A DNA stretch of 64,000 bases, from the NCBI GenBank assembly GCA_019112865.1, contig DXIN01000038.1:1-64000 (forward strand), given 5' to 3'. The DNA comes from Candidatus Helicobacter avicola. Its GTDB lineage: Bacteria; Campylobacterota; Campylobacteria; Campylobacterales; Helicobacteraceae. Below are positions 1 to 64,000 of this stretch, piece after piece. The position numbers and the translations under genes are program-made. Within the stretch, counting starts at the first letter, position 1. Every line of letters starts with the position of its first letter. The notes below the pieces were generated by a model. That model made no database searches. It saw only the letters and a list, made by a program, of their open reading frames with translations, and was not told where the DNA came from.

Positions 1-6
1 GGGGGG
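1..6 (+). repeat. G homopolymer cut by window edge
   Basis: Six consecutive G at the window start lie inside the methyltransferase frame. The true tract length is unknown because the window begins here. Other glycan genes in this window carry tracts of 9–11, so this may be a contingency tract. Confidence 0.3.
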
Positions 7-524
7 TGGAACCCACGCAACTCGAATTCCAACATCATTGGCTAATGATTGAGCTCCTTGATCAGATGACCCGTGTAAAGAGTGGTGGAGAGATGTTAAA
101 ATGCTTTATGACTATACAACAGACACAAAATATCCAATATGCACAATACATAAAAACACGAGTGGGTGAGGATCTCTTGGCACCACATCAAAGCACTAGA
201 GTCCCGATAACAAAAAAGATTACATTTGATAAAATCTCTAACAAAATACTTGGGTATTATCTCAAATTTCTTAGATGGTGTGTGCCTAGGAGTTTGAGAG
301 ATGAGGTGTTTATCTCTACGAGCATTGGAGAGCGTCATAAGTGGATGTATGATAGATTCTCACTCCCAAAGCTTTTGCAAGAAATTGGCTTTATAAACAC
401 GCAAGTGCTTGATTATCAAACTTCACAAATCAAAGATTTTGGCATATATTATTTAGATTCTAATCCCGATAATACTCCATACAAGGGGGCTTCAAGCATC
501 TATGTGGAATCCCAAAAACCATAA
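1..524 (+). CDS. SAM-dependent methyltransferase, C-terminal part (5' end outside window)
   Basis: The frame is open from the window edge to a stop at 524, so this is the tail of a longer gene. The visible region carries features of the C-terminal half of class I, type-11-like methyltransferases often found in polysaccharide loci: a VKSGGEML segment, an HKWMYDRFSL segment and a final ASSIYVESQKP strand. The SAM-binding Rossmann half lies upstream. The first six bases are all G and include a GTG in frame, so the edge may cut a phase-variable G tract. It sits 18 bp upstream of a phase-variable membrane protein gene, which suggests a surface-glycan modification locus. The family call is from recalled motifs; the substrate is unknown. 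Confidence 0.6.
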   Translation, partial: GVEPTQLEFQHHWLMIELLDQMTRVKSGGEMLKCFMTIQQTQNIQYAQYIKTRVGEDLLAPHQSTRVPITKKITFDKISNKILGYYLKFLRWCVPRSLRDEVFISTSIGERHKWMYDRFSLPKLLQEIGFINTQVLDYQTSQIKDFGIYYLDSNPDNTPYKGASSIYVESQKP

Positions 525-542
525 ATTTACCAAGGAGTCGCT

Positions 543-2114
543 ATGCCTATGATTGCCCCCCCCCCCAAATACGCTACAAGCAAAACTATAGATAGTCTTG
601 ATACACAAGGCAATGCTAGGGATCTATCACCAAACCATATCCTCTCATTTCCGGGAAACACGCTATTTCTCGCCATCGGTTTATATCTGTTCTTTTTCAC
701 ACTAAACGCACTATTCCCCACGCAAAGCGATGATTTTGGTGCGTCGCTTGGTAGCATAGATTCTATGGTGCGCTCGTATATGCATTGGAATGGGCGTATT
801 GGTGAGCTTCTCAAGGTTTGGTTTGGTTCTTATCTTGCTCACACGCCATACTTTGCGTTTATCAATGCCCTATTTGGTGTAGGTTTTCTTTATCTCTTTT
901 TTGCTTTGCTCTTTGGGCGATTTCCTGCGCTTACACTTGCAGATTGTGCCACGCTCGCGCTGATGCTCTTTATGTTAATGGTATTTCGTGCCTTTGGCGC
1001 AATTTTTTTCTGGGCAGCGGGAAGTCTCAACTATTTATGGGCGTATTGTTTTATTTTTCTCTATCTCCTACCTTATAGAATCTTTTGGCAAGCCCCTACC
1101 ACATATACTAGATTCCCACTACTCAAGGCTTTGGGAATGTTTATGCTCGGACTTATTGCTGGGTGGAGTAGTGAGCTTGGGGTTGTGTTAGTGATTTTTC
1201 AGCTTGTGTTGCTTGGTTTTGGCTTGTGGCGTAAAATCCCACTGCCTCTATGGTATTATGCGGGAGTAGTGGGCTTTATGGCTGGTTGGATCATACTCTA
1301 TGCTTCGCCCGGACATAGGGAACGTGCTATAAATCATTTCCGTCAATCCGGTGCATACATCAGTATCAGCGATTTTTTGGCGATGAGTTTCCAAGACAAA
1401 TTCGTGCGGTGGCAAAAAGTTTTTGGCTCACATCAGCTCTATACCACACAAACATTTGTTTTTATAGCTCTGTGGTGGTCGTATATCTGTCGCACGTGCC
1501 AAGCTTTGGCTGCAAGGATAGGCTTTATCGCTCTTGGAGTTTGTATTATAGTTTCTTTGGTATTTTTCTATCCCAAGACCCTAGGCTTTTTGGCTACGCC
1601 ATTTATACTTGCTTTTAGCCTTTATCTTGCGTATTTTTTCTATAAACACCAAGAATACGCAAAGACACGATATGCCGCCATCATTGCATGTGTGCTTTTG
1701 GCGTATTTTATGAGTATTGCAGCAACCTTGCAGATAGGCTTACCCACGAGAGCAAAGTTGCACTATGGTATATTTGATATTAGCTTGTTGGTTATGATGT
1801 GCAAGATTATAGGTGATAGGTTTGTGCCACGCACACGAGAGACTTTCCAAACACTCATCATCGCTTTGTGTGCAGTTTATGGAATCTATGTGCTAATGGC
1901 ATGTGCAGATATGCGATTGAAATGGGAACGTATGCTCGCCTCTATTGCCACACAAAAGGCTCTGGGTGCGACAGAAATCGTGGTGGAAGCACAAACCTTT
2001 GTATCGTATTACAAAAACTATACTGATTGGGGTAATCCGGGCTCTAACCCTGATGTGTGGCCCAACACCACTTACTCAAAAGTCTTTGGGGTGCAAAGTT
2101 TCATTGCTCACTAA
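543..2114 (+). CDS. Polytopic membrane protein, GT-C/DUF6056-like, phase-variable (in frame)
   Basis: A 523-residue protein dominated by hydrophobic helices. A short N-terminal tail is followed by a first membrane segment and then an acidic SDDF motif and a downstream NGR (residues about 60–85). This arrangement is typical of GT-C-fold glycosyltransferases and DUF6056-like proteins of cell-surface glycan loci. An AAGGAG ribosome site lies a few bases before the ATG. A C11 tract starts at codon 5 and is read as Ala-Pro-Pro-Pro; at 11 C the frame stays open, so the gene is ON here. Gain or loss of one C would stop translation almost at once. A role in glycan transfer is inferred; no substrate can be assigned. 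Confidence 0.7.
   Translation: MPMIAPPPKYATSKTIDSLDTQGNARDLSPNHILSFPGNTLFLAIGLYLFFFTLNALFPTQSDDFGASLGSIDSMVRSYMHWNGRIGELLKVWFGSYLAHTPYFAFINALFGVGFLYLFFALLFGRFPALTLADCATLALMLFMLMVFRAFGAIFFWAAGSLNYLWAYCFIFLYLLPYRIFWQAPTTYTRFPLLKALGMFMLGLIAGWSSELGVVLVIFQLVLLGFGLWRKIPLPLWYYAGVVGFMAGWIILYASPGHRERAINHFRQSGAYISISDFLAMSFQDKFVRWQKVFGSHQLYTTQTFVFIALWWSYICRTCQALAARIGFIALGVCIIVSLVFFYPKTLGFLATPFILAFSLYLAYFFYKHQEYAKTRYAAIIACVLLAYFMSIAATLQIGLPTRAKLHYGIFDISLLVMMCKIIGDRFVPRTRETFQTLIIALCAVYGIYVLMACADMRLKWERMLASIATQKALGATEIVVEAQTFVSYYKNYTDWGNPGSNPDVWPNTTYSKVFGVQSFIAH
556..566 (+). repeat. C11 contingency tract
   Basis: Eleven consecutive C within codons 5–8 of the membrane protein starting at 543. The length is in frame (ON). 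Slipped-strand mispairing would switch the gene off. Confidence 0.85.
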
Positions 2115-2278
2115 TTGATGGGGTTTAGATTCACAAGCTATTGTTCAAACAATCGCAATCGCCCATATGTCCGAGATACTAAGTCCTAGGCTAATTTGTA
2201 TGAGATTTGTAATCGTGAGAGATTTGGAGGGATTAGATTGCAAATTTAGCGTGAGATTCTAAGACTGCTTGGGAGTTC

Positions 2279-2752
2279 TCACATCACTCCACCATTGATG
2301 CTATCGACATAGTGAAGCTTATGCACCACGCTATTAAGTAATCCTTTCATTTGCATACTATGAGTATCGTTGCTTGCAATTTTCTCAAACTCATCGAAAC
2401 TAAGCTTTTGTGCATTATCACGCAAATAATGTATGGCACTAAGCTCATTGTAATTGATAATGGAGGCTTTGTGCAAGGTGTTGGCGAGATTATCAAAGTG
2501 CTCTTTGGAGCCAAACGCATCTACGGCGTCCTCCCGCACTTCTTGAGCTTTTTTGAGCATAGAGGAGGGCTCAAAATAGTCTTTTATGCGAAAAGCAGTA
2601 TTGGGGTTAGAAATGTCATTGGTAACTTGGGTTTGGGAAATTTCCTCCAATGGCTTAATCTGGTGGAGCTTAGAATCTACGACATTTTCCCTATCCCCAG
2701 CTTGGTTTTGGTAATAGATTGCACTTAGTAAAGATTGCCCATCAACTTTCAT
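2279..2752 (-). CDS. Hypothetical protein
   Basis: A predicted soluble, mostly charged protein of 157 residues that I do not recognise. There is no signal peptide, membrane segment or cysteine. I prefer the ATG at 2752 over the in-frame GTG at 2764, because a GAGGGA ribosome site precedes the ATG at good spacing and would overlap the GTG. The middle (KAQEVREDAVDAFG) and C-terminal half look helical. It is downstream of, and on the same strand as, the TerB/J-like membrane protein, about 60 bp away, so cotranscription is possible. Confidence 0.6.
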   Translation of the reverse strand: MKVDGQSLLSAIYYQNQAGDRENVVDSKLHQIKPLEEISQTQVTNDISNPNTAFRIKDYFEPSSMLKKAQEVREDAVDAFGSKEHFDNLANTLHKASIINYNELSAIHYLRDNAQKLSFDEFEKIASNDTHSMQMKGLLNSVVHKLHYVDSINGGVM

Positions 2753-2813
2753 ACTATCCCTCACTTAGATTTTGCCCTATGTTCAAGCACCAACCATTCC
2801 GAATCTTAATGCA

Positions 2814-3653
2814 TCAAGACCCCACCTCATCTTGAGATTGCTTCGTATGGGAATCTTGTGTTTTTGGCTGCAAATTTTCTTTAAGCAATGTATATGCCTT
2901 TTCTATCTTGCGTAAATCCTGTGCGGTATTGTCTAGGAGGGATTTGCTAACATTTTGATTATCCAAAATACAGCCCTTAGTCTTTTTGAGCATATCATTA
3001 TATCGTTTTTCCAGCTCCTCTTGGCTGTATTCCTCCTGCAACTCAAAGAGTGTCAATGCTTCCTTGGCACTCATCTCCACATCTTTTGCATAAAATGTAG
3101 CAAATTCATCATAAAGTCTGTTGAAATCCTCATTGTCTAGTTCGAAAAATGCTGCTACATCAATGATCATAGCCTCTTCGTTTTTGTCAAATTCTCCATC
3201 GGCATACGCTAAGACAAACAAAAACTCCACGACTTTAAGTCGTTTTTTATACTCACCCTTTGTTGCATTGCTAAAATCCACACACAACTGCTCTAGGTTT
3301 CTATTATCACCATTTTCATAAATCTCTAACAATGCTTCTTTGGTGATTTTAGAGTTTTTAGAATCTCGCGCCATTTCCTCAATCATATCCTCCACCAACA
3401 CGCGTTCAAACTCGCACATCTTACCATCACTACGCGCAAAAACACCCAAAATTGCACTCAAAGTCCCATATTCGCTTTCTCGAACCTTATTGTGCGCCCT
3501 CTCTTGTTCGCTAACTTGCTCTATCTGTGCGACTTCAAATCGCGGTTTTGGCTGAACAATCTCTTGGTGCAATGGATTTTTGAGATAATCCTGCAAGGTA
3601 ACATACAAGAAATACGCTATACCTGCCCCTATAAGCAACAAAATAAATTCCAT
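2814..3653 (-). CDS. Membrane-anchored TerB-like protein with degenerate C-terminal J-like domain
   Basis: 279 residues. An N-terminal membrane anchor (residues 1–20) is followed by a helical TerB-type domain (about 60–190) with two acidic repeats, ARSDGKMCEFE and AYADGEFDKNE, the usual TerB metal-site pattern. This is the layout of the DjlA co-chaperone (anchor, TerB, J domain). The C-terminal part (about 205–265) resembles the first helices of a J domain (EEYSQEELEKRYNDMLKK), but the HPD tripeptide needed to stimulate DnaK is absent. DnaK activation is therefore unlikely by this route. It lies just downstream of ppsA on the same strand. The family call is fairly safe; the function is not. 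Confidence 0.65.
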   Translation of the reverse strand: MEFILLLIGAGIAYFLYVTLQDYLKNPLHQEIVQPKPRFEVAQIEQVSEQERAHNKVRESEYGTLSAILGVFARSDGKMCEFERVLVEDMIEEMARDSKNSKITKEALLEIYENGDNRNLEQLCVDFSNATKGEYKKRLKVVEFLFVLAYADGEFDKNEEAMIIDVAAFFELDNEDFNRLYDEFATFYAKDVEMSAKEALTLFELQEEYSQEELEKRYNDMLKKTKGCILDNQNVSKSLLDNTAQDLRKIEKAYTLLKENLQPKTQDSHTKQSQDEVGS

Positions 3654-3674
3654 AAACTCCCCTCTATCTCTGCT

Positions 3675-6104
3675 CTATTTTTTTAACTTTTTTTCCAAAT
3701 CCGCGACAAAACGCCAAGTTTTTATCACAGAATCTGGATTGAGCGAAATGGAGCTAATGCCCTCTTTTACTAAAAATTCCGTAACCTCCGGATAGTCGCT
3801 TGGGGCTTGCCCACAGATACCGCAATATTTATTGTGTCGCTTACACGCTGCTATGGCTTGCCTAAACATCTCAAACATCGCAGGATTTCGCTCATCAAAA
3901 ATATGTGTTACAAGCTGCCCATCTCTATCTACTCCCAAAGTGAGCTGCGTAAGGTCATTTGAGCCGATAGAATACCCATCAAACATACTCAAAAACTCAT
4001 CTGCCAAAATCACATTGACTGGCAATTCACACATTACATAGATTTCTAAGCCATTGCGTCCAGATTCTAAGCCATTGCGGCGCATAATCTCTAGCACTTT
4101 CTTACCTTCCTCTGGTGTGCGCAAAAATGGTATCATTACTTTCATGTTATTTAGTCCCATCTCATCACGCACCATAGCCAACGCTTCGCATTCCCACTCA
4201 AACGCCACGCGATATAAATCAGAATAATACCTACTTGCCCCACGATATCCTAGCATAGGATTTTCCTCTTGTGGCTCGTAGTATGTCCCTGCAACCATAC
4301 CGCGATATTCGTTTGACTTAAAATCGCTCGTGCGCACAATCACGGGATTTGGATAAAATGCCGAACAAATCATACCAATGCCTTCGGCAATTTTTTTGAC
4401 AAAGAAATCTTTTGGACTCTCATACCCCGCCATAAGTCGCTCAATCTCTGCGCGTTCTTTAATCTCTTTACCCTTGCCATTTTGGATATCAAGCAATGCT
4501 AGAGGGTGTGCCTTAATTTGATTTAGCACGATAAGCTCCATTCTCGCTAATCCCACACCGCTATTTGGCAGCTTGGCAAATCCAAACGCCTTTTCAGGAT
4601 TGCCCACATTCATATAGATTTTTGTTTTTGTTTCGCCTAGATTATCAAGCTCCACGCTTTTGACTTCATAATCACAGATTCCAGCATACACATAGCCCTC
4701 CTCGCCCTCGGCGCAAGAGACGGTGATTTCCATACCGGTATAGAGTCTATCGGTCGCGCCCACTGCACCCACGATTGCAGGCACACCAATCTCACGCGCC
4801 ACAATAGCCGCATGGCAGGTTCTACCACCACGATTGGTAATCACCGCCGAAGCTTTTTTCATCACAGGTTCCCAATCTGGGTCAGTATTGTCTGTTACGA
4901 GGATTTCACCCTCATTAAAGGTATTCATATGCTCCAAATTATTGATGATACGCACTTTGCCCGCACCGATTTTGTTACCAATAGCGCGTCCAGTAATGAT
5001 GACTTCACGAGATTCAGCAGAATCTGTAAATTTAAATTCTTCTAGGCGATTGGCAGTTTGATTTTTGAGCTTTTGACTCTGCACCGTTTCAGGACGTGCT
5101 TGAACGATAAAAATCTCTCCACTCTCACCATCTTTTGCCCATTCCATATCCATAGGGCGATATTCGCCAGCTTCTTTGGTGTAATGCTCCTCTATCCTCA
5201 CAGCATAACGCGCAAGTGTAAGTATGTCTTCATCTGTAACGGAAAAAGTCTTAAGTTCTTTTTGGGTGGTTTTGATATTTTTGGTGGGGTGTTCGCTACC
5301 GCGCGGAGCATAGACCATTTTTTGGTGCTTATGCCCTAATTGACGCTTGATGATAGGGCGTTTGCCGTCTTTTAGCGTGGGTTTAAACACATAAAACTCA
5401 TCGGGATTGACCGTGCCACCCACGACATTTTCGCCAAGTCCCCAAGAAGCCGTGATAAATACCGCATCTTTAAATCCCGTCTCGGTATCGATACTAAACA
5501 TCACGCCAGCACTGCCTTTGTCTGCACGCACCATCTTTTGCACACCTACTGAAAGCGCGACTTTGAAGTGATCAAATCCCCTAGAAGCGCGATAACTCAC
5601 CGCTCTATCGGTAAAAAGCGAGGCAAAACAAGATTTGATATAGTGTATCAGCTCGCTTTTGCCCCTCACGCTTAGATATGTGTCTTGTTGTCCTGCAAAC
5701 GAGGCATCAGGGAGATCCTCTGCAGTCGCCGAGCTACGCACCGCCACATCGGTTTCTTTCATACCATATTCTTCACTAAGGATCTTATAAGCTTCAAAGA
5801 TTTCTTCGCGCAAATCATCAGGAAATGGTGTGCCAAAAATCAATTCTCTAATCTTTTTAGAACGCGTTTTTAGCACATCGATCTCTGTTACATCAACGCC
5901 TCTTAGCAACTCCTCTATCGTGTTTCTAATCCCACCAGAATCTAGCAGATACCAATACGCCTCACTCGTGATTGCAAAGCCATTTGGCACCTTGATCCCC
6001 TCTGATACAAGCTCTTGAAACATCTCGCCGATACTTGCGTTTTTTCCACCCACGATAGGAACATCTTTGTTGTTAAGTTCCTTGAAAAACTTTATATACT
6101 TCAT
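3675..6104 (-). CDS. ppsA: Phosphoenolpyruvate synthase
   Basis: Converts pyruvate, ATP and water to phosphoenolpyruvate, AMP and phosphate, the entry to gluconeogenesis. At 809 residues it has normal family length. The N-terminal nucleotide-binding domain shows [10 protein letters not shown] and the [20 protein letters not shown] region. The phosphohistidine domain has [13 protein letters not shown] with the catalytic His at about residue 431. The C-terminal TIM-barrel has the conserved [10 protein letters not shown] motif. An AGGAG site precedes the ATG. It pairs functionally with the pyruvate:ferredoxin oxidoreductase at 37.8–40.9 kb, which supplies the other direction of pyruvate use. It lies about 70 bp downstream of lpxB. 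Confidence 0.96.
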
Positions 6105-6175
6105 CGCGCTTTATCTCCTGCTATGTAAAGTTGCTCTCAATTTTAGTCAATCAAAACTTAAAAGGCACTAATACC

Positions 6176-7366
6176 TTAGATTTTCTTGTGTGAGCGTAGA
6201 TTTTCTAGCACGATTTGAGCGACATTGTGTGAGCTACCATATCCCAAATACGCACGCAATTTTTTAGCATTGTTTGTATAGGCTTCAAAATCAAAATTTT
6301 GATAAGAATCTAAAAGATTCTTGGGGGTTAGCTCATCTTGGATAAGCTCCGTATGCAGTCTCTGATTACCTCTTCCGGCATTTTCGCCACAAGCTCCTTG
6401 ATATAAGATATTTGCTAATCCTACGACATTAAGCCCTACAAAAGCCCTAGCAATGTGATATTCAATCTTACGCATTGTGTAGGCAAGCACAAATGGCGCA
6501 CCAAGTAGTGCTGCTTGCAGTGTCGCTGTGCCCGAACAAATAAAGGCAAACTTGCAGCTTTGTAATGCCTGCGTGGCATCAAAACTCAACTCAAATTCCC
6601 CCAAGTCTTCGCCATAGATTCTGTGTAGCTCGTCTTTAGGGAGTTTGGCGAAATGTGTCGGAGCCACTAGCACTTTAGATTCAGGGATTTGCCTAGCGAC
6701 TTGCACAAAAATCGGAAAAATTTTGCTAATCTCCCCACGGCGACTTCCGGGCATAAAGACAATCTTTTGCGCACGCACCACCTCGTGCTTCTTTTGCATA
6801 GAATCTACAGAATCTAATGGTAGCTCATCAAGCAATGGGTGTCCGACATAGCGCGCCTTTCCGACTTTAAGTGCGTTTGGATACATGCTAAGCTCAAATG
6901 GCAAAATCGCACACAGCCTATCACAAATGCGCTCTATTTTCTTAGCTCTCCAGCTTTTCCATGCCCACACTTGAGGCAGGATATAATATACCACTTCCAC
7001 GCCGCTACCCTCAAGTCCTTTTGCCAGCGGTATGTGGAAGCTCGAACTATCAATCAACAAGGCTTTTTGGCAGGTCTTGGCAAGAGCTATCATCTCATTA
7101 TTGACGCGTTTATAAAAAAAATATTTTTTGATGACATCAATAAACGCCATTGCTGCAAACGCGCTTAACTCATAGCTTGATTGTGCCTGCAAATGCTCGT
7201 AGCCCCAAAACACACTGCTATCAAAAATCCCCACAATCTCTAGCACCATACCCCTTTGCCCAGCTAATGCGTTGAGTTCGTTGGCAAGGGCTTTGAGATG
7301 GAGATTTGCACTTGGCTCAAGCGCGCTGACAAATATTTGGTGAGATGCTTTTGTGTGTTGTTGCAT
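6176..7366 (-). CDS. lpxB: Lipid-A-disaccharide synthase
   Basis: Glycosyltransferase (GT19) that joins UDP-2,3-diacylglucosamine to lipid X in lipid A biosynthesis, acting at the inner face of the cytoplasmic membrane. 396 residues. Conserved segments include SALEPSANLH near the N-terminus (the family has a GEXSGD-like motif here; this version is altered), PQVWAWKSWRAKKI, MPGSRRGEI and GTATLQAALLGAP. The order hypA–coiled-coil gene–lpxB matches H. pylori HP0869–HP0867 as I recall it. An A8 run inside the gene is not at the start and is probably incidental. Confidence 0.93.
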   Translation of the reverse strand: MQQHTKASHQIFVSALEPSANLHLKALANELNALAGQRGMVLEIVGIFDSSVFWGYEHLQAQSSYELSAFAAMAFIDVIKKYFFYKRVNNEMIALAKTCQKALLIDSSSFHIPLAKGLEGSGVEVVYYILPQVWAWKSWRAKKIERICDRLCAILPFELSMYPNALKVGKARYVGHPLLDELPLDSVDSMQKKHEVVRAQKIVFMPGSRRGEISKIFPIFVQVARQIPESKVLVAPTHFAKLPKDELHRIYGEDLGEFELSFDATQALQSCKFAFICSGTATLQAALLGAPFVLAYTMRKIEYHIARAFVGLNVVGLANILYQGACGENAGRGNQRLHTELIQDELTPKNLLDSYQNFDFEAYTNNAKKLRAYLGYGSSHNVAQIVLENLRSHKKI

Positions 7367-7406
7367 TTTTAGCCTTTAGATTCTGTGCTTGGTGGTATGT
7401 TTGTGC

Positions 7407-7892
7407 TCACGCATTGCCCTTTTTGTCTTTTGCCACAAGTGGTGTGGAGCTTGGCGTGGGTTTTTTGGATTTTGCACGAGGCTTAGGAGATTCTCGTTCG
7501 TTTAATTCAATCTCATGCTTTAGGTCTCTTAGCTCAATCTCTAATCGTCTGTTTTCTAACTCAAGTTCTAAAATCCTCTGTTTATACTCCTGTGGCATTT
7601 CTGGAGATTCGCTTTCTGTAGGTTTTGGGGGTGATTTTTTGGATTTGGGAGAGGTTTTGTGTGCTTTGGGTGCAGTATGCTCTATCTGCAATGATTTGGC
7701 TTTGGTGATACGTTCTCGCAAATCTCCTAATTCTTTTTTAGCCTCCGCAATCTCCTCTTGGTATTGACTAATCTCCTTTTTGAAGTTTGCCCGATGTCGC
7801 TCAAAAATCTCTACAATCTCCCACAAACTCCCGCTTGTGAGATCGTATTGCAAAAATTCCTTAAAAATGCGCGCATCAATGTTTTCTGCCAT
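7407..7892 (-). CDS. Coiled-coil protein of unknown function (HP0868-like position)
   Basis: 161 residues starting MAENIDARIF. The start at 7892 is chosen because GGAG lies at correct spacing upstream; a longer frame would overlap hypA by 139 bp. A helical N-terminal region (residues 15–70) is followed by a Lys/Pro/Ser-rich linker (about 70–95), a heptad-like coiled coil (RILELELENRRLEIELRDL, about 100–120) and a basic Pro/Ser tail. No catalytic motif is visible. The position between hypA and lpxB is conserved in H. pylori, so it is probably a real but uncharacterised gene, perhaps a scaffold. Confidence 0.7.
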   Translation of the reverse strand: MAENIDARIFKEFLQYDLTSGSLWEIVEIFERHRANFKKEISQYQEEIAEAKKELGDLRERITKAKSLQIEHTAPKAHKTSPKSKKSPPKPTESESPEMPQEYKQRILELELENRRLEIELRDLKHEIELNERESPKPRAKSKKPTPSSTPLVAKDKKGNA

Positions 7893-7912
7893 TTTTCGCT
7901 CCAAGCTTACTT

Positions 7913-8269
7913 TTATTCCTGTGAATCTAATTCCAAGCTTAGCAAAAGCAATTCCTTTCCTTTGACAATACACACATTGCGTGATTGACAGCTGGGGCAT
8001 ATTGCGTATTGCATATCTTGTGTGGGGCTCTGAGTCCCACAATCCTCGCATAGCACTTCCACGCGTTCATACACAGATTCTAGAAGCGTATCTTGACAGA
8101 GAGCAAACTCGCTTTTAAATGTCTCAAAGGTGCGCGCAAGCAGCCCCATATCCACGCCGCTGCGCTCGCCCACGCTGATGATGATTTTATGCACTTTGTT
8201 AGCTTTGTGTTGGGTGGCTATCTCACAAGCTTGGTCTAAAAGCGCATTGACAATCGATAATTCGTGCAT
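7913..8269 (-). CDS. hypA: Nickel metallochaperone HypA
   Basis: Delivers nickel, with HypB, to [NiFe]-hydrogenase and in helicobacters also to urease. 118 residues, normal length. The N-terminal MHELSIV holds the nickel-binding His2. A zinc site is formed by C74xxC77 and C91xxC94. The gene ends 20 bp before the coiled-coil gene, consistent with one transcript running to lpxB. Confidence 0.96.
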   Translation of the reverse strand: MHELSIVNALLDQACEIATQHKANKVHKIIISVGERSGVDMGLLARTFETFKSEFALCQDTLLESVYERVEVLCEDCGTQSPTQDMQYAICPSCQSRNVCIVKGKELLLLSLELDSQE

Positions 8270-8310
8270 TAGATTCTATTCCTTTTCATTGTAGTGCAAG
8301 TTTTTGCCAT

Positions 8311-8380
8311 CGCAAAACTTGGTATCGTTCGTGCGCAGTCAAATCCACCCTCGCTCCGCTGCGCGTGCATACATTGTGTT
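8311..8380. repeat. Left arm of imperfect inverted repeat flanking the (AT)15 gene
   Basis: The reverse complement of this stretch aligns by hand with 10374–10436; about 46 of 57 positions match over the best part, which shares the core GATTTGACTGC. The 311-bp gap between hypA and the next gene holds this arm, several AGATTCT motifs and, just before 8581, an AAGGAG ribosome site. I see no gene in it; a 73-codon frame here has no supporting features. Confidence 0.6.
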
Positions 8381-8580
8381 TTAGAATCTAAGTTGTGTTT
8401 TCTAAAGAAACTTCGTTTTGGTGCTACCACCTCATTAACACGACTTAGGCATAGAACAGATTCTATAAACCAAGCTAGATTCTATCATATCAATAACGCA
8501 CTATCGACATTTTAAGAGAGTTTTGCAAGAGTTGTAGCTATAATCCCCAGCTTCAAATCCACAATCTCAAAGGAGCTGTA

Positions 8581-10246
<1,666 letters not shown>

Positions 10247-10373
10247 ATTCTCTGTAAGGTCGCGAGCGATAACAAGCTTGCTCTCACTTGATTGTTGATT
10301 GATAGAAAAGGTGCAATCTCCAAGCAGCGTTAATGAGATTCTGACACCAAGAAATACAGAATCTCGCCAAAGA

Positions 10374-10436
10374 TTGCGTGTATGTGCGCGAAGCGGAGTG
10401 AGTGGAGATTTGACTGCCCACGAGCGATAACAAGAG
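10374..10436. repeat. Right arm of imperfect inverted repeat flanking the (AT)15 gene
   Basis: Inverted relative to 8311–8380. A shorter motif, CGAGCGATAACAAG, occurs here (10420s) and again in direct orientation at about 10263, so the 257-bp gap before ispG is built of repeat pieces. The arm is followed by a small GAGCGGAGCTC palindrome. Confidence 0.6.
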
Positions 10437-10503
10437 CGGAGCTCTTGCAGTAAGATAATAGAATCTATGATATAATCCCTAGATTCTAAAGATAAGGATT
10501 TGT

Positions 10504-11583
10504 ATGCAACGATACCCAACCAAACAAATTTTTGTCGGCAAAGTCGCTATCGGTGGCGATGCGCCTATTTCTATCCAAAGTATGACTTTTAGCAAAACCT
10601 GTGATATTGAGGCGACCAAAGCCCAAATCGACCGCCTCGCCCTTGCGGGAGCGGACATCGTGCGCGTGGCGGTGAGCGATGAAAAAGACGCCAATGCCCT
10701 CAAAAATCTCAAAGCTATCTCACCCCTGCCCATCGTAGCTGACATTCACTTTCGCTACAAATTCGCGCTCATTGCCGCACAATCGGTGGATTGCATACGC
10801 ATAAATCCGGGTAATATCGGCGCAAAAGATCGTATCAAAGCCGTGGCTGATGCGTGCAATGCGCGCAATATCCCCATTCGTATCGGTGTCAATGGCGGAA
10901 GCTTGGAAAAGGAGTTTGAGCAAAAATATGGTCCCACACCCAAGGGTATGGTAGAATCCGCGCTCTATAACATCAAACTCTTAGAGGATTTTGGATTTAA
11001 CAATATCAAGGTTTCGCTCAAAGCAAGTGATGTGGTGCGCACGATACAGGCGTATAGAATGCTCCGCCCGCTTGTGGAGTATCCCTTTCACTTGGGCGTT
11101 ACCGAGGCTGGCACACTGATGCATTCGGCTATCAAATCCTCAATGGCACTAGGTGGGTTGCTAATGGAGGGCATAGGTGATACGATGCGTTGCTCTATCA
11201 CAGGCGAACTTGAGGAGGAAATCCACCTCGCACGCAAAATCCTCCAATACAGCGGACGCCAAAAAAATGGTATCACACTCATCTCTTGCCCTACTTGTGG
11301 GCGGATCGAGGTGGATTTGGTGAGTGCGGTCAAGAAAGTGGAGCAAAAAATCGCCCATATCAAAACACCCTTGCAAGTGAGCGTGATGGGCTGTGCGGTC
11401 AATGCACTGGGTGAAGCCAAGCACGCGGACATAGCCATAGCCTTTGGCAACAAAGATGGGCTCATCATCAAAGGTGGCAAGATTTTGGGTAAATACAAAG
11501 AAAGTGAGATTTTAGAAATCTTTATCCAAGAAGTTGAGAATCTCGCGCTAGAGCGTGAGCGTGCAGAATCTAAAGGAGCATAA
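10504..11583 (+). CDS. ispG: 4-hydroxy-3-methylbut-2-enyl diphosphate synthase
   Basis: Iron–sulfur enzyme that reduces MEcPP to HMBPP in the MEP isoprenoid pathway. 359 residues. The N-terminal TIM barrel has [12 protein letters not shown] and a RINPGNIG motif. The [4Fe-4S] cysteines are in SCPTCGR and [21 protein letters not shown] near the C-terminus. Its TAA is followed immediately by the ATG of proA, so the two are translationally coupled. Confidence 0.96.
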
Positions 11584-12807
11584 ATGTCCCTCCTCCAAAC
11601 CCTCCAAAATGCCAAAGCCGCTACGCACACCCTAAGCCGCCTCACACTCACACAGCGCAATGCCCTGCTAGAATCTATGGCAGATTCACTCCTTGCCCAC
11701 CAAGAAGAAATCCTCCAAGCCAACGCGCGTGATTTGACAAACGCCCAGAGCCTCTCGCCCTCAATGCAAAAGCGCCTTGAGCTTAGTGCCAAAAAGTTAG
11801 AATCTATGGCAGATTCACTGCGCCAAATCGCCGCGCTCAAAGATCCTCTCAATAAAATCCTAGAGGGTTGGGAAATGCCTAGTGGGATTAGGATAGAAAA
11901 GGTGAGCGTGCCTCTTGGCGTGGTGGGGGTCATCTATGAATCTCGCCCAAATGTTACTAGCGATGTGAGCGCGCTGTGCCTAAAGAGTGGCAATGTCTGT
12001 GTGCTCAAAGGTGGCAAGGAGGCTCTGCACTCTAATACCGCGATTTTACACGCCCTGCATAGCGCGCTAAAGGCACATCATTTGCCGCTAGAGTGCATCA
12101 ATATGATCGCCACGCACGAGGAGGTGGCGGAGTTTTTGCGCCAAGATAGCTATATAGATTTGCTAATCCCACGCGGTGGGGAAAATCTCATCAAGTATGT
12201 GCAGCAACACTCCACAATCCCTATCATCAAGCATGATAAGGGTGTGTGTCATCTCTATATCCACACTGCGCACAATTCTAGCTATGTGGTACCAATCGCA
12301 CTTGATGCCAAGGTGCGCTATCCTGCGGCGTGCAATGCGATAGAGACACTGCTCATAGATCGCGCAGTGGCTAGTGAGGTTTTGCCTAGCCTCGCCCACG
12401 CTCTCACGCAAGAGGGCACAAGCCTTAGGGGAGATTCACAAGTCGCACAGATTATCGCTCTTGATGGCGAGGCAGACTACAATCGCGAGTATGGCACCAA
12501 CACGCTCAATATCAAAATCGTAGAGAATCTGCACGAGGCAATCACGCATATCAATACTTTTGGTTCGCAGCATTCAGATTCTATCATCACAAACGACATT
12601 GAGGCAATGGAGGAGTTTTTTAGTAGTGTCCAAAGCGCGTGCGTGTATGCCAATGCCTCCACGCGATTTAGCGATGGTGGGGAATTTGGCTTTGGCGCGG
12701 AAGTGGGGATTTCTACCAACAAACTCCACGCACGCGGACCTATGGGCATAGAATCTCTGACAACTTACAAATACAAAATCACCGCCCTGGGCGCAATCAG
12801 GGGCTAG
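11584..12807 (+). CDS. proA: Gamma-glutamyl phosphate reductase
   Basis: NADPH-dependent reduction of gamma-glutamyl phosphate to glutamate semialdehyde in proline synthesis. 407 residues, aldehyde-dehydrogenase fold. Conserved features: GVVGVIYESRPNVT (nucleotide site), LIPRGGENLIKYV, and YPAACNAIETLL with the catalytic Cys. It starts directly after the ispG stop; an AAGGAG site lies in the end of ispG. Confidence 0.96.
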   Translation: MSLLQTLQNAKAATHTLSRLTLTQRNALLESMADSLLAHQEEILQANARDLTNAQSLSPSMQKRLELSAKKLESMADSLRQIAALKDPLNKILEGWEMPSGIRIEKVSVPLGVVGVIYESRPNVTSDVSALCLKSGNVCVLKGGKEALHSNTAILHALHSALKAHHLPLECINMIATHEEVAEFLRQDSYIDLLIPRGGENLIKYVQQHSTIPIIKHDKGVCHLYIHTAHNSSYVVPIALDAKVRYPAACNAIETLLIDRAVASEVLPSLAHALTQEGTSLRGDSQVAQIIALDGEADYNREYGTNTLNIKIVENLHEAITHINTFGSQHSDSIITNDIEAMEEFFSSVQSACVYANASTRFSDGGEFGFGAEVGISTNKLHARGPMGIESLTTYKYKITALGAIRG

Positions 12808-12964
12808 AGGGTTTTGTGGCAGCTTTGGGCAATCTCTTAATATAGCATAAAATCCCAAAATGATACAGGATAAATTTTTGTATATTAACTTTTCATTAAC
12901 TTTCAGATTCTTTTAAGATAAAAAATCTGACAATTTCGTCAAAGCAAGGCTTAAAGGATATGTC

Positions 12965-12981
12965 TTGTTGCGACACAACAA
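12965..12981. promoter_or_regulatory. Palindrome upstream of the octaheme cytochrome gene (possible operator)
   Basis: TTGTTG and CAACAA form perfect 6-bp arms around a 5-bp spacer, about 30 bp before the ATG at 13011. The position between promoter and ribosome site would suit a regulator, or a leader hairpin. No regulator can be named. The rest of the 203-bp gap is AT-rich. Confidence 0.3.
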
Positions 12982-13010
12982 CTTCGTTATTTTGATATGA
13001 GGAGGGGAGA

Positions 13011-14972
13011 ATGGGGAAATATCTACAATCAGTCATTGTTGTATTTTTTGTCTTAGTTTCTGCACTATTGGCGGATTCTGCTTCTGCGCGTGTAACACCT
13101 CAAGGTGATGGTATCAAGCCACGAACTTTGCGGGATTATGTAACGCAAGAGAAAGATTTTTATGACTTAATCAAAAAGAAACACCCTGTGTTCAAATACC
13201 AAAAAGATGGGCGTTTGGTGGGGGATTTGGCTGTCAGTGATCGACAAGAGGAGTTCGTGGAGTTTAGCGGTGGTCCTGATTATGCAAAAAAAGTCAATCA
13301 AGAAATCGTATCGGTAACTTATCGTTTAGGTTTTGAATCTATCTTGGATTATCCAAACAAATTTGTGGGTCCTAAAAAATGCGGTGAATGCCACCCAGCT
13401 CAATACGCCGTTTGGGAGCGTTCAAGACACTCTAAGGTTGTGCGCTTTCCCGATGAGTTAGAGGAGGTGGGAGGAGATCCTAAGCGAAAGATGTATGGCT
13501 CCCAATCCTCTATCCTGCCAGAGGGAATCTATCCTGATGATGTGTATGCTATCATCGGGACACCAAGGACTAAGTATGGATTTTTGGATAGATGGCTTGT
13601 GCGAGGGACATACCATGTAGAGGGTGGAAAACTCGGTGATGTTATGGGTAAAATCGTAGCAGGGGGTAATCAATTCTCAAGACTTTGGTCTGAATCTCTC
13701 ACTCCAGAGGTTGCCAAAAAAATTGCGACATTTTCTCCAGGATTCCCTACAAAATTAGAGGATTTTGGTGCGCAAGGCTCTAATGTGTGGGGGACAAACT
13801 CCTATGGCTCTACCAATAGAGGCAAGTTTATGTTCCAGCCTGCAAGCTCGTATTGTGAGACTTGTCATAGTTTTAAATTTGACTTTAAGAGCAAAACGGA
13901 GTTTTTTAACGCTATTGGAAATGCACAAGAATTGAGAAAACACACTATCTCCAAAGGTATTTCCTGTGAGGAGTGCCATGGGGCGGGTGCGCACCTCTAT
14001 GGTGCGAGGGGTGCTGGTATGCCTTCAAATTGTGAGCGATGCCACCAAAGATTTGCCTATAACGAAGCAGATTCACAACTCAATAACCGAAAACCTTTCA
14101 ATGTGTATTTCAAATCCGCTTGCCCATCTTGTGGGACTGAAGGCTCACAGATGTATAGCACCGCACACTATGATAAGGGAATGCGTTGCAACACTTGCCA
14201 CGATCCACACGAGGTAACTGCCAATGATTGGAGAGATCCTTACACGAAAGTAGGATTGAAAAAAACCTGCACCGATTGTCATGAGACACAGCAAACTTTC
14301 TTTAAACAAGGTGGGATTCACGCCAAAGATAACTGCACGGCTTGTCATATGCCAAATATGATGAGTTGTGAGAACTTTGCATCTATCCAAAATCCTGATA
14401 AGGCGGGATTTGATAATGTCCGTGCCTCACACATCTGGAAGATTAAGGTTGATAAAAGTGCTAAAACAATCAATCCGCCAGAGGGCAAACCAAGAGATCC
14501 TCGAAGTGTGAAAGGCTGGACTATCGCAAGAGGGGAAGATGGTAGATTTTTCCTCGATCTTATGTGGAGTTGCGGTCGCACAAGCTTTAGTGATGTCAAT
14601 CTTGTGGGTCCGGGTGCGAGTGGTTGCCATAGTGCCGTGCAATCCACATTGCCTGACAAGCTCAAATATACCGATCAGTCGCAAATCTATGATGATGTGA
14701 TGAAATGGCAAACTCCTGTGAAAGAAGGCTTTACTAAGACACAAGAGATGATTAAGAAAATTGATAAAGATCTTTTGGACAACACAAAGCTCTCTATCGA
14801 ACAAAAATCTCGTGTTATCTTGCTTGCTAAACAGGCTCAAGACATTTTGGATAGGATTGAAAAAGACGGATCTTGGGGTGTGCATGGTCCGGCGTATTCC
14901 AAAAAGATTATCAATGAAGCTTTGATTTACGCACAACAAGCTCAAGACATCATAAGTGGCAAAAGCAAATAA
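13011..14972 (+). CDS. mccA: Octaheme cytochrome c, MccA/SirA-like (probable sulfite reductase)
   Basis: A 653-residue periplasmic protein with a signal peptide (hydrophobic residues 6–20, then ADSASA). Seven CxxCH sites begin at C124, C282, C319, C341, C393, C420 and C442. An eighth candidate is C521-X17-C539-H540. An unusual long-spaced haem motif (CX15CH in Wolinella MccA) marks the haem c–copper sulfite reductases, whose copper is held by two extra cysteines; C371/C374 (CPSCG) and C453 are spare here. MccA reduces sulfite to sulfide. The neighbours supply copper (SCO), thiol and haem-lyase functions, which fits. Other multihaem enzymes (hydroxylamine oxidoreductase or tetrathionate reductase type) remain possible, but do not explain the CX17CH. 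A GAGGGGAG ribosome site precedes the ATG. Confidence 0.72.
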   Translation: MGKYLQSVIVVFFVLVSALLADSASARVTPQGDGIKPRTLRDYVTQEKDFYDLIKKKHPVFKYQKDGRLVGDLAVSDRQEEFVEFSGGPDYAKKVNQEIVSVTYRLGFESILDYPNKFVGPKKCGECHPAQYAVWERSRHSKVVRFPDELEEVGGDPKRKMYGSQSSILPEGIYPDDVYAIIGTPRTKYGFLDRWLVRGTYHVEGGKLGDVMGKIVAGGNQFSRLWSESLTPEVAKKIATFSPGFPTKLEDFGAQGSNVWGTNSYGSTNRGKFMFQPASSYCETCHSFKFDFKSKTEFFNAIGNAQELRKHTISKGISCEECHGAGAHLYGARGAGMPSNCERCHQRFAYNEADSQLNNRKPFNVYFKSACPSCGTEGSQMYSTAHYDKGMRCNTCHDPHEVTANDWRDPYTKVGLKKTCTDCHETQQTFFKQGGIHAKDNCTACHMPNMMSCENFASIQNPDKAGFDNVRASHIWKIKVDKSAKTINPPEGKPRDPRSVKGWTIARGEDGRFFLDLMWSCGRTSFSDVNLVGPGASGCHSAVQSTLPDKLKYTDQSQIYDDVMKWQTPVKEGFTKTQEMIKKIDKDLLDNTKLSIEQKSRVILLAKQAQDILDRIEKDGSWGVHGPAYSKKIINEALIYAQQAQDIISGKSK

Positions 14973-14982
14973 AATCAAAAAT

Positions 14983-15005
14983 CCCTTTAGAAAGTTTCTA
15001 AGGGG
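14983..15005 (+). terminator. Intercistronic hairpin between cytochrome genes
   Basis: CCCTTTAG and CTAAGGGG form a stem with one G·U pair around a short loop, 10 bp after the octaheme gene. It has no strong T run and is followed by AGGAGG for the next gene. It may act as a partial terminator or 3'-end stabiliser that raises the amount of the first gene's mRNA. Confidence 0.5.
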
Positions 15006-15025
15006 AGAGTATTTTAGGAGGGGTT

Positions 15026-17149
15026 ATGCGTAGGATATGGTTAAATGTCGTAATTGCTTTGTTGTGTATGCTTCCAAACATCTATGCTGATGGGATTGCT
15101 GGGATTGCTGTCATAGAGGGTGTTACGCCTATTAGTATGGCAGATGCCGAAAAAATGTTAGAAAACAATCAAGCATTGTTTATGGACGCAAATACTCAAG
15201 AGACAAGAAAAGAGATTGGGTTTATACCAAATGCGATTTCTATTGCCTCGGAGGATTGGGAAAAATTCCTCCCAAAAGATAAAAATGCCTATATCGTTTT
15301 TTATGCTCTTAATAGAATGAGCTATGAGGGTGCAGAGGCGGCGTTTGTCGCGCAAAGCAAGGGTTATGAAAATGTCTATGTCTTAACTGATGGCATCGAG
15401 GGCTGGGTGCTATCGGGGCGAAAAGTCATCAAGCAGGGCATACAAGAGTGGCAAAGCGCAAAGAATGTGCTAGACTTTACCGATGGCATACACAAAGATT
15501 TGGTTTTTGGGAGCATACCCGCGTGTAGGGATTGTCATGGCAATATCAAGGCAGACGCCAAAAACCCTATGGCACTCAATCTACAAGCAGACATCTCCAA
15601 AACAATTAACCTCCAAACCGCTAATAACTCACACCTTATCAACAAAAACTGCGCCTCATGCCATAAGGAGATAGATAAAACCTTTACTGATAGTATCCAT
15701 GCGCAAAAAATGGCTAATATTGGTTTTAACGAATATCTTAGTTTGGACAATAAAACAGATTCTGGCAAGACACTACCACTTTGCTCGGATTGCCACGCGA
15801 TTCACACGACTACAGAACGTGGGCTTATGACACCTAAACAACTCAATGATCTAAAATGTGGTGCTTGTCATACACAAAAGCAAGAACATTACTATGACAC
15901 ATTCCATGGCAAAGCTATGGCGCTTAATGTCCCCGGCACTGCGCCAAATGTCGCTGCATGCTATGATTGTCATGGTAAGCACAATATTTTTAAAGTCGAT
16001 GATCCTCGCTCTACTTTGCACAAAGAAAATCGCATACAGACATGTGCGCAATGCCACGAGGGCGCAAATCTAAGCTTTACAGAATTTATTGCCCATGCAG
16101 ATCATTATGATAGGGAGCAATACCCTGCGCTCTTTTGGGTATTTGTTTTTATGACTGCTTTAGTGGCACTTGTCTTTACATTCTTTGGATTCCACACATT
16201 GCTATGGTCTGTGCGTCTTATTCTAGCGCGTATCAAATATCCACAACAATGGAAAGAGGCTAGGGAGAAAGCACACGCTGATACCGTGTATATCAAGCGA
16301 TTTAGCATATTCCATAGAATCCAGCATTTCTTTATGGCAGCGAGCTTTTTGGGACTTGCATTTTCAGGATTACCACAGAAGTTTTATACTGCACCTTGGG
16401 CAGAGACGATGATTGCACTTATGGGTGGTCCTTTGGTAGCGACTACTATACATCATATTTCGGCTGTGATTATGTTTGCTGTGTTTTTCTCGCACATAGG
16501 TGAGATTGTTTATCGCGCGTGGTTGCGTAGAGATTGCATACGCGATGCAAGTGGCAAACTAAGTATGAAACTCTTTTTGAAAGCGCTTTTTGGTCCGGAT
16601 TCTCTTATGCCTAGAATGCAGGATTTTAGAGATATGGCAGCACATTTCAAGTGGTTTTTTGGCAAGGGTGAGCGTCCGCAATTTGATAGATGGACATATT
16701 GGGAAAAGTTTGACTATCTTGCGGTATTTTGGGGTATGTTTGTGATAGGATTCACAGGGCTTATGCTGTGGTTCCCCGTGGCATTTTCGTATGTATTGCC
16801 CGGTAGTGCGCTCAATCTTGCGACTATTATTCACTCTGATGAGGCATTGTTAGCCACAGGCTTTATCTTTGCTGTGCATTTCTTCAATACACACTTCCGT
16901 GCGGATAGATTCCCAATGGATATGGTTATCTTCTCTGGAAGCATTACAGAAGAAGAAATGAAGCAAGAACGTAGCAAGTGGTATGAGCGACTTAAGGAAA
17001 ATGGCAAGTTTGATAAACTCCTAGATAGGACATACAATTTCGCACCTTACAATAAATTTGCGAAATTCATAGGATTTGCTATGCTGATTACGGGTATGTT
17101 TTTCTTATTCCTTATGATTTACGCATTTGTGTATCATCTCATCTTTTAG
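15026..17149 (+). CDS. Rhodanese-like / hexahaem cytochrome c / cytochrome b fusion protein
   Basis: 707 residues with a signal peptide (1–21). Residues about 30–135 form a rhodanese-like fold (VLTDGIEGWVLSGRKV near its end), but the active-site loop reads FYALNRMS where a Cys is expected, so sulfur-transfer activity is unlikely. Six CxxCH motifs follow, starting at C167, C209, C253, C278, C312 and C340. From about 365 to the end is a multi-helix cytochrome b561/formate-dehydrogenase-gamma-like membrane domain with paired histidines (HRIQHF, IHHISA, SHIGE, VHFFNTHF). I infer that it oxidises menaquinol and passes electrons through its haems to the octaheme reductase. The domain fusion is unusual. 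Confidence 0.75.
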   Translation: MRRIWLNVVIALLCMLPNIYADGIAGIAVIEGVTPISMADAEKMLENNQALFMDANTQETRKEIGFIPNAISIASEDWEKFLPKDKNAYIVFYALNRMSYEGAEAAFVAQSKGYENVYVLTDGIEGWVLSGRKVIKQGIQEWQSAKNVLDFTDGIHKDLVFGSIPACRDCHGNIKADAKNPMALNLQADISKTINLQTANNSHLINKNCASCHKEIDKTFTDSIHAQKMANIGFNEYLSLDNKTDSGKTLPLCSDCHAIHTTTERGLMTPKQLNDLKCGACHTQKQEHYYDTFHGKAMALNVPGTAPNVAACYDCHGKHNIFKVDDPRSTLHKENRIQTCAQCHEGANLSFTEFIAHADHYDREQYPALFWVFVFMTALVALVFTFFGFHTLLWSVRLILARIKYPQQWKEAREKAHADTVYIKRFSIFHRIQHFFMAASFLGLAFSGLPQKFYTAPWAETMIALMGGPLVATTIHHISAVIMFAVFFSHIGEIVYRAWLRRDCIRDASGKLSMKLFLKALFGPDSLMPRMQDFRDMAAHFKWFFGKGERPQFDRWTYWEKFDYLAVFWGMFVIGFTGLMLWFPVAFSYVLPGSALNLATIIHSDEALLATGFIFAVHFFNTHFRADRFPMDMVIFSGSITEEEMKQERSKWYERLKENGKFDKLLDRTYNFAPYNKFAKFIGFAMLITGMFFLFLMIYAFVYHLIF

Positions 17150-17167
17150 TATGGCTTAAGGGAGTGT

Positions 17168-17626
17168 ATGAGGCGAAGTATCGTTGCGATAAGTCTAGCT
17201 GGGATATTGGGTGCATTATGCGCGTATGGAGTGTTTGCGTTTTTTCAAAATACCTATGATGGACATATAGTGCAAGAGGAGGGTGTATTGCCTCCGCTCC
17301 CATGCTCACTCAATAAGCAGCAATGTTTTGTGGATTTTGATGGCAAACGCATAGGCTTTGAGGCTTCACCCCGTCCTATTAGCTTTATGGAGCCTACGCT
17401 CATCAATGTCAGCGGACTTGATGGATATGATGACATCAAACTTAGAATCTATGGGCTTAATATGGAGATGGGCACACTTATAGCTAGCACGACTAAGGAG
17501 GGTGAGATACATAGGGCAAAGGTAGCACTCAATTCTTGCTTGCTAGAGACTATGCGTTATAGAATCTCTGTGTATAATGGCAATGAGGCATTGGGGCTTT
17601 ATATGGATTTTGACTTGGAGCGTTAG
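17168..17626 (+). CDS. Membrane-anchored periplasmic protein of a copper/SCO gene cluster
   Basis: 152 residues. One N-terminal membrane segment or uncleaved signal (7–28) and a small periplasmic beta-rich domain. It contains PCSLNKQQC with two cysteines, a PRPI segment, and YGLNMEMG, a Met-containing stretch like copper sites. I recall proteins with this Cys-x6-Cys, PRPI, N-M-x-M-G pattern beside SCO genes in many proteobacteria; their role is not settled. Its stop abuts the ATG of the SCO gene. A part in copper handling for the octaheme enzyme is inferred. Confidence 0.55.
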   Translation: MRRSIVAISLAGILGALCAYGVFAFFQNTYDGHIVQEEGVLPPLPCSLNKQQCFVDFDGKRIGFEASPRPISFMEPTLINVSGLDGYDDIKLRIYGLNMEMGTLIASTTKEGEIHRAKVALNSCLLETMRYRISVYNGNEALGLYMDFDLER

Positions 17627-18175
17627 ATGAAAAGGCTTTTGCTGGTTGTTGTTGTATTTTGTGTGAGCTTTGGGGCAGTATTTATGTGGCTTGAACACGG
17701 CAAATACGACTTTCTCGCACAAACTACTAGCGGACAAAAAAGCCTCCAAGATTTTAAGGGTCGTAATCTCATCGTGTATTTTGGCTATACATTTTGTCCT
17801 GATGTCTGTCCCATCACGCTTTCATTTCTTGCCCAAGCACTTAGGCAAGTAGATTCTACAAAATTCACATTGCTTTTTATTACGCTTGATCCACACAGAG
17901 ATACTCCAGCGGATTGTCAATCCTATGCCCAATCTTTTTTTGATTCTGCTTATGGATTGTGGCTAGACCCAAGTGCTTTGAGTAAGGTTGCGGCACATTA
18001 TGGTGTGAGGTTTGAAAAAATTCCTATGCCAGATTCTGCTATGCAATACTCCATAGCTCATACCTCAACACTCTATCTTTTTGACGAAAAAGGCAATTTT
18101 AGAGAATCTATCACAAACCCAACTATTGAGCAAATCACACAATCTCTTAATAATCTTAGTAGTAAGGAGCAATGA
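17627..18175 (+). CDS. SCO1/SenC-family copper chaperone
   Basis: 182 residues with an N-terminal membrane anchor and a thioredoxin fold. The copper ligands are complete: CPDVC in FGYTFCPDVCPITLSFL and the His in SIAHTSTLYLF. SCO proteins insert copper into cytochrome oxidase; here the neighbours suggest delivery to the MccA-like reductase. The start ATG directly follows the previous stop, and the end overlaps the next gene by 4 bp, so translation is coupled. Confidence 0.9.
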   Translation: MKRLLLVVVVFCVSFGAVFMWLEHGKYDFLAQTTSGQKSLQDFKGRNLIVYFGYTFCPDVCPITLSFLAQALRQVDSTKFTLLFITLDPHRDTPADCQSYAQSFFDSAYGLWLDPSALSKVAAHYGVRFEKIPMPDSAMQYSIAHTSTLYLFDEKGNFRESITNPTIEQITQSLNNLSSKEQ

Positions 18176-18777
18176 TGAGGCAGTATATCACTTTGGGTGT
18201 ATTGTTATTGTGCTTGAGTGCATGCAAAAACAGCACGATTGATGAGGATATTATCAGCTCTGGTACAAACACACCCCCACAAGAAAAGCAAAAGATTGAG
18301 AATCTTGATAAGGCATCGTATGCCAAGCTCGCCCATATTTTTTTAGACAACCAAACCATAGCAAGCAACCAAAAAACTATCCTAATTGTTTTTGGTGCTA
18401 ATGCGTGTAGTGCTTGTCAAAAACTCCAAGATTCTATCATAGACACACCAAGTCTGCAAAAAAAACTCCAAGAGGAAGTTTCTCCATACTATATCAATAT
18501 CAGCTACACAAAAAACCATACGCTTGAGTTTGAGCTAGATTCAGAATCCAAAGTGCTTAATACCTCCGCTCTAGCCAATCTCTATGGAGTAAATGCCACA
18601 CCAACACTCGTATTTCTCACGCCTAGTGGAAAAATGCTTTTTGCCTATCCGGGGTTTTTGATGCCTAAACGTTTTGAGAGGACGATTGATTTTTTCAATG
18701 ATCCAAACAATGCCTCTCTTACGCAAACACAAATAGCTCAAAAGCTTATTATGCTTTATGAAAAAGAGCAAATATGA
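18172..18777 (+). CDS. Thioredoxin-like lipoprotein
   Basis: 201 residues. The N-terminal signal ends in a lipobox (LLLCLSAC), so it is probably anchored in a membrane facing the periplasm. A thioredoxin/SoxW-like domain has the redox pair in NACSACQKL and the cis-Pro in NATPTLVFL. It likely reduces cysteines in apocytochrome c haem motifs or in copper sites before cofactor insertion. It overlaps the SCO gene by 4 bp and is followed 9 bp later by ccsBA. Confidence 0.8.
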   Translation: MMRQYITLGVLLLCLSACKNSTIDEDIISSGTNTPPQEKQKIENLDKASYAKLAHIFLDNQTIASNQKTILIVFGANACSACQKLQDSIIDTPSLQKKLQEEVSPYYINISYTKNHTLEFELDSESKVLNTSALANLYGVNATPTLVFLTPSGKMLFAYPGFLMPKRFERTIDFFNDPNNASLTQTQIAQKLIMLYEKEQI

Positions 18778-18786
18778 GGGGTTAGT

Positions 18787-21618
18787 ATGAAGATTATCCA
18801 TAAAATTTTGCAATACTTTTTTTCGTTTAAATGCACCTTGCCTTTGTTGTTTATCTATGCTTGTTTGTGTGCGTTAGCGACCTTTGTAGAAAATGACTTT
18901 GGTGTGCAAGATGCGAGGTTTCTCATCTATGATACGAAATTTTTTGATACACTCCATATTCTTTTGGGTCTCAATCTCATAGGGATTTTTTTACGCACAA
19001 AATCTTGGAAGCAAAAAAAATGGGCTACCCTTATTTTTCATGCTTCTTTTGTGGTCATCGTCATTGGTGCTGGTATCACGCGGTATTTTGGTATCGAGGG
19101 GGTGATGCACATACGCGAAAGCCAAAGCAGCGATGTGTTTATCACGCAAAACGAATATATCATCGTCATCGCAAGTATTGATGGTGCGATTTATCAGACA
19201 CATTTTCCTATCCATATCAATGCACTACATAATTATGCGCAGTTGTATAATGCGTATTTGCCCGCCCCTCTTGCTCGGATTCTTGAGAAATGTTGTGATA
19301 GGCAGATTCCTTTTGCGTTTGAACCACAAAGCATTCCCCTCCAAAAAGGCACACTAAACATATCCTACCAAGATTTTCAACCTGCGCAACCTATGATAGT
19401 CCCCCAACCAATGCTAAAACTTCAAGTGGAGTATAATGGTCAAAGCACGCAAATTGCCCTTGTTCAAAATTTTATTGATGATACGTTAGAGCCTTTTGCA
19501 TTAGGGGGAGCGGAGTTTGCGATTAGTTGGGGACCTATGCCCATAGGACTTCCTTTTAGTATCGCACTACAAGATTTTGAAATGGCGAAATATCCCGGCT
19601 CCTCTAATCCCTCATCGTATATTTCGCGAGTGGTTGTGCAAGATGAAGCACAGAATCTACCCTTTGTTATTTCTATGAATAATGTGCTTGATTATAAGGG
19701 ATATAGGTTTTTCCAAAGCTCTTATGATGAGGACGAACAAGGGACAATTTTAAGTGTCAATAAAGACCCGGGCAAGATTCCCACTTATATAGGGTATGCA
19801 ATGCTTATTTTTGGGCTATTGTGGAGTTTTTTTGCTAAAAATGGGAGATTTGCCAAGCTTTCAGAGCATCTTAAGAGTCAAAAACTTTTTATCATACCAC
19901 TTGTGTGTATGTTAAGCATACCGCTTTCCCTGTATAGCCAAGAATCTCAAGAGGAGAGTTTGGAGCAGGGAGATAGGGCGTTTATCCTACACAGACTTAA
20001 TGCGCTCTTAGAAGATTCTAAAGATCACGCAAACAGATTCGGAGAGCTTGTCGTGCAGGATTTTGATGGGAGAAACAAACCCATAGATACGCTTGCTATG
20101 GATATGATACATAAAATCACAAAGCAAAATACGCTCTTTGGACTTAATCATACGCAACTTTTTTTGGCAATGATGCTCTACTATGATGAGTTTAGGGATA
20201 TTAAACTCATCGCTACTTCAACGCCACGTTTGCGTGAGATAATAGGTGTGCCAACGACACAAAAACATATTGCTATCAACGATACTTATGAAAATAATGT
20301 CTATAAACTCACAAATTATGTCGAGGAAGCAAACCGCAAGAAACCATCAGAACGCGATGCGTTTGATAAAGATGTCTTGGAAGTTACCGAGCGTATCAAT
20401 ATCGCCCTAGCAATCCTTGCTACTGATGTTTTTAAAGTCTTTCCACACAAGGGAGATTCTGTTTGGGTGTCTCCAGCAGAGGCTATTATGAGCTTTTCTC
20501 ACGAAGATGCTGCAAGGGTGCGTGAGCTTTTAGAATCGTATTTCACAAGTATAGATTCTGCGCTTGTCAATAACGATTGGAGTGCGGCAAATAATTATCT
20601 AAAAAATCTCAAAGATCTTCAGCAGGAATGGGGTGCTGCCCTTATGCCTTCATCTACGAAAATCACCATAGAAGTGCTCCTTAATCATCTTGATATTTTC
20701 TATCGTCTTACTTTTGTCTATTTGTTTGTTGGTGTGGTTTTGCTTGGGAATGTGCTTATCAGTATTGTCCGCAACACGCCAATCTCACGCAAGTTTGGTC
20801 GCTTGATGTTTGCGATTGTTGTTTTAGGTTTTGGTGTGCATACACTAGGTCTTATTTTGCGTTGGTATGTTGGTGGGCACGCACCTTGGAGCAATGCTTA
20901 TGAATCTATGATTTATATTGCGTGGGCTGGAGCGTTGGCTGGGGTGAGTGTGTTAGCAAAATCTTATCTCAATCTTGCTATGGCAAGTTTAGTAGCTGGA
21001 ATCACGCTTTTTGTTGCACATTTAGGCTTTATGGATCCACAAATTGGCAACCTCGTCCCCGTGCTCAAATCCTATTGGCTCAATATCCATGTATCAGTTA
21101 TCACCGCAAGTTATGGCTTTTTGGGGCTTTGTTTTATTGCTGGTGTTGTTACACTTTTGCTATTTGTGTTACGCAATCCTATGCGCACTCACATTGACCA
21201 GGCGATTGTGAATCTACATTGTATCAATGAAATCTCGATGATTGTTGGTTTGGCACTCCTTAGCATTGGAAATTTTTTGGGAGCAATATGGGCAAACGAA
21301 TCTTGGGGTCGCTATTGGGGCTGGGACCCAAAAGAGACTTGGGCGCTTATCTCTATTGTGGTTTATACTATTGTGTTGCACCTACGATTTATTTGGCGAT
21401 GTAATACGCCTTTTGTGTTTGCAAGTGCGAGCGTTTTGGCGTTTTATTCAGTTTTGATGACATATTTTGGGGTCAATTTCTACCTAAGTGGTAAGCATTC
21501 TTACGCAAGCGGTGAGCCTATTCCTGTGCCGGTATTTTTGTATGTAATGATTGCTTGCACCATCGGACTTATTGCTATGGCGTATATAAAACGCAAACTC
21601 CCTATGCCAAAACTCTAA
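18787..21618 (+). CDS. ccsBA: Fused cytochrome c synthase CcsBA (ResB–CcsA)
   Basis: System II haem lyase of 943 residues. The N-terminal half is ResB/CcsB-like (membrane helices plus a large periplasmic part); the C-terminal half is CcsA with the haem-handling WWD motif (WGRYWGWDPKETWALIS). It exports haem and attaches it to CxxCH cysteines. In Wolinella a dedicated paralogue, CcsA1, is needed for the long-spaced MccA haem motif. Placement at the end of this cluster suggests the same here, though it could also be the only CcsBA of the genome. An A8 run near codon 75 is noted. Confidence 0.92.
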   Translation: MKIIHKILQYFFSFKCTLPLLFIYACLCALATFVENDFGVQDARFLIYDTKFFDTLHILLGLNLIGIFLRTKSWKQKKWATLIFHASFVVIVIGAGITRYFGIEGVMHIRESQSSDVFITQNEYIIVIASIDGAIYQTHFPIHINALHNYAQLYNAYLPAPLARILEKCCDRQIPFAFEPQSIPLQKGTLNISYQDFQPAQPMIVPQPMLKLQVEYNGQSTQIALVQNFIDDTLEPFALGGAEFAISWGPMPIGLPFSIALQDFEMAKYPGSSNPSSYISRVVVQDEAQNLPFVISMNNVLDYKGYRFFQSSYDEDEQGTILSVNKDPGKIPTYIGYAMLIFGLLWSFFAKNGRFAKLSEHLKSQKLFIIPLVCMLSIPLSLYSQESQEESLEQGDRAFILHRLNALLEDSKDHANRFGELVVQDFDGRNKPIDTLAMDMIHKITKQNTLFGLNHTQLFLAMMLYYDEFRDIKLIATSTPRLREIIGVPTTQKHIAINDTYENNVYKLTNYVEEANRKKPSERDAFDKDVLEVTERINIALAILATDVFKVFPHKGDSVWVSPAEAIMSFSHEDAARVRELLESYFTSIDSALVNNDWSAANNYLKNLKDLQQEWGAALMPSSTKITIEVLLNHLDIFYRLTFVYLFVGVVLLGNVLISIVRNTPISRKFGRLMFAIVVLGFGVHTLGLILRWYVGGHAPWSNAYESMIYIAWAGALAGVSVLAKSYLNLAMASLVAGITLFVAHLGFMDPQIGNLVPVLKSYWLNIHVSVITASYGFLGLCFIAGVVTLLLFVLRNPMRTHIDQAIVNLHCINEISMIVGLALLSIGNFLGAIWANESWGRYWGWDPKETWALISIVVYTIVLHLRFIWRCNTPFVFASASVLAFYSVLMTYFGVNFYLSGKHSYASGEPIPVPVFLYVMIACTIGLIAMAYIKRKLPMPKL

Positions 21619-21681
21619 GATTTTTGCAAATGTAACACAATCTTTATATAATTACACTCTCACAACAACAAAAGGAAATGT

Positions 21682-23001
21682 ATGTTTAAAGATGTGTTTG
21701 CCCTCACCCTCGTGTCTTCTTTTCGGTTTTTTGGGCTTTTTGTCGCGCTGCCAGCTATTGGGCTTTACACCGATGCTTTTAGCACAAGTGCGTTTCTCGC
21801 TGGAATTGCTGCAGGAGGCTATGCAATCACACAGATTATTTTTCAAACACCCTTTGGAATCTGGAGTGATAAGACCGATAAAAAACGCGTGATTGCCATA
21901 GGGCTTGTGATTTTTATCCTAGGATCGCTAGTGTGTGCGTTTAGCAATGACATCATTATGCTTATCATAGGGCGATTTTTGCAAGGTGCTGGGGCGATTG
22001 GGGGTGTGATTAGCGCGCAGATTGCGGATTTGGTGAGAGAAGAGAAACGTAGCAAGGCTATGGCGATGATGGGTGCGGGGATTTTTATCAGTTTTATCTT
22101 GGCAATGATTTTGGGACCGCTTATTGCGGGCAATATAGGCTTACAAGCGATTTTTTTGCTCACCGCTTTGCTTAATGCTATTGCGCTTATTTTGTTGCTT
22201 GTGCGTGTGCCACCCACGCCAAAGATTGCATATACCTACCACAACACCGATTTTATCAATATTCTCAAAAACCCAAGCTTGCAGGTGTTAAACCTAAGCG
22301 CACTCTTACAAAAGTTTTTGATGATTTTTACCTTTGTCATCGTAGGTATGGAGCTCAAAAAACACTTTGACATCACAGAATCTAGCTTGTGGGAGATTTA
22401 TGCGCCCGGTGCGATTTTGGGACTTCTTAGTCTCGCTCCTGCCTCGATTTTGGCGCAAAAAAAGGGATATTTTAAGCAAGTGTTGCTCGTGGGTATTGTG
22501 GCGTTTGTCCTCTCGTATGCCCTCATTGCGTATGCAAGCTATACTGGGAGTTTGTGGCTCTTTGTGTTTGGGATTATGGTTTTTTTTGTGGGATTTTCTA
22601 TCCACGAACCCATTATGCAAACCCTTGCTAGTCGCTATCCAAAGGCACATCAAAAAGGTTCGGCACTAGGGTTTTTTACCACGTTTGGTTTTGTTGGTTC
22701 GGCGCTAGGTGCGCTTTGTAGCGGTATGCTCTATGAATCTCTTAGCCTTTCTAGCTTGAGTATGGGTGTGGTCATAGTATGCCTCCTATGGGCTGCTGTG
22801 ATGATTGTGTGGCTACACAATCCAAATAATGAAAAAAACCTCTATTTGCCGATAGATTCTTACACACAAGCCCATTTGCAGAATCTAAGTAATATACCAG
22901 GTATCATAGAGTGGTATATCAACACAACGCAGGGTGTTGTGATTGTCAAATATGATGACAAACTACTTAGTGAGAGTGAAATCCTCACTCATCTTACATA
23001 A
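21682..23001 (+). CDS. MFS efflux transporter with C-terminal ferredoxin-like tail
   Basis: 439 residues with 12 predicted helices. The MFS motif A is GIWSDKTDKKRV between helices 2 and 3, and motif C-like glycines follow (helix 5, AMILGPLIAG). After the last helix a soluble tail of about 55 residues (NLSNIPGIIEWYINTTQGVVIVKYDDKLL, shortened) resembles the YAM domain of E. coli YajR. I recall H. pylori HP1181 as a similar drug exporter. Substrate unknown. An AAAGGA site precedes the ATG. The next three genes follow closely on the same strand. Confidence 0.85.
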   Translation: MFKDVFALTLVSSFRFFGLFVALPAIGLYTDAFSTSAFLAGIAAGGYAITQIIFQTPFGIWSDKTDKKRVIAIGLVIFILGSLVCAFSNDIIMLIIGRFLQGAGAIGGVISAQIADLVREEKRSKAMAMMGAGIFISFILAMILGPLIAGNIGLQAIFLLTALLNAIALILLLVRVPPTPKIAYTYHNTDFINILKNPSLQVLNLSALLQKFLMIFTFVIVGMELKKHFDITESSLWEIYAPGAILGLLSLAPASILAQKKGYFKQVLLVGIVAFVLSYALIAYASYTGSLWLFVFGIMVFFVGFSIHEPIMQTLASRYPKAHQKGSALGFFTTFGFVGSALGALCSGMLYESLSLSSLSMGVVIVCLLWAAVMIVWLHNPNNEKNLYLPIDSYTQAHLQNLSNIPGIIEWYINTTQGVVIVKYDDKLLSESEILTHLT

Positions 23002-23010
23002 GGAGCAGCA

Positions 23011-23109
23011 ATGATCTTAGAAGAGAAAATTGTGGTAGCCTCGGTAATGGTGGGCTATCTCATATTTCTTATGTATCGCAACAAAGACTATTTCAAAAAA
23101 GACAAATAA
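23011..23109 (+). CDS. 32-residue single-pass membrane peptide
   Basis: A short frame with an AGGAG site 5 bp before the ATG, placed 9 bp after the MFS stop and 10 bp before the nfu start. The peptide has one hydrophobic stretch (residues 7–21) between an acidic N-terminus (MILEEK) and a basic tail (MYRNKDYFKKDK). Tight packing and a good ribosome site support a real gene. It may be a small accessory subunit; nothing shows of what. Confidence 0.6.
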   Translation: MILEEKIVVASVMVGYLIFLMYRNKDYFKKDK

Positions 23110-23119
23110 GGAGTAAAGA

Positions 23120-23395
23120 ATGCAAGATTTTCCTTTCAGTGATGAAGAACTCAAAGAACCAGTTACTCTCGTGATACAAAAGGTGCGACCGACATTGCAC
23201 CTCGATGGTGGAGATATTAGCATTTTGGGTATCAAGGACGCAAAAGTCTATGTGAGATTAGAGGGTGCGTGCCACGGCTGTCCTAGTAGCTCAAACACCC
23301 TCAAATACGCCATTGAACGCAGACTAAAAGAAGAGATTCACCCAGATATTGCTATCATCAATGTTCCACACAATGCTATAAACCCACTGGGATAA
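23120..23395 (+). CDS. NifU C-terminal-domain (Nfu-type) Fe–S scaffold protein
   Basis: 91 residues, a single Nfu domain. It has HLDGGDI near residue 30 and the cluster-binding CHGC in LEGACHGCPSSS. It would carry and deliver [4Fe-4S] clusters. The same order, nfu–hypothetical–murE, occurs at HP1492–HP1494 of H. pylori as I recall. Confidence 0.9.
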   Translation: MQDFPFSDEELKEPVTLVIQKVRPTLHLDGGDISILGIKDAKVYVRLEGACHGCPSSSNTLKYAIERRLKEEIHPDIAIINVPHNAINPLG

Positions 23396-23397
23396 TT

Positions 23398-24033
23398 ATG
23401 CCAAAACTCACTGCACAAAACACGCGCTATGCGATAAATAAAGCCATCAAAGAGGCATTTGATCTCTTTAGCACCAAGCAGTATGAGAGTGCTTTTAAAA
23501 GCTTTGAACGTATTCTCTCCATCGCACCCAAAAACAAAGATGCAAAGATTGGGATTTTGCTCTGTGATAGTGCGCGTGATTTCCCAGAAAATGCGTATTC
23601 GCTCTTTGAGTATTACCAAATCCTCCTTTCTTCTAAAATCTCCAAACAAAAAGCCCAAAGGCAGATTCTAGATATTTTAGAATCCGTAGATAGAGCGAGC
23701 TTTAGTCTTTCGGATATGTTTAAGGGCATTGAGCAAAAGAAGATTCAAGAACTCGATGGTATTTTGTATCAAGACTTTTTGAATTCTATCAAAAACCGCT
23801 CCAGCTTCAAAGAGGCGTTTGAAGATATTATGTTTAGCACCAAAATCGCTTTTGCCTCGCCCCAAGAATTTTATGATTTTTTGGAGCAACTTATCGAAAA
23901 TGGCTTTGTGGAAATCGGATTAGAATACATCGAATCGTTTAAAACTCTCAAGCACACGCATTTTGATTCGCGTCTTGATGCAATCCTCAAAAAGGCTCTC
24001 GATGCTCATAACAAAAAACATAACCTATCTTAA
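23398..24033 (+). CDS. Conserved hypothetical helical protein (HP1493-like)
   Basis: 211 residues, all-helical in appearance. Residues 15–50 look like a TPR unit (AFDLFSTKQYESAFKSFERIL, shortened). It has no signal or membrane segment and starts two bases after the nfu stop. The 3' end overlaps murE by 32 bp if murE begins at 24002. The conserved location next to nfu and murE argues that it is real; function unknown. Confidence 0.75.
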   Translation: MPKLTAQNTRYAINKAIKEAFDLFSTKQYESAFKSFERILSIAPKNKDAKIGILLCDSARDFPENAYSLFEYYQILLSSKISKQKAQRQILDILESVDRASFSLSDMFKGIEQKKIQELDGILYQDFLNSIKNRSSFKEAFEDIMFSTKIAFASPQEFYDFLEQLIENGFVEIGLEYIESFKTLKHTHFDSRLDAILKKALDAHNKKHNLS

Positions 24034-25381
24034 CCGCGATTTTCTTGCTATCACTGATGATACCAAATGTGTAGATTCTCACACACTCTTTGTGCGCACT
24101 AAGCAAAATGAGCGGTATTTTGCCGCCCTTAGCACTAAGCCCCCATATATTGATGCACACGATTTGAGAGAGGTTTTTAGCCTACCAAAATGTATCGTTG
24201 GCATCACCGGCACCAATGGCAAGACAACTACCGCTACGATTATCTATGAGAGCTTGCGCACTTTGGGCTTGAGCTCGGCGATGCTGGGGACACGAGGGTT
24301 TTTTGTCGATGGCGTGCAGATGAAGCCAAAGGGGCTAACGACCCCAAGTGTGTTAGAACTCTATGAAAACTTTGAATACGCCAAAGAATGCGAGTATTTC
24401 GTGATGGAGGTAAGCTCGCACGCTATCGTGCAGGAACGCATTGCAGGCGTGGAGTTTGGGCTAAAAATCCTTAGCAATATCACAAGTGATCATTTGGATT
24501 TTCACAAAAGCTTAGAAGAATATATTCGCGTGAAAAATAGCTTTTTTGTCTGTGCTACTCCAAAACTTATCAATGCTGATGAGCTAAACGCCCGCTACAA
24601 CCCCACTCACGCCTACACCTATGGCATAGAATCTAACGCCAATATGCACACTCTCTCATACGACCTACACAATGGTGTGAGCGCACAGGTAATGTGGAGT
24701 GATAGGCATAGCAAATATGGCGATGATGGCGCGCAAGAGGGAGGGAAACAAGATGGAGAATCCGCACACCTCCAAACTAAGCTTTTTGGCAAACACAATC
24801 TCTACAATGCCCTCGCAGCTCTAGGCGCGCTCAAGCTCCTCACACACAAGCCTCTAGATTCACTCACCCAAGCCCTCGCGCATTTTGAGGGGGTGAGTGG
24901 GCGTATGGAAATCCTCTCGCATAGACCACTTGTTATCGTGGATTTTGCGCACACGCACGATGGTATGGAGCAGATTTTTCAAAGTTTTTTGGGGCGTAAA
25001 ATAGTCGTGCTCTTTGGAGCAGGAGGCGATCGTGATGCGACCAAAAGACCCAAAATGGGTGCTGTGGCTGATAAGTATGCACATAGAATCTACCTCACTA
25101 GCGACAACCCCCGTAGTGAAAATCCAGATTCTATCATCGCACAAATCGCACAGGGTGTGGGCAATACTTCCAAGCTCATTATAGAATCTAACCGCCAAAA
25201 AGCCCTAGAACTCGCCCTCAAAGACTTGCGTGATGATGAGATTCTCCTCGTGCTTGGCAAAGGCGATGAAAGCTATCAAATCATCGGAGATAAAACTCTG
25301 CCCTTTGATGATAGGGAGATTATCAGAAATTTTCTAGGCTTAGCCGCTAAAATCTCTACAAATTCCTCCTCAAACTCTTGA
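24002..25381 (+). CDS. murE: UDP-MurNAc-tripeptide synthetase (meso-diaminopimelate adding)
   Basis: ATP-dependent ligase that adds meso-DAP to UDP-MurNAc-Ala-Glu in peptidoglycan synthesis. The start MLITKNITYL at 24002 is preferred over an upstream in-frame ATG at 23963, which would overlap the previous gene more. 459 residues. P-loop: GITGTNGKTTTA. Central domain: SSHAIVQERI. C-terminal domain: the DNPRSENP motif that recognises DAP rather than lysine. Confidence 0.94.
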   Translation: MLITKNITYLNRDFLAITDDTKCVDSHTLFVRTKQNERYFAALSTKPPYIDAHDLREVFSLPKCIVGITGTNGKTTTATIIYESLRTLGLSSAMLGTRGFFVDGVQMKPKGLTTPSVLELYENFEYAKECEYFVMEVSSHAIVQERIAGVEFGLKILSNITSDHLDFHKSLEEYIRVKNSFFVCATPKLINADELNARYNPTHAYTYGIESNANMHTLSYDLHNGVSAQVMWSDRHSKYGDDGAQEGGKQDGESAHLQTKLFGKHNLYNALAALGALKLLTHKPLDSLTQALAHFEGVSGRMEILSHRPLVIVDFAHTHDGMEQIFQSFLGRKIVVLFGAGGDRDATKRPKMGAVADKYAHRIYLTSDNPRSENPDSIIAQIAQGVGNTSKLIIESNRQKALELALKDLRDDEILLVLGKGDESYQIIGDKTLPFDDREIIRNFLGLAAKISTNSSSNS

Positions 25382-25434
25382 CTTAGAGTAGCTCTAATGC
25401 TTTATACTGACATTACAGAATCTAAGGAGGCAAA

Positions 25435-25860
25435 ATGGCATACACAATCATAGAGGTAGAGAAAAAAACCGGCGTATCCTCGCACACATTGCGGTTTTGG
25501 GCGAAAAAGGGCTTGTTTCCTTTCGTGCAAAAAGATGATAATCAAGTCAAGTATTTTAGTGAGCGCGATGTGGAGTGGGTGCGCTGGATTAATTGGTTTC
25601 GCAAATCCCAAATGGATATTCCAACTATTAGGTATTATATCAATCTCGCTAACAAAGGGGATTCTACCGCACAAGAGCGGCGAGACATCATCGCAAGGCA
25701 ACGTGAAATCGTGGTGGATAATATTGAGGAGTTAAAAGCGGTGCTAGAGACACTGGATTATAAGATTGGCGTGTATGATGAGATGCTAGCAAAGAATCTC
25801 GATGGATTCAACCCGCAGAGTAGGCAATATAAAGGCTGCAAAAAAGAAGAGCGAGAATAG
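25435..25860 (+). CDS. MerR-family transcriptional regulator
   Basis: 141 residues. The N-terminal winged helix (YTIIEVEKKTGVSSHTLRFW, 20 residues) contains the usual MerR recognition segment, followed by FSERDVEWVRWINWFRKSQMD and a coiled-coil dimer helix (about 80–120). Only one cysteine (near the end) is present, so there is no metal-binding pair of MerR/CueR type; it is closer to MerR members that respond to organic or redox signals. An AAGGAGG site precedes the ATG. No adjacent target gene is obvious. Confidence 0.85.
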   Translation: MAYTIIEVEKKTGVSSHTLRFWAKKGLFPFVQKDDNQVKYFSERDVEWVRWINWFRKSQMDIPTIRYYINLANKGDSTAQERRDIIARQREIVVDNIEELKAVLETLDYKIGVYDEMLAKNLDGFNPQSRQYKGCKKEERE

Positions 25861-25861
25861 T

Positions 25862-26226
25862 AGAAATTCGTCTCTTGTGCAATCTTTGAATGATTACTGC
25901 GGCTTGGCTTCAGTCATTACCGCTTAGGTAACTCTCTTGCCTCGCCTTGTAAAACATTCAAATCTTACACAAGATACTAGAATTTCGGGTGAAGCCTTGG
26001 TGAGATTTCTAAGAAAATAGTAGATTCTAAAATGGTTTTAGATTCTGAACTTCTGAATCTACCCTAGATTCTGTGCGTGGCTTGCCCTTGGCATTCTAAG
26101 ATTTGAGATGAATTTTTAGGGTTATCAAGCACGAGGTGCAGGGAGCTACCTAAGCGGTAGTGACCAAACCGAGTGCGTAGATTCCCTAAAAAGTCGCTCA
26201 AAGCTGAATGCCACAACCTAGAATCT
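25862..26226. repeat. Left block of long inverted repeat (two units)
   Basis: The 392-bp gap after the MerR gene has no gene but two related units: 25862–26010 and 26076–26226. Each contains a core of the form TTACCTA-N-CGGTA-TGAC, in opposite orientations. The whole block is the reverse complement, with about 85–90% identity by eye, of 29177–29600. AGATTCT motifs fill the space between the units. Confidence 0.85.
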
Positions 26227-26252
26227 AACCCATAAAGAAAAGGAGAACTCTT

Positions 26253-26834
26253 ATGACCATTTTCGAAAAAGACCTAGCAGGCATACCTCTTGATTCAAGA
26301 GACCCTGAAGTAGCCCCGATAATTGAGACTATCAAAGCTACCCAAAGGCTTGTAGCACAGCTAAATAGCGGGGTGTATAGTGAGGAGGAGGTGCGAGATT
26401 TTCTCTCACAAATCACGGGACGCAAGGTAGATTCTAACCTCTGGCTTATCCCGCCTTTTTACACGGATTTTGGACGCAATATTCGTTTTGGCAAAAATGT
26501 CTTTGTCAATTCTTCTTGCACCTTTATGGATAGAGGCGGAATCACAATCGATGATGAGGTATTTATCGCTCCTAAGGTAAATCTCATCACGATTAATCAC
26601 GATATAAATCCTTTTAATCGCTCTACTACTATTTGTAAGCCCATACATATAGAAAAACGCGTATGGATAGGCGTGGCAGCGACCATTCTTCCCAGCGTGC
26701 GAATAGGTGAAAACTCTATCGTAGGTGCAAATGCGCTTGTTAGTAAAGATGTGCCGCCAAATAGCGTAGTAGGTGGAAATCCTGCAAGAATTATCAAAAG
26801 TATCGATATAGAGAAATACACGCAAAAGGAGTGA
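26253..26834 (+). CDS. Sugar O-acetyltransferase (Maa/NodL/LacA family)
   Basis: 193 residues. An N-terminal helical cap (to about 55) precedes a left-handed parallel beta-helix of hexapeptide repeats, with the catalytic His in LITINHDINPF and late repeats such as IVGANALVSKDVPPNSVVGGNPA. It transfers acetyl from acetyl-CoA to a sugar hydroxyl. Location beside galE and a phase-variable methyltransferase suggests glycan decoration. The AAGGAG site is 7 bp before the ATG. Confidence 0.88.
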   Translation: MTIFEKDLAGIPLDSRDPEVAPIIETIKATQRLVAQLNSGVYSEEEVRDFLSQITGRKVDSNLWLIPPFYTDFGRNIRFGKNVFVNSSCTFMDRGGITIDDEVFIAPKVNLITINHDINPFNRSTTICKPIHIEKRVWIGVAATILPSVRIGENSIVGANALVSKDVPPNSVVGGNPARIIKSIDIEKYTQKE

Positions 26835-26835
26835 T

Positions 26836-27144
26836 ATGCCACTTATTATTTACACCACCGCACCGAGCAAAAAAGAAGCGCGCAAGCTTGCCAAAAAGCT
26901 TTGCAAACGACACCTTGCCGCTTGTGTGCAAACGCACAAAATCAAAAGCCACTATCATTGGCAAGGTAGGGTTTGTGCTGAATCTGAAATCGCAATGAGT
27001 ATCAAAACACGCAAAAGGTTGTATAAAAAGGTGCGGAGGTTTTTGCGCTGCTACCATAGCTATGAGGTGCCACAGATTGTAGCATTTAAGGCTTATAAAG
27101 TCGAAAAACACTACAAGCGATGGCTCAAGAAAAGTGTTTTGTAG
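26836..27144 (+). CDS. cutA: CutA-family divalent cation tolerance protein
   Basis: 102 residues, about the usual CutA length. It opens MPLIIYTTAPSKKEARKLA, then LAACVQTHKIKSHYHWQGRV and YEVPQIVAFK, the three hallmark strands of this trimeric PII-like fold. It is unusually basic. It begins one base after the acetyltransferase stop, so the two are coupled. A housekeeping-type gene inside a block bounded by inverted repeats is odd. Confidence 0.88.
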   Translation: MPLIIYTTAPSKKEARKLAKKLCKRHLAACVQTHKIKSHYHWQGRVCAESEIAMSIKTRKRLYKKVRRFLRCYHSYEVPQIVAFKAYKVEKHYKRWLKKSVL

Positions 27145-27151
27145 CACGAGG

Positions 27152-28077
27152 CTATTGTCGTTGTATCCAAATACTCCCACCTTTATTTTTTTGGCTAAGA
27201 GGTAAAACCCTCGCAAACTCGTCAGGATAGAGGTGATTGAGGCAGGTGTTGAAAAAGACAATCTTAAAATCTGTATTGTATTGCAAAAATGCACGCAGGA
27301 TATAAGCTTCATTCCATGAACGTTTTTCCTCTAGCCATTCTTTGGGGTAGCTAAATGGATAAAAAATATCGTGCAGATGCACATACACACCGCGCTTTAG
27401 TCTTGGCAAAATCTCAAAAAAGAGGCGATTAACATCGGAATTTACCTTGCTCACATGGGTAGAATCGATAAAAAGAATGTCGTTAGATTCTAAGCTATCA
27501 AACAGCGTGAGTGGCACTTCTTGGAGACGTTGTTGGTGGAGATTGAGGTTGGCAAACTCTTGTGGTGAGAAAAGACTCGCTAGAACTTTTGGGTATGGCT
27601 CAATATGCGTGATATGGATACTCCCTCGCTCTTGTATTGCCCCCCCCCCCTTATTGGTCCAAAAAACATATCATTGACATCATGCATAAGTGCAGAGCTA
27701 AAGCCACTTCCCACTTCGATAATGCGTTTTGGAGCAAGGTGTCGTATCATAGAATACAAGCAGATTCCATCGCTGTGGCAGTAAGCGTTGTTATCAAAAT
27801 AATAGCGCATATTGGGCTGCTTGGTGTCTTTGAAAGGCATTTGTGCATATAATCGCTCAAAAATCCCAAGAAGCTTGCGCTGCTCTTGAAGGTGTAGCTC
27901 TATACCATGAAGTAAATCTGGATCATAGCTCGTGCGCTCTATACCCTCTTTGATCTCAAAGTCATTGGCAATAGGTGAGTAGAAATGCCCACTTGGCACA
28001 AAGTCAAGCTGCCCAAAAATTTGCTGCAACTTGCGATAAGGCTTGCGTAAGATGTCTTTTAAAAACCGCGTCATCAT
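27152..28077 (-). CDS. Class I methyltransferase, phase-variable, out of frame here
   Basis: Two minus-strand frames (start to 27580, and 27517 to 27152) form one gene broken at a G11 tract. ATG-ATG at 28077/28074 follows AAGGAG. The first part has a SAM-site-like RIIEVGSGFSSALM; after the tract the other frame holds LFIDSTHVSKVNSDVN and RGVYVHLHDIFYPFSYP, the pattern of methyltransferases near sugar-modification genes. The downstream frame is at offset 2, so 12 or 9 G would restore it; 11 is OFF. Full product about 308 residues. Substrate not determinable. Confidence 0.75.
27640..27650 (-). repeat. G11 contingency tract (C11 on plus strand)
   Basis: Eleven identical bases in the middle of the methyltransferase gene, exactly where the reading frame switches. 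OFF at 11; ON predicted at 12 or 9. Confidence 0.92.
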
Positions 28078-28117
28078 AACTCCTTTTGATACAAAATTTG
28101 GCACAGAAAGTATAGCA

Positions 28118-29158
28118 TTATTTTGCGTATTTTTCCCACTCATACGCACTTTTAACGATATAGGCAAGATCATCAAAATGTGGCTTCCAATCTGTGAGTG
28201 TGCAAATCTTGGTATTATCTGCGATGAGGATAGTCGGATCTCCAGCCCTACGCGCAGAATCTAGCACTTTAAAATCCACCCCACTCACTTTTTTGACCAT
28301 TTCTATGACTTCAAGCACGCTGTATCCGTGTCCATAACCGACATTAAAAACCTCACTTTTGTTGTGTTGCTCAAGGTATGTGAGCGCGCTCAAATGTGCG
28401 CTTGCTAAGTCATCGACATGGATATAATCCCGCACGCAAGTGCCATCTTTGGTCTCATAATCCCTGCCAAATACGCTCATACCCTCACGCATACCACACG
28501 CACATTCGCACGCGACCTTGATAAGATGTGTGGCGTTTTTGGATCGCTGCCCTAAGCCTTGTGCAGATTCTAGAATCTCTAATGTGTTAGCACTGCTCGC
28601 CCCTGCGACATTAAAATAACGCAATATCGCGTAATTAAACTGCCCATAAGCGCGGTGCGTGTCCATCAGCACGCGCTCACTCATCATTTTGCTCGCGCCA
28701 TAGGGATTGATAGGATCTAGCGGTATGGATTCGCTCACAGGCACCAAGCTCACATCGGGTTCGCCATACACCGCTGCAGTGGAGCTAAAAATAAAGGTAT
28801 TGATACCATGCTTGATACACAGATCAATGAGTAGTGTGGTGTTGAGCGTGTTGTTTTTGTAATACGCAAGCGGAATGGCGACAGATTCACTCACGATAAG
28901 CGATGCGGCAAAATGCACCACCCCGCTAAATCGCTCGCGCTCCATAAGCTTAGAGAGATTCTGTGTATCGCCCACATCGCCCTGCACAAACCGCACACGA
29001 TCCCCAAAGATACTTGCGATATACTCGTAATTTTGCCTAAAACCTGTGCTAAGATTATCATAAATCACAATTTGGCAATCCTGTCTCTGCGTGAGGAACC
29101 AAAATGCTGTGTGTGAGCCGATGTAGCCGCTCGCTCCGGTAAAAAGAAATGTTTGCAA
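28118..29158 (-). CDS. galE: UDP-glucose 4-epimerase
   Basis: Interconverts UDP-glucose and UDP-galactose, supplying galactose for surface glycans. 346 residues, extended SDR. NAD site: TGASGYIGSH (GxxGxxG). Catalytic Ser/Tyr/Lys: SSTAAVYGEP and YGASKMMSE. C-terminal substrate segment: GARRAGDPTILIADN-like (ARRAGDPTILIAD). It is the first gene of the minus-strand pair with the methyltransferase, and its promoter must lie within the right inverted repeat block. Confidence 0.95.
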   Translation of the reverse strand: MQTFLFTGASGYIGSHTAFWFLTQRQDCQIVIYDNLSTGFRQNYEYIASIFGDRVRFVQGDVGDTQNLSKLMERERFSGVVHFAASLIVSESVAIPLAYYKNNTLNTTLLIDLCIKHGINTFIFSSTAAVYGEPDVSLVPVSESIPLDPINPYGASKMMSERVLMDTHRAYGQFNYAILRYFNVAGASSANTLEILESAQGLGQRSKNATHLIKVACECACGMREGMSVFGRDYETKDGTCVRDYIHVDDLASAHLSALTYLEQHNKSEVFNVGYGHGYSVLEVIEMVKKVSGVDFKVLDSARRAGDPTILIADNTKICTLTDWKPHFDDLAYIVKSAYEWEKYAK

Positions 29159-29176
29159 TGCTGCTCCTTTATGCGA

Positions 29177-29600
29177 TAGATTCTGTGTTAAGGCATTCGG
29201 CTTTGAGCGACTTTTTAGGGAATCTACGCTCGGTGCTCGGTCATTACCGACTAGGTAACTCCCTTCGCCCCTCGCTTGATAACCCTAAAAATTCATCTCA
29301 AATCCTAGAATGCCCGGCAAGCCTTGTGTAAGATTCAAAGGCAAATTCAGAATCTAAGAAGGCTTAGATTCTAAGATTCAGAATCTGTTAAAGCTTTAGA
29401 TTCTAGATTCAGGGGTTCAGAATCTAAGCACTTCAGAATCTGTCGCTATTATAGAATCTCATCAAGGCTTTGCCAGAAATTCTAGTATCTTGTGTAAGAT
29501 TTAAATGTTTTTCAAGGTGAGGCGAAGGGAGTTACCTAGTCGGTAATGACCGAGCCGAACCGCCGAAATCATTTAAAGATTGCACAAGAGACGAATTTCT
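29177..29600. repeat. Right block of long inverted repeat (two units)
   Basis: Units 29177–29330 and 29452–29600 are inverted copies of 26076–26226 and 25862–26010. Between them, 29340–29460 carries seven AGATTCT/AGAATCT motifs in about 120 bp. The 468-bp gap between galE and fliI consists almost wholly of this block; no gene seen. Confidence 0.85.
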
Positions 29601-29626
29601 AAAACGAGATTCTAGCGCATACCCAC

Positions 29627-30949
29627 TTAAGAACTCATAATCACCTGCAGCTGCTCAATGACTTTTGGGTATTCCCAAATATCTCGAAACTCTTGGCTCA
29701 AAAACTCCTCCATAAGTGTTTTTTTGCTCAACGCTTCGTCCAGCTCGGGATCATTACCCCGCTGATAAGCTCCTATGCGCAAAAGCACCTCGTTTTCTTT
29801 AAGAAGTGCATAAAGTCGCCGAAATTTCCTCACAGCTTGCAAATGTGTAGGCGTGATCACATCATTTATCACCCTCGAAGCGGAGTTTAGAATATTGATA
29901 GGTGGATAGATTCCAGAATCTGTGAGCTCACGCGAAAGCACAATGTGCCCATCAAGGATAGATCGACTTTGGTCAGCTATGGGGTCGTTGAGATCATCGC
30001 CTTCAGTAAGCACGGTAAAAAACGCCGTGATAGATCCCACACCCTCTTCCTTGCCCGCGCGCTCCATAAGTTGGGGCAGAAGCGTGAGAGCTGAAGGCGG
30101 ATAACCCTTGCTTGTAGGAGGTTCGCCTAGTGCCAAGCCAATCTCACGCTGCGCCATAGCAAAACGCGTGATAGAATCCATAATAAACAGCACATCTTGC
30201 CCTTGTTGCTTGAAATACTCGGCTATTGCCATAGCACTAAATGCGCCATATTTACGCATCAGCGGTGAATCATCGCTCGTAGCCACCACAATGATGGTAT
30301 TTTGCATATTGTCGTTGAGATTTTTTTTGATAAACTCCGGGACTTCCCTGCCGCGCTCACCAATGAGGGCTATGACCTTGATAGGGGCTTTGCACCCGCT
30401 CACTATCATACCCATCAGCGTGGATTTCCCCACCCCAGAGCCGGCGAAGATCCCCATCTTTTGCCCCTTGCCACAAGTGAGCAAACCATCGATACTTTTC
30501 ACCCCTACGCTAAAAACCTCATCAATCACGCCGCGCTTGAGTGCGCCGATAGGTTCGCGCATAAGCGGTGTGCTAGATTCTGTTTTCAGTGCGCCTTTGT
30601 CATCGATGGGGATCCCAAGTGGGTTTATCACTCGCCCCAAAAGCCCCTCACCCACGGGGATTTGCAAACCTTGATTAATGATACGCACATAATCGCCGCT
30701 CTTGCGCCCCTCGACAAATGAAAAGGGATTAATATAAAATTGATCCTTTTCCACCGCGCTCACCATACCCAAATCCTTTGTCGTGCGCTCTGAGAGAGAA
30801 TCTAGAGGATCATAAAATTCTATGATGTCGCCCACGCTTGGGCGTATGCCGTTTGCCACGATCACATTTGGCATAATCTTGATAATATTGCCATAGCTTG
30901 GGGAAAGATTGGTGGTTTTAAGCTTTTGGCGAATTTCTTGCAATGACAT
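29627..30949 (-). CDS. fliI: Flagellar export ATPase FliI
   Basis: Cytoplasmic ATPase of the flagellar type III export apparatus, related to F1-beta. 440 residues. Walker A: GIFAGSGVGKSTLMG. Walker B region: DVLFIMDSITRFAMAQRE. Catalytic loop: GERGREVPEF. Family signature: TLLPQLMERAGKEEG. It is transcribed away from tig, with about 80 bp between the divergent starts. Confidence 0.95.
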   Translation of the reverse strand: MSLQEIRQKLKTTNLSPSYGNIIKIMPNVIVANGIRPSVGDIIEFYDPLDSLSERTTKDLGMVSAVEKDQFYINPFSFVEGRKSGDYVRIINQGLQIPVGEGLLGRVINPLGIPIDDKGALKTESSTPLMREPIGALKRGVIDEVFSVGVKSIDGLLTCGKGQKMGIFAGSGVGKSTLMGMIVSGCKAPIKVIALIGERGREVPEFIKKNLNDNMQNTIIVVATSDDSPLMRKYGAFSAMAIAEYFKQQGQDVLFIMDSITRFAMAQREIGLALGEPPTSKGYPPSALTLLPQLMERAGKEEGVGSITAFFTVLTEGDDLNDPIADQSRSILDGHIVLSRELTDSGIYPPINILNSASRVINDVITPTHLQAVRKFRRLYALLKENEVLLRIGAYQRGNDPELDEALSKKTLMEEFLSQEFRDIWEYPKVIEQLQVIMSS

Positions 30950-31028
30950 AAATATCCTGAAATTTTTAAGGTTTTTTTAGTTAAAATTGCCAAATTATAC
31001 TCAACCAAACATTAAATTAAGGAATCGT

Positions 31029-32432
31029 ATGAATCTACAGACAAAAAAACTCAATAGTGCTAATGCTGTGGTAAGCGGTGTAATCCCACAAAGTGTGTTA
31101 GATCAAAAGGTGCAGGGCGTAATCAAAAAGATTGCCAAAAGTGTGAAAATTGATGGTTTTAGGAAGGGTAAAGTCCCTAGTAACCTTATCCAATCACGAT
31201 ATAAAGATCAAATCGACCAAGATTCTAAGCAAGAAGCAGTGCAGGATTTGCTCCAAGCAGGGCTAAAAGAGCTTGCCATTGAGCCTCAAGCAATGCTTGG
31301 TAATCCTATCATCTCGAAGTTTGAGAGTAAAGATGGCAATATTGATGTGGAGATAAAAATCAGCACAACCCCAGAATTTAGCCTTGATAAGGTTGAGAGC
31401 TGTGTGCCAGAGATTACGCTCAAAGCCGTGAGTGCTAAAGAGATTGATGAACGTCTTACAGAAATTGCCAAAGCCCGCGCACCGCTTTCGGAAATGACAC
31501 AAGATAGGGCATTGCAAAAAGATGATGTGGCGGTGATTGATTTTGAAGGCTTTGTTGATGGTAAGGCGTTTGATGGTGGAAAAGCGGAGAATTTTAACCT
31601 TACCATAGGCTCTAATCAATTTATTCCCGGCTTTGAGGACGCGCTCATCGGTATGAAAAAGGGTGAGAAACGGGATATTGAGGTAACATTCCCACAAGAA
31701 TACCAAGCTGCACATTTGGCAGGCAAGCCAGCAACCTTCAAAGTCGCGTTGCATAAGATTATGCAAAAGGATATACCAGCAATTGATGAGGCATTTGCTA
31801 AGAGCGTGATGGGTGAGAATGCCACACTTGAGACACTCAAAGATACTTTGAGAGAGCAGATTGAGATGGAGCAAAAAACAAGCTTGTATAATAAAGAGCT
31901 CAAAGATAAAGTGCTTGGGGCATTGATAAAAGAAATTACCTTTGATTTACCAGAGCCTATTGTCGAGCAGGAGATGGACATTTTGTTTAGAAATGCGCTC
32001 AATGCTATGCCAAAAGAGGAGTTTGATGAGCTCAAAAACAATGAAAGCAAGGCAAAGCAAAAACGCGATAGCCTTAAGCAAGAGGCACAAAAAAGTGTGC
32101 AAGTAACATTTATTATGGACGCTCTAGCACGCAAACACAATATTGCGATTGAGGACAATGAAGCGTTGCAGACAATCTACTACGAAGCAATGATGATGGG
32201 ACAGGACCCAAAAGCAGCTATTGAGTATTACCAAAAAAGCAATCTCCTCCCAGCCATAAAAATGGCGATGATAGAGGATAGGGTGCTCACTTTTTTGCTA
32301 GATTCTAAACTAGAATCTAGCAAAAATACTCACAAAAGAAGCGACAAGACAGAGGGTGAGGCTGGAAGCGCAAAAGAATCCAAAGATCCTAAGCCCAAAG
32401 CTACCAAACAAACCCCAAAAGATTCAAAGTGA
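31029..32432 (+). CDS. tig: Trigger factor
   Basis: Ribosome-associated chaperone and peptidyl-prolyl isomerase. Start MNLQTKKLN at 31029 has an AAGGA site; an in-frame ATG 42 bp upstream lacks one. 467 residues. Ribosome-binding signature: GFRKGKVP. PPIase (FKBP) domain about 150–235: DDVAVIDFEGFVDGKAFDGG. A helical C-terminal chaperone domain ends in a Lys/Ser-rich tail. First gene of tig–clpP–(GGDEF-like)–def–comM. Confidence 0.95.
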   Translation: MNLQTKKLNSANAVVSGVIPQSVLDQKVQGVIKKIAKSVKIDGFRKGKVPSNLIQSRYKDQIDQDSKQEAVQDLLQAGLKELAIEPQAMLGNPIISKFESKDGNIDVEIKISTTPEFSLDKVESCVPEITLKAVSAKEIDERLTEIAKARAPLSEMTQDRALQKDDVAVIDFEGFVDGKAFDGGKAENFNLTIGSNQFIPGFEDALIGMKKGEKRDIEVTFPQEYQAAHLAGKPATFKVALHKIMQKDIPAIDEAFAKSVMGENATLETLKDTLREQIEMEQKTSLYNKELKDKVLGALIKEITFDLPEPIVEQEMDILFRNALNAMPKEEFDELKNNESKAKQKRDSLKQEAQKSVQVTFIMDALARKHNIAIEDNEALQTIYYEAMMMGQDPKAAIEYYQKSNLLPAIKMAMIEDRVLTFLLDSKLESSKNTHKRSDKTEGEAGSAKESKDPKPKATKQTPKDSK

Positions 32433-32443
32433 GAGGATAGACT

Positions 32444-33040
32444 ATGAGTGGATACATTCCTTATGTTATAGAACGCACGGGACGCGGTGAGCGAAGTTAT
32501 GATATTTATTCGCGTCTCTTAAAAGATCGTATTATTTTGCTAAGCGGTGAGATCAATGACCATGTGGCTTCCTCTATCGTAGCGCAACTTTTGTTTTTAG
32601 AAGCCGAGGATCCAGAAAAGGATATAAACTTTTATATCAATTCTCCGGGTGGCGTGATCACAAGTGCGTTTAGTATCTATGATACGATGCACTATATTCG
32701 CCCAGATGTCTGCACGATTTGTATCGGACAGGCAGCAAGTGCTGGGGCATTTTTGCTTAGTAGCGGAACCAAAGGCAAGAGATATTCGCTACCAAATTCG
32801 CGGATTATGATTCACCAGCCACTAGGTGGAGCGCAGGGACAGGCGACAGATATTGAGATTCAGGCGCAAGAGATTTTGCGTCTGAAACAAACACTTAATG
32901 AAATTATGGCACAGAATACTGGGCAGAGCCTCAAGAAAATTTCGCAAGATACTGAACGCGACTTTTTTATGAGTAGCGAGCAGGCTAAAAAATATGGAAT
33001 CATTGATGAGATTCTAAGCAGAAGTTTAAAACTAGGGTAA
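32444..33040 (+). CDS. clpP: ATP-dependent Clp protease proteolytic subunit
   Basis: Serine protease that degrades unfolded or tagged proteins with ClpA/ClpX. 198 residues. Catalytic Ser in [14 protein letters not shown], His in [13 protein letters not shown], Asp further downstream in the [13 protein letters not shown] region. Follows tig by 11 bp with a good ribosome site (GAGAGGAT region). Confidence 0.97.
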
Positions 33041-33043
33041 GAT

Positions 33044-34162
33044 ATGCCAGATAATAATAACGACTTTTTTGGAAGTTTGGGCTTAGAGTTAGAGGGTGAT
33101 TCTCCAGGTGCTTCCCAAGAGGGTATGGATACTACCGATAGTATCGCAAAAGAGAAGCTTAGTGAGATTTCTAGAAAAACAATCCAAATGCTTGATGATG
33201 AAAATATATTCCCATTTCCAGAAAATTTTGAGAGCATTTTTGAGCGCAACCTCAATAACGAACAAAATGAAGATGTAAAGAACAAAATTCGTAATGTCTT
33301 AGAATCTCGAAATTATGATAACAATGTTATTGCCCTTGAAACAACGATAAATGGAAGTTTTGCTAGTCTTAAAAATATTTTTGAGCAGGTTGGAGCTGTC
33401 TGTAAGCGTTTAGAGGGCTTTGAATCTAAGATTATGTCCCAAATCGGAGAGATTAATAAGATTCAAAATCCCCTAGCAATCAAAAATGCAGTGAAAATCT
33501 TGCTCAATGATACTAATACTACTTACAAGGAGATTTTTGAGCAAACTAAAGGTGTGATAGAAAATTATGCTAAGATGTATGAGAGTTTTTTGAGTATTAG
33601 AAAAAATTCGATGTTTGATACCACTCTTGGGATTCACAATAAGCAGTTTTTTTTCCAAAAACTTGAGCGTGAATGTCTCATTGGCAAGGACTTTGCTGGA
33701 GAAAATGCACTTTTTGTTGCAGCACTTAGCCCTTCTTTATTGGCTAGTCTTGGCAGCAAACGCTCACTTCTAAGCGCGACTAAAATGATTTCTAAGATTT
33801 TGCTTGATAAGATTGGGAAAGAAGATAGTATTTGCTACCTAGGTGATGCGGAGTTTGCGATTTTTATGAAAAATATTTCGCAATCCCAAATTCGCGATAC
33901 AATCACACAATTTATCGATTCGCTCAAAAAGAGCACGGTGTTTTTGGACGATGAGCAGATTGCCCTTGATGTCATTATAGGAGCGAGCAAATTTGACCCA
34001 AACCTCACGCCACAAGAAAATATACAAAATGCCCAATCTGCTCTGGAGAGTGCTAGGGCAGGAGAGAAAAAGTTTGAAATTTTTAAAGCAAGCTCTAGTG
34101 AAGGTGTGGTCGAAGAAGACGAGGACTTTGATAGTGATTTTGGAAATTTTGAAATACCCTGA
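33044..34162 (+). CDS. Degenerate GGDEF-domain protein
   Basis: 372 residues. An acidic N-terminal part, a helical middle (about 60–190), then a GGDEF fold (about 190–350). The fold-entry motif reads [14 protein letters not shown] where an active cyclase would have DxLTGxxNRxxF. The signature is GDAEF instead of GGDEF, so diguanylate cyclase activity is unlikely; it may bind nucleotide or only serve as an interaction module. The C-terminus is rich in Glu/Asp. It is inserted between clpP and def, which are adjacent in H. pylori as I recall, and its 3' end overlaps def. Confidence 0.75.
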
Positions 34163-34640
34163 TAAGCGTCTGCGTAAAAAATCAAAGCCCGTAGAGGTTT
34201 TTGATGAGAAACTCCACACATTGCTTGATGATATGTATGAAACGATGATAGAACGCAATGGTGTGGGCTTGGCGGCGATACAGGTGGGCATAGATCAGCA
34301 GATTCTCGTTATCAATCTCCCGCGCGAAGAGGACAACGAGCAGCACAAAGAAGATATGCTTGAGATTATCAACCCCGTGTTTTTGAAGCAAGAGGGCGAG
34401 ATCGTGTGGAATGAGGGCTGTCTCTCCGTACCGGAGTATTACGAGGAGACCAAACGTTTCTCACACATCACATTGGCTTACAAAGATCGCTTTGGTAATG
34501 ACAAGATTCTCCAAGCCAATGACTTTTTGAGTGTGGCAATCCAGCATGAGATTGATCATCTTAATGGCGTGCTTTTTGTCGATAAGCTTCCGATATTGAA
34601 GCGTAAAAAATTCGAAAAAGAGCGCAAACGCACTAAATAA
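34134..34640 (+). CDS. def: Peptide deformylase
   Basis: Removes the formyl group from nascent N-terminal Met. Motifs complete: [17 protein letters not shown] and QHEIDHLNG (metal ligands Cys, His, His). The frame is open far upstream, but family N-termini begin close to [13 protein letters not shown], so I place the start at GTG 34134 (168 residues), overlapping the previous gene by 29 bp. A TTG six bases later is an alternative. Confidence 0.92.
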
Positions 34641-34654
34641 AGTGATAGATTCTA

Positions 34655-36187
34655 ATGACAAACAAAATCTTTTGTGCAAGTTTGGTAGGCACGCAGACAA
34701 AAATTATCGAGATAGAATCTGCTTTCACAAGGGGTTTGCCGAGTTTTAGCATCACCGGGCTTGCGACAAGCTCTATCCAAGAATCTAAGCAGCGCGTGCA
34801 ATCTGCTCTCGCCACGACTGACTTTACTCTCCCACCGCTCAAAATCACAATCAATCTCTCACCTTCAGACATTGCTAAAAGCGGGAGCTATTTTGATTTA
34901 CCTATTGCGCTTGTGCTATGTAGCAGTGGGTTGCACCTCAAGGAGACATGGTTTGCCTTTGGGGAATTAGGGCTTGATGGCAGTATCAAATACACACAGA
35001 GCATTTATCCATTGCTTTTTGATCTTGCTTTGCTTTGTCCAAATGCCCATATTATCGTCCCTAAGTGCGCACAAGAGATTTTGGGAGTTATTCCAAACCT
35101 TCATTTGCATTTTGCCCATAATCTTACCCAAGCTCTTGAGATTCTTAATCTCCCACAAAGTAGCGAAAACACACAAAATGAACAAGGTGATATAAATGCA
35201 CAGAATCTAGGATTTGCACATCTTGAGGTGGATAGTGAGCGTTATTATTATACACAGGATTTTGGGCTTGATTTTGCACAGGTGCGAGGGCAAGAAATCG
35301 CCAAACGCGCCGCGCTCATATCTGCAGTGGGGTTGCATAATATTGTCTTTGAGGGTAGTCCGGGCTGTGGCAAAAGTATGATTGCCCAAAGAATGCGCTA
35401 TATCCTCCCGCCTATGAGCCTTGCAGAGATGATGCACACGCTCAAACTCCAATCTCTAAGTTCGCAAGAGGGCGAGTATTCGCCCCTGCGTCCGTTTAGA
35501 AACCCCCACCAAAGCGCATCAAAAGCAAGTATCCTAGGCTCTGCTACGCAGTTTGAACCAAAGCCCGGTGAGATTGCCCTCGCGCATAATGGGATTTTGT
35601 TTTTTGATGAATTGCCACATTTTAAACGCGATATTTTAGAATCTTTGCGTGAGCCACTAGAAAACAACAAACTCGCTATTTCTAGGGTGCATTCTAAGCT
35701 CGAGTATGAGACTTCATTTCTTTTTATCGGGGCGCAAAATCCCTGTCCTTGTGGCAATCTCCTTAGCCCCACAAAGGAATGCCGCTGCCAAGATAAAGAG
35801 ATTAGCGCGTATAAAAATCGCCTTAGCGAACCATTTTTGGATAGAATTGATTTATTTGTGCAAATGGAGGAGGATACCAAGGATAGCGCGCAATCTAGTT
35901 TGGATTCTCAACAAATGCAAGCGATGGTGTTTGAGGCGTTTGTGTTTGCCAAAAAGCGGGGACAAAAGTGCTTTAATGGTAAGTTGAGTGAGAGGGAGAT
36001 TGAGGAATTTTGTGTGCTAGATTCTCAAGGTGAGGCACTCTTGCAACAAGCAAGCGTGCGATTTGGGCTAAGTAGGCGCGCACAAAATAAGTTAAAAAAA
36101 GTCGCGCGTTCTATTGCGGATTTAAACCAAAGCGCGGTGATACTTAAGCCTCATATCCTTGAAGCTCTCTCATATAGGCGTGTGTAA
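34655..36187 (+). CDS. comM: ComM/YifB-family Mg-chelatase-like AAA+ protein
   Basis: 510 residues. An N-terminal lon-like ChlI domain (LVGTQTKIIEIESAFTRGLP, 20 residues, near the start), AAA+ core with Walker A GSPGCGKSMIAQRM and Walker B GILFFDELPHF, a four-Cys zinc-like CPCGN…CRC segment (about 360–380), and a C-terminal Mg-chelatase region. ComM is a helicase that helps branch migration during natural transformation. In H. pylori it follows def, as here. Confidence 0.92.
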   Translation: MTNKIFCASLVGTQTKIIEIESAFTRGLPSFSITGLATSSIQESKQRVQSALATTDFTLPPLKITINLSPSDIAKSGSYFDLPIALVLCSSGLHLKETWFAFGELGLDGSIKYTQSIYPLLFDLALLCPNAHIIVPKCAQEILGVIPNLHLHFAHNLTQALEILNLPQSSENTQNEQGDINAQNLGFAHLEVDSERYYYTQDFGLDFAQVRGQEIAKRAALISAVGLHNIVFEGSPGCGKSMIAQRMRYILPPMSLAEMMHTLKLQSLSSQEGEYSPLRPFRNPHQSASKASILGSATQFEPKPGEIALAHNGILFFDELPHFKRDILESLREPLENNKLAISRVHSKLEYETSFLFIGAQNPCPCGNLLSPTKECRCQDKEISAYKNRLSEPFLDRIDLFVQMEEDTKDSAQSSLDSQQMQAMVFEAFVFAKKRGQKCFNGKLSEREIEEFCVLDSQGEALLQQASVRFGLSRRAQNKLKKVARSIADLNQSAVILKPHILEALSYRRV

Positions 36188-36273
36188 ACATTTGCTATCA
36201 GCGACTTTACATTCATCTTAAATCCATAGAAATATTGCATCTCAATGGGGTGGCAACACTAAAAGAGCAGAAT

Positions 36274-36776
36274 CTAAGACTTTACTTTTTGTGCATTATG
36301 CACAAAATTATCAAGCGAAAACTTCACTCCTTGAGCGCTTGCCTCCTGGATAATCTCCACACATCTTTCAATAGCTATCTTTTTGTCATAAGAGTGCATA
36401 CTAAAAAGCGTATTAACTATCGCAAGAGCATAAGCACTTTTTTGAGTTCTGGGACAGCACGATAGGGTTTGGTGCAAGATTCTATTGTCATAATGATCTG
36501 TTCATCAAATTCCCAATGTCTAAAGAGATAGCTCAAAAATAAAAACGAATCGACTTTAAAATATTCCATTTCAATCAGTGCAATGTTTTTAAAGTCATTT
36601 GCTTTGATTTTATTCAAAAACTCTTGCGCTTTCCCAAGGGTTTTGAGCGAAGCAGAAAACACAATAATCCCCAGTCGTAACAACATTGCACAGGGCATAA
36701 GAATCTGCGAAAGTGCTTTATCCTCGTTGTTGAGCCAGTTTGTAATAAAATGAGACTCCAAGGTGCATTTGCGCAT
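36274..36776 (-). pseudogene. HDOD-domain protein remnant, truncated and frameshifted
   Basis: Two minus-strand frames (36776–36417 and 36477–36274) join in an A6 run near 36435–36440; one extra A would give a continuous protein. The joined sequence (KAQEFLNKIK…FLSYLFRHWEFDEQIIMTIE…YALAIVNTLFSMHS) matches the second half of an HDOD output domain. The N-terminal half of the domain is missing and the frame starts mid-domain, so this is decayed rather than phase-variable. Confidence 0.55.
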
Positions 36777-36777
36777 A

Positions 36778-36930
36778 AAGATTTCACTATCAAGCCCAGA
36801 AACGCTACTGGGTCAGATAAACGACAAGCTTGCGTTAATGTGTGATGCGTTTCAAGAGGGCGTGTATTCTCTCTATGAAAAGGAAGCGTGTAACTTTAGC
36901 GATAGATTCTACACTGCGCACCATAAATAA
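36778..36930 (+). other. Possible 3' remnant of another gene
   Basis: An open plus-strand stretch with no start, ending in TAA at 36930, encodes about 50 residues with coding character (LALMCDAFQEGVYSLYEKE…FSDRFYTAHHK). It abuts the truncated HDOD frame head to head, as at a deletion or rearrangement junction. No family recognised. Confidence 0.25.
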
Positions 36931-36950
36931 TCTCCACACAATATCATAGC

Positions 36951-37535
36951 CTATAACCCAAGTGTTGGCGTGAGAGCAAAACTTCGGCGATGAAAGGGCG
37001 TGTAGCCGTGTTGCGAGATTGCTTGTATATGGGCTTTGGTCCCATAGCCTTTGTTTGTGTCAAAGCCATAGTGTGGATAGAGTGCGTGGAGTTCGTGCAT
37101 TTGCGTGTCTTTGGCTACTTTAGCAAAGATAGAGGCTGCGCCGATAAGCAAATGCTTAGAATCTCCTTTTATAATTGTGTGCAGGGTTTTTGGGGCTTTG
37201 AGAGTTAGCCCAAAGGTCGTGTTGCCATCAAAGAGAAATGTGTGCGTAGTGGCTGAAAAATATTGGGTAATTTCTGCCAACGCGCTTTTAAGACAAGCAC
37301 TTAAACCTTGTGAATCTATTTGTTGGGCAGTTTTTTCAACGATATGGTAGGTGATAGTCCCATTTTGTGCGAGAGTTTGTAGTTGTGTGGCGAGGCTAAA
37401 ACGCTTAGATTCAGAGAGTTTTTTGCTATCTTTTATTCCTAGATTCTGGAGGCTCTCCTCCTCGCCCAATACTCCACACATAAACATACTGCCACACACG
37501 CACCCGCGCCCAGCCTCATCAATCCCACACAGCAT
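36951..37535 (-). CDS. rnhB: Ribonuclease HII
   Basis: Cleaves RNA in RNA–DNA hybrids and at single ribonucleotides in DNA. 194 residues. It begins MLCGIDEAGRGCVCG with the catalytic Asp-Glu pair, and later has FLFDGN and KGDSKHLLIGAASIFAKVAKD segments carrying the other acidic residues. C-terminal HRRSF is typical. Flanked by a gene remnant and the por promoter region. Confidence 0.95.
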   Translation of the reverse strand: MLCGIDEAGRGCVCGSMFMCGVLGEEESLQNLGIKDSKKLSESKRFSLATQLQTLAQNGTITYHIVEKTAQQIDSQGLSACLKSALAEITQYFSATTHTFLFDGNTTFGLTLKAPKTLHTIIKGDSKHLLIGAASIFAKVAKDTQMHELHALYPHYGFDTNKGYGTKAHIQAISQHGYTPFHRRSFALTPTLGL

Positions 37536-37704
37536 AGAATCTCCTTAGGAGTTTGTAAAGCAAACTTACAATAATGGTATCGAAAAATCCCCAAATATTT
37601 AGCTTAAGAAAATAGAGTTGGTAAAAACGATACAAATACACACATTTTGGTAAAAAAAGATTAAGTTTTAATAAAACTTTACTTTTATTTTAGGCTTTTG
37701 TATT

Positions 37705-37710
37705 TATAAT
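37705..37710 (+). promoter_or_regulatory. Candidate -10 box of the por operon
   Basis: TATAAT preceded by TTGTATT and by periodic T/A runs (37640–37700), the usual epsilonproteobacterial sigma-70 layout without a clear -35. It would start a leader of about 50 nt before porG at 37767. Confidence 0.5.
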
Positions 37711-37766
37711 TGCGCAATTTGAAAGAAGTTATTCTCTCAAAGCACTTAAACTATTAAGGAGGAAAA

Positions 37767-38327
37767 ATGCTAGAGATTAGATGGCATTCGCGCGCTGGTC
37801 AAGGTGCGGTAACGGGAGCAAAAGGTCTAGCCGATGTGATTGCTGGGACGGGTAAAGAGGTGCAAGCATTTGCGTTTTATGGTTCAGCTAAGCGGGGAGC
37901 TGCTATGACGGCGTATAATCGCATAGATTCTGCACCCATACTCAATCACGAAAAGTTTATGAATCCTGATTATGTGCTCGTGATAGATCCCGGACTTGTG
38001 TTTATTACTGATATTTGTGAGCATGAAAAGCCTAGCACACAATACATCATTACCACACATTTGTCTAAAGAAGAGCTTTTGGTCAAAAAGCCTCAATTGC
38101 AAGGCAAAAAGGTGCATACGCTTGATTGTATCAAGATTTCTCTCCAAGAGTTGGGCAAACCTATCCCTAATGCTCCAATGCTCGGTGCGTTGATGAAGAT
38201 CTCTGGTCTTTTAGAGTTGGACTTTTTTCTCAAGGCTTTCACTAAGGTGCTTGGCAAAAAACTTCCCCAAAAAGTCATCGATGGTAATATGGTAGCCATC
38301 AGACGCGCTTATGACGAAGTGCAATAA
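37767..38327 (+). CDS. porG: Pyruvate:ferredoxin/flavodoxin oxidoreductase, gamma subunit
   Basis: 186 residues; begins MLEIRWHSRAGQGAVTGAKGLA, with the glycine-rich RAGQGAVTGAK motif of gamma subunits of four-subunit 2-oxoacid oxidoreductases, and continues with FAFYGSAKRGAAMTAYNRI. Together with PorD, PorA and PorB it converts pyruvate to acetyl-CoA and CO2 with reduction of flavodoxin. The AAGGAGG site is strong. The order porGDAB is that of H. pylori. Confidence 0.95.
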   Translation: MLEIRWHSRAGQGAVTGAKGLADVIAGTGKEVQAFAFYGSAKRGAAMTAYNRIDSAPILNHEKFMNPDYVLVIDPGLVFITDICEHEKPSTQYIITTHLSKEELLVKKPQLQGKKVHTLDCIKISLQELGKPIPNAPMLGALMKISGLLELDFFLKAFTKVLGKKLPQKVIDGNMVAIRRAYDEVQ

Positions 38328-38344
38328 CCCACAAGGAGGCAACG

Positions 38345-38743
38345 ATGGATAATAGAGGCTGGAATGAATTAGAAATTGGCTCGGCTCTTTTCCCTTTTAG
38401 TAGTGATGGACAAACTCAAATACAAGAGCATAATGATAAGCGAGCATACACACGAGATAGCTCTTTTACTGCTAGTGTGGCACATTGGCGTGTAGAGAAG
38501 CCTGTGCATAATTCTCAAGTGTGCATTAATTGCTTTAATTGCTGGGTGTATTGTCCTGATGGTGCGATTTTGGCGCGTGATGAGAAGCTTGCGGGTGTGG
38601 ATTATGTGCATTGTAAGGGTTGTGGCGTGTGTGTAGATGTTTGCCCTACTAATCCCAAATCCCTGCTGATGTTTGAAGATCATAAAGACAATCAAGAAGC
38701 ACTTAGCGCGTGGCCACAAAAAGAAGATAAAAAGAAAAATTAA
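38345..38743 (+). CDS. porD: Pyruvate oxidoreductase, delta (ferredoxin-like) subunit
   Basis: 132 residues. Two [4Fe-4S] motifs: CINCFNCWVYCPD and CKGCGVCVDVCPTNP. They wire electrons from the TPP subunit to the acceptor. An N-terminal extension of about 55 residues precedes the clusters. Spaced 17 bp after porG with AAGGAGG. Confidence 0.95.
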   Translation: MDNRGWNELEIGSALFPFSSDGQTQIQEHNDKRAYTRDSSFTASVAHWRVEKPVHNSQVCINCFNCWVYCPDGAILARDEKLAGVDYVHCKGCGVCVDVCPTNPKSLLMFEDHKDNQEALSAWPQKEDKKKN

Positions 38744-38752
38744 GGAGGCATT

Positions 38753-39970
38753 ATGGCAAAAGTTATGGAACTGCAAAAAATTGAGGTTTGGGATGGCAAT
38801 ATGGCTGCCTCTCAAGCAATGCGACAAGCCCAAATTGATGTGGTAGCCGCATATCCTATCACGCCATCTACGCCTATTGTGCAAAACTATGGCACATTTA
38901 TGGGCAATGGCTACATTGACGGAGAATTTGTAATGGTAGAATCCGAGCATGCTGCAATGAGTGCGTGTGTGGGTGCAGCAGCAGCTGGTGGGCGTGTAGC
39001 CACCGCGACAAGCTCACAAGGATTTGCTTTAATGGTCGAAGTGCTCTATCAAGCCTCTGGTATGCGTTTGCCAATCGTCCTTAATCTCGTAAATCGTGCG
39101 TTAGCAAGTCCGCTTAATGTCAATGGCGATCATTCTGATATGTATTTGAGCCGTGATACAGGCTGGATAAACCTCTGCACTTACAATCCTCAAGAAGCCT
39201 ATGATTTTAACCTTATGGCGTTTAGGATTGCCGAGGATTTGCGTGTGCGTGTGCCTACAATCATCAATCAAGATGGCTTTATTTGCTCACACACTGCTCA
39301 AAATGTGCGCCCGCTTAGTGATACAGAGGCGTATGCATTCATCGGCGAATACAAGAGCAAGAATCCTATGCTAGATTTTACTCGCCCGGTTACTTATGGC
39401 TCACAAACCGAGGAGGATTGGCACTTTGAGCACAAAGCCCAACTCCACCACGCCATTATGGAATCTCATAAAGTGATTGAGGAAGTGTTTAGGGAGTTTG
39501 AAAAACTCACAGGACGCGCTTATCATCTTGTGGAATCTTATGATATTGATGATGCGGAAGTAGCGATTGTCGCATTAGGCACCACGGTGGAATCTGCGCG
39601 TATCGCCGCGCAAGAAGCACGCAAAAAAGGCATTAAAGCCGGTGTTGTATCACTGCGCACATTACGTCCTTTTCCATTTGCACAACTTGGCGAGAGATTG
39701 AAGCACCTCAAAGCCGTTGCTTGTCTTGATAGAAGCTTGCCAGCGGGTGCTATGGGTATGCTCTTTAATGAAATCACGAGTGCTATTCACGCTGCAGGGG
39801 GTAATGCAGTGGTTTCAAACTACATCTATGGCTTGGGCGGACGCGATTTGACACAAGCACATTTGGGGGAGGTGTATGAGCAGCTTAGCCAAAATGCCAA
39901 AGCAGGCAAACTCACGCACCCAACACAACAATTCATCGGACTTCGCGGTCCTAAACTAAGCTTTTGCTAG
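38753..39970 (+). CDS. porA: Pyruvate oxidoreductase, alpha subunit
   Basis: 405 residues. The N-terminal domain has AAYPITPSTPIVQ, MVESEHAAMSACVGAAAAGG and TATSSQGFALM, the pyrimidine-binding and subunit-contact features; the middle has LVNRALASPLNVNGDHSD. The C-terminal transketolase-like domain includes VVSLRTLRPFPF. A ribosome site (AAGGAGG) precedes the ATG, 9 bp after porD. Confidence 0.96.
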   Translation: MAKVMELQKIEVWDGNMAASQAMRQAQIDVVAAYPITPSTPIVQNYGTFMGNGYIDGEFVMVESEHAAMSACVGAAAAGGRVATATSSQGFALMVEVLYQASGMRLPIVLNLVNRALASPLNVNGDHSDMYLSRDTGWINLCTYNPQEAYDFNLMAFRIAEDLRVRVPTIINQDGFICSHTAQNVRPLSDTEAYAFIGEYKSKNPMLDFTRPVTYGSQTEEDWHFEHKAQLHHAIMESHKVIEEVFREFEKLTGRAYHLVESYDIDDAEVAIVALGTTVESARIAAQEARKKGIKAGVVSLRTLRPFPFAQLGERLKHLKAVACLDRSLPAGAMGMLFNEITSAIHAAGGNAVVSNYIYGLGGRDLTQAHLGEVYEQLSQNAKAGKLTHPTQQFIGLRGPKLSFC

Positions 39971-39982
39971 GAAGGAGAAACT

Positions 39983-40927
39983 ATGGTAAAAGAAATCAAA
40001 AATCTCAAACAATTTTCTAAATCAGCAGAGAAATTCGAGGGTGCGCATCTTTTGTGCCCGGGTTGTGCGCATGGTATGATTATCCGTGAGGTGCTTAATG
40101 CCGCCGAGGGTCCTATCCTCATAGGCAATTCCACGGGGTGCGTGGAGGTTTCTACCGCAGTGTATCCACACACGAGCTGGGACGTGCCTTGGATTCACAT
40201 CGGGTTTGAAAACGGCTCTACGGCTGTTGCTGGGGCAGAGGCGATGTATAAGGCACTGGCTAAAAAGGGCAAATACAAGGGTGAGAAACCAAAATTTGTG
40301 GCTTTTGGTGGCGATGGTGCGACTTATGATATTGGCTTTCAGTGGATTAGTGGGTGTTTTGAGCGGGGGCATGATATGACATATATCTGTCTTGATAATG
40401 AGGTGTATGCCAACACAGGAGGGCAGAGGAGTGGTTCTACACCTATTGGATCTAGCACCTCTACTACGCCAGCAGGAAGTGTAAGCTATGGCAAAAAAGA
40501 GAAGAAAAAAGATTTGCTTATGATTATGGCAGCGCATGGATCGCCCTATGTCGCACAGGTAGCACCCAATAAATGGAAAGATATGAATAAAAAAATCAAA
40601 ACCGCACTTGAAACAGAGGGACCGACATTTATCAACGCAATGAGTGCCTGCACGACCGAGTGGAGATTTGATTCTCACAAGACAATTGAGATTAGTGATT
40701 TGGCAGTAGATTCGCTGGTGTTTCCGCTTTTTGAAGTCATTAATGGCACAGAGCTTCACATCACTTATAGACCAAAAAATATTATACCGGTGCGTGATTA
40801 TCTCGGTGCGCAGGGGAGATTTAAACATCTCTTTAAACCAGAAAACGAGCATATCATCGAGCAATTCCAAAAAGATGTCGATGCGCGGTGGGAGTATTTG
40901 CAACGAAAAGAGGAAGCAAAGATATAG
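39983..40927 (+). CDS. porB: Pyruvate oxidoreductase, beta (TPP-binding) subunit
   Basis: 314 residues. Cluster cysteines begin in LLCPGCAHG. The TPP motif runs from GGDGATYDIG to LDNEVYANTGGQRSG. It completes the PorGDAB enzyme. The long minus-strand frame over the gene is a shadow. A strong hairpin follows at 40957. Confidence 0.96.
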   Translation: MVKEIKNLKQFSKSAEKFEGAHLLCPGCAHGMIIREVLNAAEGPILIGNSTGCVEVSTAVYPHTSWDVPWIHIGFENGSTAVAGAEAMYKALAKKGKYKGEKPKFVAFGGDGATYDIGFQWISGCFERGHDMTYICLDNEVYANTGGQRSGSTPIGSSTSTTPAGSVSYGKKEKKKDLLMIMAAHGSPYVAQVAPNKWKDMNKKIKTALETEGPTFINAMSACTTEWRFDSHKTIEISDLAVDSLVFPLFEVINGTELHITYRPKNIIPVRDYLGAQGRFKHLFKPENEHIIEQFQKDVDARWEYLQRKEEAKI

Positions 40928-40956
40928 GGGTTGTTCTTTAAATTTGCCTGCGGGCA

Positions 40957-40981
40957 ACCATTACTTTCACAAAGTAATGGT
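40957..40981. terminator. Bidirectional terminator between porB and pyrF
   Basis: A perfect 11-bp stem (ACCATTACTTT / AAAGTAATGGT) with a 3-nt loop between two converging genes. Short T/A stretches lie on both sides. Confidence 0.8.
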
Positions 40982-40985
40982 GTGT

Positions 40986-41690
40986 TTAGAGAGATTCTAG
41001 GATTTTTGCCACCACACCCTTAGGGTCTTGTGCTTTGTAAATAGGACGCCCAACGACGATAAAATCACTTCCTACGCGTTTTGCAAATGCTAAATCTGCC
41101 ACGCGTTTTTGATCGCTGTTTTCCTCACCAAATGGACGAATCCCCGGTGTGAGTGCAATAAAATCCCTATGTGTTGCAGCCTTTATGCTCTGTGTCTCAA
41201 AACATGAGCAAACCACGCCATCACACCCATTCTCATAGGCTAAAACCGCCATTTTTCGTGCGTGATTGAGGATAGGGGCGTTGTAGATTTGTCCAAAGTC
41301 TTCTTCCCCAAAGCTCGTAAGAGCGGTAACTGCAAGGATACGCGGAGCAGTGGGGTTTTCTTGCCGATAATGTGCCAATGCCCTCATCGCATTCACACCA
41401 CTACTTGCGTGGATTGTGATCATATCTACACCAAGAGCGTGAATCTCGCGCATTGCGTCAAGCATGGTATTTGGGATATCGTAGAGCTTGAGATCCAAAA
41501 ATAGCTTAAAATCCCCAATCCCGCGTAATTCCTCTAAAAACTCCTTGCCATCACGTACAAAACTTCTTAATCCGATTTTGAGCCATAAATGTGTGCTATA
41601 ACTTTTGAGTGATTGCACAAGTGCGAGGTTAGATTCTCTGTTTTCTCTATCAAGTGCTACACAGAGCTTGGGGGTATTTCTGCTATTCAT
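40986..41690 (-). CDS. pyrF: Orotidine 5'-phosphate decarboxylase
   Basis: Last step of UMP synthesis. 234 residues, TIM barrel. N-terminal LCVALDRENRES; catalytic FLDLKLYDIPNTM with the Lys and Asp; phosphate loop ALTPGIRPFGEE and SDFIVVGRPIYKA. The 3' end of nusB overlaps its start by 4 bp. The run pyrF–nusB–ribH–kdsA–carbonic anhydrase corresponds to HP0001–HP0005 as I recall. Confidence 0.95.
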   Translation of the reverse strand: MNSRNTPKLCVALDRENRESNLALVQSLKSYSTHLWLKIGLRSFVRDGKEFLEELRGIGDFKLFLDLKLYDIPNTMLDAMREIHALGVDMITIHASSGVNAMRALAHYRQENPTAPRILAVTALTSFGEEDFGQIYNAPILNHARKMAVLAYENGCDGVVCSCFETQSIKAATHRDFIALTPGIRPFGEENSDQKRVADLAFAKRVGSDFIVVGRPIYKAQDPKGVVAKILESL

Positions 41691-42166
41691 TGTGCGCCTT
41701 CTATCGTGCTATGCGCATTTTTCGTGTGTAGATTCTGTGAATCTATGGTGCTTTGCTTCAGCTTGTCTTTGTGCATTTTTTGTATAGAATCTAGCACCCC
41801 ATTAATCAGTCGCGGTGCATTTTCATCGCCATATATTTTGGCGAGTTCCACAGCCTCATTAATCACGATAGGCACATCAGTTTGTGTGTAGCAGAGCTCA
41901 TATGCCCCAAGCCGCAGGATTGAGCATTCAATCCGCCCAAGCCGACTGATGTCCCACTCTTTGAGGTGTGTGTTGATGAGCGTATCAAGGGATTTGAGGT
42001 TTGCAAGCACCCCATTAATCAGTCCTAGTGCGAAATCTTGTTGTTTGTGGCGGATTTTTTTTTCTTCTAGAATCTGTGTGGCTTCCTCTATGGCAGTATG
42101 GTTACCGATGTCATACGCGTATAAAATCCCAAGCACCGCGTTGCGTGCTTGCGTGCGTGTCGCCAT
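41687..42166 (-). CDS. nusB: Transcription antitermination factor NusB
   Basis: 159 residues, all-helical RNA-binding protein of antitermination complexes at rRNA operons. Conserved ARNAVLGILYAYD near the N-terminus, and YTQTDVPIVINEAVELAKIYG with ARLINGVLD-like end (APRLINGVLDSIQK). Overlaps pyrF by 4 bp and follows ribH by one base. Confidence 0.94.
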   Translation of the reverse strand: MATRTQARNAVLGILYAYDIGNHTAIEEATQILEEKKIRHKQQDFALGLINGVLANLKSLDTLINTHLKEWDISRLGRIECSILRLGAYELCYTQTDVPIVINEAVELAKIYGDENAPRLINGVLDSIQKMHKDKLKQSTIDSQNLHTKNAHSTIEGAQ

Positions 42167-42167
42167 A

Positions 42168-42638
42168 TCACACTCCTAGATTTTGATAGAGATTGATAAG
42201 TTCAATAAGTCCGCTCATAGATTCAAAACCTTTGTTACCTGCCTTGCTTCCAGCACGCTGTATCGCCTGCTCGAGTGAATCTGTGGTAAGCACGCCAAAG
42301 GTTACTGCCGCTCCATATTTGAGTGTAACATTTGCTATACCCTTCGTAGCCTCCGCAGCGACATAGTCAAAGTGTGGCGTATCGCCTCTGATGATTGCAC
42401 CAAGACAGCAGATTCCATCATAATCTCCCTGTGTTAGGAGCTTCTGGAGGACAAAGGGTATTTCATAGGCACCCGGCACAAGCACCAAGTCTAGTAAATC
42501 CTCATTACCCCCATGACGCAAAAAACAATCCCGAGCACCCTCCACAAGCCTATCGGTTATAATGTGGTTAAATCGCGAGCTAATAATCGCTATTTTCTCA
42601 TCTCCACGCAGTTTAAGCGTGCCTTCTATTGTATTCAT
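42168..42638 (-). CDS. ribH: 6,7-dimethyl-8-ribityllumazine synthase
   Basis: 156 residues. Penultimate step of riboflavin synthesis; forms a large capsid-like oligomer. Motifs: [17 protein letters not shown] (substrate loop), [12 protein letters not shown], and [17 protein letters not shown] with the catalytic His. An AAGGAG site precedes the ATG. Confidence 0.96.
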
Positions 42639-42656
42639 TGTTTTCTCCTTTGGTAG

Positions 42657-43490
42657 TTATGATAATGTAAGAGGTTGCAGGCTAGGGAGTAGCTCTCTTA
42701 TGCGTAGCAAATCCTCTACAAGCCCAAAAAGCTCGTGTGTAGGCACCATATTTGCACCATCGCTTAGAGCAGATTCCGGGCTAAGGTGTGTTTCTGCAAA
42801 AAATCCATCGACCCCCACACTTGCAGCCGCACGCGCGAGATATGGGACAAATCGCCTATCGCCTCCACTTTTGCCATCAAGCCCACCGGGCATTTGCACG
42901 CTATGTGTCGCATCAAAAATCACGGGTGCAAATTGGCGCATAATCACGAGTGATCGCATATCCACTACAAGATTACCATAGCCAAAGCTATTGCCTCGCT
43001 CGGTGAGCCAGATTCTGTAATGTTTGCTTTGCTCATATGTGGCGGCATCACCCCCACGCGTCTTGATAGCTTTTAACACAGTGTGCTTCATATCTGCAGG
43101 ATTCATAAATTGCCCTTTTTTGACATTGACAATCTTTGAGGTCTTTGCCACTGCGACTATGAGGTCAGTCTGACGACACAAAAATGCTGGGATTTGAATC
43201 ACATCTGCCACTTCTGCAATCGCTTCGGCTTGGTGGCTTTCGTGAATATCAGTGATGATTTTATAGCCAAATTCCTTTTTGATTTGTGCTAGGAGAGCTA
43301 ATCCCTCTTTTAGCCCAGGTCCGCGATAAGAATCTAGGCTCGTGCGATTTGCTTTATCAAAACTTGCCTTGAAATAAAAATCAATACTAGGGTTTTGAGC
43401 AATAGGTGCGAGGGTTTTGGCGGTTTGGCTAAGATTTTCATAGCTTTCAATCACGCAGGGTCCGCTCATAAGTATCATTTTTTCTTGCAT
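42657..43490 (-). CDS. kdsA: 3-deoxy-D-manno-octulosonate 8-phosphate synthase
   Basis: 277 residues. Condenses PEP with arabinose 5-phosphate to Kdo8P for LPS. Key segments: [45 protein letters not shown] (the KGQF signature) and [14 protein letters not shown]. The Cys in CRQTD and Asn in NVKKG should be compared with metal-dependent and independent types. The stop of the carbonic anhydrase gene overlaps its start. Confidence 0.95.
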
Positions 43491-44140
43491 TACTTCTCCT
43501 TTTCTTTTTGGACTATGGGTTTAAATTCTCGCTTGATCATATTATAGTTTAAAATCTCCCCAGTTTCGATAATGTAATACCAACCATAAATATTGAGTTC
43601 GCCACGATCAAAACGTTCTTCGACAAATGGATAAGTCATAAGATTCTCAAGCTGTTGCTCGACATTGATTTGTTCGGTAAGCCACATACGTTTGGACTTG
43701 GAGCTAGGCTTGAGAGCAAGGACTTTTTGTTTTACAGGGTCTAGGAGCTCAATCCACTTTTGCACATAAGGGGCTTTGTCTAGTTTGTTTGGTGGTTCAT
43801 AAATCGCTGTGCAAGCCCCGCAGTTGCTATGCCCACACACGATGATATTTTGGACATCAAGAATTGTGATGGCGTATTCGATAGCGGCGGTGGTAGCGAG
43901 GTAACCTTTACGCATAGTGTTTGATTCTGTATAGGGAGGGATAATGTTGCCGATATTGCGCACGACAAACAAATCGCCCGGATCGGAGTTTGTGATGAGA
44001 TTTGGCACTACACGCGAATCTGCACAGCTAATAAAGAGTGTATGAGGGCTTTGTGCTTTTTTAAGACTCTCATAGAGTTCTTGGTGCGCGACAAAATCTT
44101 CCTCTTGGAATTTGATAGCTCCCTCAAATAGTTCTTTCAT
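43490..44140 (-). CDS. Beta-class carbonic anhydrase
   Basis: 216 residues. Zinc ligands and catalytic dyad: CADSRVVP (Cys, Asp, Arg) and CGHSNCGAC (His, Cys). It interconverts CO2 and bicarbonate in the cytoplasm, useful for a capnophile. No signal peptide, unlike the periplasmic alpha-class enzyme of H. pylori. First gene of the kdsA–ribH–nusB–pyrF run. Confidence 0.94.
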
Positions 44141-44256
44141 ATTTTCCTTAGATTTTTGTGGTTTAAAGAAAGGATTATAACAAAAGCAAGTATAATATTG
44201 CCTTTAATTTTGCGCGAGGCTAAAGGTTTGCGTGTCTAGTTTATTTTTGAAGGAAT

Positions 44257-44937
44257 GTGATGTTTGGGCAAATTATTGAGACGATTGTGAATTTTATTGG
44301 CGATGCTGGGTATTTGGGGATTTTTGTGATGATGTTTATAGAATCTAGCTTTATTCCCTTTCCTTCAGAGGTGGTAATGATACCGGCTGGGTATTTGGTG
44401 TATAGGGGCGATATGAATGCTGTGATAGCTGTGATAGCTGGAGTGGCTGGCTCACTAGCTGGAGCATTGCTCAATTATTGGCTCGCACTTAGGTTTGGAC
44501 GAGAGTTTCTTATCCGTTTTGGTAAGTATTTCTTTTTTACCGAATCAAGTATGCAAAAAATGGAGAGTTATTTCACTAAACATGGCGAGATTAGCACCTT
44601 TGTGGGGCGATTGATTATGGGTGTGCGACAATACATCTCACTCCCTGCGGGACTTGCGCGTATGAATCTCGCAAAATTTTGCTTTTATACTTCGCTGGGC
44701 GCGGGGATTTGGGTAGTGATCCTCGTCCTTATTGGGTATTATATCGGTGTGTTTTTTGGAGCGGATTTTGAGATTGCCCACATCATACATGCTTTTACCT
44801 CTAAAGATATTTCAGGTGAGGAAAGCACGATAAAAAATTGGACGAGGATTGCTGGATACTCGCTGCTGGTATTTGTGTGTGTGGTGAGTGTGGTGTATGT
44901 GCTGTATTGGAAGTTTAAAAAACCTAAAAAAGACTAG
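44257..44937 (+). CDS. DedA-family membrane protein
   Basis: 226 residues with several helices. Conserved DedA features: [40 protein letters not shown], and [20 protein letters not shown]. DedA proteins act in undecaprenyl-phosphate or lipid recycling and membrane homeostasis. Followed 11 bp later by the ArsC-like gene on the same strand. Confidence 0.92.
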
Positions 44938-44948
44938 GAGCAAAAGCA

Positions 44949-45299
44949 ATGAGAGTCTATGGCATACCAAATTGTGGGAGTGTGAAAAAAGCACGGATAT
45001 TGCTAGAATCTAGCGGTGTGGCATATGAGTTTGTGGATTTTAAAAAAACACCGCCAAGCAAAGAACAAATCCTGCATTGGATTAAAAAAACTTCGCTAGA
45101 GGCTTTATTCAATACCAAAGGCACGACTTACAAAAAACTTGGACTAAAAGAGAAAAATCTCACCGATGAGCAAAAAATCCAAACTATGCTCACACACCCC
45201 ACGCTCATCAAGCGTCCTATTATTGAGTTTGATGATGCAAAATCTCAAAAGAAGGTCATAGTGGGTTATGATGAGGCATTGATCAAGGCTCTGATATAG
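44949..45299 (+). CDS. ArsC/Spx/YffB-like thioredoxin-fold protein
   Basis: 116 residues. N-terminal IPNCGSVKKARILLESSGVAYE has a single Cys in a CxxxK context, as in YffB-type members of the ArsC family, not the three-Arg arsenate site of true ArsC. C-terminal segment LIKRPIIEFDD is typical of the family. A glutathione- or thiol-linked role is possible; arsenate reduction is not supported. Confidence 0.85.
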   Translation: MRVYGIPNCGSVKKARILLESSGVAYEFVDFKKTPPSKEQILHWIKKTSLEALFNTKGTTYKKLGLKEKNLTDEQKIQTMLTHPTLIKRPIIEFDDAKSQKKVIVGYDEALIKALI

Positions 45300-45322
45300 G
45301 CTTTGGTGTTTGTGAGAAAACG

Positions 45323-46663
45323 ATGAGAGGCATTGCACTTAATAAGCTCTGTGTGTGTGTGCTGTGTGTGTTAGTGCTTGGAGCATGTTCGCACAAAAAA
45401 GTTACGATTTTAGAGCCAAAGGAGCTTAGCACCCTGCCTCAAAATGCAAACTACTATCTGCCCCAGGACACGCTAGATTTCCCCAAATCGGATTCTAAAG
45501 CATTGCAGAAGGATTATCTTCAGAAGTTTTTTGCTCCGTGGTTGCAAGCAAAGCCTAATCCAAATATTGATGAGGTGTTTTGGATTCGTCAGTCTTTGCT
45601 CAAATCTCGTGGTTGGGGTGAGAATCTCAAGCCTTATAGCTTGAGTGAAGGGCAAAAAATCCTAGATTCTATGCAGCTTGATCTCTATCCAAGCGCGAAA
45701 CAAAAGGCGATTATCACTAGAAATACGCATATCAGGGCAGTTCCTAGTGTGTTGCCAAAATTTTCTAAACGCGATGGTTACCCATTTGATAGATGGCAAA
45801 ATTCACTTATTTTTAGTGGCACACCGGTGCTAGTTACGCATTATGATACTTCGCGGCGATTTGTGCATATAGAATCTGCCTTTGTGTATGGTTGGGTAGA
45901 GGCGCATGATGTGGCATTTGTGGGTGAAGAAGACGCCAAACGCATTATGAGCTGGGAGTCGTATATTACGCCTAATAGAGACAATATCGCGCTTTTGGAT
46001 TCAAAGAAACATTTTATCACAGAGGCGAGGCTAGGGCAGATATTTGCGCTCAAAAGCAAAACATCAGATTTTTACGAAATCTATGTTGTCTTGCGCCAAG
46101 ACAATGGCAACGCGCGCATTAGCACGATAAGGGCAAAAAAACAAGACTTTATTCCTTTTCCGGCGGGTTTTAATCAAACGCTTGTGGCAGATTTTCTCAC
46201 ACAGCTTATGGGCAGACCATATGGTTGGGGTGGAATGTATGAGGAGCGAGATTGTTCGGCATTAGTGCGGGATATTTTTGCACACAATGGTATTTTTTTG
46301 CCACGCAATTCCAAGGCACAGGTTTTTTATGGAAAAAATAGCATAGATTTGAGTAAAATGTCGCCTAAGGATAAAGAAGCCTACATCATCGCTAATGCTA
46401 CACCATTTTACACAATTTTGTGGCTACAAGGGCATATTATGATATACCTAGGACATACAAAAGGGAAGGTAGTCGTGGCTCATAGCGCATGGAGTGTAAC
46501 AAGTGGTAAAAAATATGAAAATATGCTTGGTGGTGTGGTGGTAACAACTTTGCACATCGGAGAGGAATACAATGGCGCATTTAGACGATCTAGGACTTTA
46601 CTAGAACGCGTGGGTGCTATGTCAGATATGACGATGTTGTATCAAAAAATCGTGAAAAAATAG
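45323..46663 (+). CDS. NlpC/P60-family cell-wall hydrolase lipoprotein with SH3 domains
   Basis: 446 residues. Signal with lipobox (VLVLGACSHKK). SH3b-like region in the middle (NTHIRAVPSVLPKF, then VFVGEED-like VAFVGEEDAK). C-terminal NlpC/P60 domain: RPYGWGGMYEERDCSALVRDIF (Cys nucleophile) and the His in HIMIYLGHTKG. Likely a DL-endopeptidase trimming peptidoglycan stem peptides. Followed 23 bp later by the metal-transporter genes. Confidence 0.9.
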   Translation: MRGIALNKLCVCVLCVLVLGACSHKKVTILEPKELSTLPQNANYYLPQDTLDFPKSDSKALQKDYLQKFFAPWLQAKPNPNIDEVFWIRQSLLKSRGWGENLKPYSLSEGQKILDSMQLDLYPSAKQKAIITRNTHIRAVPSVLPKFSKRDGYPFDRWQNSLIFSGTPVLVTHYDTSRRFVHIESAFVYGWVEAHDVAFVGEEDAKRIMSWESYITPNRDNIALLDSKKHFITEARLGQIFALKSKTSDFYEIYVVLRQDNGNARISTIRAKKQDFIPFPAGFNQTLVADFLTQLMGRPYGWGGMYEERDCSALVRDIFAHNGIFLPRNSKAQVFYGKNSIDLSKMSPKDKEAYIIANATPFYTILWLQGHIMIYLGHTKGKVVVAHSAWSVTSGKKYENMLGGVVVTTLHIGEEYNGAFRRSRTLLERVGAMSDMTMLYQKIVKK

Positions 46664-46686
46664 TAAAAGAGTATAAGGAGTTTGGC

Positions 46687-47508
46687 TTGACATTCATAAA
46701 ATATGTGTTCGTATTGGGGTTGTTTATAGGAACTTTTGTGCAGGCAAAGATCGTGGTAATGGTAAGTGTGCTGCCACAGAGCTATTTAGTCCAAAAGATT
46801 GCAAAAGATTTGATTGATGTCAAAGTGATGGTGCCAAAGGGCAAATCTCCAGAGATTTATGAGCCCTTGCCACTGCAAATGCGTGATGTCAAAGAAGCAC
46901 AAATCTATGTGGGTGTGGGTATGCCATTTGAAAAAAAATGGCTTCATCGTTTCAAAGTCACAAATCCTAAAATACATTTTCTTGATGTGCCACGCACCCT
47001 TACACAATCGGGCTTTAAAATCTCTCACGATCCCCATATTTGGCTTTCGCCTGCGTTGATGAAAATCCAAGCACGGGAGATATTTCGCTCTATTGCAAGT
47101 ATTGATCTTAAAAATAAGAGTTTTTATAAGCAAAATTATGAGGATCTCCTCAAAGAAATTGATACACTAGATTCAGAGATTAAAGCGATATTTGCCAAGC
47201 CTAGCGCGAAAAAAATATTTGTGGTGTATCACCCGGCGTGGCAGTATTTTGCCAGTGAGTATGGGCTAGAGGAAATCGCTATAGAATCTGAAGGCAAGGA
47301 AGCTAAAAGTGCGCATTTACAAGAGGTGATAGACACCATCAGGGCAAAAAATATCCGCACAATTTTCCTCCAACCGCAGTTTTCTAAAAAACAGGTGCAG
47401 GCATTAAGCACGGAGCTTGGGCTAAAAATCGTGGAGCTTGACCCACTCCAAGAAAATTGGGCAGAAGCTATGCTGGGCTATGCAAAGGCAATCGCCAATC
47501 AAGAATAA
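46687..47508 (+). CDS. znuA: Zinc (or manganese) ABC transporter substrate-binding protein
   Basis: 273 residues starting at TTG, chosen because AAGGAG lies 6 bp before it and the encoded N-terminus (TFIKYVFVLGLFIGTFVQA) is a signal peptide. Metal-ligand regions HDPHIWLSP and YHPAWQYFASEYGL, as in cluster A-I binding proteins. There is no His-rich loop. With the following ATPase and permease it forms a complete importer. The stop is 4 bp before the ATPase ATG. Confidence 0.88.
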   Translation: MTFIKYVFVLGLFIGTFVQAKIVVMVSVLPQSYLVQKIAKDLIDVKVMVPKGKSPEIYEPLPLQMRDVKEAQIYVGVGMPFEKKWLHRFKVTNPKIHFLDVPRTLTQSGFKISHDPHIWLSPALMKIQAREIFRSIASIDLKNKSFYKQNYEDLLKEIDTLDSEIKAIFAKPSAKKIFVVYHPAWQYFASEYGLEEIAIESEGKEAKSAHLQEVIDTIRAKNIRTIFLQPQFSKKQVQALSTELGLKIVELDPLQENWAEAMLGYAKAIANQE

Positions 47509-47512
47509 TCCT

Positions 47513-48244
47513 ATGGCACCATTGCTACAAGTCTCAAATCTCTGTTTTTGCTATGGGCGTGAAAGTGTTTTAGATTCTATAAGTTTTACGCTCAAGCCTT
47601 GCGAGTTTGTAGCCATCATAGGACCAAATGGTGGGGGCAAAAGCACTCTTGCTAAACTTTTGGCAGGACTTTTGACACCACATATAGGAAGTATTTGCTA
47701 CACCCCCCCAAATGTGCGTGTGGGCTATGTCGCCCAAAATACTATGGAGCACCTTGATTTTCCCATAAGTGCGTATGAAGTCGTGATGATGGGGTTTTTG
47801 CATAAGGGCTTTTTTGTAGCGACAAAAAAACAAAAAGCCTATGCGCTAGAAATAATGCACAATCTTGGTATCGCACACTTAGCTAAGCGTAAAATCGGGC
47901 ATTTGAGCGGAGGAGAACGTCAGCGAGTGCTTATCGCTAGGGCGTTGTGTGCTAAGCCCGATATTTTGTTGCTTGATGAACCCACCGCGAGTATTGATGT
48001 CAAGGGACAAGAAGACATATTTAGGATTCTCCAAACGCTCAATGCGCGTATGGCTATCATCGTGATTAGTCATAATATTTCGGCGATTTTGCGCTATGCG
48101 CACAAGATTATTTATATCAACAAAACCGCTATCTTGCACGATGTCCCAAATGTAAATATTCCAGGTGTAGCAGAATCTAGCGAGCATTTTTGTGAAATCG
48201 ATCTTTTTTATCAGCTCACCCAGCACCAAAAAGAGGCGCAATGA
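47513..48244 (+). CDS. znuC: Zinc ABC transporter ATP-binding protein
   Basis: 243 residues from the ATG at 47513; a longer frame upstream overlaps znuA and lacks support. Walker A GPNGGGKSTLAK, signature LSGGERQRVLIARAL, Walker B ILLLDEPTASID, H-loop VISHNI. A C7 run at 47703–47709 lies inside the gene. The last 4 bp overlap the permease gene. Confidence 0.93.
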   Translation: MAPLLQVSNLCFCYGRESVLDSISFTLKPCEFVAIIGPNGGGKSTLAKLLAGLLTPHIGSICYTPPNVRVGYVAQNTMEHLDFPISAYEVVMMGFLHKGFFVATKKQKAYALEIMHNLGIAHLAKRKIGHLSGGERQRVLIARALCAKPDILLLDEPTASIDVKGQEDIFRILQTLNARMAIIVISHNISAILRYAHKIIYINKTAILHDVPNVNIPGVAESSEHFCEIDLFYQLTQHQKEAQ

Positions 48245-49065
48245 CAGAATCTTTGCTTGAAATTTTGGGTTTGAAATTTGTGTGGATGGCACTTTTGGTA
48301 TCGTTTTTGGTAAGCATTGTGAGCGGTGTGATAGGCTCTATTGCGGTGGCAAACAAAAAAGTCTTTGTGGCTGGGAGTGTGGCTCATAGTGCATTTGGCG
48401 GTGTGGGATTAGCACTTTTTTGTGGATTTTCACCGGCATTGGGTGCAATGCTTTTTGCGGTATTGTTGGCATTGTTTCTCTCATGGGCAAATAGGCACTA
48501 TCACGATCGTTTAGATTCTTATATGGGGGCGATTTGGGCATTTGGTATGGCATTGGGTGTGGTGTTTATCGACCTTACACCGGGATATAATAGTGATATT
48601 GCAAGCTATCTCTTTGGATCAATCATTGCTGTGAGTGATGAGGAAGCACTCTCTATCGCTGTGTATGATATAGTATTGTTGTGTTTTGTAGGGGTGTATT
48701 ACAAACAAATCCTTGGGTTTTTGTATGATGAGGCATTTTGTCGTGTGCAGGGTGTAAGCACTGCGTGGCTTAACCGCGTGATATTTGTGTTTATTGCAGT
48801 GGGTGTAGTGATGAGTATGAGTGTGGCAGGATTGATACTTGTGCTTGCAATCCTCTCTATTCCTTCATATATTGCCCAGCTTTTTGTGCGATCGCTTAGA
48901 GCGATGATGTTTGTAGGTTTTATGCTTTCGTTAGCGTTTATGTGGGTTGGATTCTTTCTTGCTTACTGGTTTAATATCAGTCCTGGTGCGTGTATCGTGC
49001 TTTTAATGTGTGCAGGAATGCTCGTGGGGTTAGGGGTTAGGTATATCTTACAAAAGGAGGTTTAG
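48241..49065 (+). CDS. znuB: Zinc ABC transporter permease
   Basis: 274 residues, about eight helices, ABC-3 family. Recognisable segments: SGVIGSIAVANKKVFVAGSVAHSAFGGVG and, late, GLILVLAILSIPSYIAQLF. ATGA overlap with znuC; followed directly by the small membrane protein at 49066. Confidence 0.93.
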   Translation: MTESLLEILGLKFVWMALLVSFLVSIVSGVIGSIAVANKKVFVAGSVAHSAFGGVGLALFCGFSPALGAMLFAVLLALFLSWANRHYHDRLDSYMGAIWAFGMALGVVFIDLTPGYNSDIASYLFGSIIAVSDEEALSIAVYDIVLLCFVGVYYKQILGFLYDEAFCRVQGVSTAWLNRVIFVFIAVGVVMSMSVAGLILVLAILSIPSYIAQLFVRSLRAMMFVGFMLSLAFMWVGFFLAYWFNISPGACIVLLMCAGMLVGLGVRYILQKEV

Positions 49066-49260
49066 ATGTCAATACGAGAGGAAGATTCACTAAAAATTGC
49101 TAAGAGAGCGGTAAAGATTAGTTTATTTTGTGTGTGTTTGGTTTTGGTGCTTGGTATGCTTTGTGTGTATATGATGGTAACACAAATTGATGCAAGTGCA
49201 GGAATTAGCCACCGCGTAATAGAGCTTGAGCAGTATGTCAAAGATTTGCAAAAGCCTTAA
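49066..49260 (+). CDS. Small membrane protein of unknown function
   Basis: 64 residues with one helix (about 19–41, ISLFCVCLVLVLGMLCVYMM) and a short helical tail (VIELEQYVKDLQK) that could form a coiled coil. It begins at the base after the znuB stop, with AAGGAGG inside the end of znuB. May resemble small DUF5408-type Helicobacter proteins; not certain. Confidence 0.65.
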   Translation: MSIREEDSLKIAKRAVKISLFCVCLVLVLGMLCVYMMVTQIDASAGISHRVIELEQYVKDLQKP

Positions 49261-49714
49261 ATGTTGTGTATGGTTATGTGTAGCAATCGGGAGTTTGTGG
49301 GCAGCGCAAAGCCTTGATGAGTTAGAGTATGACCAAAGCCTTGATGGCGTGAGAGTGGAAGCGATTATCTCCTATAAGCTAGAGTTGCAAGATTCTATCC
49401 CTGTGGGGGAACGTTATCGTGTCTCTAGGGTGATGCGTCCTAAGCCTAGTGTGCCTGCATTTGCGTGTAGTATTGATGTAGGGGATTATGATATTACCGA
49501 TGATATGGCATTTTTTATCATCGCGCTTTTGAAGCGAGAGAAGGAGCAGGTGCTAGAGTGCCTTTATAGCCACGAGGTGTTGTTGCGTGATGAGAATCTG
49601 TGGCGTGATAGTGCGGTGCGACATTATGCGCTATTAGAGATTCCAGCAGTGAGGGTGTATGCGCATTTGCACAATAAAGATTTGGTTTTGGAAGTGTTAA
49701 AAGATGTGAAATAG
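49235..49714 (+). CDS. Exported hypothetical protein
   Basis: 159 residues from ATG 49235 (an in-frame TTG 9 bp upstream is possible). Signal peptide (basic start, then CCVWLCVAIGSLWAAQS). Mature part is acidic with one pair of Cys (ACSIDVG, VLECLYS). It overlaps the previous gene by 26 bp. No family recognised. Confidence 0.65.
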   Translation: MSKICKSLKCCVWLCVAIGSLWAAQSLDELEYDQSLDGVRVEAIISYKLELQDSIPVGERYRVSRVMRPKPSVPAFACSIDVGDYDITDDMAFFIIALLKREKEQVLECLYSHEVLLRDENLWRDSAVRHYALLEIPAVRVYAHLHNKDLVLEVLKDVK

Positions 49715-49749
49715 TGGGATAAAATGTTATAATACGCCAAAGGAGAAGT

Positions 49750-50864
49750 ATGAAGCCTATCATCAATATGCGCGTGGTGGATTGGTGGTCATCTGATACA
49801 CCAGAAAATTTTTATGCGAATGTGTTTGTGCAGATTCTCTCACACAAATACGAAGTGTGTTACAGCGAGAATCCAGATTTTTTGCTCTATGGTCCTTTTG
49901 GTTTTAAACATTTGCAGTATGAGTGTGTGCGGATATTTTTTACCGGAGAGAATCTCCGCACAAATTGGAATGTCGCAGACTATGGCATTGACTTTGATTA
50001 TATGGATTTTGGCGATAGGCATTTGCGTTTGCCACTAGATTTTTTACCCTCACCGCATTTGTTGGAACTCCATAAACAATCTAGCACACGCACATTATCC
50101 CCCCCCCTTATAGACACCAAAAATTTTGCGCATTTATGGCATCAAATGGAGGTGGGCAAGACACAAGAATGCGAGATCGGTTTTTTGAGATATTGAGTGC
50201 GTATAAACGCGTAGATTCTGGTGGAAGATGGAATAATAATATCGGTGGAGCGATAGGAGATCGATACAATAATTTTAGAGCCTCTAAGTGTGAGTGGCTT
50301 CAAGACTACAAATTTCATATTTGTTTTGAGAATTCAAGTTATCCAGGGTATTTGACTGAAAAGCTTTTTGATGCGTATGCTGCGGGCTGTATCCCAATAT
50401 ATTGGGGTGATACAAGCCTAAGGGAGATTGAGGGAGCAATGCGTGAATCAAACGATACTGATAGGTTGTATGAGGCAATTAACATAATTCCCGCGCATAT
50501 ATCGCCACATTTGCGTGAATACACCATAAATCCAAAGGCATTTATCAACGCGCACAATTTCTCCACACTCAAAGAACTAGCACAAGAAGTGATACGCATT
50601 GATAAAGATTTCAAAAGCTACCAAGAGATGTATTTCCAGCCATTATTTTTGGGAGATTTTAATCCTTATGAGCATTATGAGAGAAAGCTAGAGAGGTTTT
50701 TGGATTCTATCATCTCTCAAGGTCCGCAAAAAGCTCTGCGTAGAGGTGAGGGTGCGCATATGAGACGTCATAATAGAATCTTACTCAAAGGTAGCAATCC
50801 GCTAAGAGCATTGCAAGAAAATATCAAAAGAGAAATTTCTAAGGTTTTTAAGAGGCACAAATAA
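49750..50864 (+). CDS. futA: Alpha-1,3-fucosyltransferase (GT10), phase-variable, out of frame here
   Basis: Two frames (49750–50196 and up to 50864) make one gene of about 371 residues broken at a C9 tract. The N-terminal part has YSENPDFLLYGPFG and FFTGENLRTNW; after the tract come YKRVDSGGRWNNNIGG and KFHICFENSSYPGYLTEKL, then YAAGCIPIYWGD, the GT10 donor-binding region. Such enzymes add fucose from GDP-fucose to make Lewis-type O-antigens. The downstream frame is at offset 2, so 10 or 7 C would be ON; 9 is OFF. The heptad repeats near the C-terminus of H. pylori enzymes are not seen. Confidence 0.88.
50099..50107 (+). repeat. C9 contingency tract in fucosyltransferase
   Basis: Nine C at the point where the reading frame must change. 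H. pylori futA/futB use the same mechanism. Predicted OFF. Confidence 0.9.
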
Positions 50865-50938
50865 ATGCCAAGAAAAGAGCGGAGGTTTCAATCAAATACC
50901 ACTAGATTTTGTGTATCTCCTAAAGGAAGTTTTATCGG

Positions 50939-51025
50939 TGGTGCCGAGGGTCGGAATCGAACCGACACAGGGTTGCCCCTACTAGATTTTGAGTCTAGCG
51001 CGTCTACCAATTTCACCACCCCGGC
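50939..51025 (-). tRNA. tRNA-Leu (anticodon CAA)
   Basis: Class II tRNA of 87 nt including CCA. Acceptor stem GCCGGGG / CCTCGGC, anticodon loop CTCAAAA closed by CTAGA/TCTAG, long variable arm, and GGTTCGATTCC T arm. The CCA end is encoded. Confidence 0.95.
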
Positions 51026-51052
51026 TTATAAGCTTGAACAAAAAGAAATAAA

Positions 51053-51138
51053 TGGTGCGCTGAGCGAGATTTGAACTCGCACGGGTCGCCCCGCCACCCC
51101 CTCAAGATGGTGTGTCTACCAATTCCACCACCAGCGCA
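51053..51138 (-). tRNA. tRNA-Leu (anticodon GAG)
   Basis: Class II tRNA of 86 nt including encoded CCA. Acceptor TGCGCTG / CAGCGCA, anticodon loop TTGAGGG, long variable arm, T arm AGTTCAAATCT. Lies 27 bp upstream (in transcription) of the CAA gene, so both are probably in one transcript. Confidence 0.95.
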
Positions 51139-51141
51139 TAG

Positions 51142-51159
51142 CCTCCGCAATCGCGGAGG
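51142..51159 (-). terminator. Hairpin after atpE
   Basis: 7-bp GC-rich stem CCTCCGC / GCGGAGG with loop AATC, between the atpE stop and the tRNA-Leu genes. No T run follows; it may be a weak terminator or an RNA processing point. Confidence 0.5.
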
Positions 51160-51165
51160 GAGGTA

Positions 51166-51477
51166 TTATGACAAGAAAGGATTGCTATAAAGTGCAATAA
51201 TCGCTAATACCAATGTATAAATCACCTGTGCTTCAATAAGTGCCAGTGCGATAAACATTGTTCCAAGCAATTTACCACTAATACCGGGATTGCGTGCAGT
51301 CCCTGAAATAGTTGCTGCTGCAGCGTGTCCCATACCGATAGCACCACCAAGTGCCGCAATACCCACACCAATAACTGCACCAGCTGCAGAATATGATTTG
51401 ATCATATCCACACCGCTTACATCAGCTCCAAAAGCCAAGCCAAGCATACCAAAAAACAATACAAGAAAAACTCTCAT
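51166..51477 (-). CDS. atpE: ATP synthase F0 subunit c
   Basis: 103 residues, a two-helix ring subunit with an N-terminal signal-like segment (VFLVLFFGMLGLAFGA). First helix has GVGIAALGGAIGMGHAAAA; the second has the ion-binding acidic residue in ALIEAQVIYTLV. The presence of the preceding signal is usual for epsilonproteobacterial c subunits. Confidence 0.94.
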   Translation of the reverse strand: MRVFLVLFFGMLGLAFGADVSGVDMIKSYSAAGAVIGVGIAALGGAIGMGHAAAATISGTARNPGISGKLLGTMFIALALIEAQVIYTLVLAIIALYSNPFLS

Positions 51478-51593
51478 CTTGTGCTCCTTAGAAAAAATAC
51501 AAAGTCGTTCGGATCTCTCCCCTACTAAATCTTTGGAAGTATGATTGTAACGATGTTTTGATAAAAGCTAGTTTAAACTTTGCTCTTTTGGCA

Positions 51594-52202
51594 TCATTCT
51601 TGGCGTAAAAATTGTAACGGATATTTGCACTCCTTGCACACGACATTAGAATCAATCTTGTTGATTTTGTTATGTGTAGATTCTGAAACCTTGTGTATTT
51701 TGCAATGACACTGATACACATAGGTTATAGGTTTATCTTTTAGCTTACAGCTGGGGTTATCCAGTGAGCATGTAGGACCACTTTCAAGAGTTTTTGATAC
51801 ATTGACAGCGAGTTGGGCTGCATTCCATTCTTCGATTCGCTTGTCTTCTTGCATAATATGTCCGATGAGCCAATCTCTCGCAATAATAAGCAGATTCTCT
51901 TTGAGATCATTGATTGAGTGTGAGTTTTTGACGAGGCTTGCGACATTGCGAGTAAATTCTTTGTGAATCTCTTTGTGATTGGGCAATTCCGGATAGCCAA
52001 TGCTTTTCATATACTCCTCTTCGTGCGCGAAATGCACACGCATATAGTTAAAAAACTCTGCCAAAATTTCTTTAACTTCCGATCGATTTGTCGCTTTGTT
52101 AGCTGCTGCTTCGACTCGGTGAGCAAGCTCAAAGAGCTTACGATGCTCGGCATCAATAGTTTGATTGTGCACGGAATACTCCGAACTCCACTCTGGCAAC
52201 AT
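51594..52202 (-). CDS. Bacteriohemerythrin with Cys-rich C-terminal extension
   Basis: 202 residues. The first ~130 form a hemerythrin: NQTIDAEHRKLFEL, HFAHEEEYM, NHKEIHKEF and LIGHIMQEDKRI, the diiron ligand pattern. It would bind O2 or sense oxygen/iron. A 65-residue tail carries CSLDNPSC, YQCHCKIH and VVCKECKYP, enough for a zinc or Fe–S site; this tail is not part of the usual single-domain protein. Confidence 0.88.
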   Translation of the reverse strand: MLPEWSSEYSVHNQTIDAEHRKLFELAHRVEAAANKATNRSEVKEILAEFFNYMRVHFAHEEEYMKSIGYPELPNHKEIHKEFTRNVASLVKNSHSINDLKENLLIIARDWLIGHIMQEDKRIEEWNAAQLAVNVSKTLESGPTCSLDNPSCKLKDKPITYVYQCHCKIHKVSESTHNKINKIDSNVVCKECKYPLQFLRQE

Positions 52203-52223
52203 TCTCTACCCCTCACAAGAATA

Positions 52224-52781
52224 TTATATTTTTCTATAAGGTTTTTGTCCCACTTCGTAAAAGTTATTTCCTTGTGCATCAATAGCGACGATAGCGGGAA
52301 AATCCTCAATAGTAATGCGTGCCACTGCTTCTGGACCAAGCTCGGGATATGCTAAAACCTCGTATTTCTTGATAGTTTTTGAGATAAGTGCAGCAGCTCC
52401 TCCAACTGCCACCATATACACTACACCATTTGCTACCATAGAATCTACCACTTCTTTTGAGCGATAACCTTTGCCTATCATACCGCTAATACCTTGTGCG
52501 ATAATGGTGGGTGTGTATTTGTCCATTCTACCACTTGTGGTGGGACCTGCCGAACCGATTGGGTTCCCTGGTTTTGCAGGACTTGGACCCAGATAGTAGA
52601 TTGTCTCTCCTGCAAGCTCTACGGGGAGTTTCTCGCCTCGCGCAAGAGCCTCTGTCAGAGCCTTATGTGCAGCATCTCTAGCGACTAAAATTGTTCCAGA
52701 AATCAGCACAGATTCTCCAGCTTTGAGGCTTTTGCCCACTTCTTTACTAAAAGGTGCTGTGATTTTTCTAGCTTCACTCAT
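52224..52781 (-). CDS. Fumarate hydratase class I, beta subunit
   Basis: 185 residues, equivalent to the C-terminal domain of FumA or to TtdB. Segments: ISGTILVARDAAHKAL, GPTTSGRMDKYTPTIIAQG and VDSMVANGVVYMVAVGG. With the alpha subunit it hydrates fumarate to malate using an oxygen-sensitive [4Fe-4S] cluster. It could be an L-tartrate dehydratase subunit, but fumarase fits a helicobacter TCA branch better. Confidence 0.88.
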   Translation of the reverse strand: MSEARKITAPFSKEVGKSLKAGESVLISGTILVARDAAHKALTEALARGEKLPVELAGETIYYLGPSPAKPGNPIGSAGPTTSGRMDKYTPTIIAQGISGMIGKGYRSKEVVDSMVANGVVYMVAVGGAAALISKTIKKYEVLAYPELGPEAVARITIEDFPAIVAIDAQGNNFYEVGQKPYRKI

Positions 52782-52792
52782 ACTTCCCTCCT

Positions 52793-53638
52793 TTATAGCT
52801 CAATATCTGCGTGTCGTGCAGCGTGGCAGTTGATATTAATCGCTACGGGTAGTCCTGCGATATGTGTGGGATACCACTCGACATTGACTTTAAAAGCAGT
52901 TGTGGTGCCACCTAGTCCTTGAGGTCCTACACCAGTAGCATTTGCCATTTCTAGTAGCTCTTCTTCGAGCTTGGCGTATCGCTCATCAGGATTTTTAGAA
53001 TCCACCTCACGCACCGCTGCTTTTTTGGCTAGAAGCGCGGCTTTTTCCATAGTGCCACCTATACCTACACCAATGACCATAGGAGGACACGCATTTGGTC
53101 CAGCAAGCTTGACAGCTTCTAAAAAGACATTTTTCACGCCTTGGATTCCATCGGCAGGGACGAGCATTTTTAAGATGCTTTTGTTTTCGCTCCCAAACCC
53201 TTTTGGCGCAACCTGAATATGCACTTTATCGCCCGGCACGATTCTAGTGTGAATCACTGCAGGAGCATTGTTTGTGGTATTTTTACGCTCAAAGAGCGGC
53301 TCTGCCACCACGGATTTGCGCAAATATCCGTCTGTGTAGCCCTTTTTCACACCTTCATTGATAGCATCTTCTAAATATCCACCTACGATATGTGCGTCCT
53401 GTCCGACATTAACAAATACCACGAGCATACCGGTATCCTGACAAATAGGCATCATATTGTCTTGCGCGATTTTGCCATTTTGGATAAGTGTGTTGATGAT
53501 GTTTTTTCCAAGTGGTGATTGCTCGGTATTTTGTGCCTTTGCAAATGCTTCCTTGATGTCTTTTGTCTGCACACAGCAAGCCTCAATAGCAAGTTTTGCT
53601 ACTGCCTCCACAATGTCTTGATATGCAACTTCTCTCAC
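52793..53638 (-). CDS. Fumarate hydratase class I, alpha subunit
   Basis: 281 residues from GTG at 53638; this start has AAGGAGG 5 bp upstream, while the longer frame to 53698 has none. Cluster cysteines lie in MPICQDTGM, GPNACPPMVIGVG and NCHAARHADIEL (C-terminus). GIGGTMEKAALLAKKA is the conserved core. The beta subunit follows 11 bp downstream. Confidence 0.9.
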   Translation of the reverse strand: MREVAYQDIVEAVAKLAIEACCVQTKDIKEAFAKAQNTEQSPLGKNIINTLIQNGKIAQDNMMPICQDTGMLVVFVNVGQDAHIVGGYLEDAINEGVKKGYTDGYLRKSVVAEPLFERKNTTNNAPAVIHTRIVPGDKVHIQVAPKGFGSENKSILKMLVPADGIQGVKNVFLEAVKLAGPNACPPMVIGVGIGGTMEKAALLAKKAAVREVDSKNPDERYAKLEEELLEMANATGVGPQGLGGTTTAFKVNVEWYPTHIAGLPVAININCHAARHADIEL

Positions 53639-53851
53639 TATTTCCTCCTTAAGTTTTGTCTTCTCAAAGCTCATTGTAACCAAAGATAACAAAAACAATT
53701 CTTAAAGTTTTATAAAGAATGCCTTTTATAGAAGCTATATCGTTCAAAATAACATTCTATAAAAAGCATAAATTATCTCAAATAGTGTTCGTAAAAACAC
53801 AAGAATAATGCTACAATCTTTCTTTAGCAAAATTTATCAGTCGAGGGTTTA

Positions 53852-55108
53852 ATGCGGTTAAAAAAATCAGAGATTAAAGTGCTAGGGTTAAGTTCGCTTG
53901 GTGGTATGCTCGAATTTTATGATTTTATTATTTTTGTGTTTTTCACAGAAGTGATTTCGAGCTTGTTTTTTCCAAGTTCGCTTGGTTCATTTTGGGCAAA
54001 TATGAATACTTATGGAGCATTTGCCGCTGGGTATTTTGCTAGACCATTGGGTGGGATTATTATGGCACACTTTGGTGATAAAAGCGGGCGTAAAAAAATG
54101 TTTATACTCTCTATTTTGCTTATGGTTATTCCTACTTTTGCCCTTGGTTTTATGCCTACTTTTGAAAGCATTGGCTATGCTGCACCTCTCATACTTTTGC
54201 TTATTAGAATCTTGCAGGGCATTGCCATAGGCGGTGAGCTTCCGGGGGCTTGGGTGTTTGTGTGTGAGCATAGCGACAACAAGACATTGGGTTTTTATAT
54301 GGGGGCTTTTACAAGTGCTGTGATTGGTGGGATATTGCTTGGGAGTGCAGTAACGCTTGGTATTAACCATATTTTTACACAAGAAGAGATTGTGGAATAT
54401 GCGTGGCGTGTGCCTTTCATACTTGGTGGAGTTTTTGGGATTATTTCACTTTTCTTGCGTAGATTCTTAGAAGAAACACCGGTGTTTCGTGAGATTGAGG
54501 CTTTACAGCAGACACAGCAGTTTCCGGTCAAAGCTGTGTTACAATCGTTTAAACAAAGTGTGATGCATTCTTTTCTTAGCACTTGGATTCTCACAGGTTG
54601 TGTAGTTATCATTGTGCTTTTATCACCCAAACTCTTAAGCCAAGTCTTTGGTATTTCGGCTATTGATAGGGTATTGTATCAGATGGTAGCGATTTGTTGT
54701 CTTGCCTTTGGCAATGTCGTAGCTGGGATTTTGAACGATAGGCTTGGGGTCAAGAGAGCAAGTGCAGTCTTTGGTGTAGGCTTGTTTGTTTTTGCATTTT
54801 GTTTTTACAATGCCTTGAGGGTGGATTATAGTCTTGAAATCGTGCTTTTGTTATATTATGCTATGGCATTATGTGCTGGATTGACGGTTTTTACGCCTAT
54901 CATTATGGTGCAGAGCTTCCCCGCTCCGATACGATATAGCGGGCTTTCTTTTGCTTACAACATCTCGTATGCGATTTTTGGCGGGCTTACACCGATATTT
55001 TTTGGGTGGGCGAGTGAGAGTGGCAATGTCTTGATGATTGGGTATTATATGATGTTTTTGGGTGTGCTGGCGATGGTTATTGGTAGGGTGCACAAGTCGC
55101 GGTTTTAG
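53852..55108 (+). CDS. MHS-family (ProP-like) major facilitator
   Basis: 418 residues with 12 helices. Starts with the MHS pattern SSLGGMLEFYDFIIF, then HFGDKSGRKKMF (motif A), GIAIGGELPGAWVFVCEHS and the FLRRFLEETPVFREIE loop. The family imports osmolytes, carboxylates or amino acids with protons; the substrate is not evident. The 150 bp upstream holds AT-rich promoter-like DNA. It converges on moaC, overlapping its stop by 4 bp. Confidence 0.88.
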   Translation: MRLKKSEIKVLGLSSLGGMLEFYDFIIFVFFTEVISSLFFPSSLGSFWANMNTYGAFAAGYFARPLGGIIMAHFGDKSGRKKMFILSILLMVIPTFALGFMPTFESIGYAAPLILLLIRILQGIAIGGELPGAWVFVCEHSDNKTLGFYMGAFTSAVIGGILLGSAVTLGINHIFTQEEIVEYAWRVPFILGGVFGIISLFLRRFLEETPVFREIEALQQTQQFPVKAVLQSFKQSVMHSFLSTWILTGCVVIIVLLSPKLLSQVFGISAIDRVLYQMVAICCLAFGNVVAGILNDRLGVKRASAVFGVGLFVFAFCFYNALRVDYSLEIVLLLYYAMALCAGLTVFTPIIMVQSFPAPIRYSGLSFAYNISYAIFGGLTPIFFGWASESGNVLMIGYYMMFLGVLAMVIGRVHKSRF

Positions 55109-55578
55109 GCGCGTTGATAATCCCCGCTTTTGCCTCCACTCTTAGATTCTAAACAAATGTCGCTAATTACCATACTTTTGTCAATGGCTTTGAGCATATC
55201 ATACATCGTGAGTAACCCCACACTTACGCTGTGCAACGCTTCCATTTCTACACCTGTTTTCCCCTCACATTTGACAAGAGATTCTATCCTGAAGGCACAT
55301 TCTCCCTCAATAGGCGTGATTTCTACATTGATTTTGCTTAAAAACAGCGGGTGGCACATCGGGATAGCTCCACTGGTGTTTTTGGCTGCCATAATCGCCG
55401 CAATCACAGCAGTTTGAATCACTGGTCCTTTTTTAGCAGTGTTGTTTAGCACCGCTTCAAAGGCATTTTTACTCATCGTGATTTTGCCACTTGCGAGTGC
55501 CTCGCGTGTCGTGATGTTTTTGGCACTCACATCGACCATTGTGGGATTGTTGTGTTGGTTTAGGTGGGTGAGATTCAT
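55105..55578 (-). CDS. moaC: Cyclic pyranopterin monophosphate synthase MoaC
   Basis: 157 residues. Molybdenum cofactor synthesis with MoaA. Starts MNLTHLNQHNNPTMVDVSAKN; core PMCHPLFLSKINVE and the active-site region KTGVEMEALHSVSVGLLTMYDM. moeA of the same pathway is at 63.1 kb. Confidence 0.95.
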   Translation of the reverse strand: MNLTHLNQHNNPTMVDVSAKNITTREALASGKITMSKNAFEAVLNNTAKKGPVIQTAVIAAIMAAKNTSGAIPMCHPLFLSKINVEITPIEGECAFRIESLVKCEGKTGVEMEALHSVSVGLLTMYDMLKAIDKSMVISDICLESKSGGKSGDYQRA

Positions 55579-55595
55579 TATATTCCTTTATGTGG

Positions 55596-56309
55596 TTATT
55601 TGCGCGCAATAATCATACCAAAATTTACCCATTTAAAGAGCACTTCAGTATGCCTAAAGCCTGCTTCTTGCAGTAAGTGCAAGTTTTCTTGCAAAGTGTA
55701 GGGGATAAGCACATTTTCCAAAGCTTCGCGTTTGCGTGCAATTTGGGTTTTAGAATAGCCATTGTTTTGCTTGTAGGCGTGGTAATACTCTATCATTTGG
55801 CTATCGAGCAAAGGATCGGTGCTTGTCATTTTTTCACTTATGATAAAAACCCCGCCCTTTTTTAGAGCTGTGTGAATCTTGCGCACGAGCCCTAGTCTCT
55901 GTGGTGGGCGGATAAACTGCAGAGTGTAGTTGCTCACAAACGCACTAGATTCTCTAAATTCTTCCTGCATACAATCTGCAACCTTGAAGGTAATATCCGC
56001 GTTGTAGGCTTTGGCTTTGAGGTTAGCGTGCTCTATCATCGCTTCGGAGGTATCTAGTCCGATGAGTGTGGCGGTGGTATGTGGCGCAAGGGTTAAGAGG
56101 AGGTTGCCCGTAGAGCAGCCCAAGTCATAGATAACTCCCTTTTTGGCATTGAGATTCAAAAAATCCACGCACAATGTCAAACTTTGCTTATAAAAGGGAA
56201 TCGATCGCTCAAGCATATCATCAAACACACTAGCCACTTGCGCGTCAAACTCGAATTTTTTTTGTGTCTCTTGTGGGGATTGCTCAAAAAGTGTATCTTT
56301 TTTTTGCAT
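55596..56309 (-). CDS. cmoA: Carboxy-SAM synthase CmoA
   Basis: 237 residues, Rossmann methyltransferase fold: VIYDLGCSTGNLLLTL, ITFKVADC, and N-terminal FDAQVASVFDDMLERSIPFY, a CmoA hallmark. It makes carboxy-S-adenosylmethionine from SAM and prephenate for the wobble base cmo5U34. A CmoB gene is not in the window. Confidence 0.9.
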   Translation of the reverse strand: MQKKDTLFEQSPQETQKKFEFDAQVASVFDDMLERSIPFYKQSLTLCVDFLNLNAKKGVIYDLGCSTGNLLLTLAPHTTATLIGLDTSEAMIEHANLKAKAYNADITFKVADCMQEEFRESSAFVSNYTLQFIRPPQRLGLVRKIHTALKKGGVFIISEKMTSTDPLLDSQMIEYYHAYKQNNGYSKTQIARKREALENVLIPYTLQENLHLLQEAGFRHTEVLFKWVNFGMIIARK

Positions 56310-56318
56310 AGATTTTCT

Positions 56319-57542
56319 TTAGACAAAATTCCTAAAAAGTGCGCCCAAATCGACATTAGCAATTTCTTTGTGCGCACATTTATCCAAGATACCTTGCGCA
56401 CCTTCGATGAGGTCTTGGCTAGAGACACCATGGGCTATGGAGATTTTAGCTTCTAAAAACGCGCTAAGATGATCACATACTTTCAAAAACTCGCCATATA
56501 TAGGGTCGAATTTGTCTTCATTGAATCTCGCGAAAAACTCCGCACCATTTTCAATATCGTGTCTGAAATACTCGATTTTGTAGCGGTTGTGAAATTCATC
56601 TTGGGTGAAATACATAATATCATCGCGGATATTAGAGGGGACTTTGCACAGAATCTTATCATTGACAGCTTGACGCTCGATATTTTTGATAAACTCGTCT
56701 AAGCCTTTGACCGTGTGCTTGATAGGCGAAATAATATCGCGCGTGAGAATCTCGGGCAAATCGTGGAATAATCCGCATAAAAAGTGATTGATACGCATTT
56801 GTTTGCAGCAGCCTAAATCAAGACTTAGGAGATACGCGCTAAGTGCGACTATGAGAGTGTGTCCTAGCACGGAAGTCGCGGGGATTCTGGGCGTCTGGCT
56901 CCAACGTTTTTGGAATCTAAGCTGCCCAAACATCGTGATAAGCTCACGCACATCTTCATAAAGCATAATCTGCTGCATGCCCGCAAGATGATAATGTTCC
57001 TCGACTTGTTTATCAATAGTATTTTTGATATTTTGGACATCATACATTTTGGCATTGAAGTGATAGATGATATCAAACTCCCATTTGGACGCATAATAAT
57101 GCGAAGCTTTAAGAATCTCACGCTCAAGGTTTGAGGTGTGCGCAGTGAGATAGCTCTCCATATCGTCTTGGAAAAACTCATACATTCCCAAATCCGGCTC
57201 AAGATTTTGCATCACAAAGCGCACAAGTTCTTGATTGTGGGTTTTGACAAGCTGATGAAACACAGGGGGCTTGATGTCGGTGAGCACGATGCGCTCAAAA
57301 AACTCATAGCAAAACTGCAGTATCAACCGCTCCCAGTCAATCTCAACCTTGCGGATATGCTCCTCATAGCGCGCCAAAAGATAAGCGATGACAAATTTAT
57401 GCGCTTGTTTGTCAAGCTCTACAAACTCCACGGGCGTGGCTTGATCGTTCCAACGGCGGATAGAAGCGGCGATAAAGATTTTGCGCAAAAGGCTGTTGTT
57501 TAGACGAGGAATCCGTGGCATACTATCTCTTAACTTTCCCAT
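56319..57542 (-). CDS. HD-domain hydrolase-like protein
   Basis: 407 residues. A basic N-terminus and two helical halves. The second half has the HD metal motif HFLCGLFHDLPEILTRDI, with an upstream His (SVLGHTLIV) and later Asp/His (EYFRHDIENG), similar to YfbR/5'-nucleotidase-like HD proteins. The N-terminal 200 residues (KQAHKFVIAYLLARYEEH) also look like a weak HD-fold repeat. Substrate unknown. It abuts the small lipoprotein gene. Confidence 0.8.
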   Translation of the reverse strand: MGKLRDSMPRIPRLNNSLLRKIFIAASIRRWNDQATPVEFVELDKQAHKFVIAYLLARYEEHIRKVEIDWERLILQFCYEFFERIVLTDIKPPVFHQLVKTHNQELVRFVMQNLEPDLGMYEFFQDDMESYLTAHTSNLEREILKASHYYASKWEFDIIYHFNAKMYDVQNIKNTIDKQVEEHYHLAGMQQIMLYEDVRELITMFGQLRFQKRWSQTPRIPATSVLGHTLIVALSAYLLSLDLGCCKQMRINHFLCGLFHDLPEILTRDIISPIKHTVKGLDEFIKNIERQAVNDKILCKVPSNIRDDIMYFTQDEFHNRYKIEYFRHDIENGAEFFARFNEDKFDPIYGEFLKVCDHLSAFLEAKISIAHGVSSQDLIEGAQGILDKCAHKEIANVDLGALFRNFV

Positions 57543-57719
57543 TTATTTTTTGTAGTAATCACCACTCGCGCCCACGCACTGCTGTGTGCATTGTCCTTTT
57601 TGACAAATAGTTTGGCATTCTATGGCTTGGTAGGAGCCTATGGGCTTTTTGCTTGAGCAGCCGCTAAATAACACAAGACTTAGGCTTACAATCCCTATAA
57701 AATTTACGAGGTATCGCAT
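57543..57719 (-). CDS. Small lipoprotein
   Basis: 58 residues from ATG 57719, which has AAGGAG 5 bp upstream; the in-frame GTG at 57725 would overlap that site. Signal with lipobox (LVLFSGCSSKK). The mature part has four cysteines in a short CQTICQKGQCTQQC segment, perhaps two disulfides. Unknown function. The stop directly abuts the HD gene start. Confidence 0.7.
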   Translation of the reverse strand: MRYLVNFIGIVSLSLVLFSGCSSKKPIGSYQAIECQTICQKGQCTQQCVGASGDYYKK

Positions 57720-57870
57720 ACTCACTCCTTAAAAGAAGAAATTTTTTCCTAAGAAGCATTTTGTATTCCTCAAGGGTTGGAGAGAGATTCTAAACCTTGG
57801 CGATACCTTTCTAGCGTTTCATTGCAAGTTTGCTGCTTGGCTGGGAGTGAATCCAGCCCTGCAAAACCTA

Positions 57871-58584
57871 TCAAAATCCTATCCCAAGCTCTAGCATACC
57901 GATGTATTGTTGCGTATGTGGATAGATACCGCTTTGAGCGAGATTGTAATACTTGGCTTTGAGTTTCATATAGTAATGCACGCTCTCACTCAAATTATAC
58001 GCAAAGCCTAGCGAAGCACGCACTCCATAATTGTATCCATCAAGGTTTGTCTGCGCTCCATCGGCTCTCGCACGATAGAATCCACTAAAGATATAATCAT
58101 AGCCCACACTATATTCATAGCGAAGTTTTTGACTACTCTTGATGATACCCTCTAGCTCCACACCGACTTGGTGGAGTTGTCTCATCATCTGCGTAGCTTG
58201 CTTTCTATCAGTGTAGTATCTCTCAAAGTTATAGAGCACATTGAGGTATAGTGGATATGTGTGAGAGAAAGAAAGATTCATACCAGACTTGATAAGGAAA
58301 TCAGCAAAAAAGAATGGCTCATTGCCTTGAGATCCTCCCACTCTCCCATCAAGAGCGAATTGAAATGTTTCTACATTTTTAACATTATCAACCAAATCGC
58401 GAAATTGTATGGTAAAAAAACCACCGGTATGTTTCGTATCTATGGGTCTATACTCTCCATACACCCCGCCCACACCGATACGCCACCATGTTTTTTCGCT
58501 GGGAGATTCACCCGAGGCGGCATACACGCTACCAAGAAGTGCGCATATGCCTAGGCAATGCCTTATCACTTTTGTGATTACCAT
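57871..58584 (-). CDS. Outer-membrane beta-barrel protein
   Basis: 237 residues. Signal peptide (HCLGICALLGSVYAASG). Alternating hydrophobic strands rich in Tyr/Phe (YLNVLYNFERYYTD, YYMKLKAKYYNLAQ) and a terminal strand ending in Phe (MLELGIGF), the C-terminal signature for outer-membrane assembly. It resembles Helicobacter Hof/Hom-type OMPs in style. The terminator of the upstream rplS operon lies between them. Confidence 0.75.
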   Translation of the reverse strand: MVITKVIRHCLGICALLGSVYAASGESPSEKTWWRIGVGGVYGEYRPIDTKHTGGFFTIQFRDLVDNVKNVETFQFALDGRVGGSQGNEPFFFADFLIKSGMNLSFSHTYPLYLNVLYNFERYYTDRKQATQMMRQLHQVGVELEGIIKSSQKLRYEYSVGYDYIFSGFYRARADGAQTNLDGYNYGVRASLGFAYNLSESVHYYMKLKAKYYNLAQSGIYPHTQQYIGMLELGIGF

Positions 58585-58599
58585 TTAAACCTCTTTGAA

Positions 58600-58632
58600 T
58601 AAAAAATTTTGTCCCATTGCTTAATGGGGACA
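58600..58632 (-). terminator. Rho-independent terminator of the ffh–rplS operon
   Basis: On the minus strand, TCCCCATT-AAGC-AATGGGA forms a stem followed by CAAAATTTTTTATT. It is positioned after rplS and before the outer-membrane gene. The region 58633–58801 between has no gene. Confidence 0.75.
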
Positions 58633-58801
58633 GATTCGATTATACGAAATCAAATATTGTATTGTCAAGTAGATTATTGTTAAAATTGTATTTTTTGCAA
58701 TTTTGTAACACTGATATTTGAAGTTTTGCAAGGCTAGGGATTCTAGCTCCTTGAGATATTTGGAATCTATGTATGGAGTGCAACACACAAAAGTAAGCAG
58801 C

Positions 58802-59173
58802 TTACTTTGTGCGCTCTTGCTTGCGAAGTTCTTTGATGCGCGCAGCCTTGCCACTGCGGGTGCGGAGGTAGTAGAGCTTTGCTCTTCTTACGCGTCCGAT
58901 ACGCAACACTTGGATAGAATCCAAGCTCTCACTATAAAGCGGAAATGTCTTCTCCACGCCCACATTGTTTGCACCGATTTTGCGCACGGTAAATGTCCTA
59001 TCCACACCATTACCGCGTATAGCGATACATACACCCTCAAAATTTTGGATTCTGCTTTTATCACCCTCTTGAATCTTGATACCAAGCCTTATGGTATCGC
59101 CTGCTTTGAATTGTGGCACCTTTTTATCGCCAATTTGTGCTTTTTGGAAGCTTTCAATATATCTATTTTTCAT
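58802..59173 (-). CDS. rplS: Ribosomal protein L19
   Basis: Start MKNRYIESF at 59173, the usual L19 N-terminus with an AAGGAT site; an upstream TTG in frame is unlikely. About 123 residues. Contains [15 protein letters not shown] and [13 protein letters not shown]. End of the operon ffh–rpsP–khpA–rimM–trmD–rplS. Confidence 0.95.
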
Positions 59174-59198
59174 CGTCCAATCCTTCAAAATACAAAAA

Positions 59199-59909
59199 TC
59201 ATTTCTTTGTTGTCGCGAGATGTGCGCGAAACAAATCCGGTCGAAAGTATCGTGTCTTGCAACCTGCCAAAGAATGTTTTAAACCTGCGATTTTATTATG
59301 ATTTCCCTTTGAATACTCTGAAGGGACTGCAAATTTTTGTAAATTTTTGATGTTTTTTTCAAAATCCGTGGTGTTTTTGGCGAAATTTGGGGCTTCAAGC
59401 AAATGAGATTCAAAGCTCTCGCCTTTGAGCGAATCCTCATTGCCAAGCACACCTGGGATTTGTCGTGCGATACTATCAGCAAGGCACAAAGCTCCAAGCT
59501 CCCCGCCTGTGAGGATAAAATCTCCTAGACTAAAAATTTCATCACCAAACGATTCTATCACTCTTTCGTCAAATCCCTCATAGCGTCCGCACACAAAGCT
59601 AATATGGGGTTTTCGTGCTAGGCGTATGGCGTCATTTTGTCTAAAAGTCTTGCCACATGGACTAAGAAAGATGATGTGTGAATCCCTAGCTTGCCATAGC
59701 GCATAAGCAAGAGATTCAAACATTAGCACCTGTCCAGCTCCACCGCTTATGGGTGGGTTATCGACTTTGTGGTAGGCATTGGTAGCAAATTCTCGGAAAT
59801 TTACGCACTCAATCTCTAAGATACCACTCTCTCGTGCGCGCTTGAGGATAGAATCCTCAAAATAGGGCAAAACAAGCTGTGGAAAAAGTGTAAAAAAACT
59901 AAATTTCAT
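59199..59909 (-). CDS. trmD: tRNA (guanine-N1-)-methyltransferase
   Basis: 236 residues. Methylates G37 of tRNAs; SPOUT trefoil knot. [13 protein letters not shown] near the start, [30 protein letters not shown] and [11 protein letters not shown] are family signatures. Overlaps rimM by one base (ATGA-type junction). Confidence 0.96.
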
Positions 59910-60493
59910 CAGCTGTTTTCCAAAATACCACGTGCATTTTTGGTGTAGATGTGTTTTTGATGTATATCTGTTTTGATGATGAATTGTTCAATGTATGGGA
60001 GGAGGAAGGTTTTGGGGAGTTTGTGTGTTTTTTGTAGGCTTGAGCTGGTTGTTATGAGCATATAATCTATATTGCCTATACGTTCGATTTCTCGCACGTT
60101 GCCTAGGATTTCTTGAGATTCTATAACCTCACACCCAATAATATCAAACCAAAAAAACTCATCTTCCTCCAAGACACAATCTTGGCGACTTTGGGCTATC
60201 GTGGTGTAGAGCGTATGGTTGGTAAGTGCCTGTGCCATCTCGCTTGTGTTGATGTTGCTAAAGCGGATTTTTGCATAATCTTTAGACGGGAGATGCTCAC
60301 AAGATTCGACACTCACCGAGGGGTAAGCTCTATGAGAAGTGTGATATATCTTGCCTTTGGTAATGCTATGGGGGAAATCTGTCTGCACAAAGAGGCGCAA
60401 ACTCCCATCAAAACCTATGGTTCGTCCAAGTTTGCCAATTTGTATGAGATTATTGTTTGGCTGCTTGGATAAAGATTCTGTAGTTTTGTCCAT
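59909..60493 (-). CDS. rimM: Ribosome maturation factor RimM
   Basis: 194 residues. IQIGKLGRTIGFDGSLRL is the RimM N-terminal signature; the PRC-barrel follows (FFWFDIIGCEVIE). Assists 30S head assembly with RpsS. Its start lies inside the end of the KH gene, a 44-bp overlap; a shorter start is not evident. Confidence 0.92.
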   Translation of the reverse strand: MDKTTESLSKQPNNNLIQIGKLGRTIGFDGSLRLFVQTDFPHSITKGKIYHTSHRAYPSVSVESCEHLPSKDYAKIRFSNINTSEMAQALTNHTLYTTIAQSRQDCVLEEDEFFWFDIIGCEVIESQEILGNVREIERIGNIDYMLITTSSSLQKTHKLPKTFLLPYIEQFIIKTDIHQKHIYTKNARGILENS

Positions 60494-60707
60494 TTTTGGC
60501 TTTTGCTCCCGAAATAAGTGTTTTGAGAGAGCCTATCATCTTGCCTTCTTTGCCAATCAAACGTCCTACATCATCAGGGTGTGCCAAGACACATATTTCG
60601 TATGTCTTGCTTCCATCTTCCTCTGTGATAGTATGTGCCGAGATTTCGATACATTCAGGTTTTGTGGCGATTTTTTTAGTGTATGTTTCTACAAATTTTT
60701 TTATCAT
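60450..60707 (-). CDS. khpA: KH-domain RNA-binding protein
   Basis: 85 residues. Single KH domain with the GxxG loop IGKEGKMIGSL. Members (KhpA) bind RNA, often with KhpB/EloR, in cell-elongation control. Conserved between rpsP and rimM. Confidence 0.92.
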   Translation of the reverse strand: MIKKFVETYTKKIATKPECIEISAHTITEEDGSKTYEICVLAHPDDVGRLIGKEGKMIGSLKTLISGAKAKNGQNYRIFIQAAKQ

Positions 60708-60749
60708 TGTGATTTCTTAAAGACACCAAGTGCATTTCTTAGATTCAAA

Positions 60750-60980
60750 CTACTTGCTTGTGAGTTTATTCACGCGATCGCTCATCTTTGCCCCCACGCT
60801 TTTCCAATACTCTAGTCTTTGTGCGTCAAATTTCACAACAGCCGGTTGTGCTAAGGGGTTGTAGTAACCAATAGATTCTATCCAGCCACCATCGCGTTTT
60901 TTGCGAGAATCTGTTACGACTATCCGATAGAAAGGCTTTTTTTTGCGTCCCATTTTAGTTAAGCGAATTACTGTTGCCAT
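60750..60980 (-). CDS. rpsP: Ribosomal protein S16
   Basis: 76 residues, starting [22 protein letters not shown], with the conserved GYYNPL segment. Good ribosome site (AAGGAG). Confidence 0.97.
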
Positions 60981-61062
60981 GTATTCTCCTTGTTAAGAAT
61001 CTTAAGTTGTGTATTTACAAAAAGGCGGATTATACGCTATGTTTGCTTAAATTGTTTTGATA

Positions 61063-62400
61063 TTATCTAGGAAATCGCGCATTGCCCAGCATACCCATAA
61101 GTTCCTGCATACCACCCTTTTGACTCATTTTTTTTGCCATTTTTGCGGCATTATCAAATTGTTTGATGATGCGATTGATGCTTGCGACATCAAGTCCGCT
61201 ACCTTGAGCGATTCTCTTGCGTCTTGAGCCATTGAGGATATCGGGATTTTCGCGTTCTTTTGGTGTCATAGAATTGACCATTGCACGGATATTTTTGATT
61301 TCTTGGGAGTTGTCCAAATCCACATTTTTAAGCGCACCAGCCATATTGCCAAGCCCGGGAATCATTGAGACGATTGAACTCATTGAGCCAAGTTTTTTGA
61401 TATTTTCTATTTGATTGAGAAAGTCCTCGAAGCTAAATTGTCCTTTTTTAAGCTTTTTGGTAATGTCTTTGGCTTCTTTTTGGGTGATGATGGTGGCGGT
61501 TTTTTCAGCTAGAGATTCTATATCGCCTGCTCCCATTAGTCGCGAGATAATGCGATCTGGCAAAAAAATGTCCAAATCTGCCACTTTTTCTCCACTCCCG
61601 ATAAAACGCAGTGGCACACCGATCTGATAGGCTATGCTTAGGGCTATCCCACCTTTAGAATCGCTATCAAATTTTGTGAGAATTACCCCATCAATACCGA
61701 TTTTTTCATCAAAGTATGCCGCGCTTTTTACACCATCTTGCCCCACGAGTGAATCTGCTACATAAAAACACTCTGTGGGATTTATGGCTTTTTTTATTTG
61801 GGCAAGCTCGTCCATAAGCTCCTCATCAATCGCAAGTCGTCCCGCCGTATCGACAAGTAACACATCGTAGTGTCCGTTTATGGCTTTTTGCTTGGCTGCT
61901 TGTGCGACTTGTAGGGGAGTTTGTGAATCTTGGGTAGGGGCAAACACATCAATCTCTATACTCGCTCCTAGTTGCTTTAGCTGCTCCACTGCAGCTAACC
62001 TTTGCAAATCGCACGCTGCTAGAAGCACTTTTTTGCCCCTAGCTTTGAGGTAATTTCCCAGTTTCGCCGTGCTTGTTGTTTTACCACTTCCTTGCAGACC
62101 CATCATTAGCACGATTGTGGGCGGTGTGGGTGCGAAGGTAAAACCATAATGCTTAGAGGTTTTAAGCACTTCTTGGAGGCTTTCTTGTAGGGCATTGATA
62201 AAATTTTGCTTGCCAATACCTTTGGTTTTGGTATTTTGCTCGACTTGGGTAAGAATCTCTTTAGTAACTTTGTGATGCACATCGTTGCGGAGCAGGATTT
62301 TTTTGAGTTCATCAAGTGCGCCTTTTAGTGCTTTCTCATCATCGCTAAAGCGGATTTTGTTTGCTATATTTTTAAACGATTGGGTAAGTGTGTCAAACAC
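61063..62400 (-). CDS. ffh: Signal recognition particle protein Ffh
   Basis: 445 residues. NG GTPase domain: GLQGSGKTTSTAKLG (G1), DTAGRLAIDEELM, TKFDSDSKGG; M domain with RRKRIAQGSGLDVASINRI. Targets nascent membrane proteins with 4.5S RNA. First gene of the operon that runs to rplS. Divergent from the Fur-type regulator with a 199-bp shared upstream region. Confidence 0.96.
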   Translation of the reverse strand: MFDTLTQSFKNIANKIRFSDDEKALKGALDELKKILLRNDVHHKVTKEILTQVEQNTKTKGIGKQNFINALQESLQEVLKTSKHYGFTFAPTPPTIVLMMGLQGSGKTTSTAKLGNYLKARGKKVLLAACDLQRLAAVEQLKQLGASIEIDVFAPTQDSQTPLQVAQAAKQKAINGHYDVLLVDTAGRLAIDEELMDELAQIKKAINPTECFYVADSLVGQDGVKSAAYFDEKIGIDGVILTKFDSDSKGGIALSIAYQIGVPLRFIGSGEKVADLDIFLPDRIISRLMGAGDIESLAEKTATIITQKEAKDITKKLKKGQFSFEDFLNQIENIKKLGSMSSIVSMIPGLGNMAGALKNVDLDNSQEIKNIRAMVNSMTPKERENPDILNGSRRKRIAQGSGLDVASINRIIKQFDNAAKMAKKMSQKGGMQELMGMLGNARFPR

Positions 62401-62511
62401 GCTAACTCCTTGCTGTATGATATTTAAGAAAATTAGGATTGCAAATTGTATAAAAAAAACATTGTGTTTTATCTAAAAATACGATTTTTCTTAAAAGCAC
62501 TAAGTATTAAC

Positions 62512-62520
62512 TTTTTTTTT
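62512..62520. repeat. T9 tract in the ffh/regulator intergenic region
   Basis: Nine T in the space between divergent genes, about 80 bp before the regulator ATG. In H. pylori, poly-T length near promoters alters expression; whether this one does is untested. Confidence 0.4.
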
Positions 62521-62599
62521 GTATAAAGAAATTTTATCTTTTAGACTTTTTCTATGCAAAGAAATAGTTATTTCATAATCAAATGTAAGGATTGAAGCA

Positions 62600-63016
62600 A
62601 TGATGACACAATTTACCCAAGATTTAAAAGCCAAAAACCTCAAGGTAACGCCCCAACGCATCGCTATGCTAAGTGAAATTGAAGCAAATGGACATATGGA
62701 TGTCGATGAGCTGTATGAAAAAATCAAAGAATTTTATCCTTCCATCTCGCTTGCTACGATTTATAAAAACATCGGTGCGCTTTGTGATGCCAATATTTTG
62801 CGCGAGATCAAGGCTCCAAACCACAAGCAAAAATATGAGCTTGCGTGTGATAAACATATCCATGTAGCGTGCGAGAAATGTGGGAAATTTGAGGATCTTA
62901 AAATTGATACGACCAAGCTAGAGAAGATGGGATCACAAAAGAGTGGCTATCGGCTGTATGACACTTCCGCAGTGCTTATTGGCGTGTGCCCAGAATGTGC
63001 TAAAACTCTGAAATAA
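62600..63016 (+). CDS. Fur/PerR-type metalloregulator
   Basis: 138 residues (ATG-ATG start). Winged helix with KVTPQRIAML and SISLATIYKNIG; metal site KYELACDKHIHVACEKC; zinc cysteines CEKC and CPEC. The size and the SISLATIYKN helix fit epsilonproteobacterial PerR; Fur proper is usually longer, with a His-rich segment. So peroxide or iron sensing is likely, with PerR preferred. The divergent region is AT-rich. Confidence 0.8.
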   Translation: MMTQFTQDLKAKNLKVTPQRIAMLSEIEANGHMDVDELYEKIKEFYPSISLATIYKNIGALCDANILREIKAPNHKQKYELACDKHIHVACEKCGKFEDLKIDTTKLEKMGSQKSGYRLYDTSAVLIGVCPECAKTLK

Positions 63017-63082
63017 TGCAATTTTATACATACTTGTGAATTTGTTGTGCAAGACACAATGTCAAAAAACAAGGAGATGGTA

Positions 63083-64000
63083 ATGTTGAGTGTCGAGCAG
63101 ATTTTTGAAAAGCTTTGGCAAGCTTGTCGCTTCAAGCGAGAATCTCTCCATACCATCACTCAAGACATTTTTGCTGCACAGGGCTTCGTACTAGCACGAG
63201 ATGTCATTGCTACACGTCCGCTACCACCCTTTAGCAATTCTGCAATGGACGGCTATGCAGTGTGTTTGAGCGATGCTGGCAAGGAGGTGGAGATTGATGG
63301 ACGCACACTTGCAGGTGAGAGCAATGTAGATTTTACTCTCACACAGGGTTTTTGCCACAAGGTTATGACAGGTTCGCCTATCCCAAGAGGCACGCAAGCT
63401 GTGGTGCCTCTTGAGCAAGTTACACACGGAAGTGAAGGGAGGATTGTGCTTCCATCAGAGATAAGAGATTCGCAAAATATTCGCTTTGTGGGAGAGGAGA
63501 TTGCGCTAGATTCTGTGATTTTGCCTAGAGGGACGAGGCTTGGGGCATTGGACTTGGGGCTTGTTGCATCTCAAGGACTCGCGCACGTAGAAGTGTATCA
63601 AAAGCCTTCTATTGCGATTTTTTCTAGTGGTGATGAAGTCATAGAACCCGGTCAAAACGCACTAGAACACCAGATTTATAACACAAATGCTATCACACTC
63701 ACATCAATTTTGCATCGGTATCATCATAACCCTCATTATTGTGGTATTTTGCCAGATAATGCAGAGCTTTTGTCCAAAAAACTTCGCACAATTGGGGATT
63801 ATGATATTGTTGTTACCACAGGAGGTGCGAGTGTGGGCGATGCAGATTTGCTCAAATCTACACTACACAAGCTTGGAGCGCGATTTATCTTTGATGGAGT
63901 GAATCTCAAGCCGGGCAAACACCTTAGCATAGCACTTTTAGGTGAGAGTATCTTTATTATGTTGCCAGGAAATCCTCTCGCATCATTGTTGCATTTATAC
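63083..64000 (+). CDS. moeA: Molybdopterin molybdenumtransferase MoeA (3' end outside window)
   Basis: ATG at 63083 after AAGGAG; open to the window edge (306 codons). MoeA inserts molybdate into adenylylated molybdopterin. Motifs: RPLPPFSNSAMDGYA, VMTGSPIPRG, FSSGDEVIEPG and the TTGGASVGDADLLKS core, then LPGNPLASL. Joins moaC (55.1 kb) in the cofactor pathway. Confidence 0.94.
   Translation, partial: MLSVEQIFEKLWQACRFKRESLHTITQDIFAAQGFVLARDVIATRPLPPFSNSAMDGYAVCLSDAGKEVEIDGRTLAGESNVDFTLTQGFCHKVMTGSPIPRGTQAVVPLEQVTHGSEGRIVLPSEIRDSQNIRFVGEEIALDSVILPRGTRLGALDLGLVASQGLAHVEVYQKPSIAIFSSGDEVIEPGQNALEHQIYNTNAITLTSILHRYHHNPHYCGILPDNAELLSKKLRTIGDYDIVVTTGGASVGDADLLKSTLHKLGARFIFDGVNLKPGKHLSIALLGESIFIMLPGNPLASLLHLY

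Follow-up and report, generated by a model that had tools for sequence, protein, structure and literature searches.

Among the closest described relatives of the protein examined here is MccA of Wolinella succinogenes (PDB entries 4rkm and 4rkn), in which seven CxxCH haem motifs are accompanied by an eighth, long motif, CX15CH (C562/C578/H579). We take its copper ligands to be Cys399 and Cys495 (Wolinella residues are numbered from MKYWD throughout), and its sulfite-binding pocket presumably comprises K208, Y285, Y301, R366, K393, C399 and C495, residues that reportedly come from the structure paper of Hermann et al. 2015. The active site of MccA is haem 2 (PMC7096707). Two reports, citing earlier work, describe the CX15CH site of Wolinella as needing a dedicated lyase, CcsA1 (PMC6976685, PMC10663686), and according to the second the lyase must recognise some other feature of the X15 loop (PMC10663686). 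The open literature yielded no relevant paper on CX17CH, or on CX17 together with cytochrome; earlier mention in subscription papers is possible. Here we describe a locus from Candidatus Helicobacter avicola that encodes an MccA homologue with a CX17CH motif, and compare it with its relatives.

Results

The mccA gene and its haem motifs

The window, a stretch of 64,000 nucleotides from contig DXIN01000038.1, contains mccA at 13011-14972 on the forward strand, as are all window features given below. The predicted product of 653 residues is a periplasmic octahaem c-type cytochrome with an N-terminal signal peptide, and both full-length homology and fold place it in the MccA/SirA family. In a phmmer search of the PDB, 4rkm/4rkn gave the best match (E=6e-195) and were the sole sequence relatives. 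An AlphaFold model, computed without haems from a 47-sequence alignment, had a mean pLDDT of 84.9, with values of 87 and 85 for the blocks spanning the long motif (residues 521-530 and 531-540), and Foldseek matched it to 4rkm with E=1e-64 and a TM score of 0.89; the second-best fold, OcwA, reached a TM of only 0.37. We rejected pseudogene status for mccA, as the frame is intact and its clade relatives are under purifying selection.

The protein has exactly seven CxxCH motifs: CGECH (residues 124-128, 13380-13394), CETCH (282-286, 13854-13868), CEECH (319-323, 13965-13979), CERCH (341-345, 14031-14045), CNTCH (393-397, 14187-14201), CTDCH (420-424, 14268-14282) and CTACH (442-446, 14334-14348), the second of which corresponds by alignment order to active-site haem 2 of MccA. 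A sequence-only reading of this DNA had claimed that the eighth haem has no ordinary CxxCH and instead uses Cys521, seventeen residues, Cys539 and His540 at 14571-14630, and both the residue numbers and the coordinates proved exact, with the Cys521 codon at 14571-14573 and that of His540 at 14628-14630. The 17-residue stretch between the two cysteines is GRTSFSDVNLVGPGASG. Fourteen of the 19 cysteines of the protein lie in the seven CxxCH motifs and two in CX17CH; the others are Cys371, Cys374 and Cys453.

The long motif across relatives

Our MccA alignment held 106 rows (the window protein and 105 extracted sequences), of which 103 were untruncated over the motif. Cys521, Cys539 and His540 were invariant in all 103, which argues against a chance occurrence; the lack of conservation of Cys521 that the earlier reading had named as grounds for refutation was not observed. 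The CX15CH that it gave for Wolinella MccA corresponds to 4rkm C562/C578/H579, with which the window motif aligns, and the two extra residues it had counted appear as an insertion directly ahead of CH (...DVNLV-GPGASGCH in the window and ...DKDQAEAKGCH in Wolinella). Alignment, invariance and fold all point to an eighth haem site that is atypical in the manner of Wolinella MccA and longer by two residues.

Over all fetched loci, repeat gene copies included, the C-Xn-CH spacing was 15 in 91, 17 in 53 and 18 in 2. In a tree computed after removal of the loop, and for which no root was inferred, all MccA proteins with a spacing of 17 or 18 formed one clade (SH-aLRT 98), with 18 nested within it. 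Its members are from Campylobacter, some Helicobacter and Mucispirillum; Sutterella (15) adjoins it, followed by Ferrimonas and Shewanella SirA (15), and MccA proteins of the Wolinella/Arcobacter/C. concisus type (15) are distant. The spacing of 17 is thus not peculiar to the window protein but characterises a whole clade, in which CX17CH is a variant of an atypical haem site already described. One indel on the tree suffices to turn 15 into 17, and insertion is the simpler reading on this unrooted tree because 15 is found on all other branches. We rejected frameshift or sequencing error as the source of the spacing, which is kept in dozens of genomes. The CX18CH variant occurs at two loci (L062 and L063) of genus g25, in single-lyase genomes.

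Copper site and sulfite pocket

The putative copper ligands Cys374 (14130-14132) and Cys453 (14367-14369) are the alignment counterparts of Wolinella Cys399 and Cys495 and were invariant in 47/47 and 103/103 sequences. All seven pocket residues (K208, Y285, Y301, R366, K393, C399 and C495 in Wolinella numbering) were invariant in the 47 aligned sequences. In G167, a genome from the same family assembled as one contig, a protein contains three long stretches letter-identical to the PDB sequence of Wolinella MccA. Whether the 15/17 spacing tracks with lineage or with substrate had been posed as a question for alignment: it follows lineage, along with a different setting of electron input and maturation, and since the checked active-site residues are the same across spacings, a change of substrate is not indicated. 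By inference, reduction of sulfite at haem 2 with copper would carry over to the window protein.

An additional cysteine, Cys371, lies three residues ahead of Cys374 (CPSC, 14121-14132). At this position 20 of 55 CX15 proteins (those of the Wolinella type) have G and four CX17 proteins have N; given these replacements, Cys371 (CPxCG), considered as an extra copper ligand, is not essential.

Genes downstream of mccA

Five genes follow mccA closely, with gaps of 53, 18, 0, -4 and 9 bases. The first (15026-17149) encodes a 707-residue fusion in which Pfam and NCBIfam profiles recognised a rhodanese-like domain and a cytochrome b561/FdhI-like membrane domain; the protein also has six CxxCH motifs. 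It is followed by a 152-residue protein (17168-17626) without a family match among the Pfam and NCBIfam profiles, an SCO1/SenC copper chaperone-like protein (17627-18175; PF02630, E=4e-31), a thioredoxin-fold protein (18172-18777; PF13098, E=5e-19) proposed as a reductant of apocytochrome or copper-site thiols, and a CcsBA-type haem lyase of 943 residues (18787-21618; PF01578 and PF05140) proposed to be dedicated to the window MccA. The 152-residue protein accompanies sco and trx in Mucispirillum and in three further genomes (G241, G103 and G435).

A fusion of about 700 residues, combining rhodanese, hexahaem and cytochrome b parts, adjoins mccA in CX17/18CH loci and was absent beside mccA in all CX15CH loci with flanks. 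A rhodanese gene stands directly after mccA as a separate gene in Sutterella, and a short similar gene is found there in Shewanella/Ferrimonas, which implies that the rhodanese is older than both the fusion and the change of spacing. Most simply, the fusion would be the quinol dehydrogenase that feeds the MccA of this clade. In its rhodanese domain, YALNRMSYE stands where Sutterella has YCINRMCTV, so that the usual catalytic cysteine is seemingly missing.

Haem lyase numbers and phylogeny

Lyases were counted as CcsA/CcmF-family (PF01578) proteins per whole genome, a search that recovered all three Wolinella lyases and smaller family members elsewhere. All 44 CX15CH Campylobacterota genomes with a read spacing contained two or three (three in Wolinella), and genomes without mccA had one as a rule, with a single exception (G168). 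Two lyases were present in 23 of the 41 CX17/18CH genomes, namely, the window genome, two other Helicobacteraceae, the C. jejuni-type genus g22 and genus g53, and exactly one intact lyase was present in the other 18 (G020, G023, G311, G079, G262, G182, G142, G214, G204, G174, G152, G130, G300, G193, G256, G245, G178 and G169), 14 of which are in three contigs or fewer and are nearly or fully closed. In genera g14 and g26, two lyases were found in 24/24 CX15CH genomes and one in 16/16 CX17CH genomes; as CX17 forms a single clade, these genomes do not count as independent events. The single lyase of G256 is divided into two adjacent frames, and in G245 (locus L100) the N-terminal part of a second lyase survives as a remnant adjoining mccA. 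Purifying selection acts on mccA in the single-lyase genomes (pN/pS 0.06-0.25).

Two arrangements deserve separate mention. In genus g53 (L151 and L152), a very divergent CcsBA (~38% identity, on a long branch) is placed divergently beside mccA, in the same place as the G245 remnant. In genus g26 (L154, L159, L164, L099 and L095), the sole lyase adjoins mccA on the opposite strand, with an ORF of ~140 codons between them.

In the window lyase, a ResB-like and a CcsA/CcmF-like (PF01578) domain share one polypeptide, which is the CcsBA (System II) architecture. CX15-linked lyases form one clade (SH-aLRT 100) on the NrfI side of the lyase tree, and CX17-linked lyases, including the window CcsBA, form a separate clade (SH-aLRT 98) beside the hemH-linked CcsA2-type lyases of Helicobacteraceae. 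This separation implies that dedicated long-motif lyases arose at least twice, and orthology of the window lyase with CcsA1 was rejected on the same grounds. The sole lyases that were sampled from single-lyase genomes fell among general Campylobacter lyases. Because these genomes keep mccA under purifying selection with only a general lyase, a dedicated enzyme seems dispensable for CX17/18CH in such species.

Gain and loss of the locus

The window genome has two lyases and its five mccA-less congeners have one each. The nearest of these (G103 and G435) have the 152-aa/sco/trx trio between proA and an MFS gene, without mccA, the fusion or ccsBA; G241 still has an intact trio, while its copies of mccA, the fusion and ccsBA are all truncated or broken. 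Lyase and MccA are thus kept or lost together; the trio persists without either, which makes a further role for its three proteins probable. A simple recent gain in the window genome was rejected, as the presence of the trio, but not of mccA and ccsBA, at this site in G103 and G435 favours loss there. The window trio (17168-18777) shares 34-47% identity with that of G103/G435, and the flanking proA, ispG and MFS products share 83-92%.

Uncultured Mucispirillum (Deferribacterota) metagenome-assembled genomes (L005, 9962-19151, and L006) carry nearly the same cluster, with a CX17CH mccA ~70% identical to that of the window, the fusion, the 152-aa/sco/trx trio and a ccsBA whose product branches as the nearest sister to the window lyase (SH-aLRT 97). 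Such likeness suggests that the cluster was transferred between gut phyla.

Discussion

We consider it highly probable that the window protein belongs to the MccA/SirA family as a respiratory sulfite reductase with eight haems and a dependence on copper, that haem 8 is attached covalently through Cys521 and Cys539, and that the electron route and dedicated CcsBA proposed for it are correct. Haem 8 would be joined to both cysteines over the 17-residue loop, with His540 as axial ligand. Electrons would probably pass from the quinone pool through the rhodanese-hexahaem-cytochrome b protein to MccA and then along its haem chain, haem 8 included, to the haem 2/copper site, where sulfite would be reduced to sulfide. 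The downstream CcsBA probably loads the CX17CH site, a specificity that we propose from its linkage to mccA, its loss together with that gene and its clade, and the Sco-like and thioredoxin-like proteins probably assist copper and thiol chemistry.

Two departures from this scheme were weighed and found improbable, the first marginally the more so. Haem 8 might be held by one thioether, from an XXXCH-like Cys539-His540, with Cys521 free or otherwise used; a gap of 17 residues would let Cys521 sit elsewhere, and the general lyase that serves alone in 18 CX17/18CH genomes possibly makes one bond. Set against this are the invariance of Cys521 over spacings of 15, 17 and 18, its alignment with Wolinella C562 and the sharing of the 4rkm fold by a model with good confidence in the motif region. 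The clade might alternatively consist of MccA-fold octahaem reductases that act on another acceptor (nitrite, hydroxylamine or thiosulfate, for instance), the lengthened loop belonging to that shift; the different electron-input partner with its rhodanese domain and the ~50% identity to Wolinella MccA would be in keeping with this. Yet none of the pocket and copper residues that were checked varies in either spacing class, and the rhodanese genes after mccA in Sutterella and, in short form, in Shewanella/Ferrimonas predate the change of spacing.

The meaning of the lyase pattern is less certain. We lean slightly towards the view that, in much of the CX17/18CH clade, an ordinary CcsBA may load CxxCH and X17/X18 sites alike, the longer loop freeing the protein from the kind of dedicated lyase that CX15CH appears to require, and that dedicated lyases had at least two independent origins, one near NrfI/CcsA1 and the other near general lyases of the CcsA2 type. 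A doubtful but appreciable competitor holds that the insertion was neutral and unlinked to lyase need, and that single-lyase genomes employ an unrecognised extra maturation factor or mature MccA poorly. The origin of the 17/18 clade in one change, which reduces the correlation to few independent events, and the retention of a dedicated lyase in some CX17 genomes fit this competitor. Poor maturation sits badly with the purifying selection on mccA in single-lyase genomes, however, a missed CcsA/CcmF protein is unlikely given what the PF01578 search recovered, and the same genera contain two-lyase CX15CH and one-lyase CX17CH genomes.

The two extra residues are of less interest than the change of electron-input partner and the seeming dispensability of a dedicated lyase. 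Evolution has combined a single catalytic core with two different membrane modules for electron input, and the CX17/18CH clade offers natural comparisons between relatives with a dedicated lyase, relatives with a general lyase only and relatives that have lost lyase and MccA together. Campylobacter and Helicobacter of the gut may use CX17/18CH MccA for sulfite respiration.

Compared with Wolinella MccA, the window protein has the same octahaem fold, the same complement of seven CxxCH motifs and a long C-Xn-CH, the same copper-ligand cysteines (C374/C453 for C399/C495) and invariant pocket residues, but differs in spacing (17 versus 15) at ~50-52% identity. The Wolinella mcc locus has FKBP (MccB), 4Fe-4S (MccC) and NrfD (MccD) genes, which serve electron input and folding, in place of the fusion; the window system has neither these genes nor the spacing of 15 nor the CcsA1-clade lyase that characterise the Wolinella-type subgroup. 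Shewanella SirA and Sutterella MccA are nearer on the tree, with a rhodanese-like gene directly downstream, but they have CX15CH and their rhodanese is separate, unfused to a multihaem cytochrome b. Their genomes encode PF01578 proteins of ~650-690 and 250-330 residues, sizes that we take to be those of System I CcmF and CcmC, in contrast to the fused CcsBA of the window. The mcc cluster of the Campylobacter jejuni group resembles that of the window in having CX17CH, trx, ccsBA and a cytochrome b partner of the fused kind, but neither a 152-aa gene nor sco was detected there; its thioredoxin, C8J_0031, potentially acts on MccA (PMC7089426). Finally, the window lyase shares the fused CcsBA architecture of Wolinella CcsA1, NrfI and CcsA2, but groups with the CX17-linked lyases beside the CcsA2 type, apart from the CcsA1/NrfI branch.
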